Of a stretch of 64,000 bases of DNA, positions 1 through 64,000 are shown piece by piece (the stretch's first letter is position 1; each line of letters starts with the position of its first letter). The notes under the pieces were generated by a model. The model searched no databases. It was not told where the DNA came from and saw only the letters and a list, made by a program, of their open reading frames with translations. The stretch comes from a virus. Made by a program: the position numbers and the translations under genes. The stretch lies in the IMG/VR virus record IMGVR_UViG_3300025543_000013, positions 1 to 64,000 of that record; one strand, 5' to 3'.

Positions 1-1587
1 TTTATCAATAAAACACAAAAAGAAAGAAAAGAATTGTTATCACAATTTATGGGATTAAAAATATTTGATAGATTGTGGACACAAGCATCAGAAAACATCA
101 AAGATGTAAATGCATTATTGACTGATTTTAAGAAAGCTGATTATGATTCAGAATTGGCACAAATCACCAACGAATTAATCATATTAGAATCTAAACAAAA
201 AACATTAAAAAGTCAAGAAGAAAATATAAAAACTGAAATAAAATCTTTACAAGAAAATGTAGAACAAGAAACTAAAAATCTTCGTCCGGTAGACCAAACC
301 ATTAGAGACATTGATACATTGGAAGAAGAAAGAGAAAAAACACAACTACGACATAAAGAAGTAACACGAGAAATAAACGAAGTTGTATCAGAACAATATG
401 AGTGTGAACGAGTAATACAAGATATTAAAAGTAAAAAACAAACATATGAAAATGATAATGTTCAAGAAAAATATGCACAATTAGAAAAACTTGAAGAAGA
501 AAGAAATTTATTCCAAATTGAAATTGACAAACTAAAACAAGATGTTAAAATCAAATTAGATAAAATTGAAAAACTTGGTAATCTAACTTATGATGAAAAT
601 TGTGAACATTGTATGAACAATCCATTTACATTAGATGCGATTGAAACCAAGAAACACTTGGAAAAAGATAAAGAATTAGCAACAAAATATTTAACAAAAA
701 AATCTCGTATGGACGACAAAATACAAACAATGTTTAAAGTTCGTGCATACAAACAAGATTTAGATAAATTAGGTCAGTCATTGGTTGAAGGTGAAACAAG
801 ACTATCCCAATTGACATCTAACCTACAATATCTCAACGAACGAGAACAAAACATACAGAATCAAATCAATTCTATTGTAGGGGAAATGGACAAATATCGT
901 TCGCAAGAACAAGATGTTGTCTTCAACCAATCGATTGACTTAAAAATACAAGACTTGAAATCTGAAATATATTTGAAAGAAGACAAGTTAAATGATGTCA
1001 ACGGAACAATGACCACTCTACACGGAAACATACAAGTGTTGAAAACCAAAGAAAATCAAATCAATGAAAACATTGACAAAGTAGAACAATTAGAAGGTGA
1101 TTATCAAGCATATCAATATCTATTAAACGCAGTTCAACGAGACGGAGTTCCTTATGATTTAATCAGTAAATCATTACCTACGGTTGAAGGAGCAGTAAAT
1201 GATATCTTGGCACAAATAGTTGATTTTAGTATTGTGTTCTCAATGAATGGAAAAGATATTGATACTCATATTGTGTATGATGATGATAGAATATGGTCAT
1301 TAGAATTATCAAGTGGTATGGAAAGATTTATCAGTTCATTAGCTATTCGTATTGGATTGATGAATGTAAGTAATTTACCACAAAGTAATTTCTTGGCAAT
1401 CGACGAAGGTTGGGGAACAATGGATTCAGATAATCTGAACTCAGTTGCACAACTATTCCAATATCTAAAATCTCAATTCCAATTTACATTTGTAGTATCT
1501 CACATTGAAACAATGAGAGACTTTGTAGATACTTTATTAGAAATTAAAAAAGTAGACGGAAGTTCATCAGTTAGATTTAGTAGATAA
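1..1587 (+). CDS. 46: Recombination endonuclease subunit gp46 (SbcC/Rad50-like), 5' end missing
   Basis: The reading frame is open from base 1, so the gene starts upstream of the window and only its C-terminal ~528 residues are visible. The visible part is a long coiled coil interrupted by a Rad50 zinc-hook motif, Cys-Glu-His-Cys, encoded at 601-612. After the returning coil come the ABC-ATPase signature (LSSGMERF, about 1312-1335) and Walker B (LAIDEGWG, about 1396-1419) followed by a D-loop and a switch histidine (VVSHIE). In T4, gp46 works with gp47 (Mre11-like) to resect DNA ends for recombination-dependent replication. The Walker A half lies outside the window. Family identity is firm; the symbol follows T4 usage. 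Confidence 0.9.
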   Translation, partial: FINKTQKERKELLSQFMGLKIFDRLWTQASENIKDVNALLTDFKKADYDSELAQITNELIILESKQKTLKSQEENIKTEIKSLQENVEQETKNLRPVDQTIRDIDTLEEEREKTQLRHKEVTREINEVVSEQYECERVIQDIKSKKQTYENDNVQEKYAQLEKLEEERNLFQIEIDKLKQDVKIKLDKIEKLGNLTYDENCEHCMNNPFTLDAIETKKHLEKDKELATKYLTKKSRMDDKIQTMFKVRAYKQDLDKLGQSLVEGETRLSQLTSNLQYLNEREQNIQNQINSIVGEMDKYRSQEQDVVFNQSIDLKIQDLKSEIYLKEDKLNDVNGTMTTLHGNIQVLKTKENQINENIDKVEQLEGDYQAYQYLLNAVQRDGVPYDLISKSLPTVEGAVNDILAQIVDFSIVFSMNGKDIDTHIVYDDDRIWSLELSSGMERFISSLAIRIGLMNVSNLPQSNFLAIDEGWGTMDSDNLNSVAQLFQYLKSQFQFTFVVSHIETMRDFVDTLLEIKKVDGSSSVRFSR

Positions 1588-1749
1588 AACATTTCTTGGT
1601 TTTTGAGTAAATACATTTTGTTTGTATAACTCAAATAACTGATTGTTTATTTCTGCACTCGCAGTAATCCTATTTTGTTTACAATAGTGTTTAAACCACA
1701 TCATTAAATCTTCATCTAATGTAAAATTATATCTTTTCTTTTTACTCAT
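1567..1749 (-). CDS. Small ribbon-helix-helix-like DNA-binding protein
   Basis: A 60-residue basic protein, the only gene I support on the minus strand. A short beta-strand-like segment (KKRYNFTLDEDL) is followed by two predicted helices, the layout of Arc/MetJ/CopG repressors. I chose ATG at 1749 because AAGGTG lies about nine bases before it on that strand; a GTG three codons earlier (1758) is possible. Its 3' end overlaps the end of gp46 by 21 bases, tail to tail, and it fills an otherwise empty gap. It lies next to the promoter-like box of the fibre gene, so it may be a local regulator, but this is inference from position. Confidence 0.6.
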   Translation of the reverse strand: MSKKKRYNFTLDEDLMMWFKHYCKQNRITASAEINNQLFELYKQNVFTQKPRNVLSTKSN

Positions 1750-1799
1750 TTTATACACACCTTATACATACAAATAAATAGATAAATTTTAAATTTTAA

Positions 1800-1806
1800 T
1801 ATTTAT
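1800..1806 (+). promoter_or_regulatory. ATATTTAT box before the giant fibre gene
   Basis: TATTTAT preceded by A; 17 bases separate it from ATG at 1824. First of ten copies of the same box found before weakly coupled + strand genes. Here the box continues as TATTTATA, which is the T4 late-promoter octamer read on the opposite strand. Confidence 0.45.
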
Positions 1807-1823
1807 AGTTGAGAAAAAAATCT

Positions 1824-4800
1824 ATGCCAATTCGACAAAATATATTAAGAAAAGGGAAAGCTCCAAAACAAAATTTGAGAAGTTTTGATGTATTTCGTGA
1901 AGAAACCGGTGTTTTAGGTGATTTAACAACATCTCAATATTTTAACATTAGTGAGTTTCCATCAGTTTTACCAACAGGTAATAGTTCGTTTTTAATTGAA
2001 GGTTCTAATTTATTAAAACCAAATGTAGAATTAAAAACAGAATTATTAGATGCCCAAGGTAATCCTATATTTCATTATGCCATTCCTTATTACAACAATG
2101 AATTACCGGCAAGAAGAATTGCCATAGAAATCTACACAGATGATGTGGTGAATGGTGTAGGCTCATTTACCGTATTGGGTGAATTAGACCCAAGAACAAC
2201 AAATGTTCCAACTCAATTTCAAGACACTTATAATGTTCGTTTTACCGCACCAATCACAATTAATAAACGAATTAAAAATACAGAACCTATTCGTTTTTAC
2301 GGAGACCCAACAATCACAGTTTCGGAGTTGGTAAAAGGTGTAATCGCAACAGAAACTTCCACCGGACAAATCAATGAAACTATAACCGGTAGTGTTCAAG
2401 TTGATGTAACTGAAACTATAACTGAAACTACCGTTCCTAATAATCCTTTTGTAGGTAATTCTGATAACTTTGATTCAATTGGTAATAACAAAAAGAAATT
2501 TTTTGCAAAAAACTTTTTAGAAACACAACCACAAATCATTGAAGAACCTTCCATTATCACAACTAAAGACACAAGATTTACTTATGTGGTTAAGGAAATG
2601 GAACAAGGAACAGAAAATAGTCTGAATAAAATTACAAGTGCAATGGGTGGTGCAACCATTACATTTAACAATCCACATCAATTAGTGGATTCAACATTAT
2701 ATCCAGATTCTAAATGGACAAAACCAACAACATTTGAAACAACCATTATAGAAGTTATTAATTCTACTTCTTTCAAAACATCAGAAAATTATTATATAAC
2801 GAGTAAAACAAATAATAACAAAGTTTATGTTGGGTTAAAGGCATCAAGTAACAATGTATCGATTACTCACAAAGTTCAAAGTGTTGGTGAAGTAGAAAAC
2901 ACAGTATTTAAGCGTTCATATGCAAACATCACCGTAGGTAATCTACAAACATTTAGTGGAGATACATATAAAGCTAAAATTTATATGAAAGAAGATGGAA
3001 CTGCAGGTTCGTTTGAACCAATATATGAAACCTTAGTTGCTTCACCAAATGAATTGATTGATGTCAATAGTATTAGTGGATTTAAAAGTGTTGGTGTATT
3101 TAATTCACAATCTATCGTGGATAATTATTGGGTAACATCTTCTAATTTATCATCAGCAACACAAAATGACGACACTATAATCAATGGTGTTTTACTAAGT
3201 GGTAGTAATGCTGCATATGGAAGTTCATATGACTTTAAAATAAATGACATTTATTCATTACAAAAAAATGAAACTTATGTTGTTTCTTTTGGGGTTGCAT
3301 TCAAACCAACAGATAAAACACAATCCAACGGAACTTCTAAACGAGAAGCAAAATTAGAAGTATTTTTAACAGGTAGTTTTGTATCCACACAAGACCAAGA
3401 ATTAAAATTAGGTGAAGTTGATTTAACAAATTATGACTTTGAAACTATCAACGATTACACACCAGTCAAACAATTACAAATTATTGATTTTCAAACTCAC
3501 AATGAATCTTCACTACCAAGCGGTAGTTTAGGATTTAGAGTTCATAGTGGTGAATTTATATTAAACGATATCAGACTAAAACCATATAGTGAACAAAACT
3601 TTAGTCCAGGGTTTTTCAAGGCAAATGTACCGATGCCAAAACCAATCAAACGAGGACAAAACTATGATTTTTATGTAGAGTTTTTTGATGCAAACAACAA
3701 CAAAGCAGAAGCAGTTGCAATTGCAGACAACATATCATTTCAAGGCCCACCACAAGTTTTAGCCGACGGATTAGATGCTACTTTCTCTGGTTCAATGACT
3801 ATTGGGGAATCTATGGAAATGTATGGTGTAAATCCAGCGTATCTGAGAACAATAGGATACAGAGGATTTCAACATTCCATAGATAATAATCTTGGTGGAT
3901 TTATGTTGTTTAGTGGTTCAATTGATTCACGAATAACCGCATCCGAACAAAGTGGATTCGAATATAATGGTGGTGTTGGATTGGAAGTAGTTGACGGAGG
4001 TAGTTCAGTTGATAGATATCTAAGATTTAGAACACAACCAAGTATATTTGAAGTCGTAACCGATACTTTCTTTTTAGGACAAAACCCAGCATCAGTTCCG
4101 AATGGTTCTTTTATTAGTGGTTCAAACGGAACACTACAAATATCATCAAGTAATTTTAGTGTTGATGCAAGTGGTAATTTAACTGCAAGTGGATACATTA
4201 GTGCATCAGGTGGACACTTAGGAAACTTTGAAATCATTGACGGAAAGATTAGTGGTAGTAATATCACAATGGATGCAAATAATTCCACCATATACAAAAC
4301 AGACCAGGGGCCAGGTTCCGACCCACAATCACCAGGATTTGAATCACAGGCAGATGAATATTATATTGACTTTACACCAGTAGAAGAAAATCCAGATAAC
4401 TATTATATTAAAATGGGGCCAAACTTTATGGTGGATAAAGATGGAATTCTTATCGCAAGTGGTGCAACCTTTACCGGTACGATTACGGCATCCGCAGGTT
4501 TAATCGGTGGATTTACAACCGACTCACACTCTTTTTCGTCTACCAATATATTCATTAGTGGTTCACCTGCAGTCGGTGGAGTTGATAGTCCAGAATATAT
4601 GTTTATTTCGACATCTAATTTTAATGTCAAACAAAACGGAGATGTAACCGGTAGTAGTTTTTTACTATCAGGTGGAACAATCACAAGTGATGTAACGATA
4701 CTTGGTTCAGTAACGGCTAATTCCATATTGACACCGGCAACAATCGCTGGTTCACCATCAAATGTAGGAAATGCATCATCAAGTATAGACCAATTTGGTA

Positions 4801-7800
4801 ATGCAGTATTTAGGTCAGGTTCTATCGGTGGATTTAGAATGGACGACACAACATTATTTTCTGATAATGCTGCATTTGTTGTCACGGGTTCTACGGGTCA
4901 AATCACAGGTTCACAAGTATTATTTACAGGTGGTAAAATCGGTGGATTTGAATTAGGTTCAACAATTATATCAAGTTCAAATGGTGATTTAGTTTTAAAA
5001 TCTAACGGACAGATAACGGCATCAAACGCAGAATTATCTGGTAATTTAAACGCAGTTCATATCAAAGCGACTTCCGGTAGTATTGGTGGTTGGGTATTGG
5101 ATACAACAGAACTATCAGGAACAAACGCTGTTCTTAAATCATCAGGTGTGTTATCATTGGGTAGTGGAACAGACAATTATAATCAGGCAAATAGAATTTA
5201 TATTGATGGTTCTACAAGTAATGGTAGAATGTCAATCGGTACAGGATTTAGATATGCAAGTAATGCATTAACAATTGACGGAAATGCAACGATTGGTGGT
5301 TGGACAATTAATAGTTCAACAATTACTGGTGGAAATGTAACTTTAAATTCTGCTGGTGAAATAAAAGTCGGAACAATAACCGACGCAACCACAACAGCAA
5401 CAACCAATAGTGGTTTCTTTGCAGACAATTCTGGTAATGTATTGATTAAAGGAAATACAAGTGGAAATGATTATTTAAAAATTTCCGGTGGTGGTAGTAT
5501 TGATATTAAAGCACAAAGCTTTGATTTAGATGCAACTACAATTATATTGGATAGTGGAACAAACAACGGAACTATCAGATTAGGAGCAAGTGGAGGCCCA
5601 AGTTCAGTCACAGCAAACACTGCTGGTATTTATATGGACGGAAATGGAGATTTCCAAGTTTATGGAGATGCTGATAACTTTTTAAGATTTGATATTAGTG
5701 ATAAGTTACAAATTGCAGCAGAAACATTTGACTTGGATGCTGGAACTATTATAATTAATAACTCAGTCAATAGTGGTAAAATAGCACTCGGTGCAACACC
5801 ACCTTCCGCCTACGACAACGGAACTGGTTTTTATGTAGACGGAACAGGTGCAGTGTTAATTGGAGCTCATAATGGTAATAGAATACAATTTGGTGGTTCA
5901 ACCGTAACAATTCAAACTGATACTTTTGAATTAGATACAACAAATCTTGATATTAGTTCTACTGCAAAAAGAATTACTGTAAATGATGGAACACAACCAA
6001 GAGTTTATCTTGGAGAAGTAGATGGTGGTTCTACATATGGTATGAAAATATTTGACGGAACAGGAACTGCTGATGGTGATATATTGGTTGAACTTGGTGA
6101 GGGCGGAAATAATATAGCTGGTTGGACTATTTCATCTGATAGATTAACAGGTGGAAATTTAATACTTCGTCAAGATGGTGTTATAGAAACATCTAATTTT
6201 GTATCAGGTGAAAAAGGATTTAGATTATCTGCAATAAACAACGGAACATTAGAAGTAGAAGAAGCTACAATTCGTGGTACATTAAAAACTACGGTATTTG
6301 AAAAAGAAACCGTAAATGCAGTCGGAGGACAATTAGTCGTTGCTAACTCTACCGTAATCACAGGTTCAGATGTTAGTAAAACCGATACCACAATGTCAGT
6401 TGTCAATGTAACTGGTTTTGAAGAAGATGAAATTTTATTTATTAAAAAAGTAAGTGGTAGTGGATTTTCAAAAGAATTTGTTCAAGTGGGTGGTTCAAAA
6501 AGATTTTTCCCATCAAGTGATACAGACTTTTCTGGTGAACTACACGTTACGAGAGCTTACGGAACATCTGCAACATTTAATCCAGATTTACATAGTGGTT
6601 CTTTATCCGACACCGCAGGAACAGGTTCAAGTTATACACCAGGTCAAGTAGTAGTTTCTACCGGTAAACTAAACACCGGATATATAAAATTAAATGCAAA
6701 TCCAAACGACCCACAAACACCATTTATCGATATTGTTGAGAGAACAGGTTCAGGTGTTTATGATGTAGATTTGAAAGCAAGACTTGGAGATTTATCAGGA
6801 TTGTCAAGTGCATTAGTCGGAACAAATCCTGGTTTTGGATTGTTTAGTGAAAATGTATTTTTAACAGGTAAAATTACCGCAACATCAGGACAAATAGCCG
6901 GTCTCAACATAACATCAGAAAGTATTTATGTCGGAACAGGAACTTACGGAAATGCAAATACAGAATTTTTTGTAAGTAGTAGTGGAGATTTTTCATTAGG
7001 TAGTGGTTTAGTATGGGATGCATCTGAAGGAACTTTATCAATTGGAGATATTCCAACATCAACCGATATATCTGCAAGTGTTTCAGCATCGGTAGACCCA
7101 TACAGAACACAAGTAGTATTGTCATCAACCGGTATGGATTTAAAAGACCAATCTTCTAATGTATTGGCATCATATGGACAATCAGCAAAAATTTTCCCAC
7201 GAGGAATAACCGACACATACACCGAAGTTTTAGCTAAGAGTATTATTATGGTTAGTGGTAGTATGACCGGTAGTGCAATAACCGCTCATACATCAAGTAT
7301 GTTCGGTTCTGAAGACAAATCTGAAAGAGTTGAAATACTTGGAACAGGATTAAAAGTTTATGAAAGTAATCATCAAGTCGCTTCTTTCGGTAATACAATT
7401 AGAGTTGGTAGAGCAGATGAATCACATCAAACTATTTCCGCAACAACAACTCAATTTTTAGACGGAGATGGTTCTACCGTTAGATTACAAATAGCAAATG
7501 ACGGAATTATAGATTTAAGAGATTCAAGTGGAAATGTAAAAGTTCAAGCAGATACCACAGGTGTAAAAGTTTTAGCAGACAATACCACAACATTTGGATT
7601 GTTCAACGCAAGTGGTATTACATTGGTGGACAACAATGTCACCGGTAGTTTAATAACCGCCACAACATCAAGTATGTTTGGTGCTTCTTCCAATGATAGA
7701 GTTGAAGTAACTTCTACGGGTATGAAAGTTTATGAATCTAACAAACAAATGATTAATGTTGGTTCCAATGGATTAGATGTTTACGACACAAGTAATAATT

Positions 7801-9788
7801 TAGTTTCAAGTTTTGGTTCTAATGTTCATTTGAATACAGGAACAGTATATGTTGGTGTAACGGGTTCATCAGGTGATTGGATAGAAATAGACTCAACTTC
7901 TATTGATATTAATAGAAATAATGTTAATAAATTAAAAATCAATGATGGTGGTGTTCAAGTAAATGGAGATAACACAACTTCTTTTGGATTATTCAATGCA
8001 AGTGGATTAACATTTGTTGATAATAATGTAACTGCTTCTACATTTACAAGTACCGCAGCAACACTATATGGTGCTTCTACTAATGATAGGGTAGTGGTTG
8101 ATAATAGTGGTTTAGAAATTTATTCCAATAATGTAAAAAGAGCAGAAGCAAAAGATACCGGATTTACAGCATACGGAGACAATACAACAACTTATACTCA
8201 AGTTAATGCGAGTGGTATAACACTTGTTGATAATAGTAATACAAAGGCTACATTTGCAGCTGCTGGTGCTACTATTTATGGTGATAACTCAACAACTTAT
8301 ACTCAAGTTAATGCGAGTGGATTAACTATCGTTGATAATAGTGTAACACAAGGAACATTTGCCGGTGGTGTTGTAACATTGTATGGTGGTAGTTCTGCAG
8401 ATTACGCAAGAATCAATAGTAGTGGTTTACAAGTATATGAATCCAGTACAGAAGTTGCATCATTTGGTTCAACCGTAAGAGTTGGAGTTGATTCAGCATC
8501 TGAATCTGCGTTAAGAATAGATGGTTCTGGTAATCTTACCATAGGAACAAATAGTACTTCAAACATAAGTATGACCAACACCGGTGTAGTGACTATTGCC
8601 GGTGGATTAAATGCTACCCACATTAAAGCAACATCAGGCTCTATTGGTGGTTGGGTATTGGGAACAAATAAACTTTCATCATCAGTAGATACAAAACTAA
8701 TTGAATTAGATACAGGTAATTCAATTATCTTTGTTCAAAGTGGTTCAGCAGCAGACCCAGATAGACACAAAGTTGCATTAGACGGAGCAAGAGGTATTAT
8801 TGAAGTTTCTCAATCTGGTGTCGGAATATTTAATAGTGGTGAAACAGCAGACTTTATTACGAAAGAAGATAACCTTGTCCAATCATTACCAGTAAGTTCC
8901 ACAACCACAGCAGCCAACCAACCTATCACTTCATTTTCTGACGGAAAAGTTAAAAATAATTTCCAAATGAGAAGAGCACTGGTTGATGATTTCTTTAGAT
9001 TGGACAATTCAAGTGTTGCCGGTAGAACAGATGATTCTACAAAATTTATTGTAAGACTTGATGACGATGCAGCAACTGGTGGTAATGTAAAAGGGCCACA
9101 ACCAGCTCAAATCCTATTCGATACAAGAAAAGATTATTCAAGTGGTTTTTTAAACAATAGTCATATTGGACAATCAATAGTATTTTCTGATGAAATAATA
9201 ATGAAAAACATTAGTGGTAGTTTTGTAGGAGCATCAAATACAGGTTCAGCACAATATATGTTCCAAGCAATACTCGGTAGAGATAGTTTAGTACCAGGTG
9301 GATATACAGATGCTCAAATGTGTTTAGTGGATTTACAAGTTGATACAAGTGATGTTGAAGCAGCAAGACAAAACGAGTATGTATTTTTACAAGCAAGGCA
9401 TACTGGTTCCATTAGAGCACAATTACAACACGACGGAGATTTTGTATCAAAAGGTAATATAACTGCATTTGGAACATCATTTTTAAATGTATCAGATAGA
9501 CGACTTAAAAAAGATATCCATACCATTAGTGGTTCTATGGACAAAATTTTACAATTACGACCAACAGAATTTGTCTGGATAGACAATGATAAACAAGATG
9601 TTGGTTTTATAGCACAAGAAGTAGAAGAAATCATACCAGAAGTTATAGAAATATCTGATGGATTTATCAATACAGGAAATGACCAACAAATAAAAACAAT
9701 TTCTTATCCAAAACTTGTTCCTTATTTGGTTGACACAATACAACAATTGACAAAACGAATAGAAGAATTAGAAAAGAAGGTTAAATAA
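1824..9788 (+). CDS. Giant tail fibre protein with C-terminal S74 intramolecular chaperone
   Basis: A 2654-residue Ser/Thr/Gly/Asn-rich protein. The last ~98 residues are a Peptidase_S74 domain: it opens with SDRRLKKDI (Ser about residue 2557), contains FIAQEVEEI and ends in a coiled coil. In this family the domain guides trimerisation of the fibre and then cuts itself off just before that serine. The body has repeated beta-structured units: two copies of IKATSGSIGGWVL (about 5061-5098 and 8622-8659), many IGGW-type units, and four ~22-residue units of the pattern D-N-T/S-T-x6-N-A-S-G-hydrophobic (7578-8348). I prefer ATG at 1824 over TTG at 1809; GAG at 1811-1813 is a weak ribosome site. It probably binds the host surface. 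It overlaps the next gene by one base. Confidence 0.85.
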   Translation: MPIRQNILRKGKAPKQNLRSFDVFREETGVLGDLTTSQYFNISEFPSVLPTGNSSFLIEGSNLLKPNVELKTELLDAQGNPIFHYAIPYYNNELPARRIAIEIYTDDVVNGVGSFTVLGELDPRTTNVPTQFQDTYNVRFTAPITINKRIKNTEPIRFYGDPTITVSELVKGVIATETSTGQINETITGSVQVDVTETITETTVPNNPFVGNSDNFDSIGNNKKKFFAKNFLETQPQIIEEPSIITTKDTRFTYVVKEMEQGTENSLNKITSAMGGATITFNNPHQLVDSTLYPDSKWTKPTTFETTIIEVINSTSFKTSENYYITSKTNNNKVYVGLKASSNNVSITHKVQSVGEVENTVFKRSYANITVGNLQTFSGDTYKAKIYMKEDGTAGSFEPIYETLVASPNELIDVNSISGFKSVGVFNSQSIVDNYWVTSSNLSSATQNDDTIINGVLLSGSNAAYGSSYDFKINDIYSLQKNETYVVSFGVAFKPTDKTQSNGTSKREAKLEVFLTGSFVSTQDQELKLGEVDLTNYDFETINDYTPVKQLQIIDFQTHNESSLPSGSLGFRVHSGEFILNDIRLKPYSEQNFSPGFFKANVPMPKPIKRGQNYDFYVEFFDANNNKAEAVAIADNISFQGPPQVLADGLDATFSGSMTIGESMEMYGVNPAYLRTIGYRGFQHSIDNNLGGFMLFSGSIDSRITASEQSGFEYNGGVGLEVVDGGSSVDRYLRFRTQPSIFEVVTDTFFLGQNPASVPNGSFISGSNGTLQISSSNFSVDASGNLTASGYISASGGHLGNFEIIDGKISGSNITMDANNSTIYKTDQGPGSDPQSPGFESQADEYYIDFTPVEENPDNYYIKMGPNFMVDKDGILIASGATFTGTITASAGLIGGFTTDSHSFSSTNIFISGSPAVGGVDSPEYMFISTSNFNVKQNGDVTGSSFLLSGGTITSDVTILGSVTANSILTPATIAGSPSNVGNASSSIDQFGNAVFRSGSIGGFRMDDTTLFSDNAAFVVTGSTGQITGSQVLFTGGKIGGFELGSTIISSSNGDLVLKSNGQITASNAELSGNLNAVHIKATSGSIGGWVLDTTELSGTNAVLKSSGVLSLGSGTDNYNQANRIYIDGSTSNGRMSIGTGFRYASNALTIDGNATIGGWTINSSTITGGNVTLNSAGEIKVGTITDATTTATTNSGFFADNSGNVLIKGNTSGNDYLKISGGGSIDIKAQSFDLDATTIILDSGTNNGTIRLGASGGPSSVTANTAGIYMDGNGDFQVYGDADNFLRFDISDKLQIAAETFDLDAGTIIINNSVNSGKIALGATPPSAYDNGTGFYVDGTGAVLIGAHNGNRIQFGGSTVTIQTDTFELDTTNLDISSTAKRITVNDGTQPRVYLGEVDGGSTYGMKIFDGTGTADGDILVELGEGGNNIAGWTISSDRLTGGNLILRQDGVIETSNFVSGEKGFRLSAINNGTLEVEEATIRGTLKTTVFEKETVNAVGGQLVVANSTVITGSDVSKTDTTMSVVNVTGFEEDEILFIKKVSGSGFSKEFVQVGGSKRFFPSSDTDFSGELHVTRAYGTSATFNPDLHSGSLSDTAGTGSSYTPGQVVVSTGKLNTGYIKLNANPNDPQTPFIDIVERTGSGVYDVDLKARLGDLSGLSSALVGTNPGFGLFSENVFLTGKITATSGQIAGLNITSESIYVGTGTYGNANTEFFVSSSGDFSLGSGLVWDASEGTLSIGDIPTSTDISASVSASVDPYRTQVVLSSTGMDLKDQSSNVLASYGQSAKIFPRGITDTYTEVLAKSIIMVSGSMTGSAITAHTSSMFGSEDKSERVEILGTGLKVYESNHQVASFGNTIRVGRADESHQTISATTTQFLDGDGSTVRLQIANDGIIDLRDSSGNVKVQADTTGVKVLADNTTTFGLFNASGITLVDNNVTGSLITATTSSMFGASSNDRVEVTSTGMKVYESNKQMINVGSNGLDVYDTSNNLVSSFGSNVHLNTGTVYVGVTGSSGDWIEIDSTSIDINRNNVNKLKINDGGVQVNGDNTTSFGLFNASGLTFVDNNVTASTFTSTAATLYGASTNDRVVVDNSGLEIYSNNVKRAEAKDTGFTAYGDNTTTYTQVNASGITLVDNSNTKATFAAAGATIYGDNSTTYTQVNASGLTIVDNSVTQGTFAGGVVTLYGGSSADYARINSSGLQVYESSTEVASFGSTVRVGVDSASESALRIDGSGNLTIGTNSTSNISMTNTGVVTIAGGLNATHIKATSGSIGGWVLGTNKLSSSVDTKLIELDTGNSIIFVQSGSAADPDRHKVALDGARGIIEVSQSGVGIFNSGETADFITKEDNLVQSLPVSSTTTAANQPITSFSDGKVKNNFQMRRALVDDFFRLDNSSVAGRTDDSTKFIVRLDDDAATGGNVKGPQPAQILFDTRKDYSSGFLNNSHIGQSIVFSDEIIMKNISGSFVGASNTGSAQYMFQAILGRDSLVPGGYTDAQMCLVDLQVDTSDVEAARQNEYVFLQARHTGSIRAQLQHDGDFVSKGNITAFGTSFLNVSDRRLKKDIHTISGSMDKILQLRPTEFVWIDNDKQDVGFIAQEVEEIIPEVIEISDGFINTGNDQQIKTISYPKLVPYLVDTIQQLTKRIEELEKKVK
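7578..8348 (+). repeat. Four degenerate ~66-bp protein repeats in the fibre
   Basis: Copies at 7578-7643, 7968-8033, 8178-8243 and 8283-8348 encode variants of DNTTT-x4-NASG-(I/L)-T-hydrophobic-VDN. The last two are nearly identical at DNA level over TATACTCAAGTTAATGCG and are only 105 bases apart. They are internal to the fibre gene and probably form successive turns of a trimeric beta-rod. Confidence 0.7.
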
Positions 9789-11029
9789 TGGCTTTACAAA
9801 CAAGTGGAAGTGGTGCAGTTCCAGCACTATCAATGTCTTTGTCGGACATCAATGTAGAATTAGGTGAATCATCATTACAATTGATTGATTTTTATGGTGC
9901 AGCAACTTCTTTCTCAGGTATTCTTGATGACGGACAAGTCGAAATATTAGAATTTTACAACAAAACATTTAGTGCAGGGTCAGGCCCTTATGGTAGTAGA
10001 GCATTACATTTCTTTAGATTTATAAATGACGGTGGAAGTAAACAAGGTTGGCAAGATGGAGAATTAGTTAGTGCAGCAGAAAATTCATTGGCTAATTTAA
10101 CTGATGCAGCTCAATCTGGTTATGCTATTGTTGAAGAAACTGATTTTGTCGGATATGAAGTTGATGATGGACAAATTACCAATGGAGATACTATTTATGA
10201 AAATTCAACCGGAGCAACATTAACCAATTTAAGACCAGGAGATGATTTTCCAGTTGGAACACAAGTTTTATTAGATACGACCGCAAACAAAATATTTCAA
10301 ATTGACACTTCAGCAGTTGTGTCAAATTTAACCAGTAGAACACCAGCAACACCAACCATTACACAAGAATCCAAAACATCAGGAACAATTGTTATTGGAA
10401 TTACCGGTAGTACTGTGGTAACAAGACAATACGCACCATTTTTAGACGGGGTAGAACAAGCAAATGTAGTTCCATCATCATCAGGTAGTTTAAGTGACAC
10501 AACAACATTATCAACCTATACATATACAGGATTAAGTAGTAATACTTCGTATGCGTTAAAAGTTCGTGGTGAAAACACATATGCAAACGGAAGTGATTCC
10601 AATACATTGAACATCACTACTGATGTCGGAGTTGTATGGACAAACAATACTTCAAGTATTTCATTGACTGGTAACTCAGGTAAGTATGATGAACAAGATA
10701 TACTAACTTCAGGTGACCCAAAAGCTATCGAAGTAACTGTTGGTGATGGTGGAACAAGTGTATCGGTTGCACAACCAGGTGCAGGAACTTTAGAATTGAG
10801 ATATGCTGATAATTCAAGTATGACTGGAGCGTCTTCATATGCAACTTCACATACAGGGTTGAGTGATTTGACAACAAAATGGTATTATCAATTAAGATAT
10901 ACGGAACAGGGTGTTAATACTGACCACACATCAACTGGTAATACTATTACTTGGTCTAATAATGGAGTTTCAGATACCACAACAGGAGTTAATATAACAT
11001 TTACAAATACAATAGGAACACCACCGTAA
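9788..11029 (+). CDS. Virion structural protein with fibronectin III-like domain
   Basis: 413 residues. The N-terminus (LSDINVELG, then IDFYGAATS) follows a pattern I know from minor structural proteins of tailed phages. About residues 180-280 resemble a fibronectin type III domain (PATPTITQ start; SLSSNTSYALKVRGENTYANG-like end, residue string shortened here). The C-terminal ~130 residues form a beta module beginning VVWTNNTSSISLT and ending NNGVSDTTTGVNITFTNT, and a diverged copy of this module closes the product of the Hint gene at 12045. It sits directly behind the giant fibre with a one-base overlap, so it is probably a fibre or baseplate accessory protein. The exact role is not visible. 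Confidence 0.65.
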   Translation: MALQTSGSGAVPALSMSLSDINVELGESSLQLIDFYGAATSFSGILDDGQVEILEFYNKTFSAGSGPYGSRALHFFRFINDGGSKQGWQDGELVSAAENSLANLTDAAQSGYAIVEETDFVGYEVDDGQITNGDTIYENSTGATLTNLRPGDDFPVGTQVLLDTTANKIFQIDTSAVVSNLTSRTPATPTITQESKTSGTIVIGITGSTVVTRQYAPFLDGVEQANVVPSSSGSLSDTTTLSTYTYTGLSSNTSYALKVRGENTYANGSDSNTLNITTDVGVVWTNNTSSISLTGNSGKYDEQDILTSGDPKAIEVTVGDGGTSVSVAQPGAGTLELRYADNSSMTGASSYATSHTGLSDLTTKWYYQLRYTEQGVNTDHTSTGNTITWSNNGVSDTTTGVNITFTNTIGTPP

Positions 11030-12033
11030 TGGAATACGACGTTTATTATTCAACCGGTGGTTTAAATATGATTGGTGGTGGAGCTGATGTATGGGTGAAC
11101 AAATGGTTAGAATTAATACCACAACACTTAAAAACAGAATCCAAGTTATTGATTCATAGAACCAGACCACCAGGACATCAACCAGATTGTCCTATGGAAG
11201 TTCATTGGCAAGGACACGATAGAAAAAAATTTAAAGAATTGATGTATAATGCCAGAAGAATAAATATTTTACACGGATATTATTCACCACACGTTTTCAT
11301 AGAAGAAAACAAAGACAAAATACATAGTGTGGGAATACATTGTTCCGTAAAAGATATTATGAAAGCACAATATGTATTGGGATTGGACAAAGGTTTTCAT
11401 TTTTATATGGAACCAAGATGGGAAAATGAAATTAAATCTTATGCGAAATATCCTTTTTGGATTGGTATTAATGACCCGAAATGGAAAGTTCAACACGACC
11501 ACTTAATCACAATACCAAACTTTTATGAATTTAAACATAATAAAGATGTTGTGGACAATAATAAAGTAGGTTTCGCCGCCAGAATGGAAACTCGTAAATG
11601 TCCACACTTCTTGGAAAATATCGATAGTTTATTTTTTACTGATGCAGCTGATGTTCAATGGTGGGAACGAAATCTAAACATTGATACATCAAAATGGAAA
11701 GTATATAATTATCGACACGAACAACACGATATGTTTATGAAACAAAATTGGGGTATATCTCACTCTGCACATATTTATGAACCATTTGGATATAGTATTT
11801 TTGAGGCAGTAGATTGGGGTAAGATACCGATTTTAGCACACGATTGGTTACCAGAATATGATTATCCGTTTAGAGCAAGTTCAAAACAAGAGTTTCACGA
11901 ACAATATCAGAATATTTGTGATTTAACACTACAAGAAAGACGAGATTATTTGTTTCCTTTACGAGATTACTTAAAACAATGGGATAATAAAGAACAATGG
12001 AGAGATAGATTACTCGAAATATACAATGAGTGA
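11029..12033 (+). CDS. Glycosyltransferase, GT-B fold (GT4-like)
   Basis: 334 residues. An N-terminal glycine-rich start (GGLNMIGGGADVW) and a C-terminal EPFGYSIFE segment (Glu251 and Glu259, the E-x7-E motif of retaining GT4-type enzymes, which contacts the nucleotide sugar) support a glycosyltransferase. FAARMETRKCP at about 182-192 fits the start of the second Rossmann lobe. It lies between two virion-protein genes and overlaps the first by one base, so it may act on the phage's own fibre or on host surface glycan. Donor and acceptor cannot be told from sequence. Confidence 0.75.
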   Translation: MEYDVYYSTGGLNMIGGGADVWVNKWLELIPQHLKTESKLLIHRTRPPGHQPDCPMEVHWQGHDRKKFKELMYNARRINILHGYYSPHVFIEENKDKIHSVGIHCSVKDIMKAQYVLGLDKGFHFYMEPRWENEIKSYAKYPFWIGINDPKWKVQHDHLITIPNFYEFKHNKDVVDNNKVGFAARMETRKCPHFLENIDSLFFTDAADVQWWERNLNIDTSKWKVYNYRHEQHDMFMKQNWGISHSAHIYEPFGYSIFEAVDWGKIPILAHDWLPEYDYPFRASSKQEFHEQYQNICDLTLQERRDYLFPLRDYLKQWDNKEQWRDRLLEIYNE

Positions 12034-12040
12034 TATTTAT
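12034..12040 (+). promoter_or_regulatory. ATATTTAT box before the Hint-domain gene
   Basis: GATATTTATAAT lies only four bases before ATG at 12045. If it is a -10 element, the transcript would be leaderless, so either the message starts with the ATG or this copy serves another purpose. Confidence 0.35.
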
Positions 12041-12044
12041 AATT

Positions 12045-13472
12045 ATGAGTACAACAGCAGGACAAAATTTATCATTAGGAAAGTTGAAACGAGCAGTTAG
12101 TTCGTCTATCAATGTTAACAATACAGCTAATTCATCATTAGGTAGTGTTAGTGGAAACGACACCAACACCAAAATGTCTGATTTTTCTATTGATTCAGTT
12201 GATTCAGTTACAGGATACACTTATCTTTGGGAACAAACATCAGAAGATTATCAAGTTAACTTTTCCAATAGTGGTTCAAGATTTAACGATAAAATTGCAT
12301 CCAATACAGCAAACTTTTCTTGGTCGTTTGACGGAAACCTTGATATAAGTTTTGGTGGAGCAGATTATATCGCAAGTGTAACTGCTGCAGCAATCAGTAA
12401 TCCAAACGGAGAAGTAGCAGGAACTTTTAATCAATCCGGTAGCTTAAAAGTAAAATTTGCAGAAGACGGACAATCAGACGGATTCAATGACCACGCAACA
12501 CGATACAATACTAATGTTTCTAAATCAATAGAAATCGTAGATACTTATGGTGGTGTTCCGGTTTGTTTATTATTCGGAAGTCCCGTAAGTAAATCAGACG
12601 GAACGGTTGTTAATGTTGAAGATTTAAATATCGGTGACGAAATTCTTACGGTAAAATTACCAAATGCAACAGATGAAGATGAAGGAACAGATTGGAAAAA
12701 CGATATCTTTAATCGAACCGGTAGTTTCACTCAACACTCTGCAAGTGTTATGAGAGTTTTGTATGAATTTTCACAACACTATTATGATATCAATAGTGGT
12801 TCAGAATATATTACGGGTGAACATCATATGTTGTATAGACAAGCAGGTTCAGAAAATTGGACTTGGAAAACCGCACCTAATTTTTCAGTCGGTGATTATC
12901 TAATGGATAAAAACGGAAACGAAGTTGCTATTAGTTCACTTGTTATAAACCAAGATTCAGACGGATACGAAGTTGTTCAATTAGATGTAGAACCAGATGA
13001 TTATTATGTTGGTTCAACTTTTGTAGTTCACAACAAAGGAAGTAATTCAGAACCAAGTTATCCAACAACTCAATGGTCAAACGCATCAGGAGATTTTAGT
13101 TTATCAATTCCAGACGGGTCTACTTCTATTGTTGATAATGTAATTTCTTTATTAAAATCAATTCAATTATCTAATGGAAGTGGAACAACATCATTTAGTT
13201 GTCAACAACCTTCCAATGGAAATGTTGAATTAAAAATAGCAGTATCCACAACTGGTGACCCAGGAACAAGTGGAACAGCAAACGGAGGAACAGGATTTGG
13301 TAACACTCAATCAAGTGTTGCAAATGCATCAACATATTATATGAGATTTAAACTTGTGGAAACAAAAGCAGCTGCTGGTAACTTATCTGCAGAAGCAAGA
13401 ACAATCACCATTACAAATAATGGAGTAAGTAACACAGATATTGATATTACTTGTAGTTTAACGAATATATAA
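12045..13472 (+). CDS. Virion-type protein with intein-like Hint module
   Basis: 475 residues from ATG 12045 (a GTG at 12030 is possible). Residues 1-173 are Ser/Asn-rich and beta-like. Residues 174-330 form a complete Hint fold: Cys174 opens block A (CLLFGSPV, then VEDLNIGDEILTV), block B is T-G-E-H (257-260), and block G is YYVGSTFVVHN ending at Asn330. The residue after the Asn is Lys, not Cys/Ser/Thr, so protein splicing is not expected, but self-cleavage as in bacterial intein-like domains is possible. There is no homing endonuclease insert. Residues after 331 form a beta module related to the end of the product at 9788. It may be a self-processing fibre or adhesin. Confidence 0.75.
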   Translation: MSTTAGQNLSLGKLKRAVSSSINVNNTANSSLGSVSGNDTNTKMSDFSIDSVDSVTGYTYLWEQTSEDYQVNFSNSGSRFNDKIASNTANFSWSFDGNLDISFGGADYIASVTAAAISNPNGEVAGTFNQSGSLKVKFAEDGQSDGFNDHATRYNTNVSKSIEIVDTYGGVPVCLLFGSPVSKSDGTVVNVEDLNIGDEILTVKLPNATDEDEGTDWKNDIFNRTGSFTQHSASVMRVLYEFSQHYYDINSGSEYITGEHHMLYRQAGSENWTWKTAPNFSVGDYLMDKNGNEVAISSLVINQDSDGYEVVQLDVEPDDYYVGSTFVVHNKGSNSEPSYPTTQWSNASGDFSLSIPDGSTSIVDNVISLLKSIQLSNGSGTTSFSCQQPSNGNVELKIAVSTTGDPGTSGTANGGTGFGNTQSSVANASTYYMRFKLVETKAAAGNLSAEARTITITNNGVSNTDIDITCSLTNI

Positions 13473-13475
13473 CAC

Positions 13476-13482
13476 TATTTAT
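13476..13482 (+). promoter_or_regulatory. TATTTAT box before the methyltransferase gene
   Basis: ACTATTTATATA ten bases before ATG 13493, with AAAGG between as ribosome site. It marks the first of a long run of coupled genes in the sugar cassette. Confidence 0.4.
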
Positions 13483-13492
13483 ATAAAAGGTT

Positions 13493-14242
13493 ATGAAAAA
13501 AACAATACTCAATCACGAATATATAGAACAAGAAATCACTACAAATCAAGGAAAAGATTTTCGTTATCGTTGGTCTCACGGAGCAACCAACAAACATATG
13601 GGTGACGGAATGATACTTTATTCTTTGATGTATTTTTTTAAACCAAAAATATCAGTTTGTTTAGGTAGTGGTAATGGTTTTATTCCAAGAATAATGTCAA
13701 AAGTCAATGACGACTTAGAATACGAAGGATTTCATAAATCAGGAGAAAGACCAGAAACTTATTTAGTGGATGCGTTTAACGGAATAGCAGGAATTCCAGA
13801 TTGGGATACCAATAGCTTTTTTCCAAATAATTTTCGTGTTAATGTTTTGAAAACCACAACAGAAAAAGCATACTATGAATACTTTATCAAACGAGATATA
13901 AAAATAGATATGTTGTGGATAGACGCTGACCACACTTACGAAGGTATAAAAAAAGATTTTGATTTGTATTCACAGATTATGAGTGATAATGGAATTATAA
14001 TGATTCACGATACAGATAAAAACTATGTAGATAATTTTATTGAAGTAGAAAATCACGAAGAATATGATTTATCAGGCCCAAATGAGTGGTTAAAGAAATT
14101 TTTAATCAGTCATCAACAAGACCAATACGAAGTATTGAATTTATTTAATTACGGAATAGAAAAAGACTTTCCAAGTTCAACCGGTGTAACGATATTGAGA
14201 AAAAAGAAAGTCGGAGAATTTTTTAAGGATAGGATAGTTTAG
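13493..14242 (+). CDS. Class I SAM-dependent methyltransferase (Methyltransf_24-like)
   Basis: 249 residues. VCLGSGNGFIPRIM (about 55-68) resembles the glycine-rich SAM-binding loop, and MLWIDADHTYEGIKKDF followed by GIIMIHDTD is the characteristic late-strand region of the Methyltransf_24 group, in which WIDADH and HD are conserved. Members near sugar genes often methylate sugars or aglycones. The neighbours are glycan genes and the next gene starts at the stop codon. The substrate is unknown. Confidence 0.75.
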   Translation: MKKTILNHEYIEQEITTNQGKDFRYRWSHGATNKHMGDGMILYSLMYFFKPKISVCLGSGNGFIPRIMSKVNDDLEYEGFHKSGERPETYLVDAFNGIAGIPDWDTNSFFPNNFRVNVLKTTTEKAYYEYFIKRDIKIDMLWIDADHTYEGIKKDFDLYSQIMSDNGIIMIHDTDKNYVDNFIEVENHEEYDLSGPNEWLKKFLISHQQDQYEVLNLFNYGIEKDFPSSTGVTILRKKKVGEFFKDRIV

Positions 14243-14943
14243 TGAAACTAACAGGTTTTGGTTGTAGTTATATGTGGGGTTGGCCTGATGGTAATAATGA
14301 AAATTCATTGGGTTATCAAGTATCACAATTACTAAATATGGACTTTGTAAATTTAGCAAGACAAGGTTCTGGTAATGATTTAATTTATCAAACACTATTA
14401 ACAAATCATCAATCAGGTGTGATTAATCCAAAAGACAATTTTATATTAATAGGTTGGTCTGAGGGATTTAGAAGAAAAGTTTTTTACAAAGATAAAGTTT
14501 GGGAAATATTCAGACCACACACAACATTACAAAATCCAGACAAAGAATATTGGGATGCACATACAGAATACTTATTTTCAGACTATTTTATGAATACCAA
14601 TCAAATGTATTATGATTCATTAAAAAATATTATAGGTTCATATCATTTATTAGAAAACTATGGATATAAATATTTGATGTTTGATGCTATGACTATATTG
14701 AATGATGGACAAGGTAGTGATATAGATGACTACACTATAAATCCACATTGGATTCCACAAGAATTTATTGATATAAAAAAATCTATAAAAAATTATTTTA
14801 CTGATATTCAATATAATCATTTTTTAATAAAATTAAAAGATGAAGGTGAAGTTTGGCCGTATTACTCAAAAACTGATTTTCACCCAAATGAATATGGAGC
14901 AAAAGAATATGCAAAGCTATTATATGAAGAAATTAATAAATAA
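14242..14943 (+). CDS. SGNH/GDSL-type hydrolase-like protein (copy 1 of 5)
   Basis: 233 residues, GTG start overlapping the preceding stop. SGNH blocks are visible: GFGCSYMWG near the N-terminus (nucleophile serine), a glycine block in RQGSGND, a FILIGWSE strand, and a C-terminal D-F-H-P-N with the Asp and His in the usual D-x-H spacing. SGNH enzymes in glycan clusters usually add or remove acyl groups on sugars. Four other diverged copies lie in this cassette. The exact reaction is inferred only from the family. Confidence 0.6.
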   Translation: MKLTGFGCSYMWGWPDGNNENSLGYQVSQLLNMDFVNLARQGSGNDLIYQTLLTNHQSGVINPKDNFILIGWSEGFRRKVFYKDKVWEIFRPHTTLQNPDKEYWDAHTEYLFSDYFMNTNQMYYDSLKNIIGSYHLLENYGYKYLMFDAMTILNDGQGSDIDDYTINPHWIPQEFIDIKKSIKNYFTDIQYNHFLIKLKDEGEVWPYYSKTDFHPNEYGAKEYAKLLYEEINK

Positions 14944-15967
14944 CAGATTTTGTAGACAACCTTGGTCATTTGTAGAGGTTCATCAAAACGGAGATATATG
15001 GAATTGTTGTCCAAGTTGGATTACAAAACCAATGGGTAATATATTGGAACAATCTTGGGAAGAAGTTTGGAACGGAAATATTGCACAAGAATATAGACAA
15101 TCTATGATTGATTCTACTTTTAAAAATTGTATTGAAACAAATTGTCCACACTTACTAAGTAAAACTTTAACTAAAGAATCACCCGTATTTGAAAAGGACG
15201 ACTTAAATTTACTATGGAAAAAACTAAAAGTCAAGGATAATTCTGGCCCATTAGTAGTAAATTTTTGTTATGATTCAAGTTGTAACTTATCGTGTCCAAG
15301 TTGTAGAACAGAATTACAAATGTGTTCCCCTAAGTCTGATGAATATAAAAATATAGAAAAAATACACGATATAGTTATTAATGAAATTATTAAGGACGCT
15401 TATAGATTATATATTACCGGAACAGGTGACCCATTTGCAAGTCCATTTTTTAGAAACTTTTTACAAACTTTTGACAAATCAAAATATAAAAATATCGGCA
15501 TGATACATTTACACACTAATGCTAATCTTTGGACAGAACCAATGTGGAAATCAATGAGTAATGTTCACGAGTTAGTAAAATCAGTTGAGATATCTATTGA
15601 TGCTGGAACAAAGGAAACTTATGAAAAAGTAAGAAGAAACGGAGATTGGAATATATTGATGAAAAATTTAGATTACATCAATACAATTAAAACATTAGAA
15701 AATGTAAAATTAAGTTTTGTCATACAAGATGACAATTATAAAGAAATGGAATTATTTGAAAATCTAAAACATAAACTAAATAACATTCCAAGAGTTAGAA
15801 CTCATTATTATAAATTATTAGATTGGGGTTCTATGAAAAACTATGAAGAAAAAGCAGTGTGGAAATCAACACATAAAAACTTTACAGAATTTAAATCTAT
15901 ATGGAAAGATTTTGAAAAAACAATCAATCCAGAAAATACAACACACAACTTATTAGGAGTATTATGA
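14924..15967 (+). CDS. Radical SAM protein with N-terminal SPASM/twitch-like cysteine region
   Basis: 347 residues from ATG 14924, overlapping the previous gene by 20 bases. C120-x3-C124-x2-C127 is the radical SAM 4Fe-4S motif, and ITGTGDPFASP takes the place of the usual GGEP segment. The N-terminus has FCRQPWSFVEVHQNGDIWNCC followed by a GNI-x-E-x-S-W-x-x-VWN pattern, which resembles an auxiliary cluster (SPASM) region but placed before rather than after the radical SAM core. Such enzymes modify peptides or sugars by radical chemistry. The substrate is unknown; position suggests a glycan precursor or a virion peptide. Confidence 0.8.
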   Translation: MKKLINNRFCRQPWSFVEVHQNGDIWNCCPSWITKPMGNILEQSWEEVWNGNIAQEYRQSMIDSTFKNCIETNCPHLLSKTLTKESPVFEKDDLNLLWKKLKVKDNSGPLVVNFCYDSSCNLSCPSCRTELQMCSPKSDEYKNIEKIHDIVINEIIKDAYRLYITGTGDPFASPFFRNFLQTFDKSKYKNIGMIHLHTNANLWTEPMWKSMSNVHELVKSVEISIDAGTKETYEKVRRNGDWNILMKNLDYINTIKTLENVKLSFVIQDDNYKEMELFENLKHKLNNIPRVRTHYYKLLDWGSMKNYEEKAVWKSTHKNFTEFKSIWKDFEKTINPENTTHNLLGVL

Positions 15968-16803
15968 ACTTAGTTACAGTTTGTGGACACAACACAACAA
16001 TGTTATATCATATGTTAAATCATTATCATTTACATATGGACGAGATATTTGTAGTGTTGTATGCACATCACAAGAAAGACCCAGTTATCGAAGAAGCACA
16101 ATTTATTTTGGAAAAATTTAACTTAAAACCACACAAAATAGTTATTGAAGAAGCATTCAATTGGAATCGTGTTACTGACCATTACAACGAAACCAAATTA
16201 CTAAAACCAGATGATTGGTGGATAGTCGCAGATGACGACGAATTACAATTATATTCTAAACCAACTTGGGAAATTATTGAGGAGTGTGAAGAATTTGGAT
16301 ATGAATTCGTTACAGGTGGTTTCGTGGATAGAATAGGAGACAACGGAGATTTTCCTAAAATCACTATGGAATCAGATGTATGGAAAGAAATGCCACAAGC
16401 AGGATTTTTCAGATATCCTATGAGTTATGCTTGTCCAAACAAAGTAACTCTAATGAAAGGTAAAGTTAAAGTTTGTTCAGGACAACATTATGTTTTGTTT
16501 GAAGATGGAAATTCTTCTTGGGGTTCAGAACACCCTAAACGATATCCAATAGAAAAAAACTTTACACAAGTTCATCATTTTAAATGGGATTATTCAGTAT
16601 TGGAACGATTGAAACAAGTTAGTACTTCCACTGCAGTAGAAGCATTTGCACAAGAATACAAATTGATGTTGGACGAAATAGAAAAAAGTGATTTTAAAAT
16701 AGATTTAACCAAACCAGAATTTATGTTCCAAAGATTAGACATTCCTAATTATCACAAATTAGAAAATTGGGAAGAATTAAGAAAAAAAATCGTAACGATT
16801 TAG
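15964..16803 (+). CDS. Glycosyltransferase, GT-A type (Glyco_tranf_2_4/GT92-like)
   Basis: 279 residues, overlapping the previous stop by four bases (ATGA). WWIVADDDELQLY (DDD at 90-92) is the metal- and nucleotide-sugar-binding D-x-D region of GT-A enzymes. The N-terminal MNLVTVCGHNTTMLYHML resembles GT2-like enzymes that take a host-type distance from canonical Rossmann starts. C-terminal histidine-rich HHFKWDYSVLERL matches this group. It ends a block of five coupled genes; a 51-base gap with a promoter-like box follows. Confidence 0.7.
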   Translation: MNLVTVCGHNTTMLYHMLNHYHLHMDEIFVVLYAHHKKDPVIEEAQFILEKFNLKPHKIVIEEAFNWNRVTDHYNETKLLKPDDWWIVADDDELQLYSKPTWEIIEECEEFGYEFVTGGFVDRIGDNGDFPKITMESDVWKEMPQAGFFRYPMSYACPNKVTLMKGKVKVCSGQHYVLFEDGNSSWGSEHPKRYPIEKNFTQVHHFKWDYSVLERLKQVSTSTAVEAFAQEYKLMLDEIEKSDFKIDLTKPEFMFQRLDIPNYHKLENWEELRKKIVTI

Positions 16804-16815
16804 TAATTAATTTGA

Positions 16816-16822
16816 TATTTAT
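16816..16822 (+). promoter_or_regulatory. GATATTTAT box before the 63-residue gene
   Basis: GATATTTATTAATA sits 32 bases before ATG 16855 and is the closest match to the consensus of all copies together with the one at 63535. Confidence 0.5.
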
Positions 16823-16854
16823 TAATACAGTTATAAACAAAACGAGGTTATAAT

Positions 16855-17046
16855 ATGCCACAAGATAATAAACACCAGTTAATGTTAGAAGAAAGAAAAG
16901 TAAAAGCACTTGAGAAAATTGCTAATGTTTTAGATGCTTTAACACTTTGGTTTGAAGACATTGACAAAGAAGAATGGTCAAATAGAACACAATACTATTT
17001 GGCTGAATTCCACAAATCATTAGACATCAAAGAAGATAAGAAGTAA
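16855..17046 (+). CDS. Small conserved hypothetical protein
   Basis: 63 residues, charged and helical: a conserved-looking central stretch, RKVKALEKIANVLDALTLWF, is followed by an acidic tail. I have the impression of similar small proteins in marine T4-like phages but cannot assign a role. It has its own upstream box and a GAGG ribosome site, and is followed after two bases by a glycosyltransferase gene. Confidence 0.6.
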   Translation: MPQDNKHQLMLEERKVKALEKIANVLDALTLWFEDIDKEEWSNRTQYYLAEFHKSLDIKEDKK

Positions 17047-17048
17047 AA

Positions 17049-18467
17049 ATGAAACTTGGAATAATTGTTCCTTATCGTAAACGACCAGGACATCTTCGAA
17101 AGTTTCGTGAATCTATTGAATCTTATTTGAAAGACCAAGATTATGAATTAATCGTGGTTGAACAAGCAGATGATTTACCTTTTAATCGTGGTAAGTTATT
17201 AAATATAGGATTTCAACAGGCAATTAGAAAACAATGTGATTATGTTGTGTTTCACGACGTTGATATGTTACCAATCAATGTAGATTATTCTTATTCAGAT
17301 GTTCCAATTCACCTTGCCAATGGATTTACCAATTCCGATAGAGAAATATTCGACACATACTTCGGTGGTGTAACTATGTTCCCTATTGATTTATTCAAAA
17401 AGGTAAATGGTTATTCCAACGAATATTGGGGTTGGGGATTTGAAGATGATGATTTGTTAATGCGATTAACAGAACAAAACATTCTAACCGACACAAAAAC
17501 TTACGAAGTTCCAAAACTTAATACATCAGGAATTTATCTACACGGAGATGAAAGTTATATCGAGTGTCCAAACACCATAGATTTAAATAAAGATTTTACC
17601 ATACACATTTCGTTCAAACCAGATGAAATTATTCCCGAATACAACAAAGACTTTGATGAATATTGTGTATTTAGTATTCCAGGTTGGGACACAACCATAG
17701 CATACAATTCTTTCAACAGATATAAATTTGAATATTGGGACACACAAAAAAATTGTCAATCAATAAATTCTAAATATGCATATCCACAATACACCAATAT
17801 TACGATTACTCACGACAGGTCAAACAGACATTTAGCAATGTATCAAGACGGACAATTAGTTGGAGAACAAATTCTTAGAAGAAGTTTTTTAGACACAAAA
17901 AGGGCTTGGTTCTACATTGGGATTGGAGACAAAAGAGAACACGATAGAAAAAGTTTTCGTGGATTTGTCAATGAATTTGGTTATTGGGACAAACCATTAC
18001 AAAAAAATGAAATACAAGAATTACATCAATCACAAGGATTTAGTTTACTAAATAATTACGAACAATACAATAGTTCAGATAATTTAAAAATTTACTATGA
18101 TTTCAAACATATCAAATTAGATGAAAATTACAAGTATGATTCCGGTCAAGTATTGAATTTAAAAACAAACGAATATGACGCAACATCATATCATTCAATA
18201 CCTAAAACCATACAAGACATTGAATCAAAAACCATAGCTATTCCCGCCAGAAGAAATAGTTTGTTTGAAATGATAGAACACGAATCTGAAGGATACTTTG
18301 AGGGTGGTTGGAAATCCAAATCCACAAGATTAAATCAGTTGAGGTTTTATAATGAAATCTTAAACAATGAAACTAATTTAGATTCAGATGGACTTTCCAC
18401 ACTTAAATATACGAAAGTTTCCGATACAAGTCAAGAAAAATATTCATTTATTTCGGTGGAGTTGTAA
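17049..18467 (+). CDS. GT7-type galactosyltransferase domain fused to a LamG-like lectin domain (copy 1)
   Basis: 472 residues. Residues 1-150 follow family GT7 (beta-1,4-galactosyltransferase) closely: FNRGKLLNIG (45-54), HDVDMLP with D-V-D at 70-72, YFGGVTMF, and WGWGFEDDDL (127-136), which holds the acceptor-binding and catalytic acidic residues. Residues ~165-330 look like a concanavalin/LamG jelly roll: IYLHGDESYIEC, then FTIHISFKPDE, and a GFVNEFGYWDKPL closing strand. The last ~140 residues are unassigned. Fusion of a GT7 enzyme to a lectin in a phage is unusual. The lectin may hold the glycan acceptor. A second copy of the architecture lies at 18865. Confidence 0.75.
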   Translation: MKLGIIVPYRKRPGHLRKFRESIESYLKDQDYELIVVEQADDLPFNRGKLLNIGFQQAIRKQCDYVVFHDVDMLPINVDYSYSDVPIHLANGFTNSDREIFDTYFGGVTMFPIDLFKKVNGYSNEYWGWGFEDDDLLMRLTEQNILTDTKTYEVPKLNTSGIYLHGDESYIECPNTIDLNKDFTIHISFKPDEIIPEYNKDFDEYCVFSIPGWDTTIAYNSFNRYKFEYWDTQKNCQSINSKYAYPQYTNITITHDRSNRHLAMYQDGQLVGEQILRRSFLDTKRAWFYIGIGDKREHDRKSFRGFVNEFGYWDKPLQKNEIQELHQSQGFSLLNNYEQYNSSDNLKIYYDFKHIKLDENYKYDSGQVLNLKTNEYDATSYHSIPKTIQDIESKTIAIPARRNSLFEMIEHESEGYFEGGWKSKSTRLNQLRFYNEILNNETNLDSDGLSTLKYTKVSDTSQEKYSFISVEL

Positions 18468-18868
18468 TGTATAAAATAGGAGTAATGGCAGGAAATTATG
18501 ATATAATTCATCCAGGTTATATCTATGCTTTCAAAGAAGCAAAATCTTTGTGTGAGAAATTTATCATATTGTTACATACAGACCCAAGTATAGAAAGACC
18601 AGAAAAATTAAAACCCGTATTATCTATTAAAGAACGACTTGATATTTTACACTCTATTCGTTATATTGATTTTGTCGTTCAATACGATACTGAAAAAGAT
18701 TTACTCGGATTAATTAAATGGTTAAATCCAGATGTAAGATTTATCGGAGATGATTATCGTGATAAACGATTTACCGGTGATGACTTAGGTATCACAACAC
18801 ATTATATTAATCGTGACCACGGCTGGTCAACTACTAAATTTAAAACCTTAATATCTAAAACACTATGA
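18467..18868 (+). CDS. Cytidylyltransferase-like nucleotidyltransferase (TagD/RfaE-C type)
   Basis: 133 residues, the typical length of glycerol-3-phosphate cytidylyltransferases. GNYDIIHPGYI contains the HxGH-equivalent HPGY (15-18), and WSTTKFKTLI near the C-terminus matches the second signature (ISTTxxxxxI). It would activate a phosphorylated small alcohol or sugar with a nucleoside triphosphate. It is wedged between the two GT7-lectin fusions with one- and four-base overlaps, so it probably supplies an activated building block for the same glycan. Confidence 0.8.
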   Translation: MYKIGVMAGNYDIIHPGYIYAFKEAKSLCEKFIILLHTDPSIERPEKLKPVLSIKERLDILHSIRYIDFVVQYDTEKDLLGLIKWLNPDVRFIGDDYRDKRFTGDDLGITTHYINRDHGWSTTKFKTLISKTL

Positions 18869-20304
18869 AGTTAGGAATTTGCATACCATACCGAGATAAC
18901 GGAGACGGAGTTCGTTTTGGACACTTGGATAGATTAATTCCACACTTGGAAGAATTCTTAGGAAAACAAGGTATTGACTTTACTTGTTATGTTGGACATC
19001 AAATAGACAACGGAAAATTTCACAGAAGTGGAACAAAAAATGTTGCCTATCTACAAGCCAAAAAAGACGGGTGTGATTACTTTGCATTCCAAGATGTCGA
19101 TATGTTACCACACGACGATTGTTATTATGGTCATCCCGGCGATACACCAAAACATATCGCAACTTATCTTTCACAATGGGGGTATACTTTACGAGATAAC
19201 GAATACTTTGGTGGAGTAGTGATATTCACAGGTGAACAATTTGAAAATGTCAACGGATACAACACCGAATATGTTGGTTGGGGTATGGAAGACGACGATT
19301 TATATTGGAGATGTGTAAAAAAAGGTTACTTTACACAACCGACTTTTGATACCATTAAACAAAAAATGGTTTTATCTTTGGACGGAAAATCTACTCATAT
19401 CAAAATACCACCAACACCACAACTTCGCAGATTACTAATGGATAGTTTCAATATACAGATTATATGTAAACCGGAAATACCAGAACACGAACCAGAACAC
19501 CTAATCGGTAAAGGTAATAACAGATATCTAAAGTATCCAATATTATCAAAAGTAGGATATGACTTTGGTATTGATTATAATAATTCAAATGCTTTCGCAG
19601 CTTCAATGTGGGATTGGAAAAACCAACACATATATCGTTGGAGAAAAAGGTATCAGGATAATTGGACAAAAGTTAATTTAATTCACGACAAAGAAAAACA
19701 AACCATTAGTTTTCAATTAAACGACCAAGACTTAGGAAAAAAATTCGGTATTCAACAATCAACAATTCATTATAAAGAAAGATTAAAACGATATGGAAAT
19801 AATCCATTTTGGTTAGGGTGTAATGACCCACATGCTTGGGAAGGACAACGATTTTTCAAAGGTGAAATAGCAGAAGTAAAAATATGGGATAATTATAATG
19901 ATTTAATCTTACATTACGATATGACTAAATCAATATGTTGTGACCAAGGTTGTCGTAGATGTAAAGGAGATGAAGTAAAAGATTTAAGTGGAAATGAAAA
20001 TCACGGAGAAATTTATAATCGTGGTATTAGATTTTTGTATGACAAAGAAGTAATCAAATACAATCCAGAACCACATAGAAGATATGGAACTATGGAGTGT
20101 ATGTATCACGACGACGAAGGAATAGTAAACAATCAATTTCAAGGAGATGTAGAACAAACCAGTAAAAACGAAATCCTTTACAGAAAGAAAATGCAAAAGG
20201 GTGAAGTAGATATTGATAATTCAGGACTAAGACAAATGAAATATGATATTCATAGTATTGATACTATTTATAATAGACACAAGTTAATTAATGTAAGGTT
20301 TTAG
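18865..20304 (+). CDS. GT7-type galactosyltransferase domain fused to a LamG-like lectin domain (copy 2)
   Basis: 479 residues. FQDVDMLP (D-V-D at 77-79), EYFGGVVIF and VGWGMEDDDL (about 137-146) place the N-terminus in family GT7. The middle (~165-370) is a concanavalin-like beta domain: LSLDGKSTHIKIP, FNIQIICKPE, and FFKGEIAEVKIWDNYND as closing strands. A four-cysteine cluster (SICCDQGCRRC) followed by DLSGNENHGEI, a common LamG tail pattern, comes next. The first copy lacks this cysteine cluster, so the pair has diverged and probably differs in substrate. Confidence 0.75.
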   Translation: MKLGICIPYRDNGDGVRFGHLDRLIPHLEEFLGKQGIDFTCYVGHQIDNGKFHRSGTKNVAYLQAKKDGCDYFAFQDVDMLPHDDCYYGHPGDTPKHIATYLSQWGYTLRDNEYFGGVVIFTGEQFENVNGYNTEYVGWGMEDDDLYWRCVKKGYFTQPTFDTIKQKMVLSLDGKSTHIKIPPTPQLRRLLMDSFNIQIICKPEIPEHEPEHLIGKGNNRYLKYPILSKVGYDFGIDYNNSNAFAASMWDWKNQHIYRWRKRYQDNWTKVNLIHDKEKQTISFQLNDQDLGKKFGIQQSTIHYKERLKRYGNNPFWLGCNDPHAWEGQRFFKGEIAEVKIWDNYNDLILHYDMTKSICCDQGCRRCKGDEVKDLSGNENHGEIYNRGIRFLYDKEVIKYNPEPHRRYGTMECMYHDDEGIVNNQFQGDVEQTSKNEILYRKKMQKGEVDIDNSGLRQMKYDIHSIDTIYNRHKLINVRF

Positions 20305-21717
20305 ATGGCAGGATATTTAGACCAAGTAAAAGAAAATCCAATATTTAAAGAAACAAAAGAAAGTTTAGATACGGTTGGAAAAGGTATGTGTTTGGCAAAG
20401 TGGACACAAGTTACACTTCAATTACAAACAGGACACAATCATAGTTGTCACCACCCGAGAACACACAAAATTTCAGAAGCTGAAATCAAAAGAAATCCAA
20501 GTGCTCTACACAACACACAATATAAAAAACTTCGTAGACGAGAAATGTTAACTGATAAACGACCAGTCGAATGTGATTATTGTTGGAATGTAGAAGATAA
20601 TTCAAATAGATTTTCAGATAGAATATTTAAGTCAGCAGAATCTTGGTCTAAACCACATTTTGATGAAATTGTAAATCAAGATTGGAGAGAAGATTTTAAT
20701 CCAAGATATGTAGAGGTGGCATTCTCAAATGCTTGTAATTTTAAATGTAGTTATTGTGGCCCACCTTATTCTTCTACTTGGATGCAAGAAATTAAACAAC
20801 ACGGAGCATATCCAACAACAGATAAGTTTAATGGTATGGAAGGTATGATTGCCGAAAATAAAGTTCCAATTCTACACAAAGACCCAAATCCTTATGTTGA
20901 TGCATTTTGGAAATGGTGGCCAGACTTATATCGTGATTTACATACTTTTAGAATTACCGGTGGAGAACCAATGTTGGCAAAAGATACTTGGAAAGTTTTG
21001 GATTATATTATTGACGAACCTAATCCGAATCGTAATTTAAATTTTGCTATCAATTCCAATCTCGGATTGGGTGATGATATGATTGACAAGTTAATCGGTA
21101 AGATTAACAAAATAGAAGATGAACGACGAGTAAAAGAGTTTATTATATTTACATCAGTTGATACTTGGGGAGAACAAGCAGAGTATATAAGAAATGGATT
21201 AGAGTTCAATCGTTTTTGGGATAATATGAATAAGATATTAGAAAAATGTCCACGAGTTAATCTGACCATTATGTCTACTTATAATGCACTATCAGTTCCA
21301 AATTATGATAAATTGATAACAGGTGTTTATGATTTAAAACAAAACTATGGGTCTGACGATAGATATTGGAACTCTGCAGTATTTTTAGATTCAAGTTATT
21401 TAAGATATCCAAGTCATCAAACTGTACAAATACTACCAGATTATATAAAACCATTGATTTATAAACAAACACAATTAACCGAATATATGGCAACACCAAA
21501 TTTTGAAACAAGATTAATCGGATATTCTGATATTGAAGTTCAAAAAATAAAAAGAATATATGATTGGTCTTTATCGGTTAAAGAAGAAAATTTAGTAGAA
21601 CAAAGACAAAACTTTTATAGAATGTTTTCAGAACACGATAAAAGACGAGGAACTAATTTTCGTAAAACATTTCCAGAATTAGAAAAGTTTTTTATGGAGT
21701 GTAAAGATTTATGTTAA
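20305..21717 (+). CDS. Twitch-domain radical SAM protein
   Basis: 470 residues. C144-x3-C148-x2-C151 (CNFKCSYC) and ITGGEPML (about 216-223) are the radical SAM core. Upstream, CHHPRTHKIS and CDYCW provide extra cysteines ahead of the core, the arrangement of the twitch-domain radical SAM group, which occurs in marine phages and bacteria. Function in the family is not established to my knowledge; sugar or peptide modification is likely. It starts directly at the preceding stop and overlaps the next gene by seven bases. Confidence 0.85.
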   Translation: MAGYLDQVKENPIFKETKESLDTVGKGMCLAKWTQVTLQLQTGHNHSCHHPRTHKISEAEIKRNPSALHNTQYKKLRRREMLTDKRPVECDYCWNVEDNSNRFSDRIFKSAESWSKPHFDEIVNQDWREDFNPRYVEVAFSNACNFKCSYCGPPYSSTWMQEIKQHGAYPTTDKFNGMEGMIAENKVPILHKDPNPYVDAFWKWWPDLYRDLHTFRITGGEPMLAKDTWKVLDYIIDEPNPNRNLNFAINSNLGLGDDMIDKLIGKINKIEDERRVKEFIIFTSVDTWGEQAEYIRNGLEFNRFWDNMNKILEKCPRVNLTIMSTYNALSVPNYDKLITGVYDLKQNYGSDDRYWNSAVFLDSSYLRYPSHQTVQILPDYIKPLIYKQTQLTEYMATPNFETRLIGYSDIEVQKIKRIYDWSLSVKEENLVEQRQNFYRMFSEHDKRRGTNFRKTFPELEKFFMECKDLC

Positions 21718-22427
21718 GAATTAAAAAAGGTAGTCCTTACTATGTTTTACCAACTCAAAGATATGATTTAACAACATTTCCACCAAGTCGTTCTATGCAA
21801 CAAGACTTTACATTTTTTGTAAAGTTTAGTGTGGCTGATATTATAGAAAATCAAAAAACACCATCTTCTATTATGATGAGGCCTGGAATGCATTATGGGT
21901 TAACATATAACCAAAATACAGGAAATATTTCTTGGGAATATTGGTATGAATTTGAAAACGAAAATAAGTTTGAATTTTTAACATTAGAAACTAAACCATA
22001 TGAGTTGACTGATGAGTGGATTGTAATTGTTCAACATAATTTTAACAAAAAACATTTTAAAATGTCTTTAATCAGTAAAGACTTTACATCAACAGAAATC
22101 GAAAAAACTTATTTAGGAAGACTTTGTGACTATACCGAAACACCATATAATTTTGGTTGTGGAAATTATTTTCAACAAGTTGATGAATCACATTATTTTT
22201 GGGCAGATTATAATTTATACTACACAGGGTTGATAAAAAATTGTAAATTTAACGAAGATGATATTTTAAAGTTTGTTTCTGATAACACCAATTCTACATT
22301 TAAGCTAGATAAATATATTGATGATTTAGTTTTTTTCTTTAATTTTAAAGAACAAAATAAATATAAAGTTTGGGATTTATCAGGACATTGTAATTTTCTT
22401 ATGAAAAATATGGATGTTGGTAAATGA
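21711..22427 (+). CDS. Stand-alone LamG/concanavalin-like domain protein
   Basis: 238 residues with no enzyme motif. DFTFFVKFSVADI, the repeated beta strands, and HYFWADYNLYYTGLIKNCKFNEDDI resemble the lectin portions of the two GT7 fusions. WDLSGHCNFLMKN near the end recalls the LamG tail pattern D-L-S-G-N. It seems to be a lectin part without its transferase, either a binding subunit for a partner enzyme or the residue of a former fusion. Overlaps both neighbours. Confidence 0.55.
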   Translation: MLRIKKGSPYYVLPTQRYDLTTFPPSRSMQQDFTFFVKFSVADIIENQKTPSSIMMRPGMHYGLTYNQNTGNISWEYWYEFENENKFEFLTLETKPYELTDEWIVIVQHNFNKKHFKMSLISKDFTSTEIEKTYLGRLCDYTETPYNFGCGNYFQQVDESHYFWADYNLYYTGLIKNCKFNEDDILKFVSDNTNSTFKLDKYIDDLVFFFNFKEQNKYKVWDLSGHCNFLMKNMDVGK

Positions 22428-23644
22428 CAACAATATATTGTACTAAATCCGAACTTAAATCACTATTTTATGAAAATGAACATTTATTAGAAAATGTTAA
22501 GCATATTAATATTGACCATTTTGACGACACTTTAAGAGAATTAAAAACTAAAATAAAAGTTGTAAGATTTGAAGACATAACACACCCAATATTTAATCCA
22601 GAGGACAATTCGGTCATTATTTTCGATAGGAGAGTTATTGAAAGAGATTTTTTTACATTGATAAATGAATACGGATATGATTTTCGTGATAGATTATATT
22701 CTATATGGAAAGAACGAAATGTGAGAGTTTTATTTAATTTTGCATTTTTTGAACCAATTGAGTATCAAACAAAATTATATGATTTTATAACTACTGATTT
22801 CCCATTTAGACACTTAAAACTAACAGATTATCCATTATTTAAAGATTTGCCTAATTTTGAGTATGATTCTTTATATAATATGTTTCATTACTTTAATGAA
22901 AATTTAAATGGAAGTCCTAATTCTTTTCCAATAAAAGAACACACTATTGAAAAAGAAAAATTGTTTTCTTCTATTCAAATGAAATTAAGACCACATAGAT
23001 TATATTTTTTTAAGAAGTTATTAGAAAATAAATTAGAACACAATGGATATATTACTGCTACTAAGTTCTACTTTGATGAATATGTTAATGCCGATTTAAA
23101 AACTGATAATAATTCTTTACAAAACAAATATTATTATGAAAAGGACAATTGGAATTTTTTCAAAACAAAGTGGGAAGACTATAAAAATATTATCGTAGAT
23201 AGTTTTCAAAATAATATCTGGCAAAACCATACACAAAAATATAATTTAGATTTTGAATATGATAAAAGTTATATAGATATTTATGGTGAAACCCACATTC
23301 TTTATAATATCAAATATCCATTTTTTACTGAAAAATCATATCAACCAATCTTCTTTGAAAAAATGTTTATATTGTATGGTGGGAATAGATTTTATCGTAA
23401 GTTAAAAAAATTGGGGGGATATAATTTCTTTGAAGAATTTGGATTACCAACAAATTATGATGAAATCGAAAGTCCTTATAAACAAGTAGATTTAGTAGTG
23501 GATGCACTTTCCCAACTATCTATACATAAATTTAATAAAACTTTTTTAGAAAGTCAAGAAAAAATTAAAAAAAATAAAAAAATTATTTTAGATTATTATA
23601 AAGAAATAATAAGTAAAACACACAATTTTATATTAGACAGATGA
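22424..23644 (+). CDS. Putative glycosyltransferase, phage TEK family (copy 1 of 5)
   Basis: 406 residues. Recognisable by a basic segment (KLRPHRLYFF) and, ~130 residues later, FFTEKSYQPIFFEKMFILYGG followed by a LKKLGGYNFF segment. The T/S-E-K plus P-hydrophobic-G pattern resembles the conserved nucleotide-sugar site of GT10 fucosyltransferases, which is my best guess, but the similarity is short and cannot be confirmed by eye. The start of the protein is Phe/Asp/Glu-rich and unlike the other copies. Overlaps the preceding stop by four bases (ATGA) and the next start by four. Confidence 0.45.
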   Translation: MTTIYCTKSELKSLFYENEHLLENVKHINIDHFDDTLRELKTKIKVVRFEDITHPIFNPEDNSVIIFDRRVIERDFFTLINEYGYDFRDRLYSIWKERNVRVLFNFAFFEPIEYQTKLYDFITTDFPFRHLKLTDYPLFKDLPNFEYDSLYNMFHYFNENLNGSPNSFPIKEHTIEKEKLFSSIQMKLRPHRLYFFKKLLENKLEHNGYITATKFYFDEYVNADLKTDNNSLQNKYYYEKDNWNFFKTKWEDYKNIIVDSFQNNIWQNHTQKYNLDFEYDKSYIDIYGETHILYNIKYPFFTEKSYQPIFFEKMFILYGGNRFYRKLKKLGGYNFFEEFGLPTNYDEIESPYKQVDLVVDALSQLSIHKFNKTFLESQEKIKKNKKIILDYYKEIISKTHNFILDR

Positions 23645-24471
23645 AAAAAATATTACTAACAGGAGGTTGTAGCTTTTCTGCACCATACCCAGAAGAATGG
23701 AAAAAAACTTGGGTTCAATATGTTCAAGAAAAATATGAATTTGATAACTATATTCATACCGGTATAGGAGCATCTGGAAACGAATTAATAACTTATAGGT
23801 TGTTGTATTATCTTAACAAATTAAAGGAATTACAGAAAACCCAAGACATCAAAATATATTTAGCAGTTATGTGGAGTCAAGTAGACAGAATAGACATAAT
23901 GACTAATAATTTTTCTTTAGATATGAAAACTGATAATGGAAATATGATTAACCACGATTCAATTGAAACAAATATTAATTTAAATAATAATAGTTCTATT
24001 GAAAAAGTAAAAAGTTTTCTTAAAAAAAATTCAAAGTTTATTAGACCAGGAGGAAAACCCATTGACGAAGATTTTTATAGAAAAGATAATCCCAATCAAA
24101 GGGAGTGGTTATTAAATTATTATAAAGATTATTATACTGATGAATATGCGATTAATCAAACTTTGAAAAATATTTCATTAATTCAAAATTATTGTGAAAA
24201 AAATGATATAAATTATATTATGTTTTCAATGGAAAATCTTTTTGATAATAACAGAATTTCAATTAATAATTATCCTAACATAAAAAACTTTTTAAGTTTA
24301 GTTGATTGGGAAAAATTTGTTTTCTATAAAGAACAAAATGGATTGTATGAGTATACTCACTTAAATAATCTAAAAATGTGGGAAGATAATTTTCATCCAC
24401 ATAGTTCTACTCATAAACATTTTATTGATAACTTTGACAAAGAAATTAAAAAGATATGGAAAATAAAATAA
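23641..24471 (+). CDS. SGNH hydrolase-like protein (copy 2 of 5)
   Basis: 276 residues. TGGCSFSAPYPEEW places the serine block right at the N-terminus; TGIGASGNELITYRLL carries the glycine/asparagine block; AVMWSQVDR is the third strand; and DNFHPHSSTHKHF near the C-terminus gives the catalytic Asp-x-x-His neighbourhood. The spacing is that of copy 1 with a ~40-residue longer middle. Probable acyl transfer or hydrolysis on sugars. Confidence 0.55.
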   Translation: MKKILLTGGCSFSAPYPEEWKKTWVQYVQEKYEFDNYIHTGIGASGNELITYRLLYYLNKLKELQKTQDIKIYLAVMWSQVDRIDIMTNNFSLDMKTDNGNMINHDSIETNINLNNNSSIEKVKSFLKKNSKFIRPGGKPIDEDFYRKDNPNQREWLLNYYKDYYTDEYAINQTLKNISLIQNYCEKNDINYIMFSMENLFDNNRISINNYPNIKNFLSLVDWEKFVFYKEQNGLYEYTHLNNLKMWEDNFHPHSSTHKHFIDNFDKEIKKIWKIK

Positions 24472-25748
24472 TATTTGCATACGATAGAAAACAAGATGAT
24501 TTTTTTGTTCCGAATGGATATTTTGTAAAAGATAATTTTTATGATGATATTGGTCAATATACCATTAACACACAACACGAGCCTATTGTTCACCCTATGT
24601 TTAGAGCACTTCAACAAAATCAACTTTTACTTGATGATGTAAAAGATAATTTTATCTATCCAATAGAACAATTTGGTGCTATAGAAAAGTTAATCGGTCA
24701 AGAAAACGGATATGAAAATATAAATATGTTTTCAAATATAGGTCAAAAAACTTTTGATAAGATAAGAAGTAAAAATGGAAAAATAGTTGTATTTTCATTT
24801 GAAGAAAGTAGAGTAGAACTTCAATCCATAGTTTTTCTACACACTAAATTATTAGAGTATAATATTAATGAAATATATTATGTAACAGGAAATAATTGGT
24901 CTATACAAAATCACTATAATGTATGGTGTCAACATAACAATATAAAGCCAAAAGTAATTATTTTAAATTCACTTGAACAACTTTATTTAAAAGGACAAGA
25001 TTTATATAATAAAAGAGGAAAGTTTGTTGAGTTAAACGAAATAGAAAGTAAACGAGAAAAAAGATTTCTTTGTTTTAATCGTAGAATCAGACCACATAGA
25101 TACGCAATGATTGCGATGTTTCATCATAACAATTTACTAAAAGATAATTTAGTTAGTTATTCATTAGAAAGAGGTAAAGATTTAAATCATTTGGGTGAAC
25201 AAGGCCCCGATTTACACACTATGAACATTATTATGGGAAAAACAGAATTAAGAGATTCATATATGTCCTATTATAATGAACTTGTTAATTTATCACCAAT
25301 GATAATAGATTATGAAAATCTTACTAATGTAATGGGGCCTGGTTGTGAAAATAAAGAACCATATTTACAAACTTATTTTTCTATCGTTACCGAAACAGCA
25401 TTTCCAGAACAAATATATTTTTCAACAGAAAAAATATATCGTCCTATGTTACATTTTCATCCATTTATAGTTTATGGTTCACCATTTACTTTGAAAAATT
25501 TAAGAGAACTTGGATTTAAAACATTTGAAGGATTCATAGATGAAAGTTATGATGAAACATTATCACCATTTAAACGAATGCAAAAAATTACAAAAGAAGT
25601 AAAACGATTGTGTAGTATGAATGATACTGAAATACACGATTGGTATTTGGGTATGAAAGACACATTGATACATAATAGAAATCTGATGTATGAATATGGT
25701 AGTAAGTATGAAAAACATATGTTAGATTTAGTTGGAGATATTTTATGA
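24456..25748 (+). CDS. Putative glycosyltransferase, phage TEK family (copy 2 of 5)
   Basis: 430 residues, the clearest member: RFLCFNRRIRPHRYAMIA (about 203-220), then SIVTETAFPEQ, STEKIYRPMLHFHPFIVYGSP, and LRELGFKTFEGFIDESYDE. The run of conserved Glu-Lys, Pro, His-Pro-Phe and Gly-Phe-x-Thr-Phe strongly suggests an active site shared by the five copies. Relation to GT10 enzymes is a hypothesis. It overlaps the preceding gene by 16 bases and the next by four. Confidence 0.5.
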   Translation: MENKIIFAYDRKQDDFFVPNGYFVKDNFYDDIGQYTINTQHEPIVHPMFRALQQNQLLLDDVKDNFIYPIEQFGAIEKLIGQENGYENINMFSNIGQKTFDKIRSKNGKIVVFSFEESRVELQSIVFLHTKLLEYNINEIYYVTGNNWSIQNHYNVWCQHNNIKPKVIILNSLEQLYLKGQDLYNKRGKFVELNEIESKREKRFLCFNRRIRPHRYAMIAMFHHNNLLKDNLVSYSLERGKDLNHLGEQGPDLHTMNIIMGKTELRDSYMSYYNELVNLSPMIIDYENLTNVMGPGCENKEPYLQTYFSIVTETAFPEQIYFSTEKIYRPMLHFHPFIVYGSPFTLKNLRELGFKTFEGFIDESYDETLSPFKRMQKITKEVKRLCSMNDTEIHDWYLGMKDTLIHNRNLMYEYGSKYEKHMLDLVGDIL

Positions 25749-26452
25749 TTTTATTTTTGGGTTGTAGTTTTACTTGGGGGGCTGGACTACAATATGAATA
25801 TTTACATAATGAAGAAAATGTTTCTTTTGACTATATAAATAAAAATTTAATACCACCAAATTATTTTTTAGAACATTGTTCATACAAAGCAGATAAATAT
25901 AGACAAGAAAAACATTTTCCTAATTTAATTGCAAAACATTTTAATAGTGCTTATTGTTTAGGAAAATCCGGTAATGGTGGTAATAACAATGAAATAGAAA
26001 GAATACTTAATGACTTTCAACTGAGAAATTTGGGAGGACAAGGACAATGTAAATTAATTGTAGTTCAATTTACAGATTGGCAACGTAGTCTTGAGCCTCA
26101 TCCGAGAATTAGTGATTTAATTGAAATAGAGAAAATAATAGAATTTCAAGTTAATCAAATAGTTCAACAAATACAAGCTTTTGGTGTTAAAAATTGGGTA
26201 GGAATTTCTTGGTTTGAAGATATTGGTAAATTTTTAAAAACAAAATTTCCAAAAAACTATGTTCCAATTTATGCAAATGGTGTGGAACTAACAGGTTTTG
26301 AAAATCTTTGTCAAAAAAATAATCGTACTAAACCATATACACTTTGGGGTTGGAGTAATGAAAAAATAGATGATATGCATTTTAATTCATATGGACACGA
26401 ATTTATTGCAAAACAAATAATAAGAAAAATTGAAGAAAATAATTTACTTTGA
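25745..26452 (+). CDS. SGNH hydrolase-like protein (copy 3 of 5)
   Basis: 235 residues. FLGCSFTWGAGLQ (serine block), LGKSGNGGNNNEIER (glycine/asparagine block), VVQFTDWQRS (third strand) and MHFNSYGHEF near the end (His of the last block, with D-D-M-H preceding). It closes the second coupled block of the cassette; the next 86 bases hold a structured RNA candidate. Confidence 0.55.
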   Translation: MILFLGCSFTWGAGLQYEYLHNEENVSFDYINKNLIPPNYFLEHCSYKADKYRQEKHFPNLIAKHFNSAYCLGKSGNGGNNNEIERILNDFQLRNLGGQGQCKLIVVQFTDWQRSLEPHPRISDLIEIEKIIEFQVNQIVQQIQAFGVKNWVGISWFEDIGKFLKTKFPKNYVPIYANGVELTGFENLCQKNNRTKPYTLWGWSNEKIDDMHFNSYGHEFIAKQIIRKIEENNLL

Positions 26453-26460
26453 TACTTATT

Positions 26461-26538
26461 ATTAAGTCAGTCGGAACTAACTCGGGTGAAATCCCTGAAA
26501 GACCTAACCTTCCGAAACGACATTAAAATAGGAGGCAA
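26461..26538 (+). ncRNA. Structured 5' leader of the rmlC-like gene (candidate cis-regulatory RNA, possibly wcaG-like)
   Basis: The only G+C-rich non-coding stretch in the cassette. TCGGAA (26471-26476) pairs with TTCCGA (26510-26515); GTCG (26470-26473) can extend to CGAC (26518-26521) across an internal loop; GGG-TGAAAT-CCC (26484-26495) forms an inner hairpin; GTC (26466-26468) could meet GAC (26501-26503). A perfect AGGAGG follows at 26530-26535. Riboswitch-like RNAs (the wcaG motif) are known before exopolysaccharide genes in cyanobacteria and marine phages; I cannot confirm a match by eye. The variant box GATACTTATTATTAA at 26451-26465 may be its promoter. Confidence 0.5.
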
Positions 26539-27042
26539 ATGTTTAGTTATCAATCACAGATTAGTGATATCTTGAAAGATGTCAAGATATTCACACCAGA
26601 CAAATTCACAGATTATCGTGGAACAATGTGGACATATTGGGAACAATCAATGGACACACCACCACAGAAAATCTCTAAATTTACACATTCTCGTAAAAAT
26701 GTTCTTAGAGGATTACACGGAGATAATGAAACTTGGAAACACATTACTTGTGTTTATGGTGCCTTTTATTTAGTTGTTGTTGATTATCGTAAAGATAGTC
26801 CGACTTATTTAAAGTGGGACAGTTGGACACTTGATGACAAAAATTGTAAAAGTGTATTGGTTCCGCCAGGTTTTCTTAACGGGCATTTATGTTTAACAAA
26901 CGAGTGTGTATTTCATTATACTCAATCTTATCCAAATCAATATGTTGACTATCAAGACCAAATAACAGAAAAATGGAATGACCCAATGTTAAAAATAAAT
27001 TGGCCAATCAATAACCCTATATTATCGGAGAGAGACAAATGA
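26539..27042 (+). CDS. dTDP-4-dehydrorhamnose 3,5-epimerase-like cupin (RmlC family)
   Basis: 167 residues, slightly shorter than typical RmlC. RGLHGD (His60 region) matches the conserved R-G-x-H of the family, and VPPGFLNGHLCL matches the second signature, P-x-G-hydrophobic-x-H-G-hydrophobic with Asn in place of the first His. Family members epimerise or isomerise 4-keto-6-deoxy sugar nucleotides. It starts the third coupled block with the best ribosome site in the cassette (AGGAGG), after the candidate RNA leader. Confidence 0.75.
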   Translation: MFSYQSQISDILKDVKIFTPDKFTDYRGTMWTYWEQSMDTPPQKISKFTHSRKNVLRGLHGDNETWKHITCVYGAFYLVVVDYRKDSPTYLKWDSWTLDDKNCKSVLVPPGFLNGHLCLTNECVFHYTQSYPNQYVDYQDQITEKWNDPMLKINWPINNPILSERDK

Positions 27043-27449
27043 AAAACAGAAAATTTTTACCATCATTAAATGAATTAATTGATAGATTAAGTATTCATCA
27101 ATTAAAAGAAGTGTTTATAGCAGAAAACAAAAAAAACTATGCAAAAGAAATTAAAGATATGATGCACGATATAGATTTAATTTTAAAAGAAGATAGTGGA
27201 AAAGTAACCGCAGAAACCATTAGAGCAATCATAGTATTGGCACAAATGAACACACACATCTGGTATAACGAAACAAAAGTTCGTAACGGAGAAAAAGACG
27301 GAAATTTACATCTAACACACGGACTAAATGGTATTCGTAATACTGCAGGAAATAAAATAGCAGAGTGTATAGGTAATAAAAATGGTAGACGAGATTATAA
27401 AATAGATTGTTTAGCAGCAGAATTTAAAGATTGGGAAATTAGTTGGTAA
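27039..27449 (+). CDS. Conserved helical hypothetical protein of the sugar cassette
   Basis: 136 residues, mostly helical. LPSLNELIDRLSIHQLKEVFI at the start and HGLNGIRNTAGNKI toward the end look conserved, and I have the impression that proteins of this type accompany sugar-nucleotide genes in marine phages. No catalytic motif is recognised. It overlaps the RmlC-like gene by four bases and the next gene by one, so it is translated with them. Confidence 0.5.
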   Translation: MKNRKFLPSLNELIDRLSIHQLKEVFIAENKKNYAKEIKDMMHDIDLILKEDSGKVTAETIRAIIVLAQMNTHIWYNETKVRNGEKDGNLHLTHGLNGIRNTAGNKIAECIGNKNGRRDYKIDCLAAEFKDWEISW

Positions 27450-28075
27450 TGAAAAATTTAGAACAATACGAAAAAGTTAGAGAAGTTCCTTTTGTTAAAC
27501 AAGATTTAATTGAGTTTGAAGACCAAATAGTTTCTTTATGGGAAAATGGTAAAATAAAGGCACCAGTTCATTTATCCAATGGTAACGAAGATGAGTTAAT
27601 AGAAATTTTCAGTAGAATAGATTATAGTGATTATATATTTTCTACTTGGAGAAGTCATTATCACGCACTACTTCACGGAATATCAACAGAATGGATAGAA
27701 TATCAAATTTTACAAGGAAAATCAATATCATTGTGTAATCTTGACCATAATTTTTATTCATCAGCAATCGTTACAGGTATTTTACCAATCGCACTCGGAA
27801 CTGCTATTGGACTAAAAAAACAAAACTCAAAACAAAAAGTATGGTGTTTTGTTGGAGATATGACATTTGAAACAGGTATATTTTATGAAGTTCATAAGTA
27901 TGCCAGAAACTTCGATTTACCATTATACTTTGTCGTAGAAGACAATAAGGTTTCTACACAAACACCAACAAAAGCAACTTGGAATAAAACAAGGGATATA
28001 CCAGATGATGTAATTCATTATAATTATGAATCTAAATATCCACACTACGGAACAGGAAAATGGGTCGTATTTTAA
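27449..28075 (+). CDS. Thiamine-diphosphate enzyme, E1-alpha-like subunit
   Basis: 208 residues from ATG 27449. STWRSHYHALLHGI resembles the start of 2-oxoacid dehydrogenase E1-alpha proteins, and GDMTFETGIFYE (136-147) with VVEDN (162-166) is the thiamine-diphosphate/Mg motif (GD...N). It is much shorter than a normal E1-alpha (about 320-400 residues) and stops shortly after the cofactor site. A matching pyrimidine-domain protein lies at 31982, four genes later, so the two probably form one split enzyme. The reaction may be carbon-unit transfer or decarboxylation on a sugar precursor. Confidence 0.75.
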   Translation: MKNLEQYEKVREVPFVKQDLIEFEDQIVSLWENGKIKAPVHLSNGNEDELIEIFSRIDYSDYIFSTWRSHYHALLHGISTEWIEYQILQGKSISLCNLDHNFYSSAIVTGILPIALGTAIGLKKQNSKQKVWCFVGDMTFETGIFYEVHKYARNFDLPLYFVVEDNKVSTQTPTKATWNKTRDIPDDVIHYNYESKYPHYGTGKWVVF

Positions 28076-29382
28076 ATTTACTATATAAAGATTGGTATAA
28101 AGATTGTAGATTGCCAAATGGACTTACGAGATTTGAAATTGATAAAATGAAAGAAATTTTACATACTGAGTATAGTAATGATATTTCTATGTTATTACAA
28201 CCAGATATAGATATATTAGTTAAAGATGGGCTAAGACCTACTTGTAAAATAGGGCCATTTTTAAGTACAGATTTACTTAAAGAGTTTAAAACAAACTTTG
28301 TTAGATTTGAGGACATTACAGAGGACGAAATTTATTTTTATGTAATTGAATTACTACATCAAACTGGATTATATCGTTCGTTACAACAAATACCAGATGA
28401 GATTATCGACTTAGTAAACCAAGATAGATGCTTTGTCATTTATGATTATGAACACGAGGGTCAATTTGATTATGATTTTTTTAAACAATGGTATCAAAAT
28501 TGTATTATACAAGAGGGATACTCACATATAAAATATAATAATTTCTATGTTTTAACCGGAGATTTAAATTATGATAGACAATTGGGAGATGATGTTGAAA
28601 TTAATTTTGTTCCTTCATTACACTTTGTAGAGTTGTGTGGGGCAGAAGCGGTGGATATGATTGAGGGAGTTAGTAGTAAACCAAACTTTAAAGTTCGTAG
28701 TGTTGATGAAATAGATGTGTCTAAAAAAACAAAACACTTTTTATCATACAATAGAAATTGTCAGAAAGACCATAGAAAGTCATTAGGTGCATATTTTGAA
28801 CACAATAACTTATGGAAAAATAATCATATAAGTTTTTTAAAAGGAAGTTGGACAAATGACACAATACCTAATATTTTACCAGATATGTATTTAGACGCGT
28901 GTAAAAGATTAGATGATATGGATATTGTTGAACTGGATACAAAACATTTGGAAGACAAATTTGGATTTGGAACATCATTTACAGATATGTGGGAATTTTA
29001 TCAAGAAACTTTTTTAAGCGTAGTTTCTGAAACTTTATTTGATGAATCAATATTTTTGTCAGAAAAAATTTGTAAACCAATATTAAGTTTACATCCATTT
29101 ATAGTTGTCGGTTCACCAAGAATTATTGAAAAACTTAATGAGTTAGGTTTTAAAACTTTTGAACCTTTTATTTGTGAAAATTATGACAGTGTGGTTGAAC
29201 CAGAAAAAAGATTACAATTAGTCTTTGATGAATTAGATAAATTTAGAAATAGACCTATCGAAGAATTGAAAGAATGGTTTGAAAGTATAAAACCAATATT
29301 AAAACATAATCAAGAAGTTTTGTTAAAAATAGGTAAAGAAAAATCAAGTAAAGTAAAATTTTTGGAGAAACTATATGACTAA
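28060..29382 (+). CDS. Putative glycosyltransferase, phage TEK family (copy 3 of 5)
   Basis: 440 residues. HFLSYNRNCQKDHRKSLGAYF (shortened here to its key residues: Y-N-R, then D-H-R-K) is followed by VVSETLFDES, LSEKICKPILSLHPFIVVGSP and LNELGFKTFEPFICENYD. It aligns by eye with copy 2 over the whole C-terminal third. The first ~220 residues differ from the other copies. Overlaps the preceding gene by 16 bases and the next by eight. Confidence 0.5.
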   Translation: MGRILNLLYKDWYKDCRLPNGLTRFEIDKMKEILHTEYSNDISMLLQPDIDILVKDGLRPTCKIGPFLSTDLLKEFKTNFVRFEDITEDEIYFYVIELLHQTGLYRSLQQIPDEIIDLVNQDRCFVIYDYEHEGQFDYDFFKQWYQNCIIQEGYSHIKYNNFYVLTGDLNYDRQLGDDVEINFVPSLHFVELCGAEAVDMIEGVSSKPNFKVRSVDEIDVSKKTKHFLSYNRNCQKDHRKSLGAYFEHNNLWKNNHISFLKGSWTNDTIPNILPDMYLDACKRLDDMDIVELDTKHLEDKFGFGTSFTDMWEFYQETFLSVVSETLFDESIFLSEKICKPILSLHPFIVVGSPRIIEKLNELGFKTFEPFICENYDSVVEPEKRLQLVFDELDKFRNRPIEELKEWFESIKPILKHNQEVLLKIGKEKSSKVKFLEKLYD

Positions 29383-30322
29383 TGTTTTAATTACAGGTGC
29401 ATCAGGTATGATTGGAAAATATCTTGTAGATATGTGTTTAGAAAAAGGATATTATGTAAGGGGAACAGATATTCGTTATGATGACAGATATGATACTTAT
29501 TCAGAAAACTTTGAATTTTATCAAGCAGACTTACGAAACTTTGATGATTGTAAAAATGTAGTCGTGGATATGAATGTAGTGTTTCACGTGGCAGGAGTTA
29601 AGGGTTCACCAAAGAGAGCAGCTGAACAACCAAATGATTACTTTACACCAATGTTACAATTCAATACCAATATGGCAGAATCTGCAAGGCTTCAAGGAGT
29701 TGATTGGTATGTTTACACTTCATCAGTTGGAGTTTATTCACCAGCAGACTATTTTTTTGAAGATGATGTTTGGAAAACATTTCCAAGTCAAAATGACAAA
29801 TATGCCGGTTGGGTAAAACGATTAGGTGAATTGCAATTAGAATGTTTTGAAAAACATTATGGATTAAAAAATTATTCAATAGTTAGACCAGCAAATGTTT
29901 ATGGTCGTTATGATGACTTTAGTGAAAATGGAATGGTAATTCCACAATTAATAAAAAGAATACATAATGAAAATCCACTAATTTGTTGGGGAGACGGAAC
30001 ACCAATACGAGATTTCATACACGCAGAAGATGTGGCAAGAGGTATATTAATGTCGTATGAAAAGAAAATTACAGAACCTATTAATTTAGGTAGTGGTACA
30101 GGAGTATCGATAAAAGAATTAGTTGAAACATTATCTTTAATTTATCAAGAAAAACATTCAACTAATGTTGAGGTGTTGTGGGATACAACAAAACCAAATG
30201 GTGATGAAATAAGACTTATGGATATGACACGAGCAAATAGTTATGGGTTTTATCCAAAAATAACTTTATCAGAAGGTATATCTGATGTAATAGACTATAT
30301 AGGAGAAAAAAATGAACAATAA
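29375..30322 (+). CDS. NAD-dependent sugar-nucleotide epimerase/dehydratase (extended SDR), copy 1 of 3
   Basis: 315 residues. GASGMIG (8-14) is the Rossmann G-x-x-G-x-x-G; TSSVGVY is the catalytic Ser/Thr strand. The usual Y-x3-K is not exact: the segment reads YAGWVK, one residue longer. IVRPANVYGRYDDF and the DFIHAEDVARG near residue 210 are standard substrate-side motifs of the family. It acts on a nucleotide sugar, which one is unknown. Confidence 0.75.
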   Translation: MTNVLITGASGMIGKYLVDMCLEKGYYVRGTDIRYDDRYDTYSENFEFYQADLRNFDDCKNVVVDMNVVFHVAGVKGSPKRAAEQPNDYFTPMLQFNTNMAESARLQGVDWYVYTSSVGVYSPADYFFEDDVWKTFPSQNDKYAGWVKRLGELQLECFEKHYGLKNYSIVRPANVYGRYDDFSENGMVIPQLIKRIHNENPLICWGDGTPIRDFIHAEDVARGILMSYEKKITEPINLGSGTGVSIKELVETLSLIYQEKHSTNVEVLWDTTKPNGDEIRLMDMTRANSYGFYPKITLSEGISDVIDYIGEKNEQ

Positions 30323-31052
30323 AGAAATACAAGAGTTTTGGTTGAAAAACGGATATTACAACGAACAAATTCTTTCAGACGAAGAAGTAGAGCTATATCG
30401 AGAAGAAACCAGAAAACTATTTAAAGAAAAACCAACAAGTCCATATAAAAATCCAACCGAGGATTCTGAATTACTAATAGATTTGATGAAACACCCAAGA
30501 GTGTTGGAATTAGTTTCTATTTGTATGGAAGCTGACTTAGGAATTCAAAATGTAAAAGTAGACGCTTTACAAACTTGGATGTATTTAAAACCACCAGGAG
30601 AATTAGGTAGAGATATACATCAAAATATATTTTATACTCACGCTAATCGTGGTGATATTATCAATACATCAATAGCACTTAATGACGCGGACAGAGATAA
30701 TGGTGGTTTATTTGTTTATCCAGGTTCACAACACGAGTGGTGTTTACCAATTACAGTAGATGAAGATAGAATGAGAACCAATCCTATTGGTTGGAATAAT
30801 GAACGAGGTAAACCTTGTGTATTACCAGGTGAATGGGTTGACGGAGAATGGAAAGATAAATATGAAAAAGTTTATACAAACGCAAAAGCGGGTTCGGTAT
30901 CGTTAATTCATTCACATATAATCCACGGTTCAGAAGAAAACACTTCACCGGATAGATGGAGAACTGCATTCTTAACTGCATACTTAAGACAAGGAGCTCA
31001 CTTTATTCAAGGTAATGATATGAAAAGAAAAAAAATAGCAGTATATGATTGA
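30312..31052 (+). CDS. Phytanoyl-CoA dioxygenase family (Fe/2-oxoglutarate) protein with altered metal triad
   Basis: 246 residues. NGGLFVYPGSQHEW and SLIHSHIIHGSEENTSPDRWR are the hallmark PhyH segments: distal metal His and 2-oxoglutarate-binding Arg. The proximal H-x-D should lie in DIHQNIFYTH, but the Asp position is Asn (H-Q-N). The enzyme may be inactive, use another acid, or catalyse a different reaction. PhyH-like enzymes in glycan clusters hydroxylate or desaturate small metabolites. The last bases overlap the following SDR gene. Confidence 0.7.
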   Translation: MNNKEIQEFWLKNGYYNEQILSDEEVELYREETRKLFKEKPTSPYKNPTEDSELLIDLMKHPRVLELVSICMEADLGIQNVKVDALQTWMYLKPPGELGRDIHQNIFYTHANRGDIINTSIALNDADRDNGGLFVYPGSQHEWCLPITVDEDRMRTNPIGWNNERGKPCVLPGEWVDGEWKDKYEKVYTNAKAGSVSLIHSHIIHGSEENTSPDRWRTAFLTAYLRQGAHFIQGNDMKRKKIAVYD

Positions 31053-31995
31053 TTTTTTTCATAATAAAAAAGTAGTCGTTACGGGTGGTAGTGGTTTTAT
31101 CGGAACACACTTTATTCAAGAGTTATTGAATAGAGGTGCCAATGTTAGAACATCAATCCATAAAACACCACTAAAAATACAAGACGATAGAATTGAAGTG
31201 TTGGATAACATTGATTTGACTAAATTAGATGATGCTATGAAATTAGTAAAAGGTGTTGATATCGTGATACATTGTGCTGGTCACATTGGACACCCAAGTT
31301 CAATTCCAACAGATTATCAAATTGGATTAAATCAAATTACCGTAATTACCAATGTGTTGGAAGCTTGTTACAAACAAGGAGTTGGAAGATTTTTAGATTT
31401 AAATAGTTCAACAGGTTATCCAGATAAAAGGTATCCAATAACCGAAAGTGAATTTTGGTTAGAACAACCATACATTTCTTATTTTAGTTATGGTTGGATG
31501 CGAAGATATAGAGAAAAACTTATGGAACATACTTCACACTTGTGTGATATGCACATTGGTATTGCTCGTGGAACTGCTATATTTGGGCCACACGATAATT
31601 TTGATTTAAAAACTTGTCACGTGGTTCCGGCACTAATCAAAAGATGTTTAAGTGGTGAAGACCCATTTGTAGTTTGGGGTAGTCCAGATGTCGTTAGAGA
31701 TTTTCTATATGTTAAAGATGTGGTAAAAGGTTGTTTGTTAGTTTTGGAAAAAGGTAAATCAATGAGACCATACAATGTAGGTTATGGTTCAACTATTACG
31801 ATTGGTGATATTGTGAATACTATATTGAAAGTTACAGGTAAGACACCAGAAGTTCAATGGGACAATTCAAAGCCAACAACAATTCCATTTCGTTCTTGTT
31901 CAACAGAACGAATAGAAACAGAATTAGGATTTAAACCAAATTATACTTTTGAACAAGGTATTAAAGAAACTGTGGAGTGGTATGAAAACTTATAA
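31045..31995 (+). CDS. NAD-dependent sugar-nucleotide epimerase/dehydratase (extended SDR), copy 2 of 3
   Basis: 316 residues. GGSGFIG (14-20) binds NAD; LNSSTGY provides the catalytic Ser/Thr; the tyrosine segment reads YGWMRR, so the usual catalytic lysine of Y-x3-K is arginine here. The same G-W-x-(K/R)-R segment occurs in the SDR at 29375, so both probably belong to one subfamily rather than being damaged. GDP-fucose-synthase-like (WcaG) enzymes are the nearest functional guess, weakly held. Confidence 0.7.
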   Translation: MIDFFHNKKVVVTGGSGFIGTHFIQELLNRGANVRTSIHKTPLKIQDDRIEVLDNIDLTKLDDAMKLVKGVDIVIHCAGHIGHPSSIPTDYQIGLNQITVITNVLEACYKQGVGRFLDLNSSTGYPDKRYPITESEFWLEQPYISYFSYGWMRRYREKLMEHTSHLCDMHIGIARGTAIFGPHDNFDLKTCHVVPALIKRCLSGEDPFVVWGSPDVVRDFLYVKDVVKGCLLVLEKGKSMRPYNVGYGSTITIGDIVNTILKVTGKTPEVQWDNSKPTTIPFRSCSTERIETELGFKPNYTFEQGIKETVEWYENL

Positions 31996-32506
31996 AGAAG
32001 AACTAATACAATCAATGAATTATTTGGCAGAAAAACCAAATACCATTTTTGTAGGACAACAAACTGCTTTTGCAGGTAATCCAATGTCCACTACAATTTT
32101 GGATATTTCAAAAGACAAAATGATTGAAACACCAGTATTTGAAGAAGTTCAAATGGGTATGTCAATTGGATTAGGTATGACCAATATGTGTGTCATTACT
32201 TTTTATCCAAGGTGGGATTTCTTGATATGTGCGGCAAATCAATTGATTAATCACTTGGATAAATTTAAACATATGACAGGTTATGATTCACACGTTATCA
32301 TTAGAGTTGGTAAAGGTAGTGATGACCCATTAGACCCAGGTGTTCAACATAAAGCAGATTATTCTGAACAATTTAAACAATTGCTTAGTTATGTTGATAT
32401 CGTTAAACTTACAAATAAAGAAAATATTTTTTCTACTTATCAAAATGCATATAAAAATAAAAAACCAATAATAATTGTTGAATATCCGGAGAAGTATAAT
32501 GAATAA
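31982..32506 (+). CDS. Thiamine-diphosphate enzyme, E1-beta/transketolase pyrimidine-domain subunit
   Basis: 174 residues from ATG 31982, which overlaps the previous gene by 14 bases. TPVFEEVQMGMSIGLGM (50-66) carries the catalytic glutamate that activates thiamine diphosphate, and ITFYPRWDFLICAANQL resembles the E1-beta core. It lacks the C-terminal domain of a full E1-beta (about 330 residues). Together with the protein at 27449 it gives the minimal PP plus Pyr pair of a thiamine-diphosphate enzyme. Confidence 0.7.
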   Translation: MKTYKEELIQSMNYLAEKPNTIFVGQQTAFAGNPMSTTILDISKDKMIETPVFEEVQMGMSIGLGMTNMCVITFYPRWDFLICAANQLINHLDKFKHMTGYDSHVIIRVGKGSDDPLDPGVQHKADYSEQFKQLLSYVDIVKLTNKENIFSTYQNAYKNKKPIIIVEYPEKYNE

Positions 32507-33500
32507 TTCTTCAAATTTATTAAAAAGATTAGATATAAAAAAAGAAAATTATATTGAAATAGAACCAAGAAAAATAGAAAAAGTATTTATTTCTGGTTTA
32601 ACTGAAGGTTATGGTTATTTACGACATATTCAAGATATTTACAAAACTATAAGTCCAGACTATTTGTATCCTATTTCAGATGGATTTTTATATAATAAAA
32701 ATATTTTTAAAGTTCCAGAACAACAAGTATTTGACAACCCTATTTTAAGCTTTTGGTATACTTGGTATATTTTGTGGCAAAATGTTACTAATAATTGTCC
32801 AGAGTTTGTAAGATTTCATAAAGGTGATATTAATAAAATAATTAATTTAGACAAAAAGAGAGAACATAAGTTTATTTCTTTAAATAGAAATTTAAAAACC
32901 GGTAGAGACATTTTTATAAATTCTTTAGATGATAATTTTTTAAAAGACAATTGGGTTAGTGGACACTTTTCAGATAGAAAATATTTAAAAAATGATAAAC
33001 TTATAAATAATCAATTTACACACTTTTATAATATTATATTTAATGATTTAAATACTAAAGGATACATACAACCATTTTTTGAAAGCACAGGATTAAATGA
33101 TGGATTTACTGATAAAATGTTAATGATTACTGAAAAATCTTGTATTCCTTTTTTACTCGGAAACATAGCAATTCCAATGAATTTATTTTATGTTTCTGAA
33201 TATGAGAAGCTTGGATTTGAATTTGTCAAAGACATCAATGGTGTTTCTATAAATGAAACAATAGAGTGGGACTTGGTTAAGTACAACGAATCATTCGCAA
33301 GTGTTTGGTTAAACGAACTAATTGAAAAAATAAAGTATATTAATCAAAACAATACTTTACAAGATATAGAAAAAATTTATCAAGATAACTATGAATTGAT
33401 TTTACATAATCAAAATCTTATAAAAAAACTAATGACGGATAATTCCGTAATAGATGAACTAAAACAATGGATAGAAAATGAAAATAATACAGATTATTAA
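32499..33500 (+). CDS. Putative glycosyltransferase, phage TEK family (copy 4 of 5, diverged)
   Basis: 333 residues from ATG 32499 (GGAGAAG ribosome site). KFISLNRNLKTGRDIF corresponds to the basic segment of the family and MITEKSCIPFLLGNIAIP, then YEKLGFEF, to the T-E-K and L-G-F segments. The HPFIVVGSP stretch of copies 2 and 3 has decayed to NIAIPMNLF, so the active site may differ. Followed immediately by a 36-residue gene in another frame. Confidence 0.4.
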   Translation: MNNSSNLLKRLDIKKENYIEIEPRKIEKVFISGLTEGYGYLRHIQDIYKTISPDYLYPISDGFLYNKNIFKVPEQQVFDNPILSFWYTWYILWQNVTNNCPEFVRFHKGDINKIINLDKKREHKFISLNRNLKTGRDIFINSLDDNFLKDNWVSGHFSDRKYLKNDKLINNQFTHFYNIIFNDLNTKGYIQPFFESTGLNDGFTDKMLMITEKSCIPFLLGNIAIPMNLFYVSEYEKLGFEFVKDINGVSINETIEWDLVKYNESFASVWLNELIEKIKYINQNNTLQDIEKIYQDNYELILHNQNLIKKLMTDNSVIDELKQWIENENNTDY

Positions 33501-33588
33501 AGATTGGGTTTTTGAATTTAAAAAACAAAGAAAACTCAAAAAGAAATTAAAAGAACTTCGTAAACGTGACCCATTTATTTACAAATGA
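33478..33588 (+). CDS. Conserved 36-residue micro-protein
   Basis: A tiny gene bridging the only apparent gap in this block: ATG 33478 lies inside the end of the previous gene and the stop at 33586-33588 overlaps the next ATG (ATGA). The product is very basic and helical, with KKLKELRKRDPFIYK at the C-terminus, a tail pattern I associate with small proteins of marine T4-like phages. Coupling on both sides and the non-random sequence support it. Function unknown. Confidence 0.6.
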   Translation: MKIIQIIKDWVFEFKKQRKLKKKLKELRKRDPFIYK

Positions 33589-34292
33589 TTTATTTTGGTG
33601 GAGATAGTTTTATGTACGGAAAGGGCTTAGAAAAAGAAAAGTCCTTTCCCTACCTTGTTGCCGATTCTTTAAATCAAGAATTTTTTGATGATTCACAAGT
33701 TTCATCATCAAACAAATTAATCTATTTAAGAGCGATGAATCATATAGTGTCGAATCAAAATTGTGATTTGTATATTATAATGTGGTCAAGAGGTGTGGAT
33801 AGGAGATTTGAACATATTTTGGATTACGATTTAACAGAAAGGTGGGTAAACATAATACCTTGTCCACATCAAAAGAAAGATGACAAAATACGAAATGATA
33901 TAAACAAATATGTTTTAGAAAACTTCGTAACAGAACAATCAAGTTTCATTAATAATTTGGTTTATATGGTTTCATTACAAAATATGTTTAAACTTTATAA
34001 TAAAAAATATGTTTATTGTTATGCTCACAATGAGTTTATGAATTTGTATAAAAAAACATATAAAGAATATGGGTATTTTTTAAATGTTAAAGATGATGAA
34101 CAAGATTTTACCAAATCAACAGATTTAAAACCTTTAATAAATTCACTTGATTTTAAAAATATAATTGAATACTCTTTTAGTGAAATTATGGGTAATTGGG
34201 TTGGTGGCAGAATTGACAGACACCCAGATGAAAAACAATGTAAAGAGTATGCAGAATACTTTTTAAAGGAGTTGAATTATGAAGATAAATAA
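33585..34292 (+). CDS. SGNH hydrolase-like protein (copy 4 of 5)
   Basis: 235 residues. YFGGDSFMYGKGL is the serine block (Gly-Asp-Ser as in classical GDSL), IIMWSRGVDRR the third strand, and RIDRHPDEKQCKEYA the terminal His block. The glycine/asparagine block is weak (SSNKLIYLR), so catalytic competence is less clear than for copies 1, 2 and 5. Starts within the micro-gene stop. Confidence 0.55.
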   Translation: MIYFGGDSFMYGKGLEKEKSFPYLVADSLNQEFFDDSQVSSSNKLIYLRAMNHIVSNQNCDLYIIMWSRGVDRRFEHILDYDLTERWVNIIPCPHQKKDDKIRNDINKYVLENFVTEQSSFINNLVYMVSLQNMFKLYNKKYVYCYAHNEFMNLYKKTYKEYGYFLNVKDDEQDFTKSTDLKPLINSLDFKNIIEYSFSEIMGNWVGGRIDRHPDEKQCKEYAEYFLKELNYEDK

Positions 34293-35118
34293 AAAGTATT
34301 TAATTACAAGTGGTTGTTCTTTTACCGAAGGACATATGATACAACCAATTAGTTGGGCAACAAAACTTGGTGAGAAACTAAGTTTAGAAACAATTAATTT
34401 AGGTAAAGGTGGAACAGGAAATGAAATCATTACACAAAGTGTAATTAATTACTCTACTTTTGAAAAAGAAATAGCAGATAATAGTTTTTTTGTAATACAA
34501 TTATCAGAGTGTTTACGATATTTGATAAATTATGATGGTAGTAAATCTTCACAATATTGGCATATTACCCCAGGACAATTTGTAAATGATAATGGATTTG
34601 ATAATTGGGATTTAAGTTCAGAACTTAACAAACATATATACAATAATCGTTATGGATTAGCACCTTTTTATTCAAACATAACATTTAGTCTGATAAAAAC
34701 ATATTGGAACATAATCAATTTGGTTAATTTTTTTGAAAAAAATAATTATCCTTATTTGATATTTGACGGATTAAATAGTCATATACCTTTTGAGAAAAAT
34801 GGAAAGTGGTTTTTACCGTTTTCTGACCCCGATAACAAGTGGGATAAACCATATGAATTAAAAGTTAGTGATAAAAAAAATTTTAAATTATTTATAACAG
34901 ATGAGCATTGTCCAACACTTCACATACACTTGATTAATTATATTAAAAGTTTAAATTATTATTATACTGAAAATACATTATGGAAATTTATTCATAAACG
35001 AGATAATGAAGATTATCATAAAGAAAATGAAGGACACCCAAATGAATTAGGTTCTGATAAATGGGCAGAAGAATTAATAAAAATTATAGGAGATAAGTAT
35101 GAAAACTATAAAGTATAA
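34279..35118 (+). CDS. SGNH hydrolase-like protein (copy 5 of 5)
   Basis: 279 residues. ITSGCSFTEGH (serine block), LGKGGTGNEIITQS (glycine/asparagine block), VIQLSECLRY (third strand) and EGHPNELGSDKWAEEL (final His block) are all present in order. It directly follows copy 4, and the two overlap by 14 bases, but their sequences differ widely, so they are not a recent duplication. Confidence 0.6.
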   Translation: MKINKKYLITSGCSFTEGHMIQPISWATKLGEKLSLETINLGKGGTGNEIITQSVINYSTFEKEIADNSFFVIQLSECLRYLINYDGSKSSQYWHITPGQFVNDNGFDNWDLSSELNKHIYNNRYGLAPFYSNITFSLIKTYWNIINLVNFFEKNNYPYLIFDGLNSHIPFEKNGKWFLPFSDPDNKWDKPYELKVSDKKNFKLFITDEHCPTLHIHLINYIKSLNYYYTENTLWKFIHKRDNEDYHKENEGHPNELGSDKWAEELIKIIGDKYENYKV

Positions 35119-35887
35119 AAACGAAATATTTTCTGAATATGTTTTAGATTATTTAGTTAACAATAAAGTTATAAAAAATAAATCAAATTTAAACAATTTA
35201 CACGAAAATTTAGTAAATGTCGATATGGCGAATTATGAGTCAGGAGAAATATATAAAGACACTCATAAACATAATTACACGAGTGGTATAAATGAAGTTC
35301 AAAAGTTTTTATACAACTTAGATAGTGATACTAATTGGTATAAAATGTATTTAGATTTGTTAAAAGAAATTTATAATAATGTGGGATATGATTTTTATTT
35401 TCAAAAAACACCAACAGTTAGAGTTCACTGTCCAAATGCCGTCGGTTCTGAACACTATCCAATGTATCACACAGATGTGTCACTTGGTCACCCGCCACAA
35501 GAAATAAATGTTTGGTTTTCTTTAACGAAAAATAAAAATTCAGGATTTTACATTATGAGTTTAGAAGATAGTCTTGAATATGTAGAAAAGTATGGACACG
35601 AAGAACTGAATAGATTAGCAATTAACGATAAAAAAGTATTCAATGTTGAATGTCATAATAAATCAGAAGAAGTGGAATCTACTTTAGACAATATATTTTT
35701 ATTTGATTCACTACGAATCCATAGTGGTATGGCAAGAGAAGATGATACAAGAGTATCAATGGATATAAGAATAAATCCGGTTGATAAATTTGTCCACGGA
35801 TATATCGGTAGTGGAACACAAAAGGCAGAGTTTTGGCCAGGTGGACATTTTGGGTATCACGAAAAATCAATTAAGGAATTAATATGA
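35099..35887 (+). CDS. 2-oxoglutarate/Fe(II) oxygenase, StrG/sporadic 2OG type
   Basis: 262 residues. YHTD (His124, Asp126) is the proximal metal motif, followed by INVWFSLT; FDSLRIHSG provides the distal His and RVSMDIR the cosubstrate Arg. The order H-T-D, N-V-W, I-H-S/G, R-x-S-x-D-x-R matches the StrG-like oxygenases found in antibiotic and surface-sugar clusters. Unlike the PhyH-type protein at 30312, the metal triad is intact. Probable hydroxylation of a sugar or amino compound. Confidence 0.75.
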   Translation: MKTIKYKNEIFSEYVLDYLVNNKVIKNKSNLNNLHENLVNVDMANYESGEIYKDTHKHNYTSGINEVQKFLYNLDSDTNWYKMYLDLLKEIYNNVGYDFYFQKTPTVRVHCPNAVGSEHYPMYHTDVSLGHPPQEINVWFSLTKNKNSGFYIMSLEDSLEYVEKYGHEELNRLAINDKKVFNVECHNKSEEVESTLDNIFLFDSLRIHSGMAREDDTRVSMDIRINPVDKFVHGYIGSGTQKAEFWPGGHFGYHEKSIKELI

Positions 35888-36843
35888 ATATATTGATAAC
35901 AGGTGGAACCGGATTTGTAGGTAGTCATATGATTGATTATATATTGAGTAATCAATCTGATGTAAAGATATATGTGACTAAAAGGTGGTTAGAAGATACA
36001 AAAAATATTGACCACATCAATGATACACGATTTGAAATAATTGATTGTGATTTATTAGACGGATTTTCAGTTCAAAGAGCAGTTGAAATATCTAAACCAG
36101 ATAAAGTGTTTCATTTTGCAGCACAATCTTTTCCAGAAGTTAGTTTTAAAATACCAGTTATAACTTTACAAACTAATGTTATCGGAACAACACACTTGTT
36201 AGAATCAATTAAAAATTCTAAATATAATCCGGTTGTGGTTAGTATTTCATCATCAGAGGTATATGGTAATCCAAATCCAGACGAAGTTCCAATTAATGAG
36301 AATAATCCAATTAGACCGGCAAATCCATACTCAATATCAAAAGTAGGACACGACTTAATGTCACAATATTATTATAACGCGTATGGTATGAAAATTATTA
36401 CAACTCGTATGTTTTCACACGAAGGTTCTCGTAGAGGAAAAGAGTTTGCACTTTCATCATTTGCATATCAAATAGTTCAAAATGAAAAAGGCAACGGAGA
36501 CGGATTTATACGACACGGAAATTTAGATTCAACAAGAACTTATGCCCATATTGAAGATGCTATACGAGCATATTGGTTGTGTTCAGAAAGTAAAAAATTT
36601 GGTGAAGTTTATAACATTGGTGGAGACTATACTTGTAAAGTTGGAGATGCGTTAAATATGTTGATATCAAAATCAACAATAAAATTAAAACCATTACTTG
36701 ATGAACAAAGAGTAAGACCAACAGACATTACATTACAAATTCCAGATACAACAAAATTTAGAAAAGAATTTGGTTGGAAACCAGAAAAAGATTTATCAGA
36801 TATTTGTGACGACTTATTGAATTATTGGAGAGATGTCTTATGA
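35884..36843 (+). CDS. GDP-mannose 4,6-dehydratase-like SDR, copy 3 of 3
   Basis: 319 residues. GGTGFVG (7-13) binds the nucleotide; SSSEVYGNP and NPYSISK hold the catalytic Ser/Glu and an intact Y-x3-K; RMFSHEGSRRGKEFALSSFA matches the arginine-rich NADP and substrate region typical of GDP-mannose 4,6-dehydratases. The product would be GDP-4-keto-6-deoxymannose, a precursor of fucose, rhamnose or perosamine. It is the best-defined sugar-nucleotide enzyme of the cassette. Confidence 0.8.
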   Translation: MNILITGGTGFVGSHMIDYILSNQSDVKIYVTKRWLEDTKNIDHINDTRFEIIDCDLLDGFSVQRAVEISKPDKVFHFAAQSFPEVSFKIPVITLQTNVIGTTHLLESIKNSKYNPVVVSISSSEVYGNPNPDEVPINENNPIRPANPYSISKVGHDLMSQYYYNAYGMKIITTRMFSHEGSRRGKEFALSSFAYQIVQNEKGNGDGFIRHGNLDSTRTYAHIEDAIRAYWLCSESKKFGEVYNIGGDYTCKVGDALNMLISKSTIKLKPLLDEQRVRPTDITLQIPDTTKFRKEFGWKPEKDLSDICDDLLNYWRDVL

Positions 36844-37823
36844 TTACACTAAATTCTGAGTTGTGTAATCCTATGAATATATATTTTCAAAATAACGAGA
36901 TACAATATTCAAATGATAATCCAACTATTATAAAGTTGAATGAAAATGAAAGAAATCAAGATGAACTTAATAATAAAATATTTATAAAGTTAGACGAAAA
37001 ATTTCATATACCAGAAGAATATATTAATAGTATACTAAAAAATAATAAGATAATCGCAAGTGTTAATTGTAATATTAATCATCCAAATTATTACTTTGAC
37101 CCGTTATTATATATGTACTACTTTTATTTTTTATTTGGATTTAATCATTTATCTTATAATCAACTTGATGTTCGTAAAACAAATTTAGTCGGTTGTTATC
37201 ATTTATTTAATTATAAAAATGACAGAGATTATTGTCATAATTTTATTGATGAACACTTGATAGAAAAAATTCATATTTACAATACCAAAAAAGATTCAAA
37301 AGTAATAAATGACACTGCAAAAGTAATTAATAAAAATATGGGTAAACAACAATGGAATTCAAATCATATAGCGGGATATAGTGATTACATAACATCAGCA
37401 GTTGGATTAATACACGATAGTATGGGATTTTATTTACAGAACTCAGAACAAAATTATTTAATTGAACCAGAACAATGTTATTTAAATGAAAAAGCATTAA
37501 AAGGTATTTTGTTTTCTAAATTAAATATTCCATTTATATTAAACACTACACTAAAAAATTTTAAGATTTTAAGAGAAACAGGATTTTGGTTTTTAAATTC
37601 TGAGTTTACCGACTATGATGTAAAAGTCGGAATAGTCAAAACTATAAGTTTTTTAAATGAGTTACACCGACAAACAGGTGATTATCAACAAACTCATAGT
37701 AAATTAGTTGATATGTTTGGAGAAAAAATGCAAAATAATTACAATTTATTTCACAAATATTTGGAAAAACCATACAACTACAACAAATTCTTAGAGTTCA
37801 TTTCAAACAATAAAACTTCCTAA
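36840..37823 (+). CDS. Putative glycosyltransferase, phage TEK family (copy 5 of 5, most diverged)
   Basis: 327 residues from ATG 36840 (ATGA overlap). YLNEKALKGILFSKLNIPFIL followed by LKNFKILRETGFWFL corresponds to the E-K, P-F-hydrophobic and L-x-x-x-G-F pattern of copies 2 and 3, but the threonine is Asn and the basic N-R segment is not recognised. Last gene of the cassette; a promoter-like box and the P-loop kinase follow. Confidence 0.35.
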   Translation: MITLNSELCNPMNIYFQNNEIQYSNDNPTIIKLNENERNQDELNNKIFIKLDEKFHIPEEYINSILKNNKIIASVNCNINHPNYYFDPLLYMYYFYFLFGFNHLSYNQLDVRKTNLVGCYHLFNYKNDRDYCHNFIDEHLIEKIHIYNTKKDSKVINDTAKVINKNMGKQQWNSNHIAGYSDYITSAVGLIHDSMGFYLQNSEQNYLIEPEQCYLNEKALKGILFSKLNIPFILNTTLKNFKILRETGFWFLNSEFTDYDVKVGIVKTISFLNELHRQTGDYQQTHSKLVDMFGEKMQNNYNLFHKYLEKPYNYNKFLEFISNNKTS

Positions 37824-37828
37824 GTTTA

Positions 37829-37835
37829 TATTTAT
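37829..37835 (+). promoter_or_regulatory. ATATTTAT box before the P-loop kinase gene
   Basis: TTATATTTATAATTGTATACAAAT, read in parts: the box, then GTATACAAAT, which recurs word for word after the box at 63535. ATG 37868 is 32 bases downstream. It separates the sugar cassette from the cargo and lysis region. Confidence 0.5.
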
Positions 37836-37867
37836 AATTGTATACAAATATAAATTTTAGGACTAAA

Positions 37868-38611
37868 ATGATTAAATTATCAGAATTATTACACGAAGGT
37901 ATCAATGACCCAGGTATTTTAAAAGCCGTTTTCTTAGCCGGAGGGCCTGGTTCAGGTAAAACCTATGTAGCCAAAGGTCTATTTGGTATTCCTGAACGAC
38001 TAAACATATCCCAAACTGGTTTGAAAATGGTCAATTCTGATAAAGAACTCAAACATCTTTTAAACAAATACGGATTCGGTACTGATTTAGACTCATTACC
38101 AGATGAAGTATTTTCAAATTTAACCAATCCTAAAGACCCAGAATATAGTGGATTGAGAACTTATGCAAAAGAACTCACCAAAGAACGACAAAGACTTTAT
38201 GCACAAGGTCGTTTAGGTATGATTATCGACGGAACCGGAGATGATTATCAAAAGATTGCACGAGAAAAGAAAGAATTAGAAGATATCGGATACGATACTT
38301 ATATGATTTTTGTCAACACTACATTAGAAGTAGCACTTGATAGAAATGAAAAAAGAGATAGAGTTTTACCTAAACATATTGTTGCGGATTCTCACAAAGA
38401 AGTAGTTCGTAATATTGGTGGATTTCAAGGATTGTTTGGTTCTGGTAATTTTATGGTTGTTGATAACAATCAATATCGAACAGAAGAAGAAGCAACCAAA
38501 CGATTCAATATGTTGGTTAAAAAAGGATTAGGTAAATTTATATCAGCACCCGTTAAAAATAAACGAGGACAAGCTTGGATACGACATAACAAACTATTAA
38601 AGGGGAAATAA
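37868..38611 (+). CDS. P-loop kinase (zeta-toxin-like) with capsid-leader-like N-terminus
   Basis: 247 residues. GGPGSGKT (25-32) is a Walker A loop; MVNSDKE and IIDGTGDD fit the zeta-toxin/polynucleotide-kinase-like group, which phosphorylates nucleotides, sugars or RNA ends. The first ten residues, MIKLSELLHE, belong to the leader family seen in at least ten other proteins here, ending in L-x-E, a T4-type prohead-protease site. If cut, the kinase would begin at Gly11. I chose ATG 37868; an upstream alternative would add ten unrelated residues. Confidence 0.7.
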   Translation: MIKLSELLHEGINDPGILKAVFLAGGPGSGKTYVAKGLFGIPERLNISQTGLKMVNSDKELKHLLNKYGFGTDLDSLPDEVFSNLTNPKDPEYSGLRTYAKELTKERQRLYAQGRLGMIIDGTGDDYQKIAREKKELEDIGYDTYMIFVNTTLEVALDRNEKRDRVLPKHIVADSHKEVVRNIGGFQGLFGSGNFMVVDNNQYRTEEEATKRFNMLVKKGLGKFISAPVKNKRGQAWIRHNKLLKGK

Positions 38612-38612
38612 A

Positions 38613-39095
38613 ATGTTAATATCATTTGACGAAATTATAGAAGTAACTTTACACCACGAAGGTGGATATGTTCACGACCCAAATGACTTGGGTGGAGAAA
38701 CCAACTTCGGTATTGCAAAAAGATTTTATCCAGATGTAGATATTAAAAATCTTACAGAAGACGAAGCAAAAGAAATTTATCGTAGAGATTATTGGGATAA
38801 AAACAGAGTGGAAGAACTACCAGAACACCTTAGACATATATTTTTCGATATGTGTGTAAATCAAGGTAGAGGAACCGCAGTAAAAATTTTACAACGAGCT
38901 TGTGTTGCTAAAGGAGCAGACATCGCAATTGACGGAGGTATGGGGCCAGGAACTATGAACGCAATCGAAACCTACAAACCTTCCGCAGATAGAGTTCGTT
39001 GTTATAGATTAAAACATTATTATGATTTAGTAAATGCAAAACCAGAACAAGAAAGATTTTTGTTCGGTTGGTTTAAACGAGCAATATCAGTATAG
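38613..39095 (+). CDS. Endolysin, glycoside hydrolase family 108 (N-acetylmuramidase)
   Basis: 160 residues. HHEGGYVHDPNDLGGETNFGI (key residues Glu16-Gly-Gly-Tyr, Asp, Gly-Gly-x-T-x-x-G-I) is the GH108 signature with the catalytic Glu16. YWDKNRVEELP and a C-terminal PG_binding_3-like region (IDGGMGPGTMNAI) complete the family's usual length. It has no signal peptide or membrane segment, so it would need a holin, which I did not identify. Confidence 0.85.
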   Translation: MLISFDEIIEVTLHHEGGYVHDPNDLGGETNFGIAKRFYPDVDIKNLTEDEAKEIYRRDYWDKNRVEELPEHLRHIFFDMCVNQGRGTAVKILQRACVAKGADIAIDGGMGPGTMNAIETYKPSADRVRCYRLKHYYDLVNAKPEQERFLFGWFKRAISV

Positions 39096-39105
39096 GAGAA
39101 AATAA

Positions 39106-39378
39106 ATGGCAACACCAGTTCAAGGTTCATTCATAGATAGAACTAAAAACATAGAGAGACCAAATTCATTTAAAGTTGTTAATAGTATTAATGACGCAAT
39201 TTATGAACCAACAGGTTCTAATTTAAATTCAGCTTTTACCGTGAGTGGTGAAGGATATGAACTTAGAGGTTTAGATGGTGGTTCAATAACAGGTGGATTA
39301 GCAAGTGGTAGTGTATACAATGTATCATTATCATATGTTAGTGCATCATCATTTGCAACTGTAAACTTATTTAGATAA
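39106..39378 (+). CDS. Small beta-rich hypothetical, probably virion-associated
   Basis: 90 residues, rich in Ser, Gly and Asn, with no charge clusters. The strand-like GSVYNVSLSYVSASSFATVNLF end and the alternating pattern resemble small virion decoration or fibre pieces. GGAG ribosome site. Overlaps the next gene by one base. No family recognised. Confidence 0.5.
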   Translation: MATPVQGSFIDRTKNIERPNSFKVVNSINDAIYEPTGSNLNSAFTVSGEGYELRGLDGGSITGGLASGSVYNVSLSYVSASSFATVNLFR

Positions 39379-39755
39379 TGTCAGAACAAATATCACAGAT
39401 TATACGAGAAGTCATCACAGAACTGATTGACGATAGTCGTTGTGTTCGTTGTGGTTCAATCACTAATGAAGACTTGAGAAAGTGGTTCGGTAAAGGTGGA
39501 GCCGGAGGAACAACCAAAGGTGGTTGGGACAGATATGGTTCAGACGGACAGAAACTTGGTAAATGTGGTGGTGGAAAAGAAGGTGGTGCATATGCCGCAT
39601 GTTTAAGTGCCGAGAAAGCTCGTAAACTTGGCCCAGACGGAAGAGCAGCATTTGTTCGTCGTAAAAGACGAGACCAAAAGAAAGCAGGCGATACCAAAAA
39701 AGGAAGACAAAGAACCAAAGGTAAAGCACCAGTAATGAGTAAAACAGGAGCATAA
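39378..39755 (+). CDS. Small basic Gly/Lys-rich protein, candidate capsid cargo
   Basis: 125 residues. A helical start (SQIIREVITE, ending I-T-E) precedes a two-cysteine pair (CVRC) and a Gly-rich region: DLRKWFGKGGAGG, GKCGGGKEGG, YAACLSAEKARKLGPDGRAAFVRRKRR-type pattern (K/R-rich tail). Similar Gly/Cys/Arg modules occur in T4-like phages and NCLDV viruses, often as parts of larger proteins. High basic charge suggests nucleic-acid binding in the head. Confidence 0.55.
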   Translation: MSEQISQIIREVITELIDDSRCVRCGSITNEDLRKWFGKGGAGGTTKGGWDRYGSDGQKLGKCGGGKEGGAYAACLSAEKARKLGPDGRAAFVRRKRRDQKKAGDTKKGRQRTKGKAPVMSKTGA

Positions 39756-39756
39756 G

Positions 39757-40245
39757 GTGATTAAATTACACGACATACTTAATGAAGCAGAAAAAAAAGG
39801 TTGTCCTTTACCAACACAAGATATTGATTTAAATTTAAAAAATCGTAATAAAGCATTTAAAAAATATAACTATGGGCCAGCAGACCCAAGACACGATTTA
39901 AATACAGATGTGGATAAATTAGATTATGCTAATTTAAAAGAAAGTGATTTTAAATCAAAAGAAGAATTACAAAACTCACCAAACATTGAGTATTGGAAAA
40001 AATTACAGGATATCTACAATACAGAAGATATATTCGCAATCTTAAAACAAAGATGTGGTAATTGTGCAGCATTTAACATTACGGACAAAATGAGAGATTG
40101 TATTAAAAAAGGTATCGGAGATGAAGCACCAGCAGAACCAATTATTAAAGTTGGTGAAATTGGATATTGTAGATTTTTAAAATTTAAATGTGCGGCAGCC
40201 AGAACTTGTCAAGCTTGGGTAAGCGGTGGGCCGATTAAAGACTAA
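39757..40245 (+). CDS. Cysteine-rich protein with capsid-leader-like N-terminus
   Basis: 162 residues, GTG start. MIKLHDILNE then AEKKGCPLP: the leader ends in L-N-E. Seven further cysteines lie in the second half: CGNCAAF, MRDC, GYCRFLKFKC, RTCQAW, spaced like a metal or Fe-S site. The set RCGNCAAF...TCQAWV seems conserved among marine T4-like phages in my memory. No reaction is known. Metal-binding cargo is a guess. Confidence 0.55.
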   Translation: MIKLHDILNEAEKKGCPLPTQDIDLNLKNRNKAFKKYNYGPADPRHDLNTDVDKLDYANLKESDFKSKEELQNSPNIEYWKKLQDIYNTEDIFAILKQRCGNCAAFNITDKMRDCIKKGIGDEAPAEPIIKVGEIGYCRFLKFKCAAARTCQAWVSGGPIKD

Positions 40246-40562
40246 TGGCAGGAGATTGTTATCAAGCAAATGGTAATTTTATCATTACCAAAATGGGAGA
40301 CAATGATTTCAAATTGTGTCACGGAGTTGCTTTATTAGCAAGTGATAAAAAACCTTTTGGTCATTGTTGGATAGAAAAGGGTGGTGCAATATTAGATTTT
40401 TCTAATGGTAAAAAAATTGCAACCACTAAAAAGAAATATTATGAATTGGGTGGAATACCAGTTTCAGGATATAAGAATTATTTTTACACACCTGCGGAAG
40501 CAGCAAAGAAAATGGTTGAAACAGGACATTGGGGGCCTTGGGATTCCAAACCACCGAGATAA
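40245..40562 (+). CDS. Hypothetical protein with papain/NlpC-like Cys-His-Asp pattern
   Basis: 105 residues. DCYQANG at the N-terminus, then LCHGV, GHCWIE and ILDFSNGK give a Cys-His-Asp order reminiscent of small thiol hydrolases or transglutaminase-like proteins, with W-I-E after the His. The fit is by eye and weak. It is coupled to the Cys-rich gene (one-base overlap). Confidence 0.4.
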   Translation: MAGDCYQANGNFIITKMGDNDFKLCHGVALLASDKKPFGHCWIEKGGAILDFSNGKKIATTKKKYYELGGIPVSGYKNYFYTPAEAAKKMVETGHWGPWDSKPPR

Positions 40563-40565
40563 ATT

Positions 40566-42224
40566 ATGGCAGAATTTTTTATAGATGAACCAAGAGAAAT
40601 TGGAAAAAAAAGAGATAGATTATCTTCTCGTGAATTGAGTATGATAAAAGATAAGGCGTTTGAATCTTATAATGAGATGTTAAACTTGCCTAAATATAAC
40701 AACCCGAAGGTAAATGAAATGATAGATATTACACCATCACATATTGAATTATTGAGAACTACTTTTGATACCGTCAAAGGTATCAATCCAAGTGGTGGTG
40801 CATACAAGAACTTAGTTGCATTTTTAGACAATCTAAGTCAAAGTTCATTAAAAAAATTATCCAATGCAAGAATTAAATTTGTTTCACCATTGGCAAAAAA
40901 CAGATTAAATAAAAATGAAATGTTAAACAAACCTAATTATATTAGAAATGTAGCACCAATTCCGGCAAACCAAAAAGACGGAGAACATCAATATTATAAT
41001 CCAGAAGTGGAAGAAGACAAAATTCCAGGTGGATTAGCCAAAGGAATGAGTTTAAATGATATTGCTAAAAAACACAATGTAGATATTGAAGTGTTGAAAA
41101 AAGAATTCGTCAAAGGTGTGAAAACCGAAATGGAACACACCACAGATAAAGAAGTGGCAAAAGAAATTGCACTTGACCATATTTTTGAAGACCCAAAGTA
41201 TTATACAAAGTTGGCAACAATAGAAGAAGATTGGTCAGACAAATACAAAAGAAGTATTGATTGCAACAACCCAAAAGGATTTAGTCAAAAGGCACATTGT
41301 CAAGGACGAGAAAAAAGAGAAGGAATTAATGAACGAGCACAACAAGCAGTATCGGGTGGAAAAGTTCATAAAAATATTACAGGATTTAATTTACCATACA
41401 AAGGTAGAAAATACAAAGAAATAGATATGGAAGTTAAAAAAATTGACAACAAAACAGAAAAAGTTTTATTAAGAATTTTAAATCCAAAAAATTTATTCGG
41501 ACAACAAGTCGAAGTAACATTTAAAGAACTTCGTAGAGGCCCGTTTATGAAAACCGACACCAGTAAAGATGTTAAGGAGAATACTATGAAATCATTAAGT
41601 GAAATGATAAAAGAAATCACAATAGAAGAAAAGTTAAATTTATTTACGGAAAAGAATGTTCCGACAGACCCAGGTAAATGGGCATACTACAAAGCACAAG
41701 CTAAGAAAAAGTTTGATGTATATCCAAGTGCATATGCAAATGGATGGGCAGCAAAACAATATAAAGCAGCTGGTGGTGGTTGGAGAAAATCAAAAAGTGA
41801 ATCCTTAGAAGAAGCTTGTTGGGTAGGATATAAACAAGTCGGTATGAAAGACAAAGGTGGAAAGAAAGTTCCTAATTGTGTAAAAGAAATCACAGAAATA
41901 TTTTACGAAGAAAATGGAAAAGGACACGGATACACTTTTGAATACATTAGAGAAAACGATTTAAACGAAGCAGAATACCAAGGTCGTAAAGTTAAACTTG
42001 GTAAACCAATGCAAGGTGATGTCAAAAAATTTAAAGTATATGTTAAGAATCCAGAAGGAAATGTCGTCAAAGTAAACTTTGGACACAAAGGTAAAGACGG
42101 TGAAAAAACAATGAGAATTAGAAAATCTAATCCAGAGGCAAGAAAGAATTTTAGAGCAAGACATAATTGTGATAATCCAGGCCCACGCCACAAAGCGAGA
42201 TACTGGTCTTGTCGCAAATGGTAG
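40566..42224 (+). CDS. Mosaic protein of five or more small phage modules (candidate capsid polyprotein)
   Basis: 552 residues. Modules in order: unassigned 1-150; a DUF5661-like helical module (about 154-222: GLAKGMSLNDIAKKHNVD, then EMEHT, IALDHIFEDPKYY); CNNPKGFSQKAHCQG (about 233-247); an internal ATG at residue 341; GKWAYYKAQAKKKF with AYANGWAAKQY (about 367-400); ACWVGYKQVGMKDKGGKKVPNC (about 415-436, first and last Cys conserved); and a C-terminal CDNPGPRHKARYWSC. Several junctions end in I/L-x-E: IEE, INE, IKE, LEE, LNE. AAGGAG precedes the internal ATG at 41586, so a shorter product is likely. Confidence 0.6.
   Translation: MAEFFIDEPREIGKKRDRLSSRELSMIKDKAFESYNEMLNLPKYNNPKVNEMIDITPSHIELLRTTFDTVKGINPSGGAYKNLVAFLDNLSQSSLKKLSNARIKFVSPLAKNRLNKNEMLNKPNYIRNVAPIPANQKDGEHQYYNPEVEEDKIPGGLAKGMSLNDIAKKHNVDIEVLKKEFVKGVKTEMEHTTDKEVAKEIALDHIFEDPKYYTKLATIEEDWSDKYKRSIDCNNPKGFSQKAHCQGREKREGINERAQQAVSGGKVHKNITGFNLPYKGRKYKEIDMEVKKIDNKTEKVLLRILNPKNLFGQQVEVTFKELRRGPFMKTDTSKDVKENTMKSLSEMIKEITIEEKLNLFTEKNVPTDPGKWAYYKAQAKKKFDVYPSAYANGWAAKQYKAAGGGWRKSKSESLEEACWVGYKQVGMKDKGGKKVPNCVKEITEIFYEENGKGHGYTFEYIRENDLNEAEYQGRKVKLGKPMQGDVKKFKVYVKNPEGNVVKVNFGHKGKDGEKTMRIRKSNPEARKNFRARHNCDNPGPRHKARYWSCRKW
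41574..41588 (+). promoter_or_regulatory. Internal ribosome site and in-frame start inside the mosaic gene
   Basis: AAGGAG (41574-41579) sits six bases before an in-frame ATG (41586). Translation from here would give a 212-residue protein beginning MKSLSEMIKE, itself a leader of the cargo type. This suggests two formerly separate genes now fused in frame. Confidence 0.6.
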
Positions 42225-42231
42225 GAGAGTT

Positions 42232-45200
42232 ATGAAATCAAAACTAACAGAATGGTTAGTTAAACCTTATATCAATGAAGGCGTTGAACTCGACATTGAA
42301 GTCGGTGATGACGTCTTGATGGGTAGGTTTAAAAACAAACGAGTCAAAGTCAAATCTATTGATTGGAATGACAAAGGTGATTTATTAATCAACGGAAGAC
42401 CCGCATTAAAATTTAGAAAAGTAGACAATGATAGAAAATTACTACCGACTAAAAAGTCAGGTGAGGATTCCATAGAACCAGATTCCGATAGAAAAGGTAT
42501 TGATGACGAATTCCCATATTACAAAACAGAAAACACAATGCACGAGTGTATTGCATTTTCTAAAAAGTTTGGAGACGATATTGTATTGGGAAAAAATCGT
42601 GATAGAAATTACACACCAGAATTAAAAATCGTAAGAGAAATAAGTGGAAACGGAATAGAAGTTTGTTATGTTCAAGACCAAGATACAGATTGGTCAGAAG
42701 GTATGAACTCAAATGGTATTGGATTGGTTAATTCAGCATTATTTGTTAAACGAGATGAAAAAGATTATGATAAATCTAAAAAGAAAAAGGCTCCTTCCAA
42801 AGACGGAATTCGTATAAGACACGCATTATCAAAAGATACACTACGAGATGTTGTGGAATCATTGGTTAAATTCGACACAGGAGTTAAAGGACACACAATC
42901 GTAAGTGATGGTAAAAAAGTAGTGGTGATTGAAAACACCAGTAGAACAAAAGCATCAGTCAAAATACACGACATATCTAATTCAGTCGTTAGAACAAATC
43001 ACGGACTTGAACATCCAGAACAAGGATATACAAGAGGGCCAGATAGAATTTCATCTCAATTGAGATTAAAAAATGCACAAAACATTATTGATAATGAAAG
43101 TGATTACAAAAAATTATTTCCTAAATTTTATAACCATACACAAAATAAAGGCCCAAAATATGATGTCGTAAGAGCACAAAATAAATTATGGACATCAAGT
43201 CAAATTTTAATGAATTTAAATAAACGAGAAATGATGTTGTATTTAATTCCAGGAGCAGTCAAGTTTATTGGTGTGGAAAACAAATTACCAAAAGGATATG
43301 ATAAAAAAATTAATTTAGTGGTTCGTGAATACGAACATAGTCCAAGTGATAAATACGGAACTTATGTTAAAACAACTGAAAAACCAAAACCAAGTGCCAT
43401 TAAAGATAAAGACATCAAAGTAGAAAGTTTCTTTGGATTAGAAGCAAAAAGAATTCCAAGAAAAAAAGGACAACATCAAGGTTCATCAAGTCATTCAGAT
43501 TTATACACAGATGAAAATCCAAAAGGAACAATACACGGATTAAAGTTTGCAACCGTAGATGACGCAAAAAAATCCGTTAGTAAAATAAAAGGTAGTGGTA
43601 AATCTCACGCTCACAAAATACAAGCGGCAGTTGCTATGGAACAACGAGCAAGAGAAATGGGTAAAACTGCACAAGCAGCAGTTTATCGTAGTTATATCAA
43701 CCAGATGAAAAAGAAGACCAAAGAAAAGAATGAGGGATTTTTTGGATTAGGAGCAGGAGACATTCCTTCACCAAGTCGTAAAATGGTAAAGAAAATGAAA
43801 AAGAAAGGAAATACATCAGTTCCTTATGGTAGTGGATATAAAAAAGTAAACGAACAAAAATCAAAAATTAAAAAAGTAATCGCAATATATCCAGGTCGTT
43901 TTCAACCATTCGGCCCACATCATAAAAAAGTATTTGACGCATTATCAAGTAAATTTGATGACGCTTACATCACAACATCAAACATCAAACAACCACCAAG
44001 ACACCCAATGAACTTTAATGAAAAAGTTCGTCATATGGTAAAAATGGGTGTTCCAAAAAATAAAATCGTTCAAGAAAAAAGTCCTTATGTGGCAAATAAT
44101 TTATTGAGAAAGTTTGATAAAGATACCACCGCAGTTGTTTATGTGTTTGGTGCAAAAGACGCCGGTAGATTAGCAGGTGGAACCAAGAAATCAGGTGGTA
44201 AAACTTATTATCAAGATTTAAAATCAAATATCAATGATTTAAAAGGATATGAAGAACACGGATACATTTATACCGCACCGCATGTAAATGTTAGTGGTAT
44301 ATCAAGTGGAACAGAAATCCGTAATTTATTAGGTAGTCCAAAGTTTGATGAAAAGAAAAGACAACAAATCTTTAAAAAAACATTTGGTTATTTTGACCAA
44401 GGTTTGTATAATATGTTGACCAATAAATTTAAAAAATTATTTGAATTTTATCAACAACCACAAGTAAAAAAATTATTGAAAGAAGTCAGTGCATTAGGAA
44501 CTCATTTTAACGGAAGTGATTTAGATGATGAGGGTATGTATGATTTTTTTGGGTCTATTGATGATTATGTTAGAGTATCACCAATGCATGCAGAAATTTT
44601 AGGTTGGGAGTTAATTGGATTTCCAATTCGTGACACAGAAGATATGATGTTTACTATTATGTCAGATGATTATGAAAAAGATAGAGTTGATACTACGACT
44701 TTTGGTAGAACGATTAATCAAAACACAAGAAATACTAAATCAGTAGATAATCCATTTCCAAAATATAAAGAACATATGAGAAATGTTGTGGGTAATTTAG
44801 GTTGGGAAATAATTAAATTTTACGGAGAAGAATCATTTACCAAGATGAAAGATTCACCAACACTAAATAAAAAAGATGTATATAAAGGTGTTGACCATAT
44901 TAAAGATAAATTAGCAGAAGAATTTGTTGAAGATGTAAAAAAAGTCTTTTTAATTGAAGGTGGAGCATACGGACATATGAATCACCCGTTTGACGATAAT
45001 AATTTGACGTTTTCAGATTTGAAGAATATAATTATATATGGGTTAGAAGGAACTTTAAATCGTGAAGATAATGTTTCTGAAAAACTTGACGGACAAAACC
45101 TAATGGTAAGTTGGGTTGACGGAAATTTAAGAGCAGCCCGAAACAAAGGACACCTAAAAAATGGTGGTAAAACAGCACCAACAACCGCAGGTATCGCAAG

Positions 45201-46182
45201 TATGTTTGCCGGTAGAGGAAACATCAAAACTGCATTTGTTGGAGCAATGAAAGATTTAGAAAATGCGATTGGTAAATTATCCAATCCACAAAAAGAAAAA
45301 ATATTTGGTAATGGAACCAAATGGATGAACTTGGAGGTTATATATCCACAAACAGCAAATGTAATCGATTATGATGTCGCAGAAATTATATTTCACGGAA
45401 CAATCGAATATGATAAAACCGGTAGACAAATAGGATATTCAAAAGAAGCAGCTCGTATGTTACAAGGTATGATACAACAAATAAACCAAAACATTCAAAA
45501 AAGATTTAAAATCGGTAAACCAAACTTTTTACAATTGAATAAAGTTCAAGATTTTAGTAAAAAGAAATCTACATTTTTAGGTAAATTAAATAAATTACAA
45601 GCACAATACGGATTAAAAGATAATGATAGATTAGGTCAGTATCACGAATCATTTTGGAGAGAATATATTTTTAATGCAGCAAAACAATTTAAAGTTTCGT
45701 TGAAACAAAATGAATTAGTAAATTTAACGAATCGTTGGGCATACTTTGATAAATCATATAAAGTTCCAGAAATCAAAGAAGACTTTAAAGACAGACCAGA
45801 ATTTATGAAATGGATATTAGATACAGATAAACTTGACCACAATAAAATGTGGAAAGAAAATATCAAACCATTTGAAATATTATTTTTTCAAGTAGGAGCA
45901 GAAATTCTAAAAAATATGTCAGGATTTTTAGCAGTATCACCGGATAAAGCAGTTCAAAAAATTAAACAAGATGTAACAAATGCATTAAAAGATTTACAAA
46001 AACCAGATAATGTAGAAAAGTTATCTAAATTAAAAACACAAATAGAAAAATTAGAAGCTATCGGGGGTTCAAGTGCAATCGTTCCAAGTGAAGGATTGGT
46101 ATTTAAATACAATGGTAGTCTTTACAAGTTTACCGGAGCATTTGCACCGATTAATCAAATACTCGGTAGTTTAAGATTTTAA
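42232..46182 (+). CDS. Multi-enzyme polyprotein: Ntn-hydrolase-like, HxGH nucleotidyltransferase and KxDG ligase-like domains
   Basis: 1316 residues from ATG 42232 (TAGGAG site). Residues ~100-395 resemble C45/choloylglycine-type Ntn hydrolases (Cys106 in HEC, then GKNRDR). Residues 405-490 are a helical module with SHAHKIQAAVAMEQRA. After K-V-N-E (538-541) comes a cytidylyltransferase-type domain: GRFQPFGPHH (555-564) and SSGTEIR (691-697). After L-I-E (907-909) the last domain has E-K-L-D-G (Lys951) and EGLVFK...YK (1287-1299), which match motifs I, IV and V of ATP-dependent ligases. Domain borders coincide with L/V-x-E sites. Activities are inferred from motifs only. Confidence 0.65.
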   Translation: MKSKLTEWLVKPYINEGVELDIEVGDDVLMGRFKNKRVKVKSIDWNDKGDLLINGRPALKFRKVDNDRKLLPTKKSGEDSIEPDSDRKGIDDEFPYYKTENTMHECIAFSKKFGDDIVLGKNRDRNYTPELKIVREISGNGIEVCYVQDQDTDWSEGMNSNGIGLVNSALFVKRDEKDYDKSKKKKAPSKDGIRIRHALSKDTLRDVVESLVKFDTGVKGHTIVSDGKKVVVIENTSRTKASVKIHDISNSVVRTNHGLEHPEQGYTRGPDRISSQLRLKNAQNIIDNESDYKKLFPKFYNHTQNKGPKYDVVRAQNKLWTSSQILMNLNKREMMLYLIPGAVKFIGVENKLPKGYDKKINLVVREYEHSPSDKYGTYVKTTEKPKPSAIKDKDIKVESFFGLEAKRIPRKKGQHQGSSSHSDLYTDENPKGTIHGLKFATVDDAKKSVSKIKGSGKSHAHKIQAAVAMEQRAREMGKTAQAAVYRSYINQMKKKTKEKNEGFFGLGAGDIPSPSRKMVKKMKKKGNTSVPYGSGYKKVNEQKSKIKKVIAIYPGRFQPFGPHHKKVFDALSSKFDDAYITTSNIKQPPRHPMNFNEKVRHMVKMGVPKNKIVQEKSPYVANNLLRKFDKDTTAVVYVFGAKDAGRLAGGTKKSGGKTYYQDLKSNINDLKGYEEHGYIYTAPHVNVSGISSGTEIRNLLGSPKFDEKKRQQIFKKTFGYFDQGLYNMLTNKFKKLFEFYQQPQVKKLLKEVSALGTHFNGSDLDDEGMYDFFGSIDDYVRVSPMHAEILGWELIGFPIRDTEDMMFTIMSDDYEKDRVDTTTFGRTINQNTRNTKSVDNPFPKYKEHMRNVVGNLGWEIIKFYGEESFTKMKDSPTLNKKDVYKGVDHIKDKLAEEFVEDVKKVFLIEGGAYGHMNHPFDDNNLTFSDLKNIIIYGLEGTLNREDNVSEKLDGQNLMVSWVDGNLRAARNKGHLKNGGKTAPTTAGIASMFAGRGNIKTAFVGAMKDLENAIGKLSNPQKEKIFGNGTKWMNLEVIYPQTANVIDYDVAEIIFHGTIEYDKTGRQIGYSKEAARMLQGMIQQINQNIQKRFKIGKPNFLQLNKVQDFSKKKSTFLGKLNKLQAQYGLKDNDRLGQYHESFWREYIFNAAKQFKVSLKQNELVNLTNRWAYFDKSYKVPEIKEDFKDRPEFMKWILDTDKLDHNKMWKENIKPFEILFFQVGAEILKNMSGFLAVSPDKAVQKIKQDVTNALKDLQKPDNVEKLSKLKTQIEKLEAIGGSSAIVPSEGLVFKYNGSLYKFTGAFAPINQILGSLRF

Positions 46183-46194
46183 GGAGAATAGGTT

Positions 46195-46767
46195 ATGGCA
46201 AATTATAGTAAAGATTCAGAAAGACAAAATAAAGCACTCAAAGATTTAATGGGTGGTAAACAATATGAAAAAAATTATACACAAGTCGGATATCAACCTA
46301 AGGTAGAAAATCGTGGTGGAGAAACCAGAAAATCAGAATTAACAGATGTTATGGCATCAGTAAGAATGCCTTGGTTTTGTCCTAAGTGTCAGAAGGCAAT
46401 GAAGAAAAGACTTGATGACAAATTTTGGAGAATTGCAGGACATTGTTTTGATTGTCAAATAGAAATGGAAAACAAAATGAGAATTAAAGATTATTCTGAA
46501 TATGAAAAATATGCACAGAAAAAAGTATTGGAAAATCAAAAAGCATATTTAAAAGATTTAGAACAAAGTATTGATGAATTTGAAAAAACAGGTGGTAAAC
46601 AAGAATGGTTTAATCAAGTTGGTGTCAACACACCAGAACTTCAAAAAGAAAAATGGGAAATGGGTAAAGAAAATTTTGAATCAATGGTTAAAGAAGCAAA
46701 AGATTTTATACGAGAAAAGAAACAACTCGTTGAAGACGCAGAAAAACAACTAACAGGAGTTAAATAA
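46195..46767 (+). CDS. Zinc-ribbon hypothetical protein
   Basis: 190 residues. FCPKCQKAM...HCFDCQIEM gives two C-x-x-C knuckles about 24 residues apart, a zinc ribbon. The rest is charged and helical (long E/K-rich C-terminus). The position just before gp17 is where T4 has the small terminase gp16, but nothing in the sequence shows that role. AAGGAG ribosome site. Confidence 0.55.
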   Translation: MANYSKDSERQNKALKDLMGGKQYEKNYTQVGYQPKVENRGGETRKSELTDVMASVRMPWFCPKCQKAMKKRLDDKFWRIAGHCFDCQIEMENKMRIKDYSEYEKYAQKKVLENQKAYLKDLEQSIDEFEKTGGKQEWFNQVGVNTPELQKEKWEMGKENFESMVKEAKDFIREKKQLVEDAEKQLTGVK

Positions 46768-47048
46768 TGAATATCATTCAAATGATACTAAACCTATTCT
46801 TTGGTGGAAATAAGAAAAAAGAAGTCAAAGAATTAGACAAAGCAATCAAAGCAAAAGACCAAGAAGTTAAAGAACTTGAAAAAGAAGTAGAAGTTCTTGA
46901 GTCAAAGAAAAAAGTTAACAAAAAAGAAGTAGCTAAATTAAAAAGAAAAGTCACTACTACTAAAAAAGAAATTGAAAAAGCATCAGAAGCAGTCAAAGAA
47001 GATAATGCTGATGACGCAGTAAAATTTTTGAAGAAATTCAGTAAGTAG
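46767..47048 (+). CDS. Short coiled-coil protein with hydrophobic N-terminus
   Basis: 93 residues. MNIIQMILNLFFGG could be a membrane-inserting or amphipathic helix; the remainder is a Lys/Glu heptad coiled coil (EVKELEKEVEVLE). A membrane-anchored lysis accessory or a head-core component would both fit. Overlaps the zinc-ribbon gene by one base. Confidence 0.5.
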   Translation: MNIIQMILNLFFGGNKKKEVKELDKAIKAKDQEVKELEKEVEVLESKKKVNKKEVAKLKRKVTTTKKEIEKASEAVKEDNADDAVKFLKKFSK

Positions 47049-47052
47049 TATA

Positions 47053-47059
47053 TATTTAT
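47053..47059 (+). promoter_or_regulatory. ATATTTAT box before the secreted coiled-coil gene
   Basis: TATATATTTATATAT, only four bases from ATG 47064, the same very short spacing as the copy at 12034. No ribosome site fits between, so a leaderless message is again possible. Confidence 0.35.
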
Positions 47060-47063
47060 ATAT

Positions 47064-47444
47064 ATGAGATATTTAATTTACATATTATTTTTTGGATTAG
47101 TTTTTTCACAAGACGCAACCAAAACCTACACTTTTACCGAAGATGAAGTTTTGGGATTCACTAATCGTATCAAAGAATTAGAACTAAAAGATAGTTTGAA
47201 TGTTTCTTTGGTAATGGATTTAGAATCACAAATCAAATTATATGAGGAAAACTCAGTAATTGATTCAATGTTGATTGAGAATAAAACTAATCAAATTAAT
47301 CTACTGAAAGACACCACCAAACTTCTTGAACAAAAAGTAAAACTCGTTCAACCTAAATGGTATGAAAACAAATGGTTATACTTTACATATGGAGTTTTGA
47401 TGACTGCTACATCAGTTAAGTTAGCAGGTCAAATAGTAGATTAA
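47064..47444 (+). CDS. Exported or membrane-bound coiled-coil protein
   Basis: 126 residues. The N-terminal YLIYILFFGLVFSQ reads as a signal peptide or signal anchor (cleavage possible after Ser-Gln); the middle is a coiled coil with many Leu/Ile/Asp; the C-terminus has YFTYGVLMTATSVKLAG, a second likely membrane helix. This layout resembles phage lysis accessory (spanin-type) proteins in general outline, but no specific family is recognised. It ends at the first base of the terminase gene. Confidence 0.5.
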   Translation: MRYLIYILFFGLVFSQDATKTYTFTEDEVLGFTNRIKELELKDSLNVSLVMDLESQIKLYEENSVIDSMLIENKTNQINLLKDTTKLLEQKVKLVQPKWYENKWLYFTYGVLMTATSVKLAGQIVD

Positions 47445-49015
47445 TGGCAGAACAAATAAAAGAAGTAATCAAAGCCGAATATATAAAGTGTGCACAAGAC
47501 CCAGCATACTTTATGAAAAAGTTTTGTATGATACAACACCCGATACGAGGAAAAATACCTTTTGAGTTGTATGATTTCCAAGAGAAAACGGTTCGTGAAT
47601 TTAAAGACAATCGTTTTAACATTATTTTGAAATCAAGACAATTGGGTATTTCTACTTTATCCGCCGGTTATTCTTTGTGGTTGATGACATTTTTCCAAGA
47701 TAAAAACATCTTGGTAATTGCAACCAAACAAGAAGTAGCCAAAAACTTGGTAACGAAAGTTCGTGTTATGCACGCAAATTTACCGAGTTGGTTGAAACAA
47801 AGATGTGTTGAGGACAATAAATTAAATCTTCGTTATATGAATGGTAGTCAAATCAAGGCAGTATCATCAGGACCAGAGGCCGCTCGTTCGGAAGCTCTAT
47901 CTTTGTTGATATTAGATGAGGCAGCATTCATTGACAAGATTGACGAAATATGGACTGCGTCACAACAAACCTTGACAACCGGTGGTAGTTGTATCGCTTT
48001 ATCAACACCGAATGGTGTGGGTAATTGGTTTCACAAAACTTGGATAGATGCTGAAGAAGCAACCGGTATGTTTAATCCGATTAAACTACATTGGACGGTT
48101 CATCCAGATAGAACTCAAGAGTGGAGAGATGAACAAGATACTTTACTTGGGCCAAGTTCAGCAGCACAAGAATGTGATTGTGACTTCTTGACTTCTGGTA
48201 CTGGGGTAATTGACCCAATCATTTTGGAAAAAATGAGAAAAAGTTTATGTATTGACCCAATAGAAAAAAGAGGTATCGATAGTAATATGTGGGTTTGGGA
48301 ACCACCAAACTATTCAAAAGATTATTTGGTATGTGCTGATGTGGGTCGTGGAGATTCAGCAGACTATTCTGCATTTCACGTGATTGAGTTAGAAACTTTA
48401 ACACAAGTGGCAGAATATAAAGGTCGTATCAATACAAAAGATTTTGGTAATATGTTGGTTAGTGTGGCAACAGAATATAATGATGCTTTACTAATTATAG
48501 AAAACAACAATATTGGTTGGGCAACAATCCAACAGGTAATCGATAGAGATTATCCAAATTTATTTTATACAAGTAAAGACTTACAATATGTTGATGTTCA
48601 ACATCAAGTCACGAATAAACATTATCGTGAAGAAAAAAATATGGTGGCCGGTTTTTCAACGACTTCTAAGACCAGACCACTAATTATTAGTAAGTTAGAA
48701 GAATTTTTTAGAGAAGAAAGTGTAGTGATTCGTTCAAATCGTTTGATTGATGAATTATTGACTTTCGTCTATATAAATAACAGAGCACAAGCGATGAACG
48801 GATACAATGATGATTTAGTTATGTCGTTTGCAATTGGACTTTGGGTTCGTGATACGGCATTAAGACTACGAACACAAGGTGTGGAATTAACAAAGAAAAC
48901 TCTATCCAAAATGATGGATAATCAGGGTTTATACACTCAAGAAGACGCAAGAAAAAATGATTCTTGGGAGTGGGACACAGGAAAAAATAAAGAGTCATTA
49001 GATTGGCTTTTATAA
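47444..49015 (+). CDS. 17: Terminase large subunit gp17
   Basis: 523 residues (T4 gp17 has 610). The ATPase half carries SRQLGIST (64-71, Walker A-like, as in T4-type terminases) and LLILDEAA (Asp158-Glu159, Walker B). The nuclease half carries ADVGRGDSADYSAF (298-311, first metal Asp) and further acidic residues. It packages DNA through the portal and cuts headful ends. It is followed after 13 bases by the portal gene; the sheath and tube genes that separate 17 and 20 in T4 are not here. Confidence 0.95.
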   Translation: MAEQIKEVIKAEYIKCAQDPAYFMKKFCMIQHPIRGKIPFELYDFQEKTVREFKDNRFNIILKSRQLGISTLSAGYSLWLMTFFQDKNILVIATKQEVAKNLVTKVRVMHANLPSWLKQRCVEDNKLNLRYMNGSQIKAVSSGPEAARSEALSLLILDEAAFIDKIDEIWTASQQTLTTGGSCIALSTPNGVGNWFHKTWIDAEEATGMFNPIKLHWTVHPDRTQEWRDEQDTLLGPSSAAQECDCDFLTSGTGVIDPIILEKMRKSLCIDPIEKRGIDSNMWVWEPPNYSKDYLVCADVGRGDSADYSAFHVIELETLTQVAEYKGRINTKDFGNMLVSVATEYNDALLIIENNNIGWATIQQVIDRDYPNLFYTSKDLQYVDVQHQVTNKHYREEKNMVAGFSTTSKTRPLIISKLEEFFREESVVIRSNRLIDELLTFVYINNRAQAMNGYNDDLVMSFAIGLWVRDTALRLRTQGVELTKKTLSKMMDNQGLYTQEDARKNDSWEWDTGKNKESLDWLL

Positions 49016-49028
49016 AGTGAGGTAAAAA

Positions 49029-50891
49029 ATGGCAGATACAACATTATTTGGGAGACTACGAAGATTATTTGCAACAAATGTAATTGTTCGTAATGTCGGT
49101 GGTAAAAAACTAAAAATCGCCGATACAGACCAAGTTCAAAAACAGGTTAAATCACACCTTGTTGATAGATATACAAAACTACACAACAACTTAGATTTAG
49201 TCGGAACAGGTTATTCCACCGTTCATCAAATAATGGCGGCAAGATTGGCATTATTCAAAGATTATGAGTCAATGGATTCCGACCCAATTATTTCATCAGC
49301 GTTGGACATTTATTCAGATGAATCCACTATGAAAGGTGAATACGGAGATGTAATTAAGATTAAATCTGAAAATGAAAACATTAAAGAAATTCTACATAAT
49401 TTGTTTTATGATATTATGAATGTTGAGTTCAATTTATGGCCTTGGGTTCGTAATATGGTAAAGTATGGAGATTTCTTTTTATACTTAGATGTTCAAGAAC
49501 AATATGGTATTACCAATGTAGTTCCATTATCACCTTATGAAATCATAAGAGCAGAAGGTGAAGACCCAACTAATCCTTATTATACAAAATTTTATTTAGA
49601 AAGTATTGAAGGAGCACACCCTTACTTCGGACAACAAAGAAGTGGTAAAGGAAAAATAGAATTTGAAAATTTCCAAATTGCACATTTTAGAATGGCTAAT
49701 GATAGTAATTTCTTACCTTATGGTAAATCTATGATTGAATCTACTCGTAAAATTTGGAAACAATTAACACTTATGGAAGACGCAATGTTAATTCACAGAA
49801 TTATGAGAGCACCTTCTAAACGAGTATTCAAAATTGATATTGGAAACATTCCACCAAATGAAGTTGACAATTATATGCAAAGAATTATCAACAAGATGAA
49901 GAAAACACCATTTGTTGATGAATCAACCGGTGAATATAATTTAAAATACAATATACAAAACTTAACAGAAGATTTCTTCTTACCGGTTCGTGGTGGAGAT
50001 TCAGGAACAGAAATCAATGAATTAGGTGGTATTGATTATGATTCAACCGAAGATGTTGAATATCTAAAAAGTAAACTTTTAGCATCACTAAGAGTACCGA
50101 AAGCATTCTTAGGATTTGATGAAAATGTTGGTGGTAAAGCAACCTTAGCAGCAGAAGATGTTAGATTCGCAAGAACCATTGAAAGAATACAAAGAATTAT
50201 TGTAAGTGAATTAACAAAGATAGCAGTTGTTCACTTGTATTCACAAGGATACACCGACGCAGACTTGGTAAACTTTGAATTAGAATTAGCAAGTCCTTCA
50301 ACAATGTATGAACAAGAAAAGATTGAATTATGGGGACAGAAAGTTACATTGGCTCGTGATATGTTGAGTGATAAAATTCTACCTTATAATTGGATTTATG
50401 ATAACATTTTTAATTTTTCACAAGAAGAAAAAATTCAAATTGAAAATGAAATCATTGAAGACCAAAAACAAAAATTCAGACACTCACAGATTGAAATGGA
50501 AGGTAATGACCCAATGAATACCGGTGAGGCAGTAGGAACACCAAGTAGTATGGCAACTATCGGTATCGGTGCAGAAGACCAAGCAACACCACCCGAAACC
50601 GCAGCAGGTTCCATATTCGACCCAATGTATGACGGAGAAGACGACAGACCAGAAGACCAACAAGGTGGTCGTCCACAAGAGATGAACCACTATGGAAAAG
50701 ATAGTGGAGCAAGAGGTCGTGACCCATTAGGGAAACAAACTAAAAACAGACGACCTTTAGCACTCGCTCACTACGACGCATTAAAGAAAACAATGGGTAA
50801 TAAGTCAAAGGACATACTGAACGAAACCAAACAAGTAGATGAATTAAAAGAAGAATATAATGAATATACTAAGGAAAACGGAGAGAAATAA
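49029..50891 (+). CDS. 20: Portal vertex protein gp20
   Basis: 620 residues (T4: 524). SMDSDPIISSALDIYSDE (opening pattern D-P-hydrophobic-x-x-A-hydrophobic-x-x-Y-x-D), FRMANDSNFLPYGKS, YMQRIINKMKK and GGKATLAAEDVRFARTIERIQ are conserved in T4-type portals. The C-terminal ~100 residues are hydrophilic, Gly/Pro/Asp-rich and longer than in T4. Forms the dodecameric DNA channel and initiates head assembly. Confidence 0.93.
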   Translation: MADTTLFGRLRRLFATNVIVRNVGGKKLKIADTDQVQKQVKSHLVDRYTKLHNNLDLVGTGYSTVHQIMAARLALFKDYESMDSDPIISSALDIYSDESTMKGEYGDVIKIKSENENIKEILHNLFYDIMNVEFNLWPWVRNMVKYGDFFLYLDVQEQYGITNVVPLSPYEIIRAEGEDPTNPYYTKFYLESIEGAHPYFGQQRSGKGKIEFENFQIAHFRMANDSNFLPYGKSMIESTRKIWKQLTLMEDAMLIHRIMRAPSKRVFKIDIGNIPPNEVDNYMQRIINKMKKTPFVDESTGEYNLKYNIQNLTEDFFLPVRGGDSGTEINELGGIDYDSTEDVEYLKSKLLASLRVPKAFLGFDENVGGKATLAAEDVRFARTIERIQRIIVSELTKIAVVHLYSQGYTDADLVNFELELASPSTMYEQEKIELWGQKVTLARDMLSDKILPYNWIYDNIFNFSQEEKIQIENEIIEDQKQKFRHSQIEMEGNDPMNTGEAVGTPSSMATIGIGAEDQATPPETAAGSIFDPMYDGEDDRPEDQQGGRPQEMNHYGKDSGARGRDPLGKQTKNRRPLALAHYDALKKTMGNKSKDILNETKQVDELKEEYNEYTKENGEK

Positions 50892-50913
50892 TACCGATTT
50901 TTCCTAAGTTTTA

Positions 50914-50920
50914 TATTTAT
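50914..50920 (+). promoter_or_regulatory. ATATTTAT box before the prohead core gene
   Basis: TTATATTTATTATTGATAAA follows the portal stop by 22 bases; ATG 50956 is 35 bases downstream with TTTGGAG between. It would start the scaffold/protease transcription unit. Confidence 0.5.
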
Positions 50921-50955
50921 TATTGATAAAAAACACAAAATACTTTGGAGCTCAA

Positions 50956-51828
50956 ATGTCTTATGTAAAACATAATAAGATAAAGAATACAGGTATTCTT
51001 TATGAACTTTTATCTCGTCAAATTACTGTTGATGTGATAAATGACACAAAAAATCCTAAGTCAGTTAAATTATTTAAAGAATTTTTTAATAAAAATACTG
51101 AATTAGGTAAAGAATACGAATTATATTCAATCTTATTGAATAAAAAATACAAAAACTTGACTCACGCATCTTCTTTATTAGAAGCAGTAGTCAAAAGTCG
51201 TCGTAAATTGTCAAATCGTCGTTTGGCAAATGAAAAATTCAATCTAATTAAAACAATTAAAGAAAATTACGACATCAAAGAATTCTTCAATACAAGAATT
51301 CCTAACTTTAAAGTATTGGCATCGGTTTATCGTGTTTTTCAAACAGAAACCGGCAAAGAAGACTTTGGCCCATTAGCAAAAACAGATTCATCAATCACCA
51401 TAACTGAACATATTACTCAAACTAAACAAACAAGAGTGAAAAAACAAGTTATGAGTGAATATTCTTCACAAGAAAAAGATTTAAGATTGTTAAGTTATCA
51501 GTTATTAGTGGATAAGTTTAATAAAAAGTATAAGTCTTTAAATGAAAGTCAAAAAAACTTGTTGAAACAATATATCAACAATGTATCTAATACAAATTCA
51601 TTAAAAGAATTTATAGATTCAGAAGTAATCAAAGTCAAGAGAGCTCTAAAGACACTACTTCCAAAGATAGATGACAAGATTACAAAAATTAAACTTTCAG
51701 AAGCTATTAACTACACAGACGAAGCCACAAAAGGTAAAGTCGTGAAAGATAAACACGTGGTTGCATTGATGAGATACTATGAACTTATTAAGGAAATAAA
51801 AAATGTCCAATCACGACAAAATAGCTAA
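50956..51828 (+). CDS. Conserved head-module protein between gp20 and gp21 (prohead core candidate)
   Basis: 290 residues from ATG 50956 (TTGGAG site). It opens SYVKHNKIKNTGILYELLSRQ and is Lys/Asn/Leu-rich and helical throughout, with KIKLSEAIN near the end. In T4 the core genes 67 and 68 lie here; this protein is longer and I see no clear similarity to them. Location and helical charge support a core or internal head role. Overlaps the next gene by 26 bases. Confidence 0.55.
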   Translation: MSYVKHNKIKNTGILYELLSRQITVDVINDTKNPKSVKLFKEFFNKNTELGKEYELYSILLNKKYKNLTHASSLLEAVVKSRRKLSNRRLANEKFNLIKTIKENYDIKEFFNTRIPNFKVLASVYRVFQTETGKEDFGPLAKTDSSITITEHITQTKQTRVKKQVMSEYSSQEKDLRLLSYQLLVDKFNKKYKSLNESQKNLLKQYINNVSNTNSLKEFIDSEVIKVKRALKTLLPKIDDKITKIKLSEAINYTDEATKGKVVKDKHVVALMRYYELIKEIKNVQSRQNS

Positions 51829-53197
51829 ACTCAAAGAAATCATTAGACACTTAGTTGTTCAAGAACTAAGAAAAGATGATATCGAAGAAGCATCAACAAC
51901 TGCTTCTGCCGGTGCAGCAAATCCAATGGGAACCGGTATTCATTACGATACACCAAAAGCATTCTCAAGTGGTTCAGCAGTTGGACACAAAAGTCCAGAA
52001 GTCGGTGGATATAAAAAAATCAAAGAAGATAAAGACATTGGTCACCAAGACGACGAACCAGATATGTTGAAATCTACTGCATTGGAAATCCAAGAGTATG
52101 GTAAAAAACTATACGACGCATTAGATAAATACGACAAGATGGAAGACGAAGTTGATTTTCCTAATTGGTGGCAGTCAAAACTAATCGTTGCAAAAGATTA
52201 TCTACAAAAAGCATATCATTATTTAAATTCAGAAGAAAAGAAAGACGGAGTTCAAGAATCAATCACCGGTTCAGACAGAAAAGAATTACTACAAATCGGT
52301 AAAGAAATCAAAGATAACTTGATAAAACATCATTCAGGTCTTAGTGGAAATGAAAGAATGTTGACACAAGCAATAGGTTCAACATTTATGTCTATGGGAT
52401 TTTCACCAGATAACAAAAATTATCAAAACTACAAAAAATACTTTCCAAAAAACTTTAATAGTTCATCAGTTCAAAAATTAGCTGGTATACTACAAAAGGA
52501 AAAAGATACCGTTAGAGCAACATTTTTTAAACAAGTTGTTAAAGAATCAATAAATGAAAAAACATCACCAAACGAAATGTATGATGATATGGTAAAAACT
52601 TTAAACACATCAAATCAAAAAAAGGCATTACAAAGATTAATAGATGAGTTTGAAATCGGTAGAGTTTATTATATGTTTTCAACAAATAGACGAGGATTTT
52701 TCCAAGCAGTTTTAACCGCAGAAGCATTGATGAAAGCAAAAAATCTAAAAGAAGTCACTCAACAAGAAATTGATGCGGTAAACAAACTTGTTAAAAGTTT
52801 TGATGTATTACGAAAAGAATATCAAAAAATCACCAACACAGGTGATAAAACACTTAAAGACAAAATATTCAATAATTATTATGAATATATCCAAGTGGCT
52901 CAAAAAGAAATGGAAAGACTTGCAGGAATTTTAAAAACCAAACAAATGATAGGTGAGGGTCGTTATCACGAATGGAGAAACGACGAATCCCTAACACCAA
53001 AACAAAAGATTGGTCAATCCGTAAAAGAAATTAGAGATTCATTAAACGAATTAGACAAAACAATCAAAATGAATTTAAAATTAAAAACAGAATTAAATAT
53101 GAGTTCTCAAGATTATTGGAAGAACACACACAAAGCACTAACCAAAATTTCTGAAAGGTTAGTTAAAATGGCAAACAAAGTAGGAAATTTAAAATAA
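51803..53197 (+). CDS. Modular internal head protein candidate upstream of the protease
   Basis: 464 residues. The helical start (KIAKLKEIIRHLVVQE) ends in V-Q-E and is followed by EASTTASAGAANPMGTG, a Gly/Ala/Ser module. Later junctions read QESITG (about 153) and KESINEKTS (about 248), close to the ESVNEA linkers of the protein at 54219. The C-terminal module RYHEWRNDESLTPKQK with IRDSLNELDK recurs in marine phages in my memory. Helical and charged overall. Probable substrate of gp21. Confidence 0.55.
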   Translation: MSNHDKIAKLKEIIRHLVVQELRKDDIEEASTTASAGAANPMGTGIHYDTPKAFSSGSAVGHKSPEVGGYKKIKEDKDIGHQDDEPDMLKSTALEIQEYGKKLYDALDKYDKMEDEVDFPNWWQSKLIVAKDYLQKAYHYLNSEEKKDGVQESITGSDRKELLQIGKEIKDNLIKHHSGLSGNERMLTQAIGSTFMSMGFSPDNKNYQNYKKYFPKNFNSSSVQKLAGILQKEKDTVRATFFKQVVKESINEKTSPNEMYDDMVKTLNTSNQKKALQRLIDEFEIGRVYYMFSTNRRGFFQAVLTAEALMKAKNLKEVTQQEIDAVNKLVKSFDVLRKEYQKITNTGDKTLKDKIFNNYYEYIQVAQKEMERLAGILKTKQMIGEGRYHEWRNDESLTPKQKIGQSVKEIRDSLNELDKTIKMNLKLKTELNMSSQDYWKNTHKALTKISERLVKMANKVGNLK

Positions 53198-53820
53198 TGA
53201 AACAAGTTATCGTAGATTACACACCATTTAATGTTTCAGCAACTCAAATCAATGAGTCAATGAAAGAAAACAACGGAAAGTTGATTGTAAAAGGTGTATT
53301 ACAAAGAGCAGAAGCAAAAAATCAAAATGGTAGAGTATATCCAAGAGATATTTTAGTTCGTGAATCTAAAAAATACAACGAAAATTTTGTAAGTCAAAAC
53401 AGAGCACTCGGTGAATTAGACCACCCAGATAGTTCCGTAGTTAATTTACAAAATGTTTCTCACAATGTCAAGGAAATGCATTTCGAAGGTGACAATTTAG
53501 TCGGAACCGTAGAAATCTTGACAACACCAAGTGGTAATATCTTAAAAGAGCTATTTAGAAATGGTATCAAATTAGGTATTAGTTCACGAGGATTGGGTAG
53601 TGTCGAAATGGTACAAGAAGCCAACGGAGACACCGTATCAAAAGTCGGTGATGACTTTGAATTAATCGCTTTTGATTTTGTTTCCAATCCTTCAACTCAC
53701 GGAGCATTCTTATATCCACAAAAAATGAATGAGTCCGTAGACAACACCTTAACCGGTAGAACTTGTGGAGATTATTGTAAGGCAGAAAATATAATTAATT
53801 CAATTATTAGAGGCGAATAA
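53197..53820 (+). CDS. 21: Prohead core protease gp21
   Basis: 207 residues, near T4 length (212). ELDHPD (His76) and GISSRGLGS (Ser129/Ser130 region) are the catalytic His and Ser segments of the S80 (U9) herpesvirus-like fold proteases, and FDFVSNPSTHGA is the conserved C-terminal strand. INE at 18-20 and MNE near residue 179 could be self-processing sites. It cuts scaffold, capsid and internal proteins after [L/I]-x-E in T4. The start overlaps the previous stop by one base. Confidence 0.92.
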   Translation: MKQVIVDYTPFNVSATQINESMKENNGKLIVKGVLQRAEAKNQNGRVYPRDILVRESKKYNENFVSQNRALGELDHPDSSVVNLQNVSHNVKEMHFEGDNLVGTVEILTTPSGNILKELFRNGIKLGISSRGLGSVEMVQEANGDTVSKVGDDFELIAFDFVSNPSTHGAFLYPQKMNESVDNTLTGRTCGDYCKAENIINSIIRGE

Positions 53821-54215
53821 TGGACTTACGAGAATTATCAAAAATCACAACAAGATACACCAATCGTTTAGATGAAGCAATGAAAATCAAAGGTGCTAAT
53901 GGTAAAATGGTTGAAGTTCCAAGTGAATACGGAAGAATAATGAGTGGAATCGATAGAGTGATGTCAAAATTTAGTCCACGAGGAGTTATGTTTGGATATC
54001 AAAGATATCACAAACTAAAACCAAATGATGAATATAGTGGTTCAATTATTTTAAAAAATCCGTTATCTAAAAAAGATACTGATGATGTTATGAAACATCT
54101 TAAAAGTGCAGGTAGTTCATTAGGAGTTAAATTTGAAAAAATTACATTTAATCCAGATAGAAATGAACCATTTGTTGAATTTAGAATAGATGACGATAGT
54201 TTAATGGTGAGATAG
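53820..54215 (+). CDS. Small hypothetical with leader-like N-terminus
   Basis: 131 residues. MDLRELSKITTRYTNRLDE ends in L-D-E and then AMKIKGANG begins a compact alpha/beta protein (about 110 residues, with FSPRGVMFGYQRYHKL and a DPFVEFRIDDD-like acidic end). First gene of the 6.7 kb insertion between gp21 and gp22. No family recognised. Confidence 0.5.
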   Translation: MDLRELSKITTRYTNRLDEAMKIKGANGKMVEVPSEYGRIMSGIDRVMSKFSPRGVMFGYQRYHKLKPNDEYSGSIILKNPLSKKDTDDVMKHLKSAGSSLGVKFEKITFNPDRNEPFVEFRIDDDSLMVR

Positions 54216-54218
54216 AAA

Positions 54219-56570
54219 ATGCCAGCCGTTAGTAAAAAACAACAAAAATTTATGGGGATTGTAAGGTCAATCCAAAAAGGTGAACAACCAGCGTCTAAGT
54301 TTTCCAAAGACGCACAAGATGTTGCCAAAGATATGAAAAAGAAAGATGTGAAGAAATTCGCATCAACCAAACATAAGGGTTTACCAATGAAAAAAGAACA
54401 AATGATAAATCGTTTAAAAGAAATGATTAAACAAGAATTATCAGAATACACTTATGGTGTAGGTGATATCGTTAAAGATGTCAATCCTTCTTGTTTACAT
54501 TACGGAGCAATCGGTAAAGTAAAAGAGGTAAATCCAGAATATGTTACTTTTGTCGTGACGAACAACGGAGATAATTTTTCCAAAGGACAAACATTAGAAA
54601 AATCACACGACCAAATGAAAAAAGTGAATGAAGGTTCAATGGATTGGGAAAAGAAACATTTCCCTTGGGCAAATAAAGAAGAACAAATGATGATTGCTAA
54701 ACTTGTGTTTTCAAATAAAGATGGTATTGATGGTGAAGTAAAACGTCAAAAGAAGAACCCGAGTTCTTATAAAGACCACATAAAAAGAATGGTTAAAAAA
54801 GGATTACACGAATCAGTAAATGAATCAACTGCCAGAACTGATAAATCAATCGGAACTAAAAACTACAAAGGTGTAGGTTGGTTCTGGCCAAATGATGGTT
54901 GGAAACATTATTTAAGAGATGTTGAAAACGCAGGAAGAAAAGAAGTTCACGACCTTTGGTTAAAAGCAGGATTTGAAGTTAAAAAAGACAATCGTGGAAT
55001 TCCACACTTTGACATTAAACCAAATGAAAGAGGAAAGGCAATGGACATTGTTAACAAATTAGACAGGTCAAAAAAATATAAACACGCTAACGAATCAGTA
55101 AACGAAGCAACATTTACACCAATTGATAAAATAAAAGATATTAAAAACTTAGTAAAAAAAGATTTAGTAACATATAGAGGTGGTAAAGGAGGTGGTTATG
55201 AAATAGCAATTCGTAATAGAAAAGTTCCTGGTTGGCCAATACCACGTGATTTATATTTCACAAAAGATGGTAGAGTGAATACATCACCAGAAGCACAAAA
55301 GACTATTTCCGATACAAGAAGAAAACAATATGCAATAAAACCAATTGCAGTATATAATATACATTCTAATGATTTAAGGAAATTAAGGCAATTTGGAGAC
55401 GTTGTAGGATTAGCACCAAACAGGAGAGAATCAGTAGAATCAGTAAACGAAGCAAATCCAAAAGATACTATTGCAACTATCGATATGGTAAATGCATTAT
55501 TAAAAATTAAAAGTCCAATGTCAAGACAAACTTTAGACGCACTAAAAATGATGGTTAGACATTATGGACTTGACAACATTAAAAAAGAAGTTCAAAGAGA
55601 TGCCAGAAAATTTTACAAAAGTTTACAAAAAATGGAAAAAGGTTTAAACCAAGACATTGAACTTGAAAGTATCATCAAAGAAGATTACTTTGTTCGTGGT
55701 GGTGAAGAATTTTCAAAAAACTTTTTAACCGGACTTGATTTAGTTATTTCACAGGCAAATAATTTAAAAGGTCAATTATCAAAACATCCAGTTAAAAGAG
55801 ATGTGAATAAATTAAGAGCAATTCAAACAATTTATAAAAAGTTTTTACAACCATCAATAGATAAACAAACTGACCGTTTCAAATCAGTTGATTTAACTAA
55901 AGTAAAAAAATATTTACAAGACGGAAAATTTAGAAATGCACTTGAATATGAAATATTAAGTGCACTTTCTACAAGTAGTTACAATAGTAATTCTTATCGT
56001 TTCTTAGATGATAAACAACAAGAATTAGTAAAAAAACTTAGCAGTTCTTTAAAAGATTTAACCAATAAATTAGACAAAGCACAATTGGAATCAGTAAATG
56101 AAGCAAGTGTATCACAAGTTCGTTCAACTATATCAAGAGTTAAAAAACAATTGATGCAAAAATGGGCTAAAAAAGGTGGATACGAAAACTTTGGTCAAAA
56201 AGAACTTCGTAATTTAAGAGATAAGTTTAAAGAAAATCCTTATGGTAGTCCAGAAGAAAGAAAGATTTCAGATATGTTAAGTGCATTTGATAATTGGGCT
56301 ATGAATTATAGTGGTGATATGAGAGAAACAGTAATTAAAGAAGCCGGTGGTGTAGAAAAGATTTTAGATATGGCAAGAAATAATTCATATGGAAAACTTG
56401 GTGGACAAACCGTTGATGGTCTGACTGCAAATTTATTTAAAGCAGTTTACGATAGAGCACCACAAGACGCAAAAGATAAAGTTAATAAAATGAACGAAAG
56501 AGAATTAATCAGATTTATGGGTAATTTATGGAATAAGTTCGGTAAAAACGTTACTTTGAGGAGTAGTTAA
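54219..56570 (+). CDS. Polyprotein-like chain of about nine modules joined by ESVNEA linkers
   Basis: 783 residues. 1-58: DUF3008-like start (MPAVSKKQQKFMG, FASTKHKGLP). 62-76: leader-like RLKEMIKQELSE. About 77-135: SH3/KOW-like (GDIVKDVNPSCLHYG). Then six or more unrelated modules, separated by near-identical linkers: ESVNES (198-203), ESVNEA (292-297), ESVNEA (407-412), ESIIKED (483-489), ESVNEA (624-629) and ETVIKEA (703-709). Each linker holds V/I-x-E, close to the [L/I]-x-E site of gp21, whose gene is two genes upstream. One module has GWFWPNDGWKHYL. None shows a catalytic motif I can name. Confidence 0.6.
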   Translation: MPAVSKKQQKFMGIVRSIQKGEQPASKFSKDAQDVAKDMKKKDVKKFASTKHKGLPMKKEQMINRLKEMIKQELSEYTYGVGDIVKDVNPSCLHYGAIGKVKEVNPEYVTFVVTNNGDNFSKGQTLEKSHDQMKKVNEGSMDWEKKHFPWANKEEQMMIAKLVFSNKDGIDGEVKRQKKNPSSYKDHIKRMVKKGLHESVNESTARTDKSIGTKNYKGVGWFWPNDGWKHYLRDVENAGRKEVHDLWLKAGFEVKKDNRGIPHFDIKPNERGKAMDIVNKLDRSKKYKHANESVNEATFTPIDKIKDIKNLVKKDLVTYRGGKGGGYEIAIRNRKVPGWPIPRDLYFTKDGRVNTSPEAQKTISDTRRKQYAIKPIAVYNIHSNDLRKLRQFGDVVGLAPNRRESVESVNEANPKDTIATIDMVNALLKIKSPMSRQTLDALKMMVRHYGLDNIKKEVQRDARKFYKSLQKMEKGLNQDIELESIIKEDYFVRGGEEFSKNFLTGLDLVISQANNLKGQLSKHPVKRDVNKLRAIQTIYKKFLQPSIDKQTDRFKSVDLTKVKKYLQDGKFRNALEYEILSALSTSSYNSNSYRFLDDKQQELVKKLSSSLKDLTNKLDKAQLESVNEASVSQVRSTISRVKKQLMQKWAKKGGYENFGQKELRNLRDKFKENPYGSPEERKISDMLSAFDNWAMNYSGDMRETVIKEAGGVEKILDMARNNSYGKLGGQTVDGLTANLFKAVYDRAPQDAKDKVNKMNERELIRFMGNLWNKFGKNVTLRSS
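54810..56105 (+). repeat. Dispersed DNA repeat GAATCAGTAAAYGAAKCA at module borders
   Basis: Four 18-base copies start at 54810, 55092, 55437 and 56088 with two variable positions. A partial extra unit (GAATCAGTA) sits at 55428. They encode the ESVNEA/ESVNES linkers and are far more alike than the modules they separate, so they can act as short homology for module exchange. Confidence 0.75.
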
Positions 56571-56571
56571 A

Positions 56572-57009
56572 ATGGATAAAAAATTAGCAATGAAAATAAG
56601 TGATTCTTGGAAAGACTTTCGTTTAAATTCTTTAACAGAAGCAATGAAAATTTTCCCAGCTGGAGCACAACACGGATTTGATTTAACAGATTTCAAACCA
56701 AGAGGATTTGAAAAGTTTTTAACTGCATTAGGTATTCCTAAAGTGGCAAAAGGTTCATCAACCGGAGTAAGTTGGTCTGCAGGAAATAATTTTTATTGGA
56801 GAAACAAAGATATTATTATCATTACTGCAAACAATCCAATTACAGGTCAATATTATGCACCAGACAGAAGAAGTCCAGAAAAGAATTACGCATCATATGT
56901 GGGAATTGAAACAAAAAATCCAGATGATATGGAAAGAGTGGTTAAATTATTTAAACAACACACATCTTATCGTAAAGGTGAATCAAAAGGTAGAAGGGAT
57001 TTTGTATAA
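56572..57009 (+). CDS. Small hypothetical of the head-insert region
   Basis: 145 residues. The start (KISDSWKDFRLNSLTE) ends in L-T-E, after which AMKIFPAGAQHGFDL begins the body; DFKPRGFEKFLTALGIPKVAKG follows a helical pattern and the C-terminus is basic. If cut after Glu23, the mature protein would be ~122 residues. ATG follows the polyprotein stop by one base. Confidence 0.5.
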   Translation: MDKKLAMKISDSWKDFRLNSLTEAMKIFPAGAQHGFDLTDFKPRGFEKFLTALGIPKVAKGSSTGVSWSAGNNFYWRNKDIIIITANNPITGQYYAPDRRSPEKNYASYVGIETKNPDDMERVVKLFKQHTSYRKGESKGRRDFV

Positions 57010-58061
57010 TGATTAAAATTAAAGATATCATTAAAGAACATAAAATCATAATGACTGAGGCATTTGCATCAGGTAAACTTCGTGCATTGACAAACAATTG
57101 GAGGTCAAACGATTCAGACTTTTGGGCATACGGAGCAAAACTTGGTATCGAGTGGGACAAAATCACAGACCAAGAAATCAAAACCAATACCAAACCACTT
57201 AAAAAAGGAATTGAACTTGTTTATGTTGATAAAGATGTTTCAGTTCCACAAAAAGGTAACACAGGAAATTGGGGTAGATATGATATCGGTATTGACAAGT
57301 TTACATTGATTAGTGTGTTGAAAGACGGAAAACCACTTTGGTATACAAAAAGTTGGAAACCATTAACCAATGTAATGACTGCAACCGGTAAATCAACTAA
57401 AACAAGTCGTTATGGTAGAACAACAAGTAGAGTTCCAGATATAGACGCAGGTTCAAGAGATTGGTCAAAAAATAGACAATTTGGATTAAATATGACCGGA
57501 TATCAATCATTAGCAGGTATGATGTCAATACCAGGAGTTAAATTCCATCACATTGATTTATCAGAAGACCAACCTTATATGGGGGCTGGTATCAAACGAC
57601 AAATGAGACAAGCAGCTCAATTCGGTGCAGCAAAATTCACCACTAATGATGAATTTGCAAGAATTAACAGACAATACTTTGACGAATTGTTAAAAGCAAG
57701 ATTAAACGACCCTAAAAAATTAGCACAAAAAGTAAAACAAGCAGCTGATTTTTGTCAACAAATTATTGACGCAGCACTTGGTGGTGTTACAGCAACAGGT
57801 AAAGTAAAAAGTATTATTGACAAATTTCAGTCCAATAGAACAACTGCAACACAAGAGGCAGACGCTTATGCATTGGCATCAGAGGTAGGTGATGAATTAA
57901 GTAGATTGTATAGATATTATGGATATTATTTAGAAGCAATCCAAAAAGAAAAAGAAGATAAAATTAAATACGGAACAGCAGACTTCACAAAAGATGAAGC
58001 TGAAGGCCACGCAAAAGATGTTCAACAATATTACAATTATATTATGGGAGGAAAATTCTAA
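57009..58061 (+). CDS. Head-insert hypothetical with capsid-leader-like N-terminus
   Basis: 350 residues. MIKIKDIIKE followed by a second possible site (IMTE) and AFASGKLRAL. The body contains WAYGAKLGIEWDKI, a beta-rich centre and a long helical C-terminus (ARINRQYFDELLKARL, ALASEVGDELSRLYRYYGYY). No family recognised. The longest non-modular protein of this group. Confidence 0.5.
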   Translation: MIKIKDIIKEHKIIMTEAFASGKLRALTNNWRSNDSDFWAYGAKLGIEWDKITDQEIKTNTKPLKKGIELVYVDKDVSVPQKGNTGNWGRYDIGIDKFTLISVLKDGKPLWYTKSWKPLTNVMTATGKSTKTSRYGRTTSRVPDIDAGSRDWSKNRQFGLNMTGYQSLAGMMSIPGVKFHHIDLSEDQPYMGAGIKRQMRQAAQFGAAKFTTNDEFARINRQYFDELLKARLNDPKKLAQKVKQAADFCQQIIDAALGGVTATGKVKSIIDKFQSNRTTATQEADAYALASEVGDELSRLYRYYGYYLEAIQKEKEDKIKYGTADFTKDEAEGHAKDVQQYYNYIMGGKF

Positions 58062-58324
58062 TGATTAAATTAAAAAACATATTAACAGAAAATGATTTAA
58101 CTTTTGTTTCAAAAATAATCGGTAAACCAGTTCGTGATATCGAAAGATTTCTTGACAAGAATAAAAAATTTCGTTCGGGTCAATTATACGATTATCTTGA
58201 CTTAGCTTACGATAATCAAGAAAGAAAAGAACGTGGAGAAGAAATTGTTAAGGCGATGAAAGGTGATAGTAAAGCACTTAAAGAATTAAATAGATTATTA
58301 AAATATTTTGGTAAAGATTACTGA
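58061..58324 (+). CDS. Small protein with MIKLKNILTE leader
   Basis: 87 residues. Leader MIKLKNILTE; mature part would be a 77-residue acidic/basic helical protein (DLTFVSKIIGKPVRDIERFLDK, shortened). The first 24 bases are identical to those of the next gene, suggesting that the leader-coding DNA was copied. No family recognised. Confidence 0.55.
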   Translation: MIKLKNILTENDLTFVSKIIGKPVRDIERFLDKNKKFRSGQLYDYLDLAYDNQERKERGEEIVKAMKGDSKALKELNRLLKYFGKDY

Positions 58325-58326
58325 TA

Positions 58327-58581
58327 ATGATTAAATTAAAAAACATATTATCCGAACAAGACAACACCATTGATAAAAAAGAATGGGAAAAAGTCAGCAC
58401 AACCATTTATGACGGAATGGATACTTTGTTTTTTAAAGGTGTTAAGTATTTAAGAGATTACGATAGGTCAAACTTACCACCAAAAGAAAAAAGAATGTTA
58501 ACTGACTTTTTCAATGATTTCTCAGCACTTCAAAGAAGATTTGGAAAAATAGAAAGAGAAATTGACAGGTATGCAAAATGA
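58327..58581 (+). CDS. Small protein with MIKLKNILSE leader
   Basis: 84 residues. MIKLKNILSE leader, then a helical body (KEWEKVSTTIYDGMDTLF, LQRRFGKIEREIDRY). The body is unrelated to that of the preceding gene, although the leader is nearly the same. Two bases separate the genes. Confidence 0.55.
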   Translation: MIKLKNILSEQDNTIDKKEWEKVSTTIYDGMDTLFFKGVKYLRDYDRSNLPPKEKRMLTDFFNDFSALQRRFGKIEREIDRYAK

Positions 58582-59093
58582 TTAAATTAAAATCTATATT
58601 ACAAGAAGAAATGAATCCAAGAGACAAACGAGAGTTTGAAGCAGCAGCTCGTGGTATCGAAACTAATTTAGAATACATCAAAGAAGAAGTCACAAGACTT
58701 GTCAAACTACTCAATAAAGAAGGTATGAGAAAGTCAGCAAACGAACTTCAAATATCATACAAAAGACGAGTATTAGAATTTGGATTAGATGTAAAAAACA
58801 TTACAAGACAACACATTGGAGAAGCAACAACAGGATTTACAGACGCAGGTAGAGGATATCAAAACAAAGAAACTCAAACCTTTTCAGTAAACGCAGTTAA
58901 AGACGCAAGTAAACAAGTTGGTAAATTACAACAAAGTGTTGTTGGACAATTTATCAAAGATATCAATCAGAAAAAATATGATGCTATGGACTTGGTTCGT
59001 GCAATCAAAACCACACCATTGGGTGACGCATCATTTAGTAAAAAAGATTTTTTTATGTCTTTGTTTGATTTGATTAAAAAACGAACAAGATGA
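58578..59093 (+). CDS. Small protein with MIKLKSILQE leader
   Basis: 171 residues. MIKLKSILQE leader; ATGA overlap with the preceding gene. Helical Lys/Arg/Glu-rich body (REFEAAARGIETNLEYIKEE) and a basic C-terminal helix (KKDFFMSLFDLIKKRTR). Ends just before a promoter-like box. Confidence 0.55.
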   Translation: MIKLKSILQEEMNPRDKREFEAAARGIETNLEYIKEEVTRLVKLLNKEGMRKSANELQISYKRRVLEFGLDVKNITRQHIGEATTGFTDAGRGYQNKETQTFSVNAVKDASKQVGKLQQSVVGQFIKDINQKKYDAMDLVRAIKTTPLGDASFSKKDFFMSLFDLIKKRTR

Positions 59094-59100
59094 TATTTAT
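59094..59100 (+). promoter_or_regulatory. GATATTTAT box in the head insert
   Basis: GATATTTATATACAAGGAG: the AAGGAG ribosome site of ATG 59119 begins four bases after the box, so transcription would have to begin within or just before that site. Confidence 0.4.
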
Positions 59101-59118
59101 ATACAAGGAGAAAACAAA

Positions 59119-59892
59119 ATGGCTAAATTAAAAAAATTAATCAAAGAAAACTTCTCATTAGTCGGTGGGGTAGTTTCAACACCAGCAATAGGTGGTGGGT
59201 ATACTTCTTTATCAAGAATCGTTAAAGAAAAATATGGTGAAACACCAACACAAAAGATTACTTCTAAACAAGTAGCAGAAGCATTGAGAAATTATAATCA
59301 AATTGGTAAATCACTTTATCAACAACAATCATTAAAAGAAACTGCAAAAAGATTATCATCAATCGCAGAAATGGCAGCTTCTCACACATTACAAGAAACA
59401 GAAGATTGGTTTGATAAAGTTACGGTTTCTCGTAATATGAAAGAATTAACCAATCACTCAAAAGCATTTTCAAAAATAGCAGAAGAAGCATCATCCGTTC
59501 AACAAAGATTAGCCAGTTTGTATGAAGATATGGGTATGATTCTAAATCGTTATTATGATATTCCAGAAAGTGAAGAAAAGGATAAAGAAGAATACGGAAG
59601 TAATACAATTGAAGAAGGTGATTATGAAGAATTCTTCCAATCAGCAATGAAAAAATTTGGTGTATCTTCACCTGATGATTTTAAAACTGATGAAGAAAAG
59701 AAAAAGTTCTTCAATTATGTTGATAAAAATTATCAAGCAAAATCAGAAGGCAAAGTATATGAAGGTGGGCCAGGAAGTGGTAGACCAGGTGGTAAGATGC
59801 CACAACCAAGTGATTTCGGTGGAAATATGGATAAATACTTTGATGCGTTAAACAAAAGAATGGCTGACGACGAAAAAAGAAAGAAAAAATAA
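59119..59892 (+). CDS. Head-insert protein with MAKLKKLIKE leader
   Basis: 257 residues. MAKLKKLIKE leader, then NFSLVGGVVSTPAIGGGY, a helical centre and an acidic stretch (SEEKDKEEYGSNTIEE). A compact segment SAMKKFGVSSPDDFKTDEEKKKFFNYV is followed by GGPGSGRPGGK and a basic end. GGPGSGRPGGK looks like a P-loop at first sight but lacks the GKT/S, and sits near the C-terminus. Strong AAGGAG site. Confidence 0.5.
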   Translation: MAKLKKLIKENFSLVGGVVSTPAIGGGYTSLSRIVKEKYGETPTQKITSKQVAEALRNYNQIGKSLYQQQSLKETAKRLSSIAEMAASHTLQETEDWFDKVTVSRNMKELTNHSKAFSKIAEEASSVQQRLASLYEDMGMILNRYYDIPESEEKDKEEYGSNTIEEGDYEEFFQSAMKKFGVSSPDDFKTDEEKKKFFNYVDKNYQAKSEGKVYEGGPGSGRPGGKMPQPSDFGGNMDKYFDALNKRMADDEKRKKK

Positions 59893-60158
59893 TGAAACTT
59901 AAAAAACTATTAAACGAAAATCTTTGGAACGAAAGAAAGTTTGGTGAGTCATTACCAACACTTGAAGACACTACCAAAGCATATAAATTAAAACAAGAAC
60001 AAGAAATCAACGAAGAACCAATCGTTGAAAACAATTCATCACTTAAAGCAAAAATGATTCGACATATACAAGATATGGTAAAATATAGTGATAGACTTGG
60101 TAGTGATGAAATTGATGAATTAAAAGAATTGTTAAAATTAGTGCAACAAATCAGATAA
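59892..60158 (+). CDS. Small protein with MKLKKLLNE leader
   Basis: 88 residues. MKLKKLLNE leader, then NLWNERKFGESLPTLEDTTKAY, a segment I have seen in phage head-region proteins, and a helical acidic end (LGSDEIDELKELLKLVQQ). Overlaps the previous stop by one base (TAATG). Confidence 0.5.
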   Translation: MKLKKLLNENLWNERKFGESLPTLEDTTKAYKLKQEQEINEEPIVENNSSLKAKMIRHIQDMVKYSDRLGSDEIDELKELLKLVQQIR

Positions 60159-60175
60159 CAGAAAGAGAGTAAAGG

Positions 60176-60376
60176 TTGTTAAAAGTAGAGATTCGTAAGG
60201 GTCAATCAGTAGAAAAAGCACTTAAAATATTCAAACGAAAAGTCAAAGACTCAGGTATTATGTTTGAATTAAAAGAGCGTTCTTTTTATAAAAAGCCATC
60301 GGCAATCAAAAGAGAACAAAAAAACAAAACAAAACTGAGAGCCAAATACGAAAAATTAAAAAATCAAGAAGATTAA
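60176..60376 (+). CDS. rpsU: Ribosomal protein bS21 homologue
   Basis: 66 residues with a TTG start. VEIRKGQSVEKALKIFKRKV, then ELKERSFYKKPSAIKR and a Lys/Arg-rich tail: the whole length follows bacterial bS21 (typical bacterial pattern V-x-V-R-x-x-x-S-hydrophobic-x-x-A-L-x-x-F-K-R). bS21 sits at the 30S platform near the anti-Shine-Dalgarno and helps initiation. Phage-encoded S21 is known in aquatic phages. The TTG start and a poor ribosome site (AGAGAG at about 60163) suggest low or self-limited translation. A terminator follows. Confidence 0.85.
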   Translation: MLKVEIRKGQSVEKALKIFKRKVKDSGIMFELKERSFYKKPSAIKREQKNKTKLRAKYEKLKNQED

Positions 60377-60377
60377 A

Positions 60378-60404
60378 AAATACACACTTTGTGTGAATTT
60401 TTTT
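60378..60404 (+). terminator. Terminator after the bS21 gene
   Basis: CACAC-TTT-GTGTG hairpin (60383-60395), extendable by four A-T pairs after one A-A mismatch, followed by a run of seven T (60398-60404). Rho-independent in form, A+T-rich and probably moderate in strength. Confidence 0.6.
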
Positions 60405-60415
60405 CAGTTTTGTTA

Positions 60416-60422
60416 TATTTAT
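60416..60422 (+). promoter_or_regulatory. ATATTTAT box before gp22
   Basis: GTTATATTTATTATTACG lies 12 bases after the terminator of the bS21 gene and 110 bases before the gp22 ATG, giving the longest leader of all copies. Confidence 0.5.
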
Positions 60423-60438
60423 TATTACGAAACTAAAT

Positions 60439-60510
60439 ACACTATCGTACATTCGTACATCATATAGTGTAATCTATTAAAACTATATTATAGTTCCTAA
60501 TAACTATATT
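60439..60510 (+). promoter_or_regulatory. Structured leader of the scaffold gene
   Basis: ACACTAT (60439-60445) pairs with ATAGTGT (60464-60470) around an inner GTAC-ATTC-GTAC hairpin; AACTATA-T-TATAGTT (60481-60495) is a second perfect inverted repeat, and AACTATATT recurs at 60502. The stretch between promoter-like box and ribosome site therefore folds into two hairpins, which could protect the message or control scaffold synthesis. Confidence 0.5.
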
Positions 60511-60532
60511 GAATCCAAACGGAGATTATAAA

Positions 60533-61684
60533 ATGGATGATTTACTAAGAGAAGCTATTGCAGATGCTAAAGCAGTTCGTGAAACCGCACTTGCAAATGC
60601 TAAAATAGCACTTGAAGAAGCATTCACACCACGTTTGCAATCTATGTTGTCTAAGAAAATCGCAGCAGAAGCAGAAGAAATGGACGCAGAAGAAGAAATG
60701 GACGCAGAAGAAGAAATGGACGCTGAAGAAGAAATGGACGCTGAAGAAATGAGAGATGCTGAAGAAATGAGAGATGCTGAAGAAATGGACGCAGAAGAAT
60801 CTGAACACGAAATGTCAGAAGAAGAAGATGCAGAAGAATCTGAACACGAAGAAATGCGTGAAGAAGAAGACGCTGAAGAATCTGATGATGAAATGAGAGA
60901 ATCAGAAGACGCTGAAGAAGAAGACTCAGTTGAAGAAGCAGAAGATGCAGAAGAAGAAGATGAACTTGATTTAGAATCAGTTCTTCGTGAATTAGAAGCA
61001 GACTTAGATGATGAAGACAATGTTGAAGAAGCAGAAGATACTGAAGAAGAAGATACTATGGATGAAAATGATGTATCATCTGATATCGGTGACGCTGACA
61101 ACAAAGTCAATCCAGAAGCAAATGATTCTTCAAAAACAGGTGCACCAGGTCCAGAAGGCGAAGGTTCAGATAAGAAAGCAGGTGATGAACTTGGCGACCA
61201 CGAAACAGTGGACGACTTAACTGAAGCAGAAGATACCGAAGAAGGTGACTTAGACTTAGACGAAGTTCTAAGAGCACTTACTGAAGAAGAAGATGCAGAA
61301 GAAGAAGCAGAGAAGGTGGAAGCACTTCAAAAAGAAATCAAAGAGTATCGTAAAGTAATTAACTTTATGAGAAGAAACTTAAACGAAGTTAATCTCTTGA
61401 ATGCTAAATTATTGTTCTCAAACAAACTATTTAGAGCATTTGGACTTAACAACAACCAAAAATTAAAAGTTGTTGAAACATTTGACAGAACTACAAACTT
61501 AAGAGAAGTTAAATTGGTTTACGCTACATTAGCAGAATCATTTAAAAGACCTACAAGTAAAATAGTTGAGTCAAAAGGTTCAAGTTCTAAAGCAGTTCGT
61601 TCTACAAAACCAGCAAAACAAGAAGTTTTGTCAGAGGGAGCAGAATTAAGAAATAGATTCAAGAAATTAGCAAACATACTTTAA
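60533..61684 (+). CDS. 22: Prohead scaffold protein gp22 with hyperacidic repeat insert
   Basis: 383 residues from ATG 60533 (GGAG site), against 269 in T4. The N-terminus (LLREAIADAKAVRETALANAK) and C-terminal third (YRKVINFMRRNLNEVNLLNAKLLFSNKL, shortened) match T4-type scaffolds: LLNAKLLFSNKLF is highly conserved. Between them lies a ~210-residue Glu/Asp-rich region with EEMDAEE repeats. Potential protease sites (LNE, LSE, LAE) are numerous, as expected for a scaffold that is degraded. It sits directly upstream of gp23, as in T4. Confidence 0.85.
   Translation: MDDLLREAIADAKAVRETALANAKIALEEAFTPRLQSMLSKKIAAEAEEMDAEEEMDAEEEMDAEEEMDAEEMRDAEEMRDAEEMDAEESEHEMSEEEDAEESEHEEMREEEDAEESDDEMRESEDAEEEDSVEEAEDAEEEDELDLESVLRELEADLDDEDNVEEAEDTEEEDTMDENDVSSDIGDADNKVNPEANDSSKTGAPGPEGEGSDKKAGDELGDHETVDDLTEAEDTEEGDLDLDEVLRALTEEEDAEEEAEKVEALQKEIKEYRKVINFMRRNLNEVNLLNAKLLFSNKLFRAFGLNNNQKLKVVETFDRTTNLREVKLVYATLAESFKRPTSKIVESKGSSSKAVRSTKPAKQEVLSEGAELRNRFKKLANIL
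60676..60800 (+). repeat. Tandem GAAATGGACGCNGAAGAA repeats in gp22
   Basis: About seven units of 15-18 bases encode EEMDAEE / EEMRDAE. Units differ by silent GCA/GCT changes, showing recent expansion and contraction. Weaker relatives continue to ~61060 (EEDAEES, EEAEDAEEED). Confidence 0.8.
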
Positions 61685-61700
61685 TTAGGAGACTAAAAAA

Positions 61701-63350
61701 ATGAGCAAATTAGGCGCAATTGAGAAATTGATGGACGGATATAATCCGCAAAGACAATTGCTTGAGCAAACTCGTAAATTAGTCAAGAAATGGGAACCAA
61801 CAGGTCTTTTAGAAGGTCTTAACGACGAAACTAAAAGACACGGAATGGCAGTTCTTCTTGAAAACCAAGCTTCACAGCTTATTCAAGAAGCTTCCGTAAC
61901 AGGAACATCTGCAAATTCTGAAGAATGGTCAGGTGTAGCATTACCATTAGTTCGTAGAATTTTTGGTGAGTTAGCAGCACAAGACTTTGTGTCAGTTCAA
62001 CCTATGAACTTACCATCAGGTCTTATTTTCTATCTTGACTTTAAATACGGAACAGCACAAACAGGCCTTCACACACAAAATTCTGATGTATATGGTAATA
62101 CTTCAGGTTCAGGTGACGCAAGTGGCGGTCTATATGGAGCAGGTAAATTCGGCTATACAATCAACGACAAATCTTCATCAGTATTGACAATTGGAGCTAC
62201 AGCTAACGCATCAGCGTTCAGCACAGGTTCAGTTGACTGGGAAGACGTAGATTACGAAGGTGATTTATCAGCATCTCAAGCTATTGCAGATAGTGCAGAC
62301 AATGCACTTATTAAAGTTGTCGTTGCAGACGCAGCAATCTCAGGTCTTGACAAGGACGGAGTTAGAGCATTCTCTATCTCAGGTTCTGGTTTTGACGAGT
62401 TCTTCCCTGCATACACAAAATACAGTACAACAAACTCTACAACTACATTTATTGTAAGAAAATCTGGAGTTGGTTCACTAATTAACGCAGTTGTTACATA
62501 TCACAAACAACCAACAACTGATTACAGCAGAACTGATTTTGAAACAGATTCAAACAGCATTAATGCAAACCCAGAAGCAGATATTGACATACCAGAACTT
62601 GATATCGCATTAAAGAGTATTCCAATCATTGCGAAAACTCGTAAGTTAAAAGCAGTCTGGACACCAGAACTTGCACAAGACTTAAATGCATATCACTCAG
62701 TTGATGCAGAAGCAGAATTAACATCTCTACTTTCTGAGTACATTTCTATGGAAATTGACTTAGAAATCTTAGATATGTTGATGTCAAACGCTTCAGCAAA
62801 AACAGAATATTGGTCAGCAAGAGTTGGATACGAGCATGACGCTACAAACAACACTTTTGCACAATCTTCAGGTGAGTCAAATGCTTACACCAAAGGTACT
62901 TGGTTCCAAACACTTGGTAACAAGATACAAGCAGTTTCTAATGCAATTCATCAAAAAACTCTAAGAGGAGGTGCAAACTTCTTAGTTGTTTCACCAGAAA
63001 CAGCAACAATCATAGAGTCAATTCCTGGATATGCAGCAGACACAACAGGTGATGCTTCATCAAATCAATTTGCAATGGGTGTACAAAAAGTTGGTGCATT
63101 AAACAACAGATACACTGTTTATAAGAACCCTTATATGTTAGAAAATCAAATCCTTGTTGGATTTAGAGGTGCTAACTTCTTAGAAACAGGTGCGGTTTAT
63201 GCTCCATATGTACCACTCATTATGACACCATTAGTGTACGACCCGAAAAACTTTACACCAAGAAAGGGTGTAATGACTCGTTACGCTAAGAAGATGGTTA
63301 GAAGCGAATTCTACGGTAAAGTTATCGTATCAGACGTTTCTTATGTCTAA
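61701..63350 (+). CDS. 23: Major capsid protein gp23
   Basis: 549 residues (T4: 521). The N-terminus (RKLVKKWEPTGLLEGL, LLENQASQLIQE) matches T4-type capsid proteins. The T4 cleavage site [L/I]-x-E corresponds to I-Q-E ending at Glu63, after which ASVTGTS starts the mature protein. WSGVALPLVRRIF, VQPMNLPSGLIFYLDFKYG, LVVSPETA and MTPLVYDPKNFTPRKGVMTRYAKKM follow the HK97-like fold order. TAGGAG ribosome site. Followed by a strong terminator. Confidence 0.96.
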   Translation: MSKLGAIEKLMDGYNPQRQLLEQTRKLVKKWEPTGLLEGLNDETKRHGMAVLLENQASQLIQEASVTGTSANSEEWSGVALPLVRRIFGELAAQDFVSVQPMNLPSGLIFYLDFKYGTAQTGLHTQNSDVYGNTSGSGDASGGLYGAGKFGYTINDKSSSVLTIGATANASAFSTGSVDWEDVDYEGDLSASQAIADSADNALIKVVVADAAISGLDKDGVRAFSISGSGFDEFFPAYTKYSTTNSTTTFIVRKSGVGSLINAVVTYHKQPTTDYSRTDFETDSNSINANPEADIDIPELDIALKSIPIIAKTRKLKAVWTPELAQDLNAYHSVDAEAELTSLLSEYISMEIDLEILDMLMSNASAKTEYWSARVGYEHDATNNTFAQSSGESNAYTKGTWFQTLGNKIQAVSNAIHQKTLRGGANFLVVSPETATIIESIPGYAADTTGDASSNQFAMGVQKVGALNNRYTVYKNPYMLENQILVGFRGANFLETGAVYAPYVPLIMTPLVYDPKNFTPRKGVMTRYAKKMVRSEFYGKVIVSDVSYV

Positions 63351-63411
63351 TGTTAATTGAGAAGACATATTGACTAATTGATATTTAATAATATTAATTG
63401 ACTAATAAGAG

Positions 63412-63437
63412 AAAACCCCGATTCGTCGGGGTTTTTT
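63412..63437 (+). terminator. Strong rho-independent terminator after gp23
   Basis: AAAACCCCGA (63412-63421) pairs perfectly with TCGGGGTTTT (63426-63435) around a UUCG-type tetraloop, followed by T residues to 63437. It is the strongest stem in the window and closes the head transcription unit. Confidence 0.93.
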
Positions 63438-63534
63438 CGTATATTAAGTGTTTTCAATAACCAAAGAAGACATTATAATATACAAACAAAAAATGAAAAA
63501 GTCAAGGGTTTTTCTCAAAAACTTTCAAAATTGA

Positions 63535-63541
63535 TATTTAT
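63535..63541 (+). promoter_or_regulatory. GATATTTAT box before the last gene
   Basis: GATATTTATTAATGTATACAAAT, read in parts: the box, then GTATACAAAT as at 37829. ATG 63576 is 34 bases downstream with TAGGAG between. It lies 98 bases after the gp23 terminator, as expected for a new transcription unit. Confidence 0.55.
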
Positions 63542-63575
63542 TAATGTATACAAATTACTATTAATAGGAGAATTT

Positions 63576-64000
63576 AATGGCTCAAGAACCAATATGGCCA
63601 GGGTCTGGTTCCGCAGTAAGTGGTTCCACACCATTTGGGTTATTTGATACTGATTCAGAATTCCAAACAGAAGCACCACAAGTTGCAACTTGGTGTGCCA
63701 GAAGATTGGGATATCCAATCGTTGATATCGAATTACAAGACACACAATTTTACGCTTGTTTTGAAGAAGCTATATCAGAATATAGTGCCCAAGTAAACCA
63801 ATTCAATATTCGTGATAACTTATTAAGTTTAAGAGGACAATCCACAGGTTCAAACTTTACACACAAAAGAATTACACCAACTTTATCTGAAATCATTTAT
63901 ATTTCTGAAGAATATGGAACAGAAGCACAAGTAGGTGGAACCGTAGATTACAAAAGAAAGAAAGTCAATATACATTCAGGTAGTCAAGTGTATGATTTGA
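63576..64000 (+). CDS. Conserved virion protein (head/neck region), 3' part beyond the window
   Basis: 141 residues are visible and the frame stays open to the window end. MAQEPIWPGSGSAVSGSTPFG, then FDTDSEFQTEAPQVATWCARRLGYP and IELQDTQFYACFEEAISEYS (shortened) follow a protein I associate with the capsid-neck region of marine T4-like phages, where the W-C-x-R-R-L-G-Y-P and E-Y-S-x-Q-V-N-Q-F-N stretches are conserved. Its place behind gp23 agrees. No T4 gene number is assigned. Confidence 0.6.

Follow-up and report, generated by a model that had tools for sequence, protein, structure and literature searches.

Gp21, the prohead protease of phage T4, cleaves at L/I-X-E, and capsid-targeting propeptides have been described in this phage; internal proteins of T4 that carry a leader enter the head, are trimmed there and are later injected (PMC9026906). 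The gp21 relatives of giant phages have sites of the A-X-E type (PMC10052503). Another kind of multienzyme cargo is represented by the polyvalent proteins of phages and conjugative elements, multidomain chains of disparate enzymes which are predicted to be packaged and injected, with a proposed release by means of embedded peptidase domains (PMC5512222). Ntn or acyltransferase domains are not mentioned in the paper on polyvalent proteins (PMC5512222).

The window studied here, that is, the whole stretch of DNA which was analyzed, has 64 kb and is part of a viral record of 76,474 bases. Its source appears to be a marine T4-like virus of bacteria, in which several unrelated enzymes are made as one chain. 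Comparison of the capsid and portal proteins gives Microcystis phage Mel-JY01 and the Flavobacterium immuto phages as the nearest cultured relatives. We consider it quite likely that this chain is a T4-like head cargo polyprotein, which would be cut by the prohead protease, with activation of an Ntn hydrolase zymogen and delivery of the enzymes. We have found no description of this protein family in a literature search of open-licence papers.

The gene, its surroundings and its modules

The features of the window are collected in Table 1. The ORF of 1316 aa gives a 100% match to its own viral record. Under the gene, the opposite strand has stops throughout, except for one mechanical ORF of 112 aa, and no tRNAs were found within the 64-kb window. 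The gene is flanked by tail and sugar-related genes on one side and by head genes on the other. According to a reading by eye, the sugar-related block takes up roughly 27 kb between the tail and head genes (11029-37823), with glycosyltransferase-like, sugar epimerase-like and small cytidylyltransferase-like genes. A gene in the scaffold position, at 60509-61684, contains acidic tandem repeats (EEMDAEEEMDAEE).

Table 1. Position of the polyprotein, its modules and predicted cuts (arrows), and related genes in the window.
Feature	Position	Strand	Basis or remark
Polyprotein ORF	42232..46182	+	1316 aa, intact, no internal stop
Leader MKSKLTEWLVKPYINE↓, residues 1-16, ends I-N-E	42232..42279	+	Capsid-targeting-like propeptide
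Tag module, residues 17-64 (GDDVLMGRFKNKR..INGRPALKFR)	42280..42423	+	Occurs in relatives
Predicted activating cut M-H-E105↓C106	42538..42549	+	[LIVM]xE↓C conservation
Ntn hydrolase (AAT/C45-like), residues 106-398	42547..43425	+	PF03417, model, PDB matches
Cyanophage-shared module, residues 404-501	43441..43734	+	74-76% identity in cyanophages
NMNAT/cytidylyltransferase-like module, residues 542-751, after KVNE541	43855..44484	+	PF01467, E 1e-3
Middle module, residues 752-909, after LLKE751	44485..44958	+	Separate gene in L097/L104
Predicted cut L-I-E909↓GG	44950..44964	+	[L/I]xE↓GG conservation
RNA-ligase-like nucleotidyltransferase module, residues 910-1316, Lys951 in KLDG	44959..46179	+	Model, Foldseek, PF09414
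Zeta/AAA_33 kinase, separate gene, leader (M)IKLSELLHE↓G	37871..38611	+	Module inside polyprotein in L094, L103
T4-type terminase	47444		Head gene of window
Portal	49029		Head gene of window
Prohead core protease, T4 gp21-type, Peptidase_S77	53197..53820	+	PF03420, E 2e-27; proposed processing enzyme
Gp23 capsid protein	61701		Head gene of window

A preliminary description of this DNA had proposed three enzyme-like domains. The motifs it listed (Cys106, GKNRDR, GRFQPFGPHH, SGTEIR, KLDG at 951-954 and EGLVFK) are all found in the single 1316-aa frame, VNE does end at Glu541 and LIE at Glu909, and the three folds are supported by structure models, fold search and Pfam. The three-domain composition was nevertheless incomplete, as the leader, the tag and the modules at 404-501 and 752-909 had been missed. 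With the whole protein, a PHROGs search gave nothing useful; when its sequence alone was compared with solved structures, nothing beyond chance matches was obtained, and no embedded peptidase was found in the polyprotein by domain search.

The mature Ntn domain matches PF03417 (E 4.5e-6), and residues 106-398 are modelled with an Ntn hydrolase fold (pLDDT 86.6). Among solved structures, the model comes closest to isopenicillin N acyltransferase, CV2077, penicillin V acylase, bile salt hydrolases and NAAA. The module points towards an amide or acyl substrate for this putative enzyme. The residues from 907 to 1316 are also modelled at high confidence (pLDDT 90.3), with KLDG and EGLVFK placed in a nucleotidyltransferase fold, as had been suggested. 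The leading Foldseek matches of this model are tRNA, RNA and DNA ligases, weak (best E 5e-3) but consistent; residues 910-1316 form a divergent RNA-ligase-like domain. PF09414 appears below threshold in 11 of 28 relatives (best E 0.0093). A match of the ligase profile to ribosomal protein eS6 was rejected as low-complexity chance.

Matches of the nucleotidyltransferase module to NMNAT models are weak (E 0.011). Its description as an HxGH-type enzyme holds for the NMNAT-like domain and for SGTEIR, but the motif itself is degenerate: when HxGH and ISGTxIR were looked for in the window, we found GPHH, in which the first His is lost, and a conserved ISSGTEIR. Part of the relatives keep HxGH, as HRGH, HKGH, HSGH or HTGH. 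Over about 96 aa, the module at 404-501 shares 74-76% identity with sequences of P-TIM68, Bellamy, S-SM2 and SynMITS9220M01. The tag module is found alone or ahead of other modules in relatives.

The Ntn Cys is invariant in 29 of 29 relatives, and so are the ligase motif residues K, D, G, E, EG and K across theirs. This invariance of catalytic residues in distant relatives points to working enzymes after processing. It speaks against a prohead core or scaffold-type protein whose pieces mostly exit the head with nothing delivered, a reading which we regard as very improbable even though the T4 core proteins gp22 and gp67 are fragmented by gp21 (PMC9026906).

Junctions and the prohead protease

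The leader is conserved in relatives as M(K/S)KLTEWLVKPxxxE. Leaders of this kind, for example MIKLKNILxE, are also seen on many other genes of the head cassette in the window. An early [ILVM]xE is present in 18 of 27 head-cassette genes against 8.0 in shuffles (p 2e-4), a count in which some genes, for instance those of the GH108 lysozyme and the terminase, are probably false positives; in the other half of the window there are fewer than expected (4/32 against 7.2). The polyprotein thus has a short leader of a type enriched in the head cassette, and this leader may be a propeptide that targets the prohead core.

An S77 protease is encoded in the window and in 13 of 15 long related records, and the published gp21 motif, L/I-X-E, is found at module boundaries, as expected of a candidate substrate of a T4-type prohead protease and in support of the protease-type junctions proposed initially. 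Not all module ends of the window agree with L/I-X-E: in KTE100, KNE501 and KVE398 the P3 residue is Lys. As [ILVM]xE is also found within folded parts, for example VRE366, and VSE950 just before Lys951, the motif is not by itself enough to predict a cut.

The initial reading of the junctions had overlooked that the catalytic Cys106 itself lies at a predicted cut (MHE↓C). The residue preceding the Ntn Cys is Glu with L, I, V or M at P3 in all 47 distinct Glu contexts (L 23, I 18, V 5, M 1), while eleven different residues are found at P2; these contexts are related by descent, so such junction counts overstate independence. In 7 other contexts the preceding residue is the initiator Met. Among cultured relatives, Chryseobacterium phage MA9V-1 has a predicted LNE↓C junction. 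Glu and Met switch several times in the Ntn tree, where well-supported branches force at least three changes of the Met label, and phages with Met-type Ntn also carry the S77 protease. A distant relative (L265) has Ala before the Cys, and a search of its genome gave no S77 match; the other relative from a bacterial genome bin (L266) shows MNE↓C together with an S77 match. A wide cellular control is impossible for this domain, because only 2 relatives are found among 84,980 bacterial and archaeal species.

Ntn hydrolases need their nucleophile at the N-terminus. The fold places this module in families requiring an N-terminal Cys, which supports a cut before Cys106, and we infer that Cys106 is exposed at the mature N-terminus. 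Such a cut could also be made by the Ntn domain itself. Cys106 would be the nucleophile, and the nearest solved relatives process themselves: penicillin V acylase and isopenicillin N acyltransferase self-cleave at their own junctions. We find self-cleavage at Glu105-Cys106 unlikely. P3 is always hydrophobic and P1 is Glu, the same rule is followed where the kinase, the ligase and the middle module begin, at junctions that lack a nucleophile of this kind, and the Glu is absent in Met-type relatives.

With the prohead protease as the processing enzyme, we infer the following course of events. The capsid-targeting-like leader would carry the polyprotein into the prohead core, and the gp21-type protease would cut after the Glu of the [L/I/V/M]-x-E sites between modules. 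These cuts would free separate enzymes with their predicted activities, which would be packaged, leave with the genome on infection and be injected. The cut after Glu105 would expose Cys106 as N-terminal nucleophile, so that the Ntn hydrolase would be produced in zymogen form and become active only as the head matures.

Module shuffling among relatives

IMG/VR contains at least 340 relatives of the ligase domain when searched with the window sequence, at least 575 when searched with a distant profile, and 442 relatives of the Ntn domain. In hundreds of relatives the modules are shuffled, absent or present as separate genes. Architectures include TAG-AAT-NT-LIG, NT-AAT-LIG, AAT-NT-LIG and TAG-x-NT-MID-LIG, plus stand-alone genes. 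Pelagibacter phage HTVC008M has four separate genes in a row, for a ligase-like KWDG protein, a tag protein, the kinase and a cytidyltransferase. The composition had been thought novel, but it is not unique, because it represents one of the arrangements of a widespread family with shuffling modules. A fused bifunctional NAD enzyme was also considered, and was dropped since the modules shuffle.

Additional modules in relatives are a polyA/CCA polymerase (L095), the Zeta/AAA_33 kinase (L094, L103) and, with a weak E value, a DNA-polymerase-beta-like nucleotidyltransferase (L094). Judged by eye, L090 also has a ParB-like stretch, and L094 an HExxH stretch. The suggestion that the putative packaged enzymes share a nucleotide or RNA-end theme agrees with the kinase, nucleotidyltransferase, ligase and CCA/polyA-polymerase modules of the relatives, which point towards RNA ends or nucleotide pools. 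We tentatively propose, as the most likely joint role, that the modules repair or protect RNA ends and nucleotide pools at an early stage of infection.

The modules, the conserved sites, the shuffling at these sites and the S77 gene can be read directly from the sequences. When module indels between related polyproteins were scored by a same-offset test with null models, 51 of 117 had both ends directly after Glu; the expected number was 2-4, and the highest value reached was 10 in 500. Module starts behave in the same way, in contexts which share descent: the kinase starts after [L/I/V/F]xE in 45 of 45, both in genes with a short leader and inside long ORFs, the middle module after hydrophobic-x-E in 43 of 44, and the nucleotidyltransferase has hydrophobic-x-E within 26 aa upstream in 30 of 33 distinct contexts. 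Chance was dropped as an explanation of the junction motif, because it is kept across many relatives with otherwise unlike flanks.

At the start of the ligase, 145 ORFs have [L/I]xE (↓GG), whereas 28 have LLLM (↓GG). In this Met form, an in-frame Shine-Dalgarno sequence is located about 9 nt upstream (AAGGAG TTATTATTA ATG GG), and its Lys and Glu codons are strongly biased (AAG 17/19, GAG 20/22, against about 25% elsewhere). Since this junction has no Glu site, Met-type ligase proteins may remain fused as well as being made separately. The KELLLM boundary, with the Shine-Dalgarno sequence and ATGGG inside the ORF, was observed in L095, L096, L098, L112, L122 and others. In L097 the ligase is split over two genes (3700-6552 and 8595-9368), likewise in L104 and L105 and partly in L107. 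The break is located in the loop after KLDGQNLMISWK, and the second part begins after an ITE site (ITE↓ATGGKLIAARNK); the protein is possibly assembled from two cut pieces.

This variability bears on whether the chain could stay uncut and act as one multifunctional enzyme in the cytoplasm of the cell that makes it, with its domains jointly involved in RNA-end repair. The nucleotidyltransferase and the ligase are often adjoining or fused, as in Mel-JY01, and phrog_455 covers both ligase-like and cytidyltransferase-like parts. Yet module order, presence and gene fusion vary freely, a Glu or Met start is retained at module starts, and in an Ntn domain located inside an uncut chain the Cys cannot be N-terminal. 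We therefore judge an uncut enzyme to be improbable.

Among the kinase relatives of cultured T4-like phages, one from Klebsiella phage KMI10, a Slopekvirus (L350:529-1368), begins with MKSFKQFTESTLTE↓A, which closely resembles a T4 capsid-targeting sequence; relatives are found in 255 phage records. The kinase of Tenacibaculum phage PTm1 (L354:1-1146) seems to have an intein-like insert, ending just before the P-loop SGKGF. Agrobacterium phage Atu_ph07 (L351) has a 778-aa protein in which the kinase begins at VTE↓G and each of two repeats at LTE↓LFDT or LNE↓LFDT, an apparent case of another polyprotein, in a cultured phage.

Comparison with known systems

The module starts after [L/I/V/M]xE offer a readable rule to find injected enzymes in T4-like phages, and point to many unannotated cargo proteins of abundant marine phages. 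Ligase, kinase, nucleotidyltransferase and CCA-polymerase modules would belong together in a single kit for delivery, and a part played by virion proteins in early RNA repair or defence evasion would become directly testable. An enzyme activated by capsid maturation is predicted to spare the producing cell and hit the next one. We lean towards the view that the protease of capsid maturation has a second function, the activation of packaged enzymes: a shuffling polyprotein, in which at least the Ntn hydrolase is inactive in the producing cell, would be cut only inside the prohead, and lineages would exchange a cut site for a start codon preceded by a ribosome-binding site in frame, or make the opposite change. 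In the open-licence papers searched, we found no account of a packaged Ntn zymogen being activated by a capsid protease.

The Mel-JY01 protein annotated as "cytidylyltransferase like protein" shares the leader, the nucleotidyltransferase, the ligase and the IIAE↓GG junction, but is without the Ntn, tag, middle and cyanophage-shared modules. RNA ligases are the best structural matches of the ligase module, which has KxDG, the motif III Glu, EG(L/V)V(F) and the motif V Lys in common with T4 Rnl1, fungal tRNA ligase and archaeal Rnl; it differs from known RNA ligases in being very divergent and in having an extra helical region, and its profile gave no meaningful sequence match to solved ligases.

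The Ntn module has the same fold and Cys position as acyl-CoA:6-APA/isopenicillin N acyltransferase, penicillin V acylase and bile salt hydrolase, which mature by self-cleavage or Met removal. Unlike the solved Ntn hydrolases, it has a Glu before the Cys, within a protease consensus. Polyvalent proteins are also multidomain chains of disparate enzymes, but the polyprotein has candidate sites for an external prohead protease. The closest likeness is to T4 Alt and IPI-IPIII, which share a leader ending in hydrophobic-x-E, a gp21-type protease, a setting among head genes and, for the polyprotein, a predicted delivery. These T4 proteins are single cargo units with a leader, whereas the polyprotein consists of several joined enzymes, predicted to be cut apart, and one of the predicted cuts would create a catalytic N-terminus.
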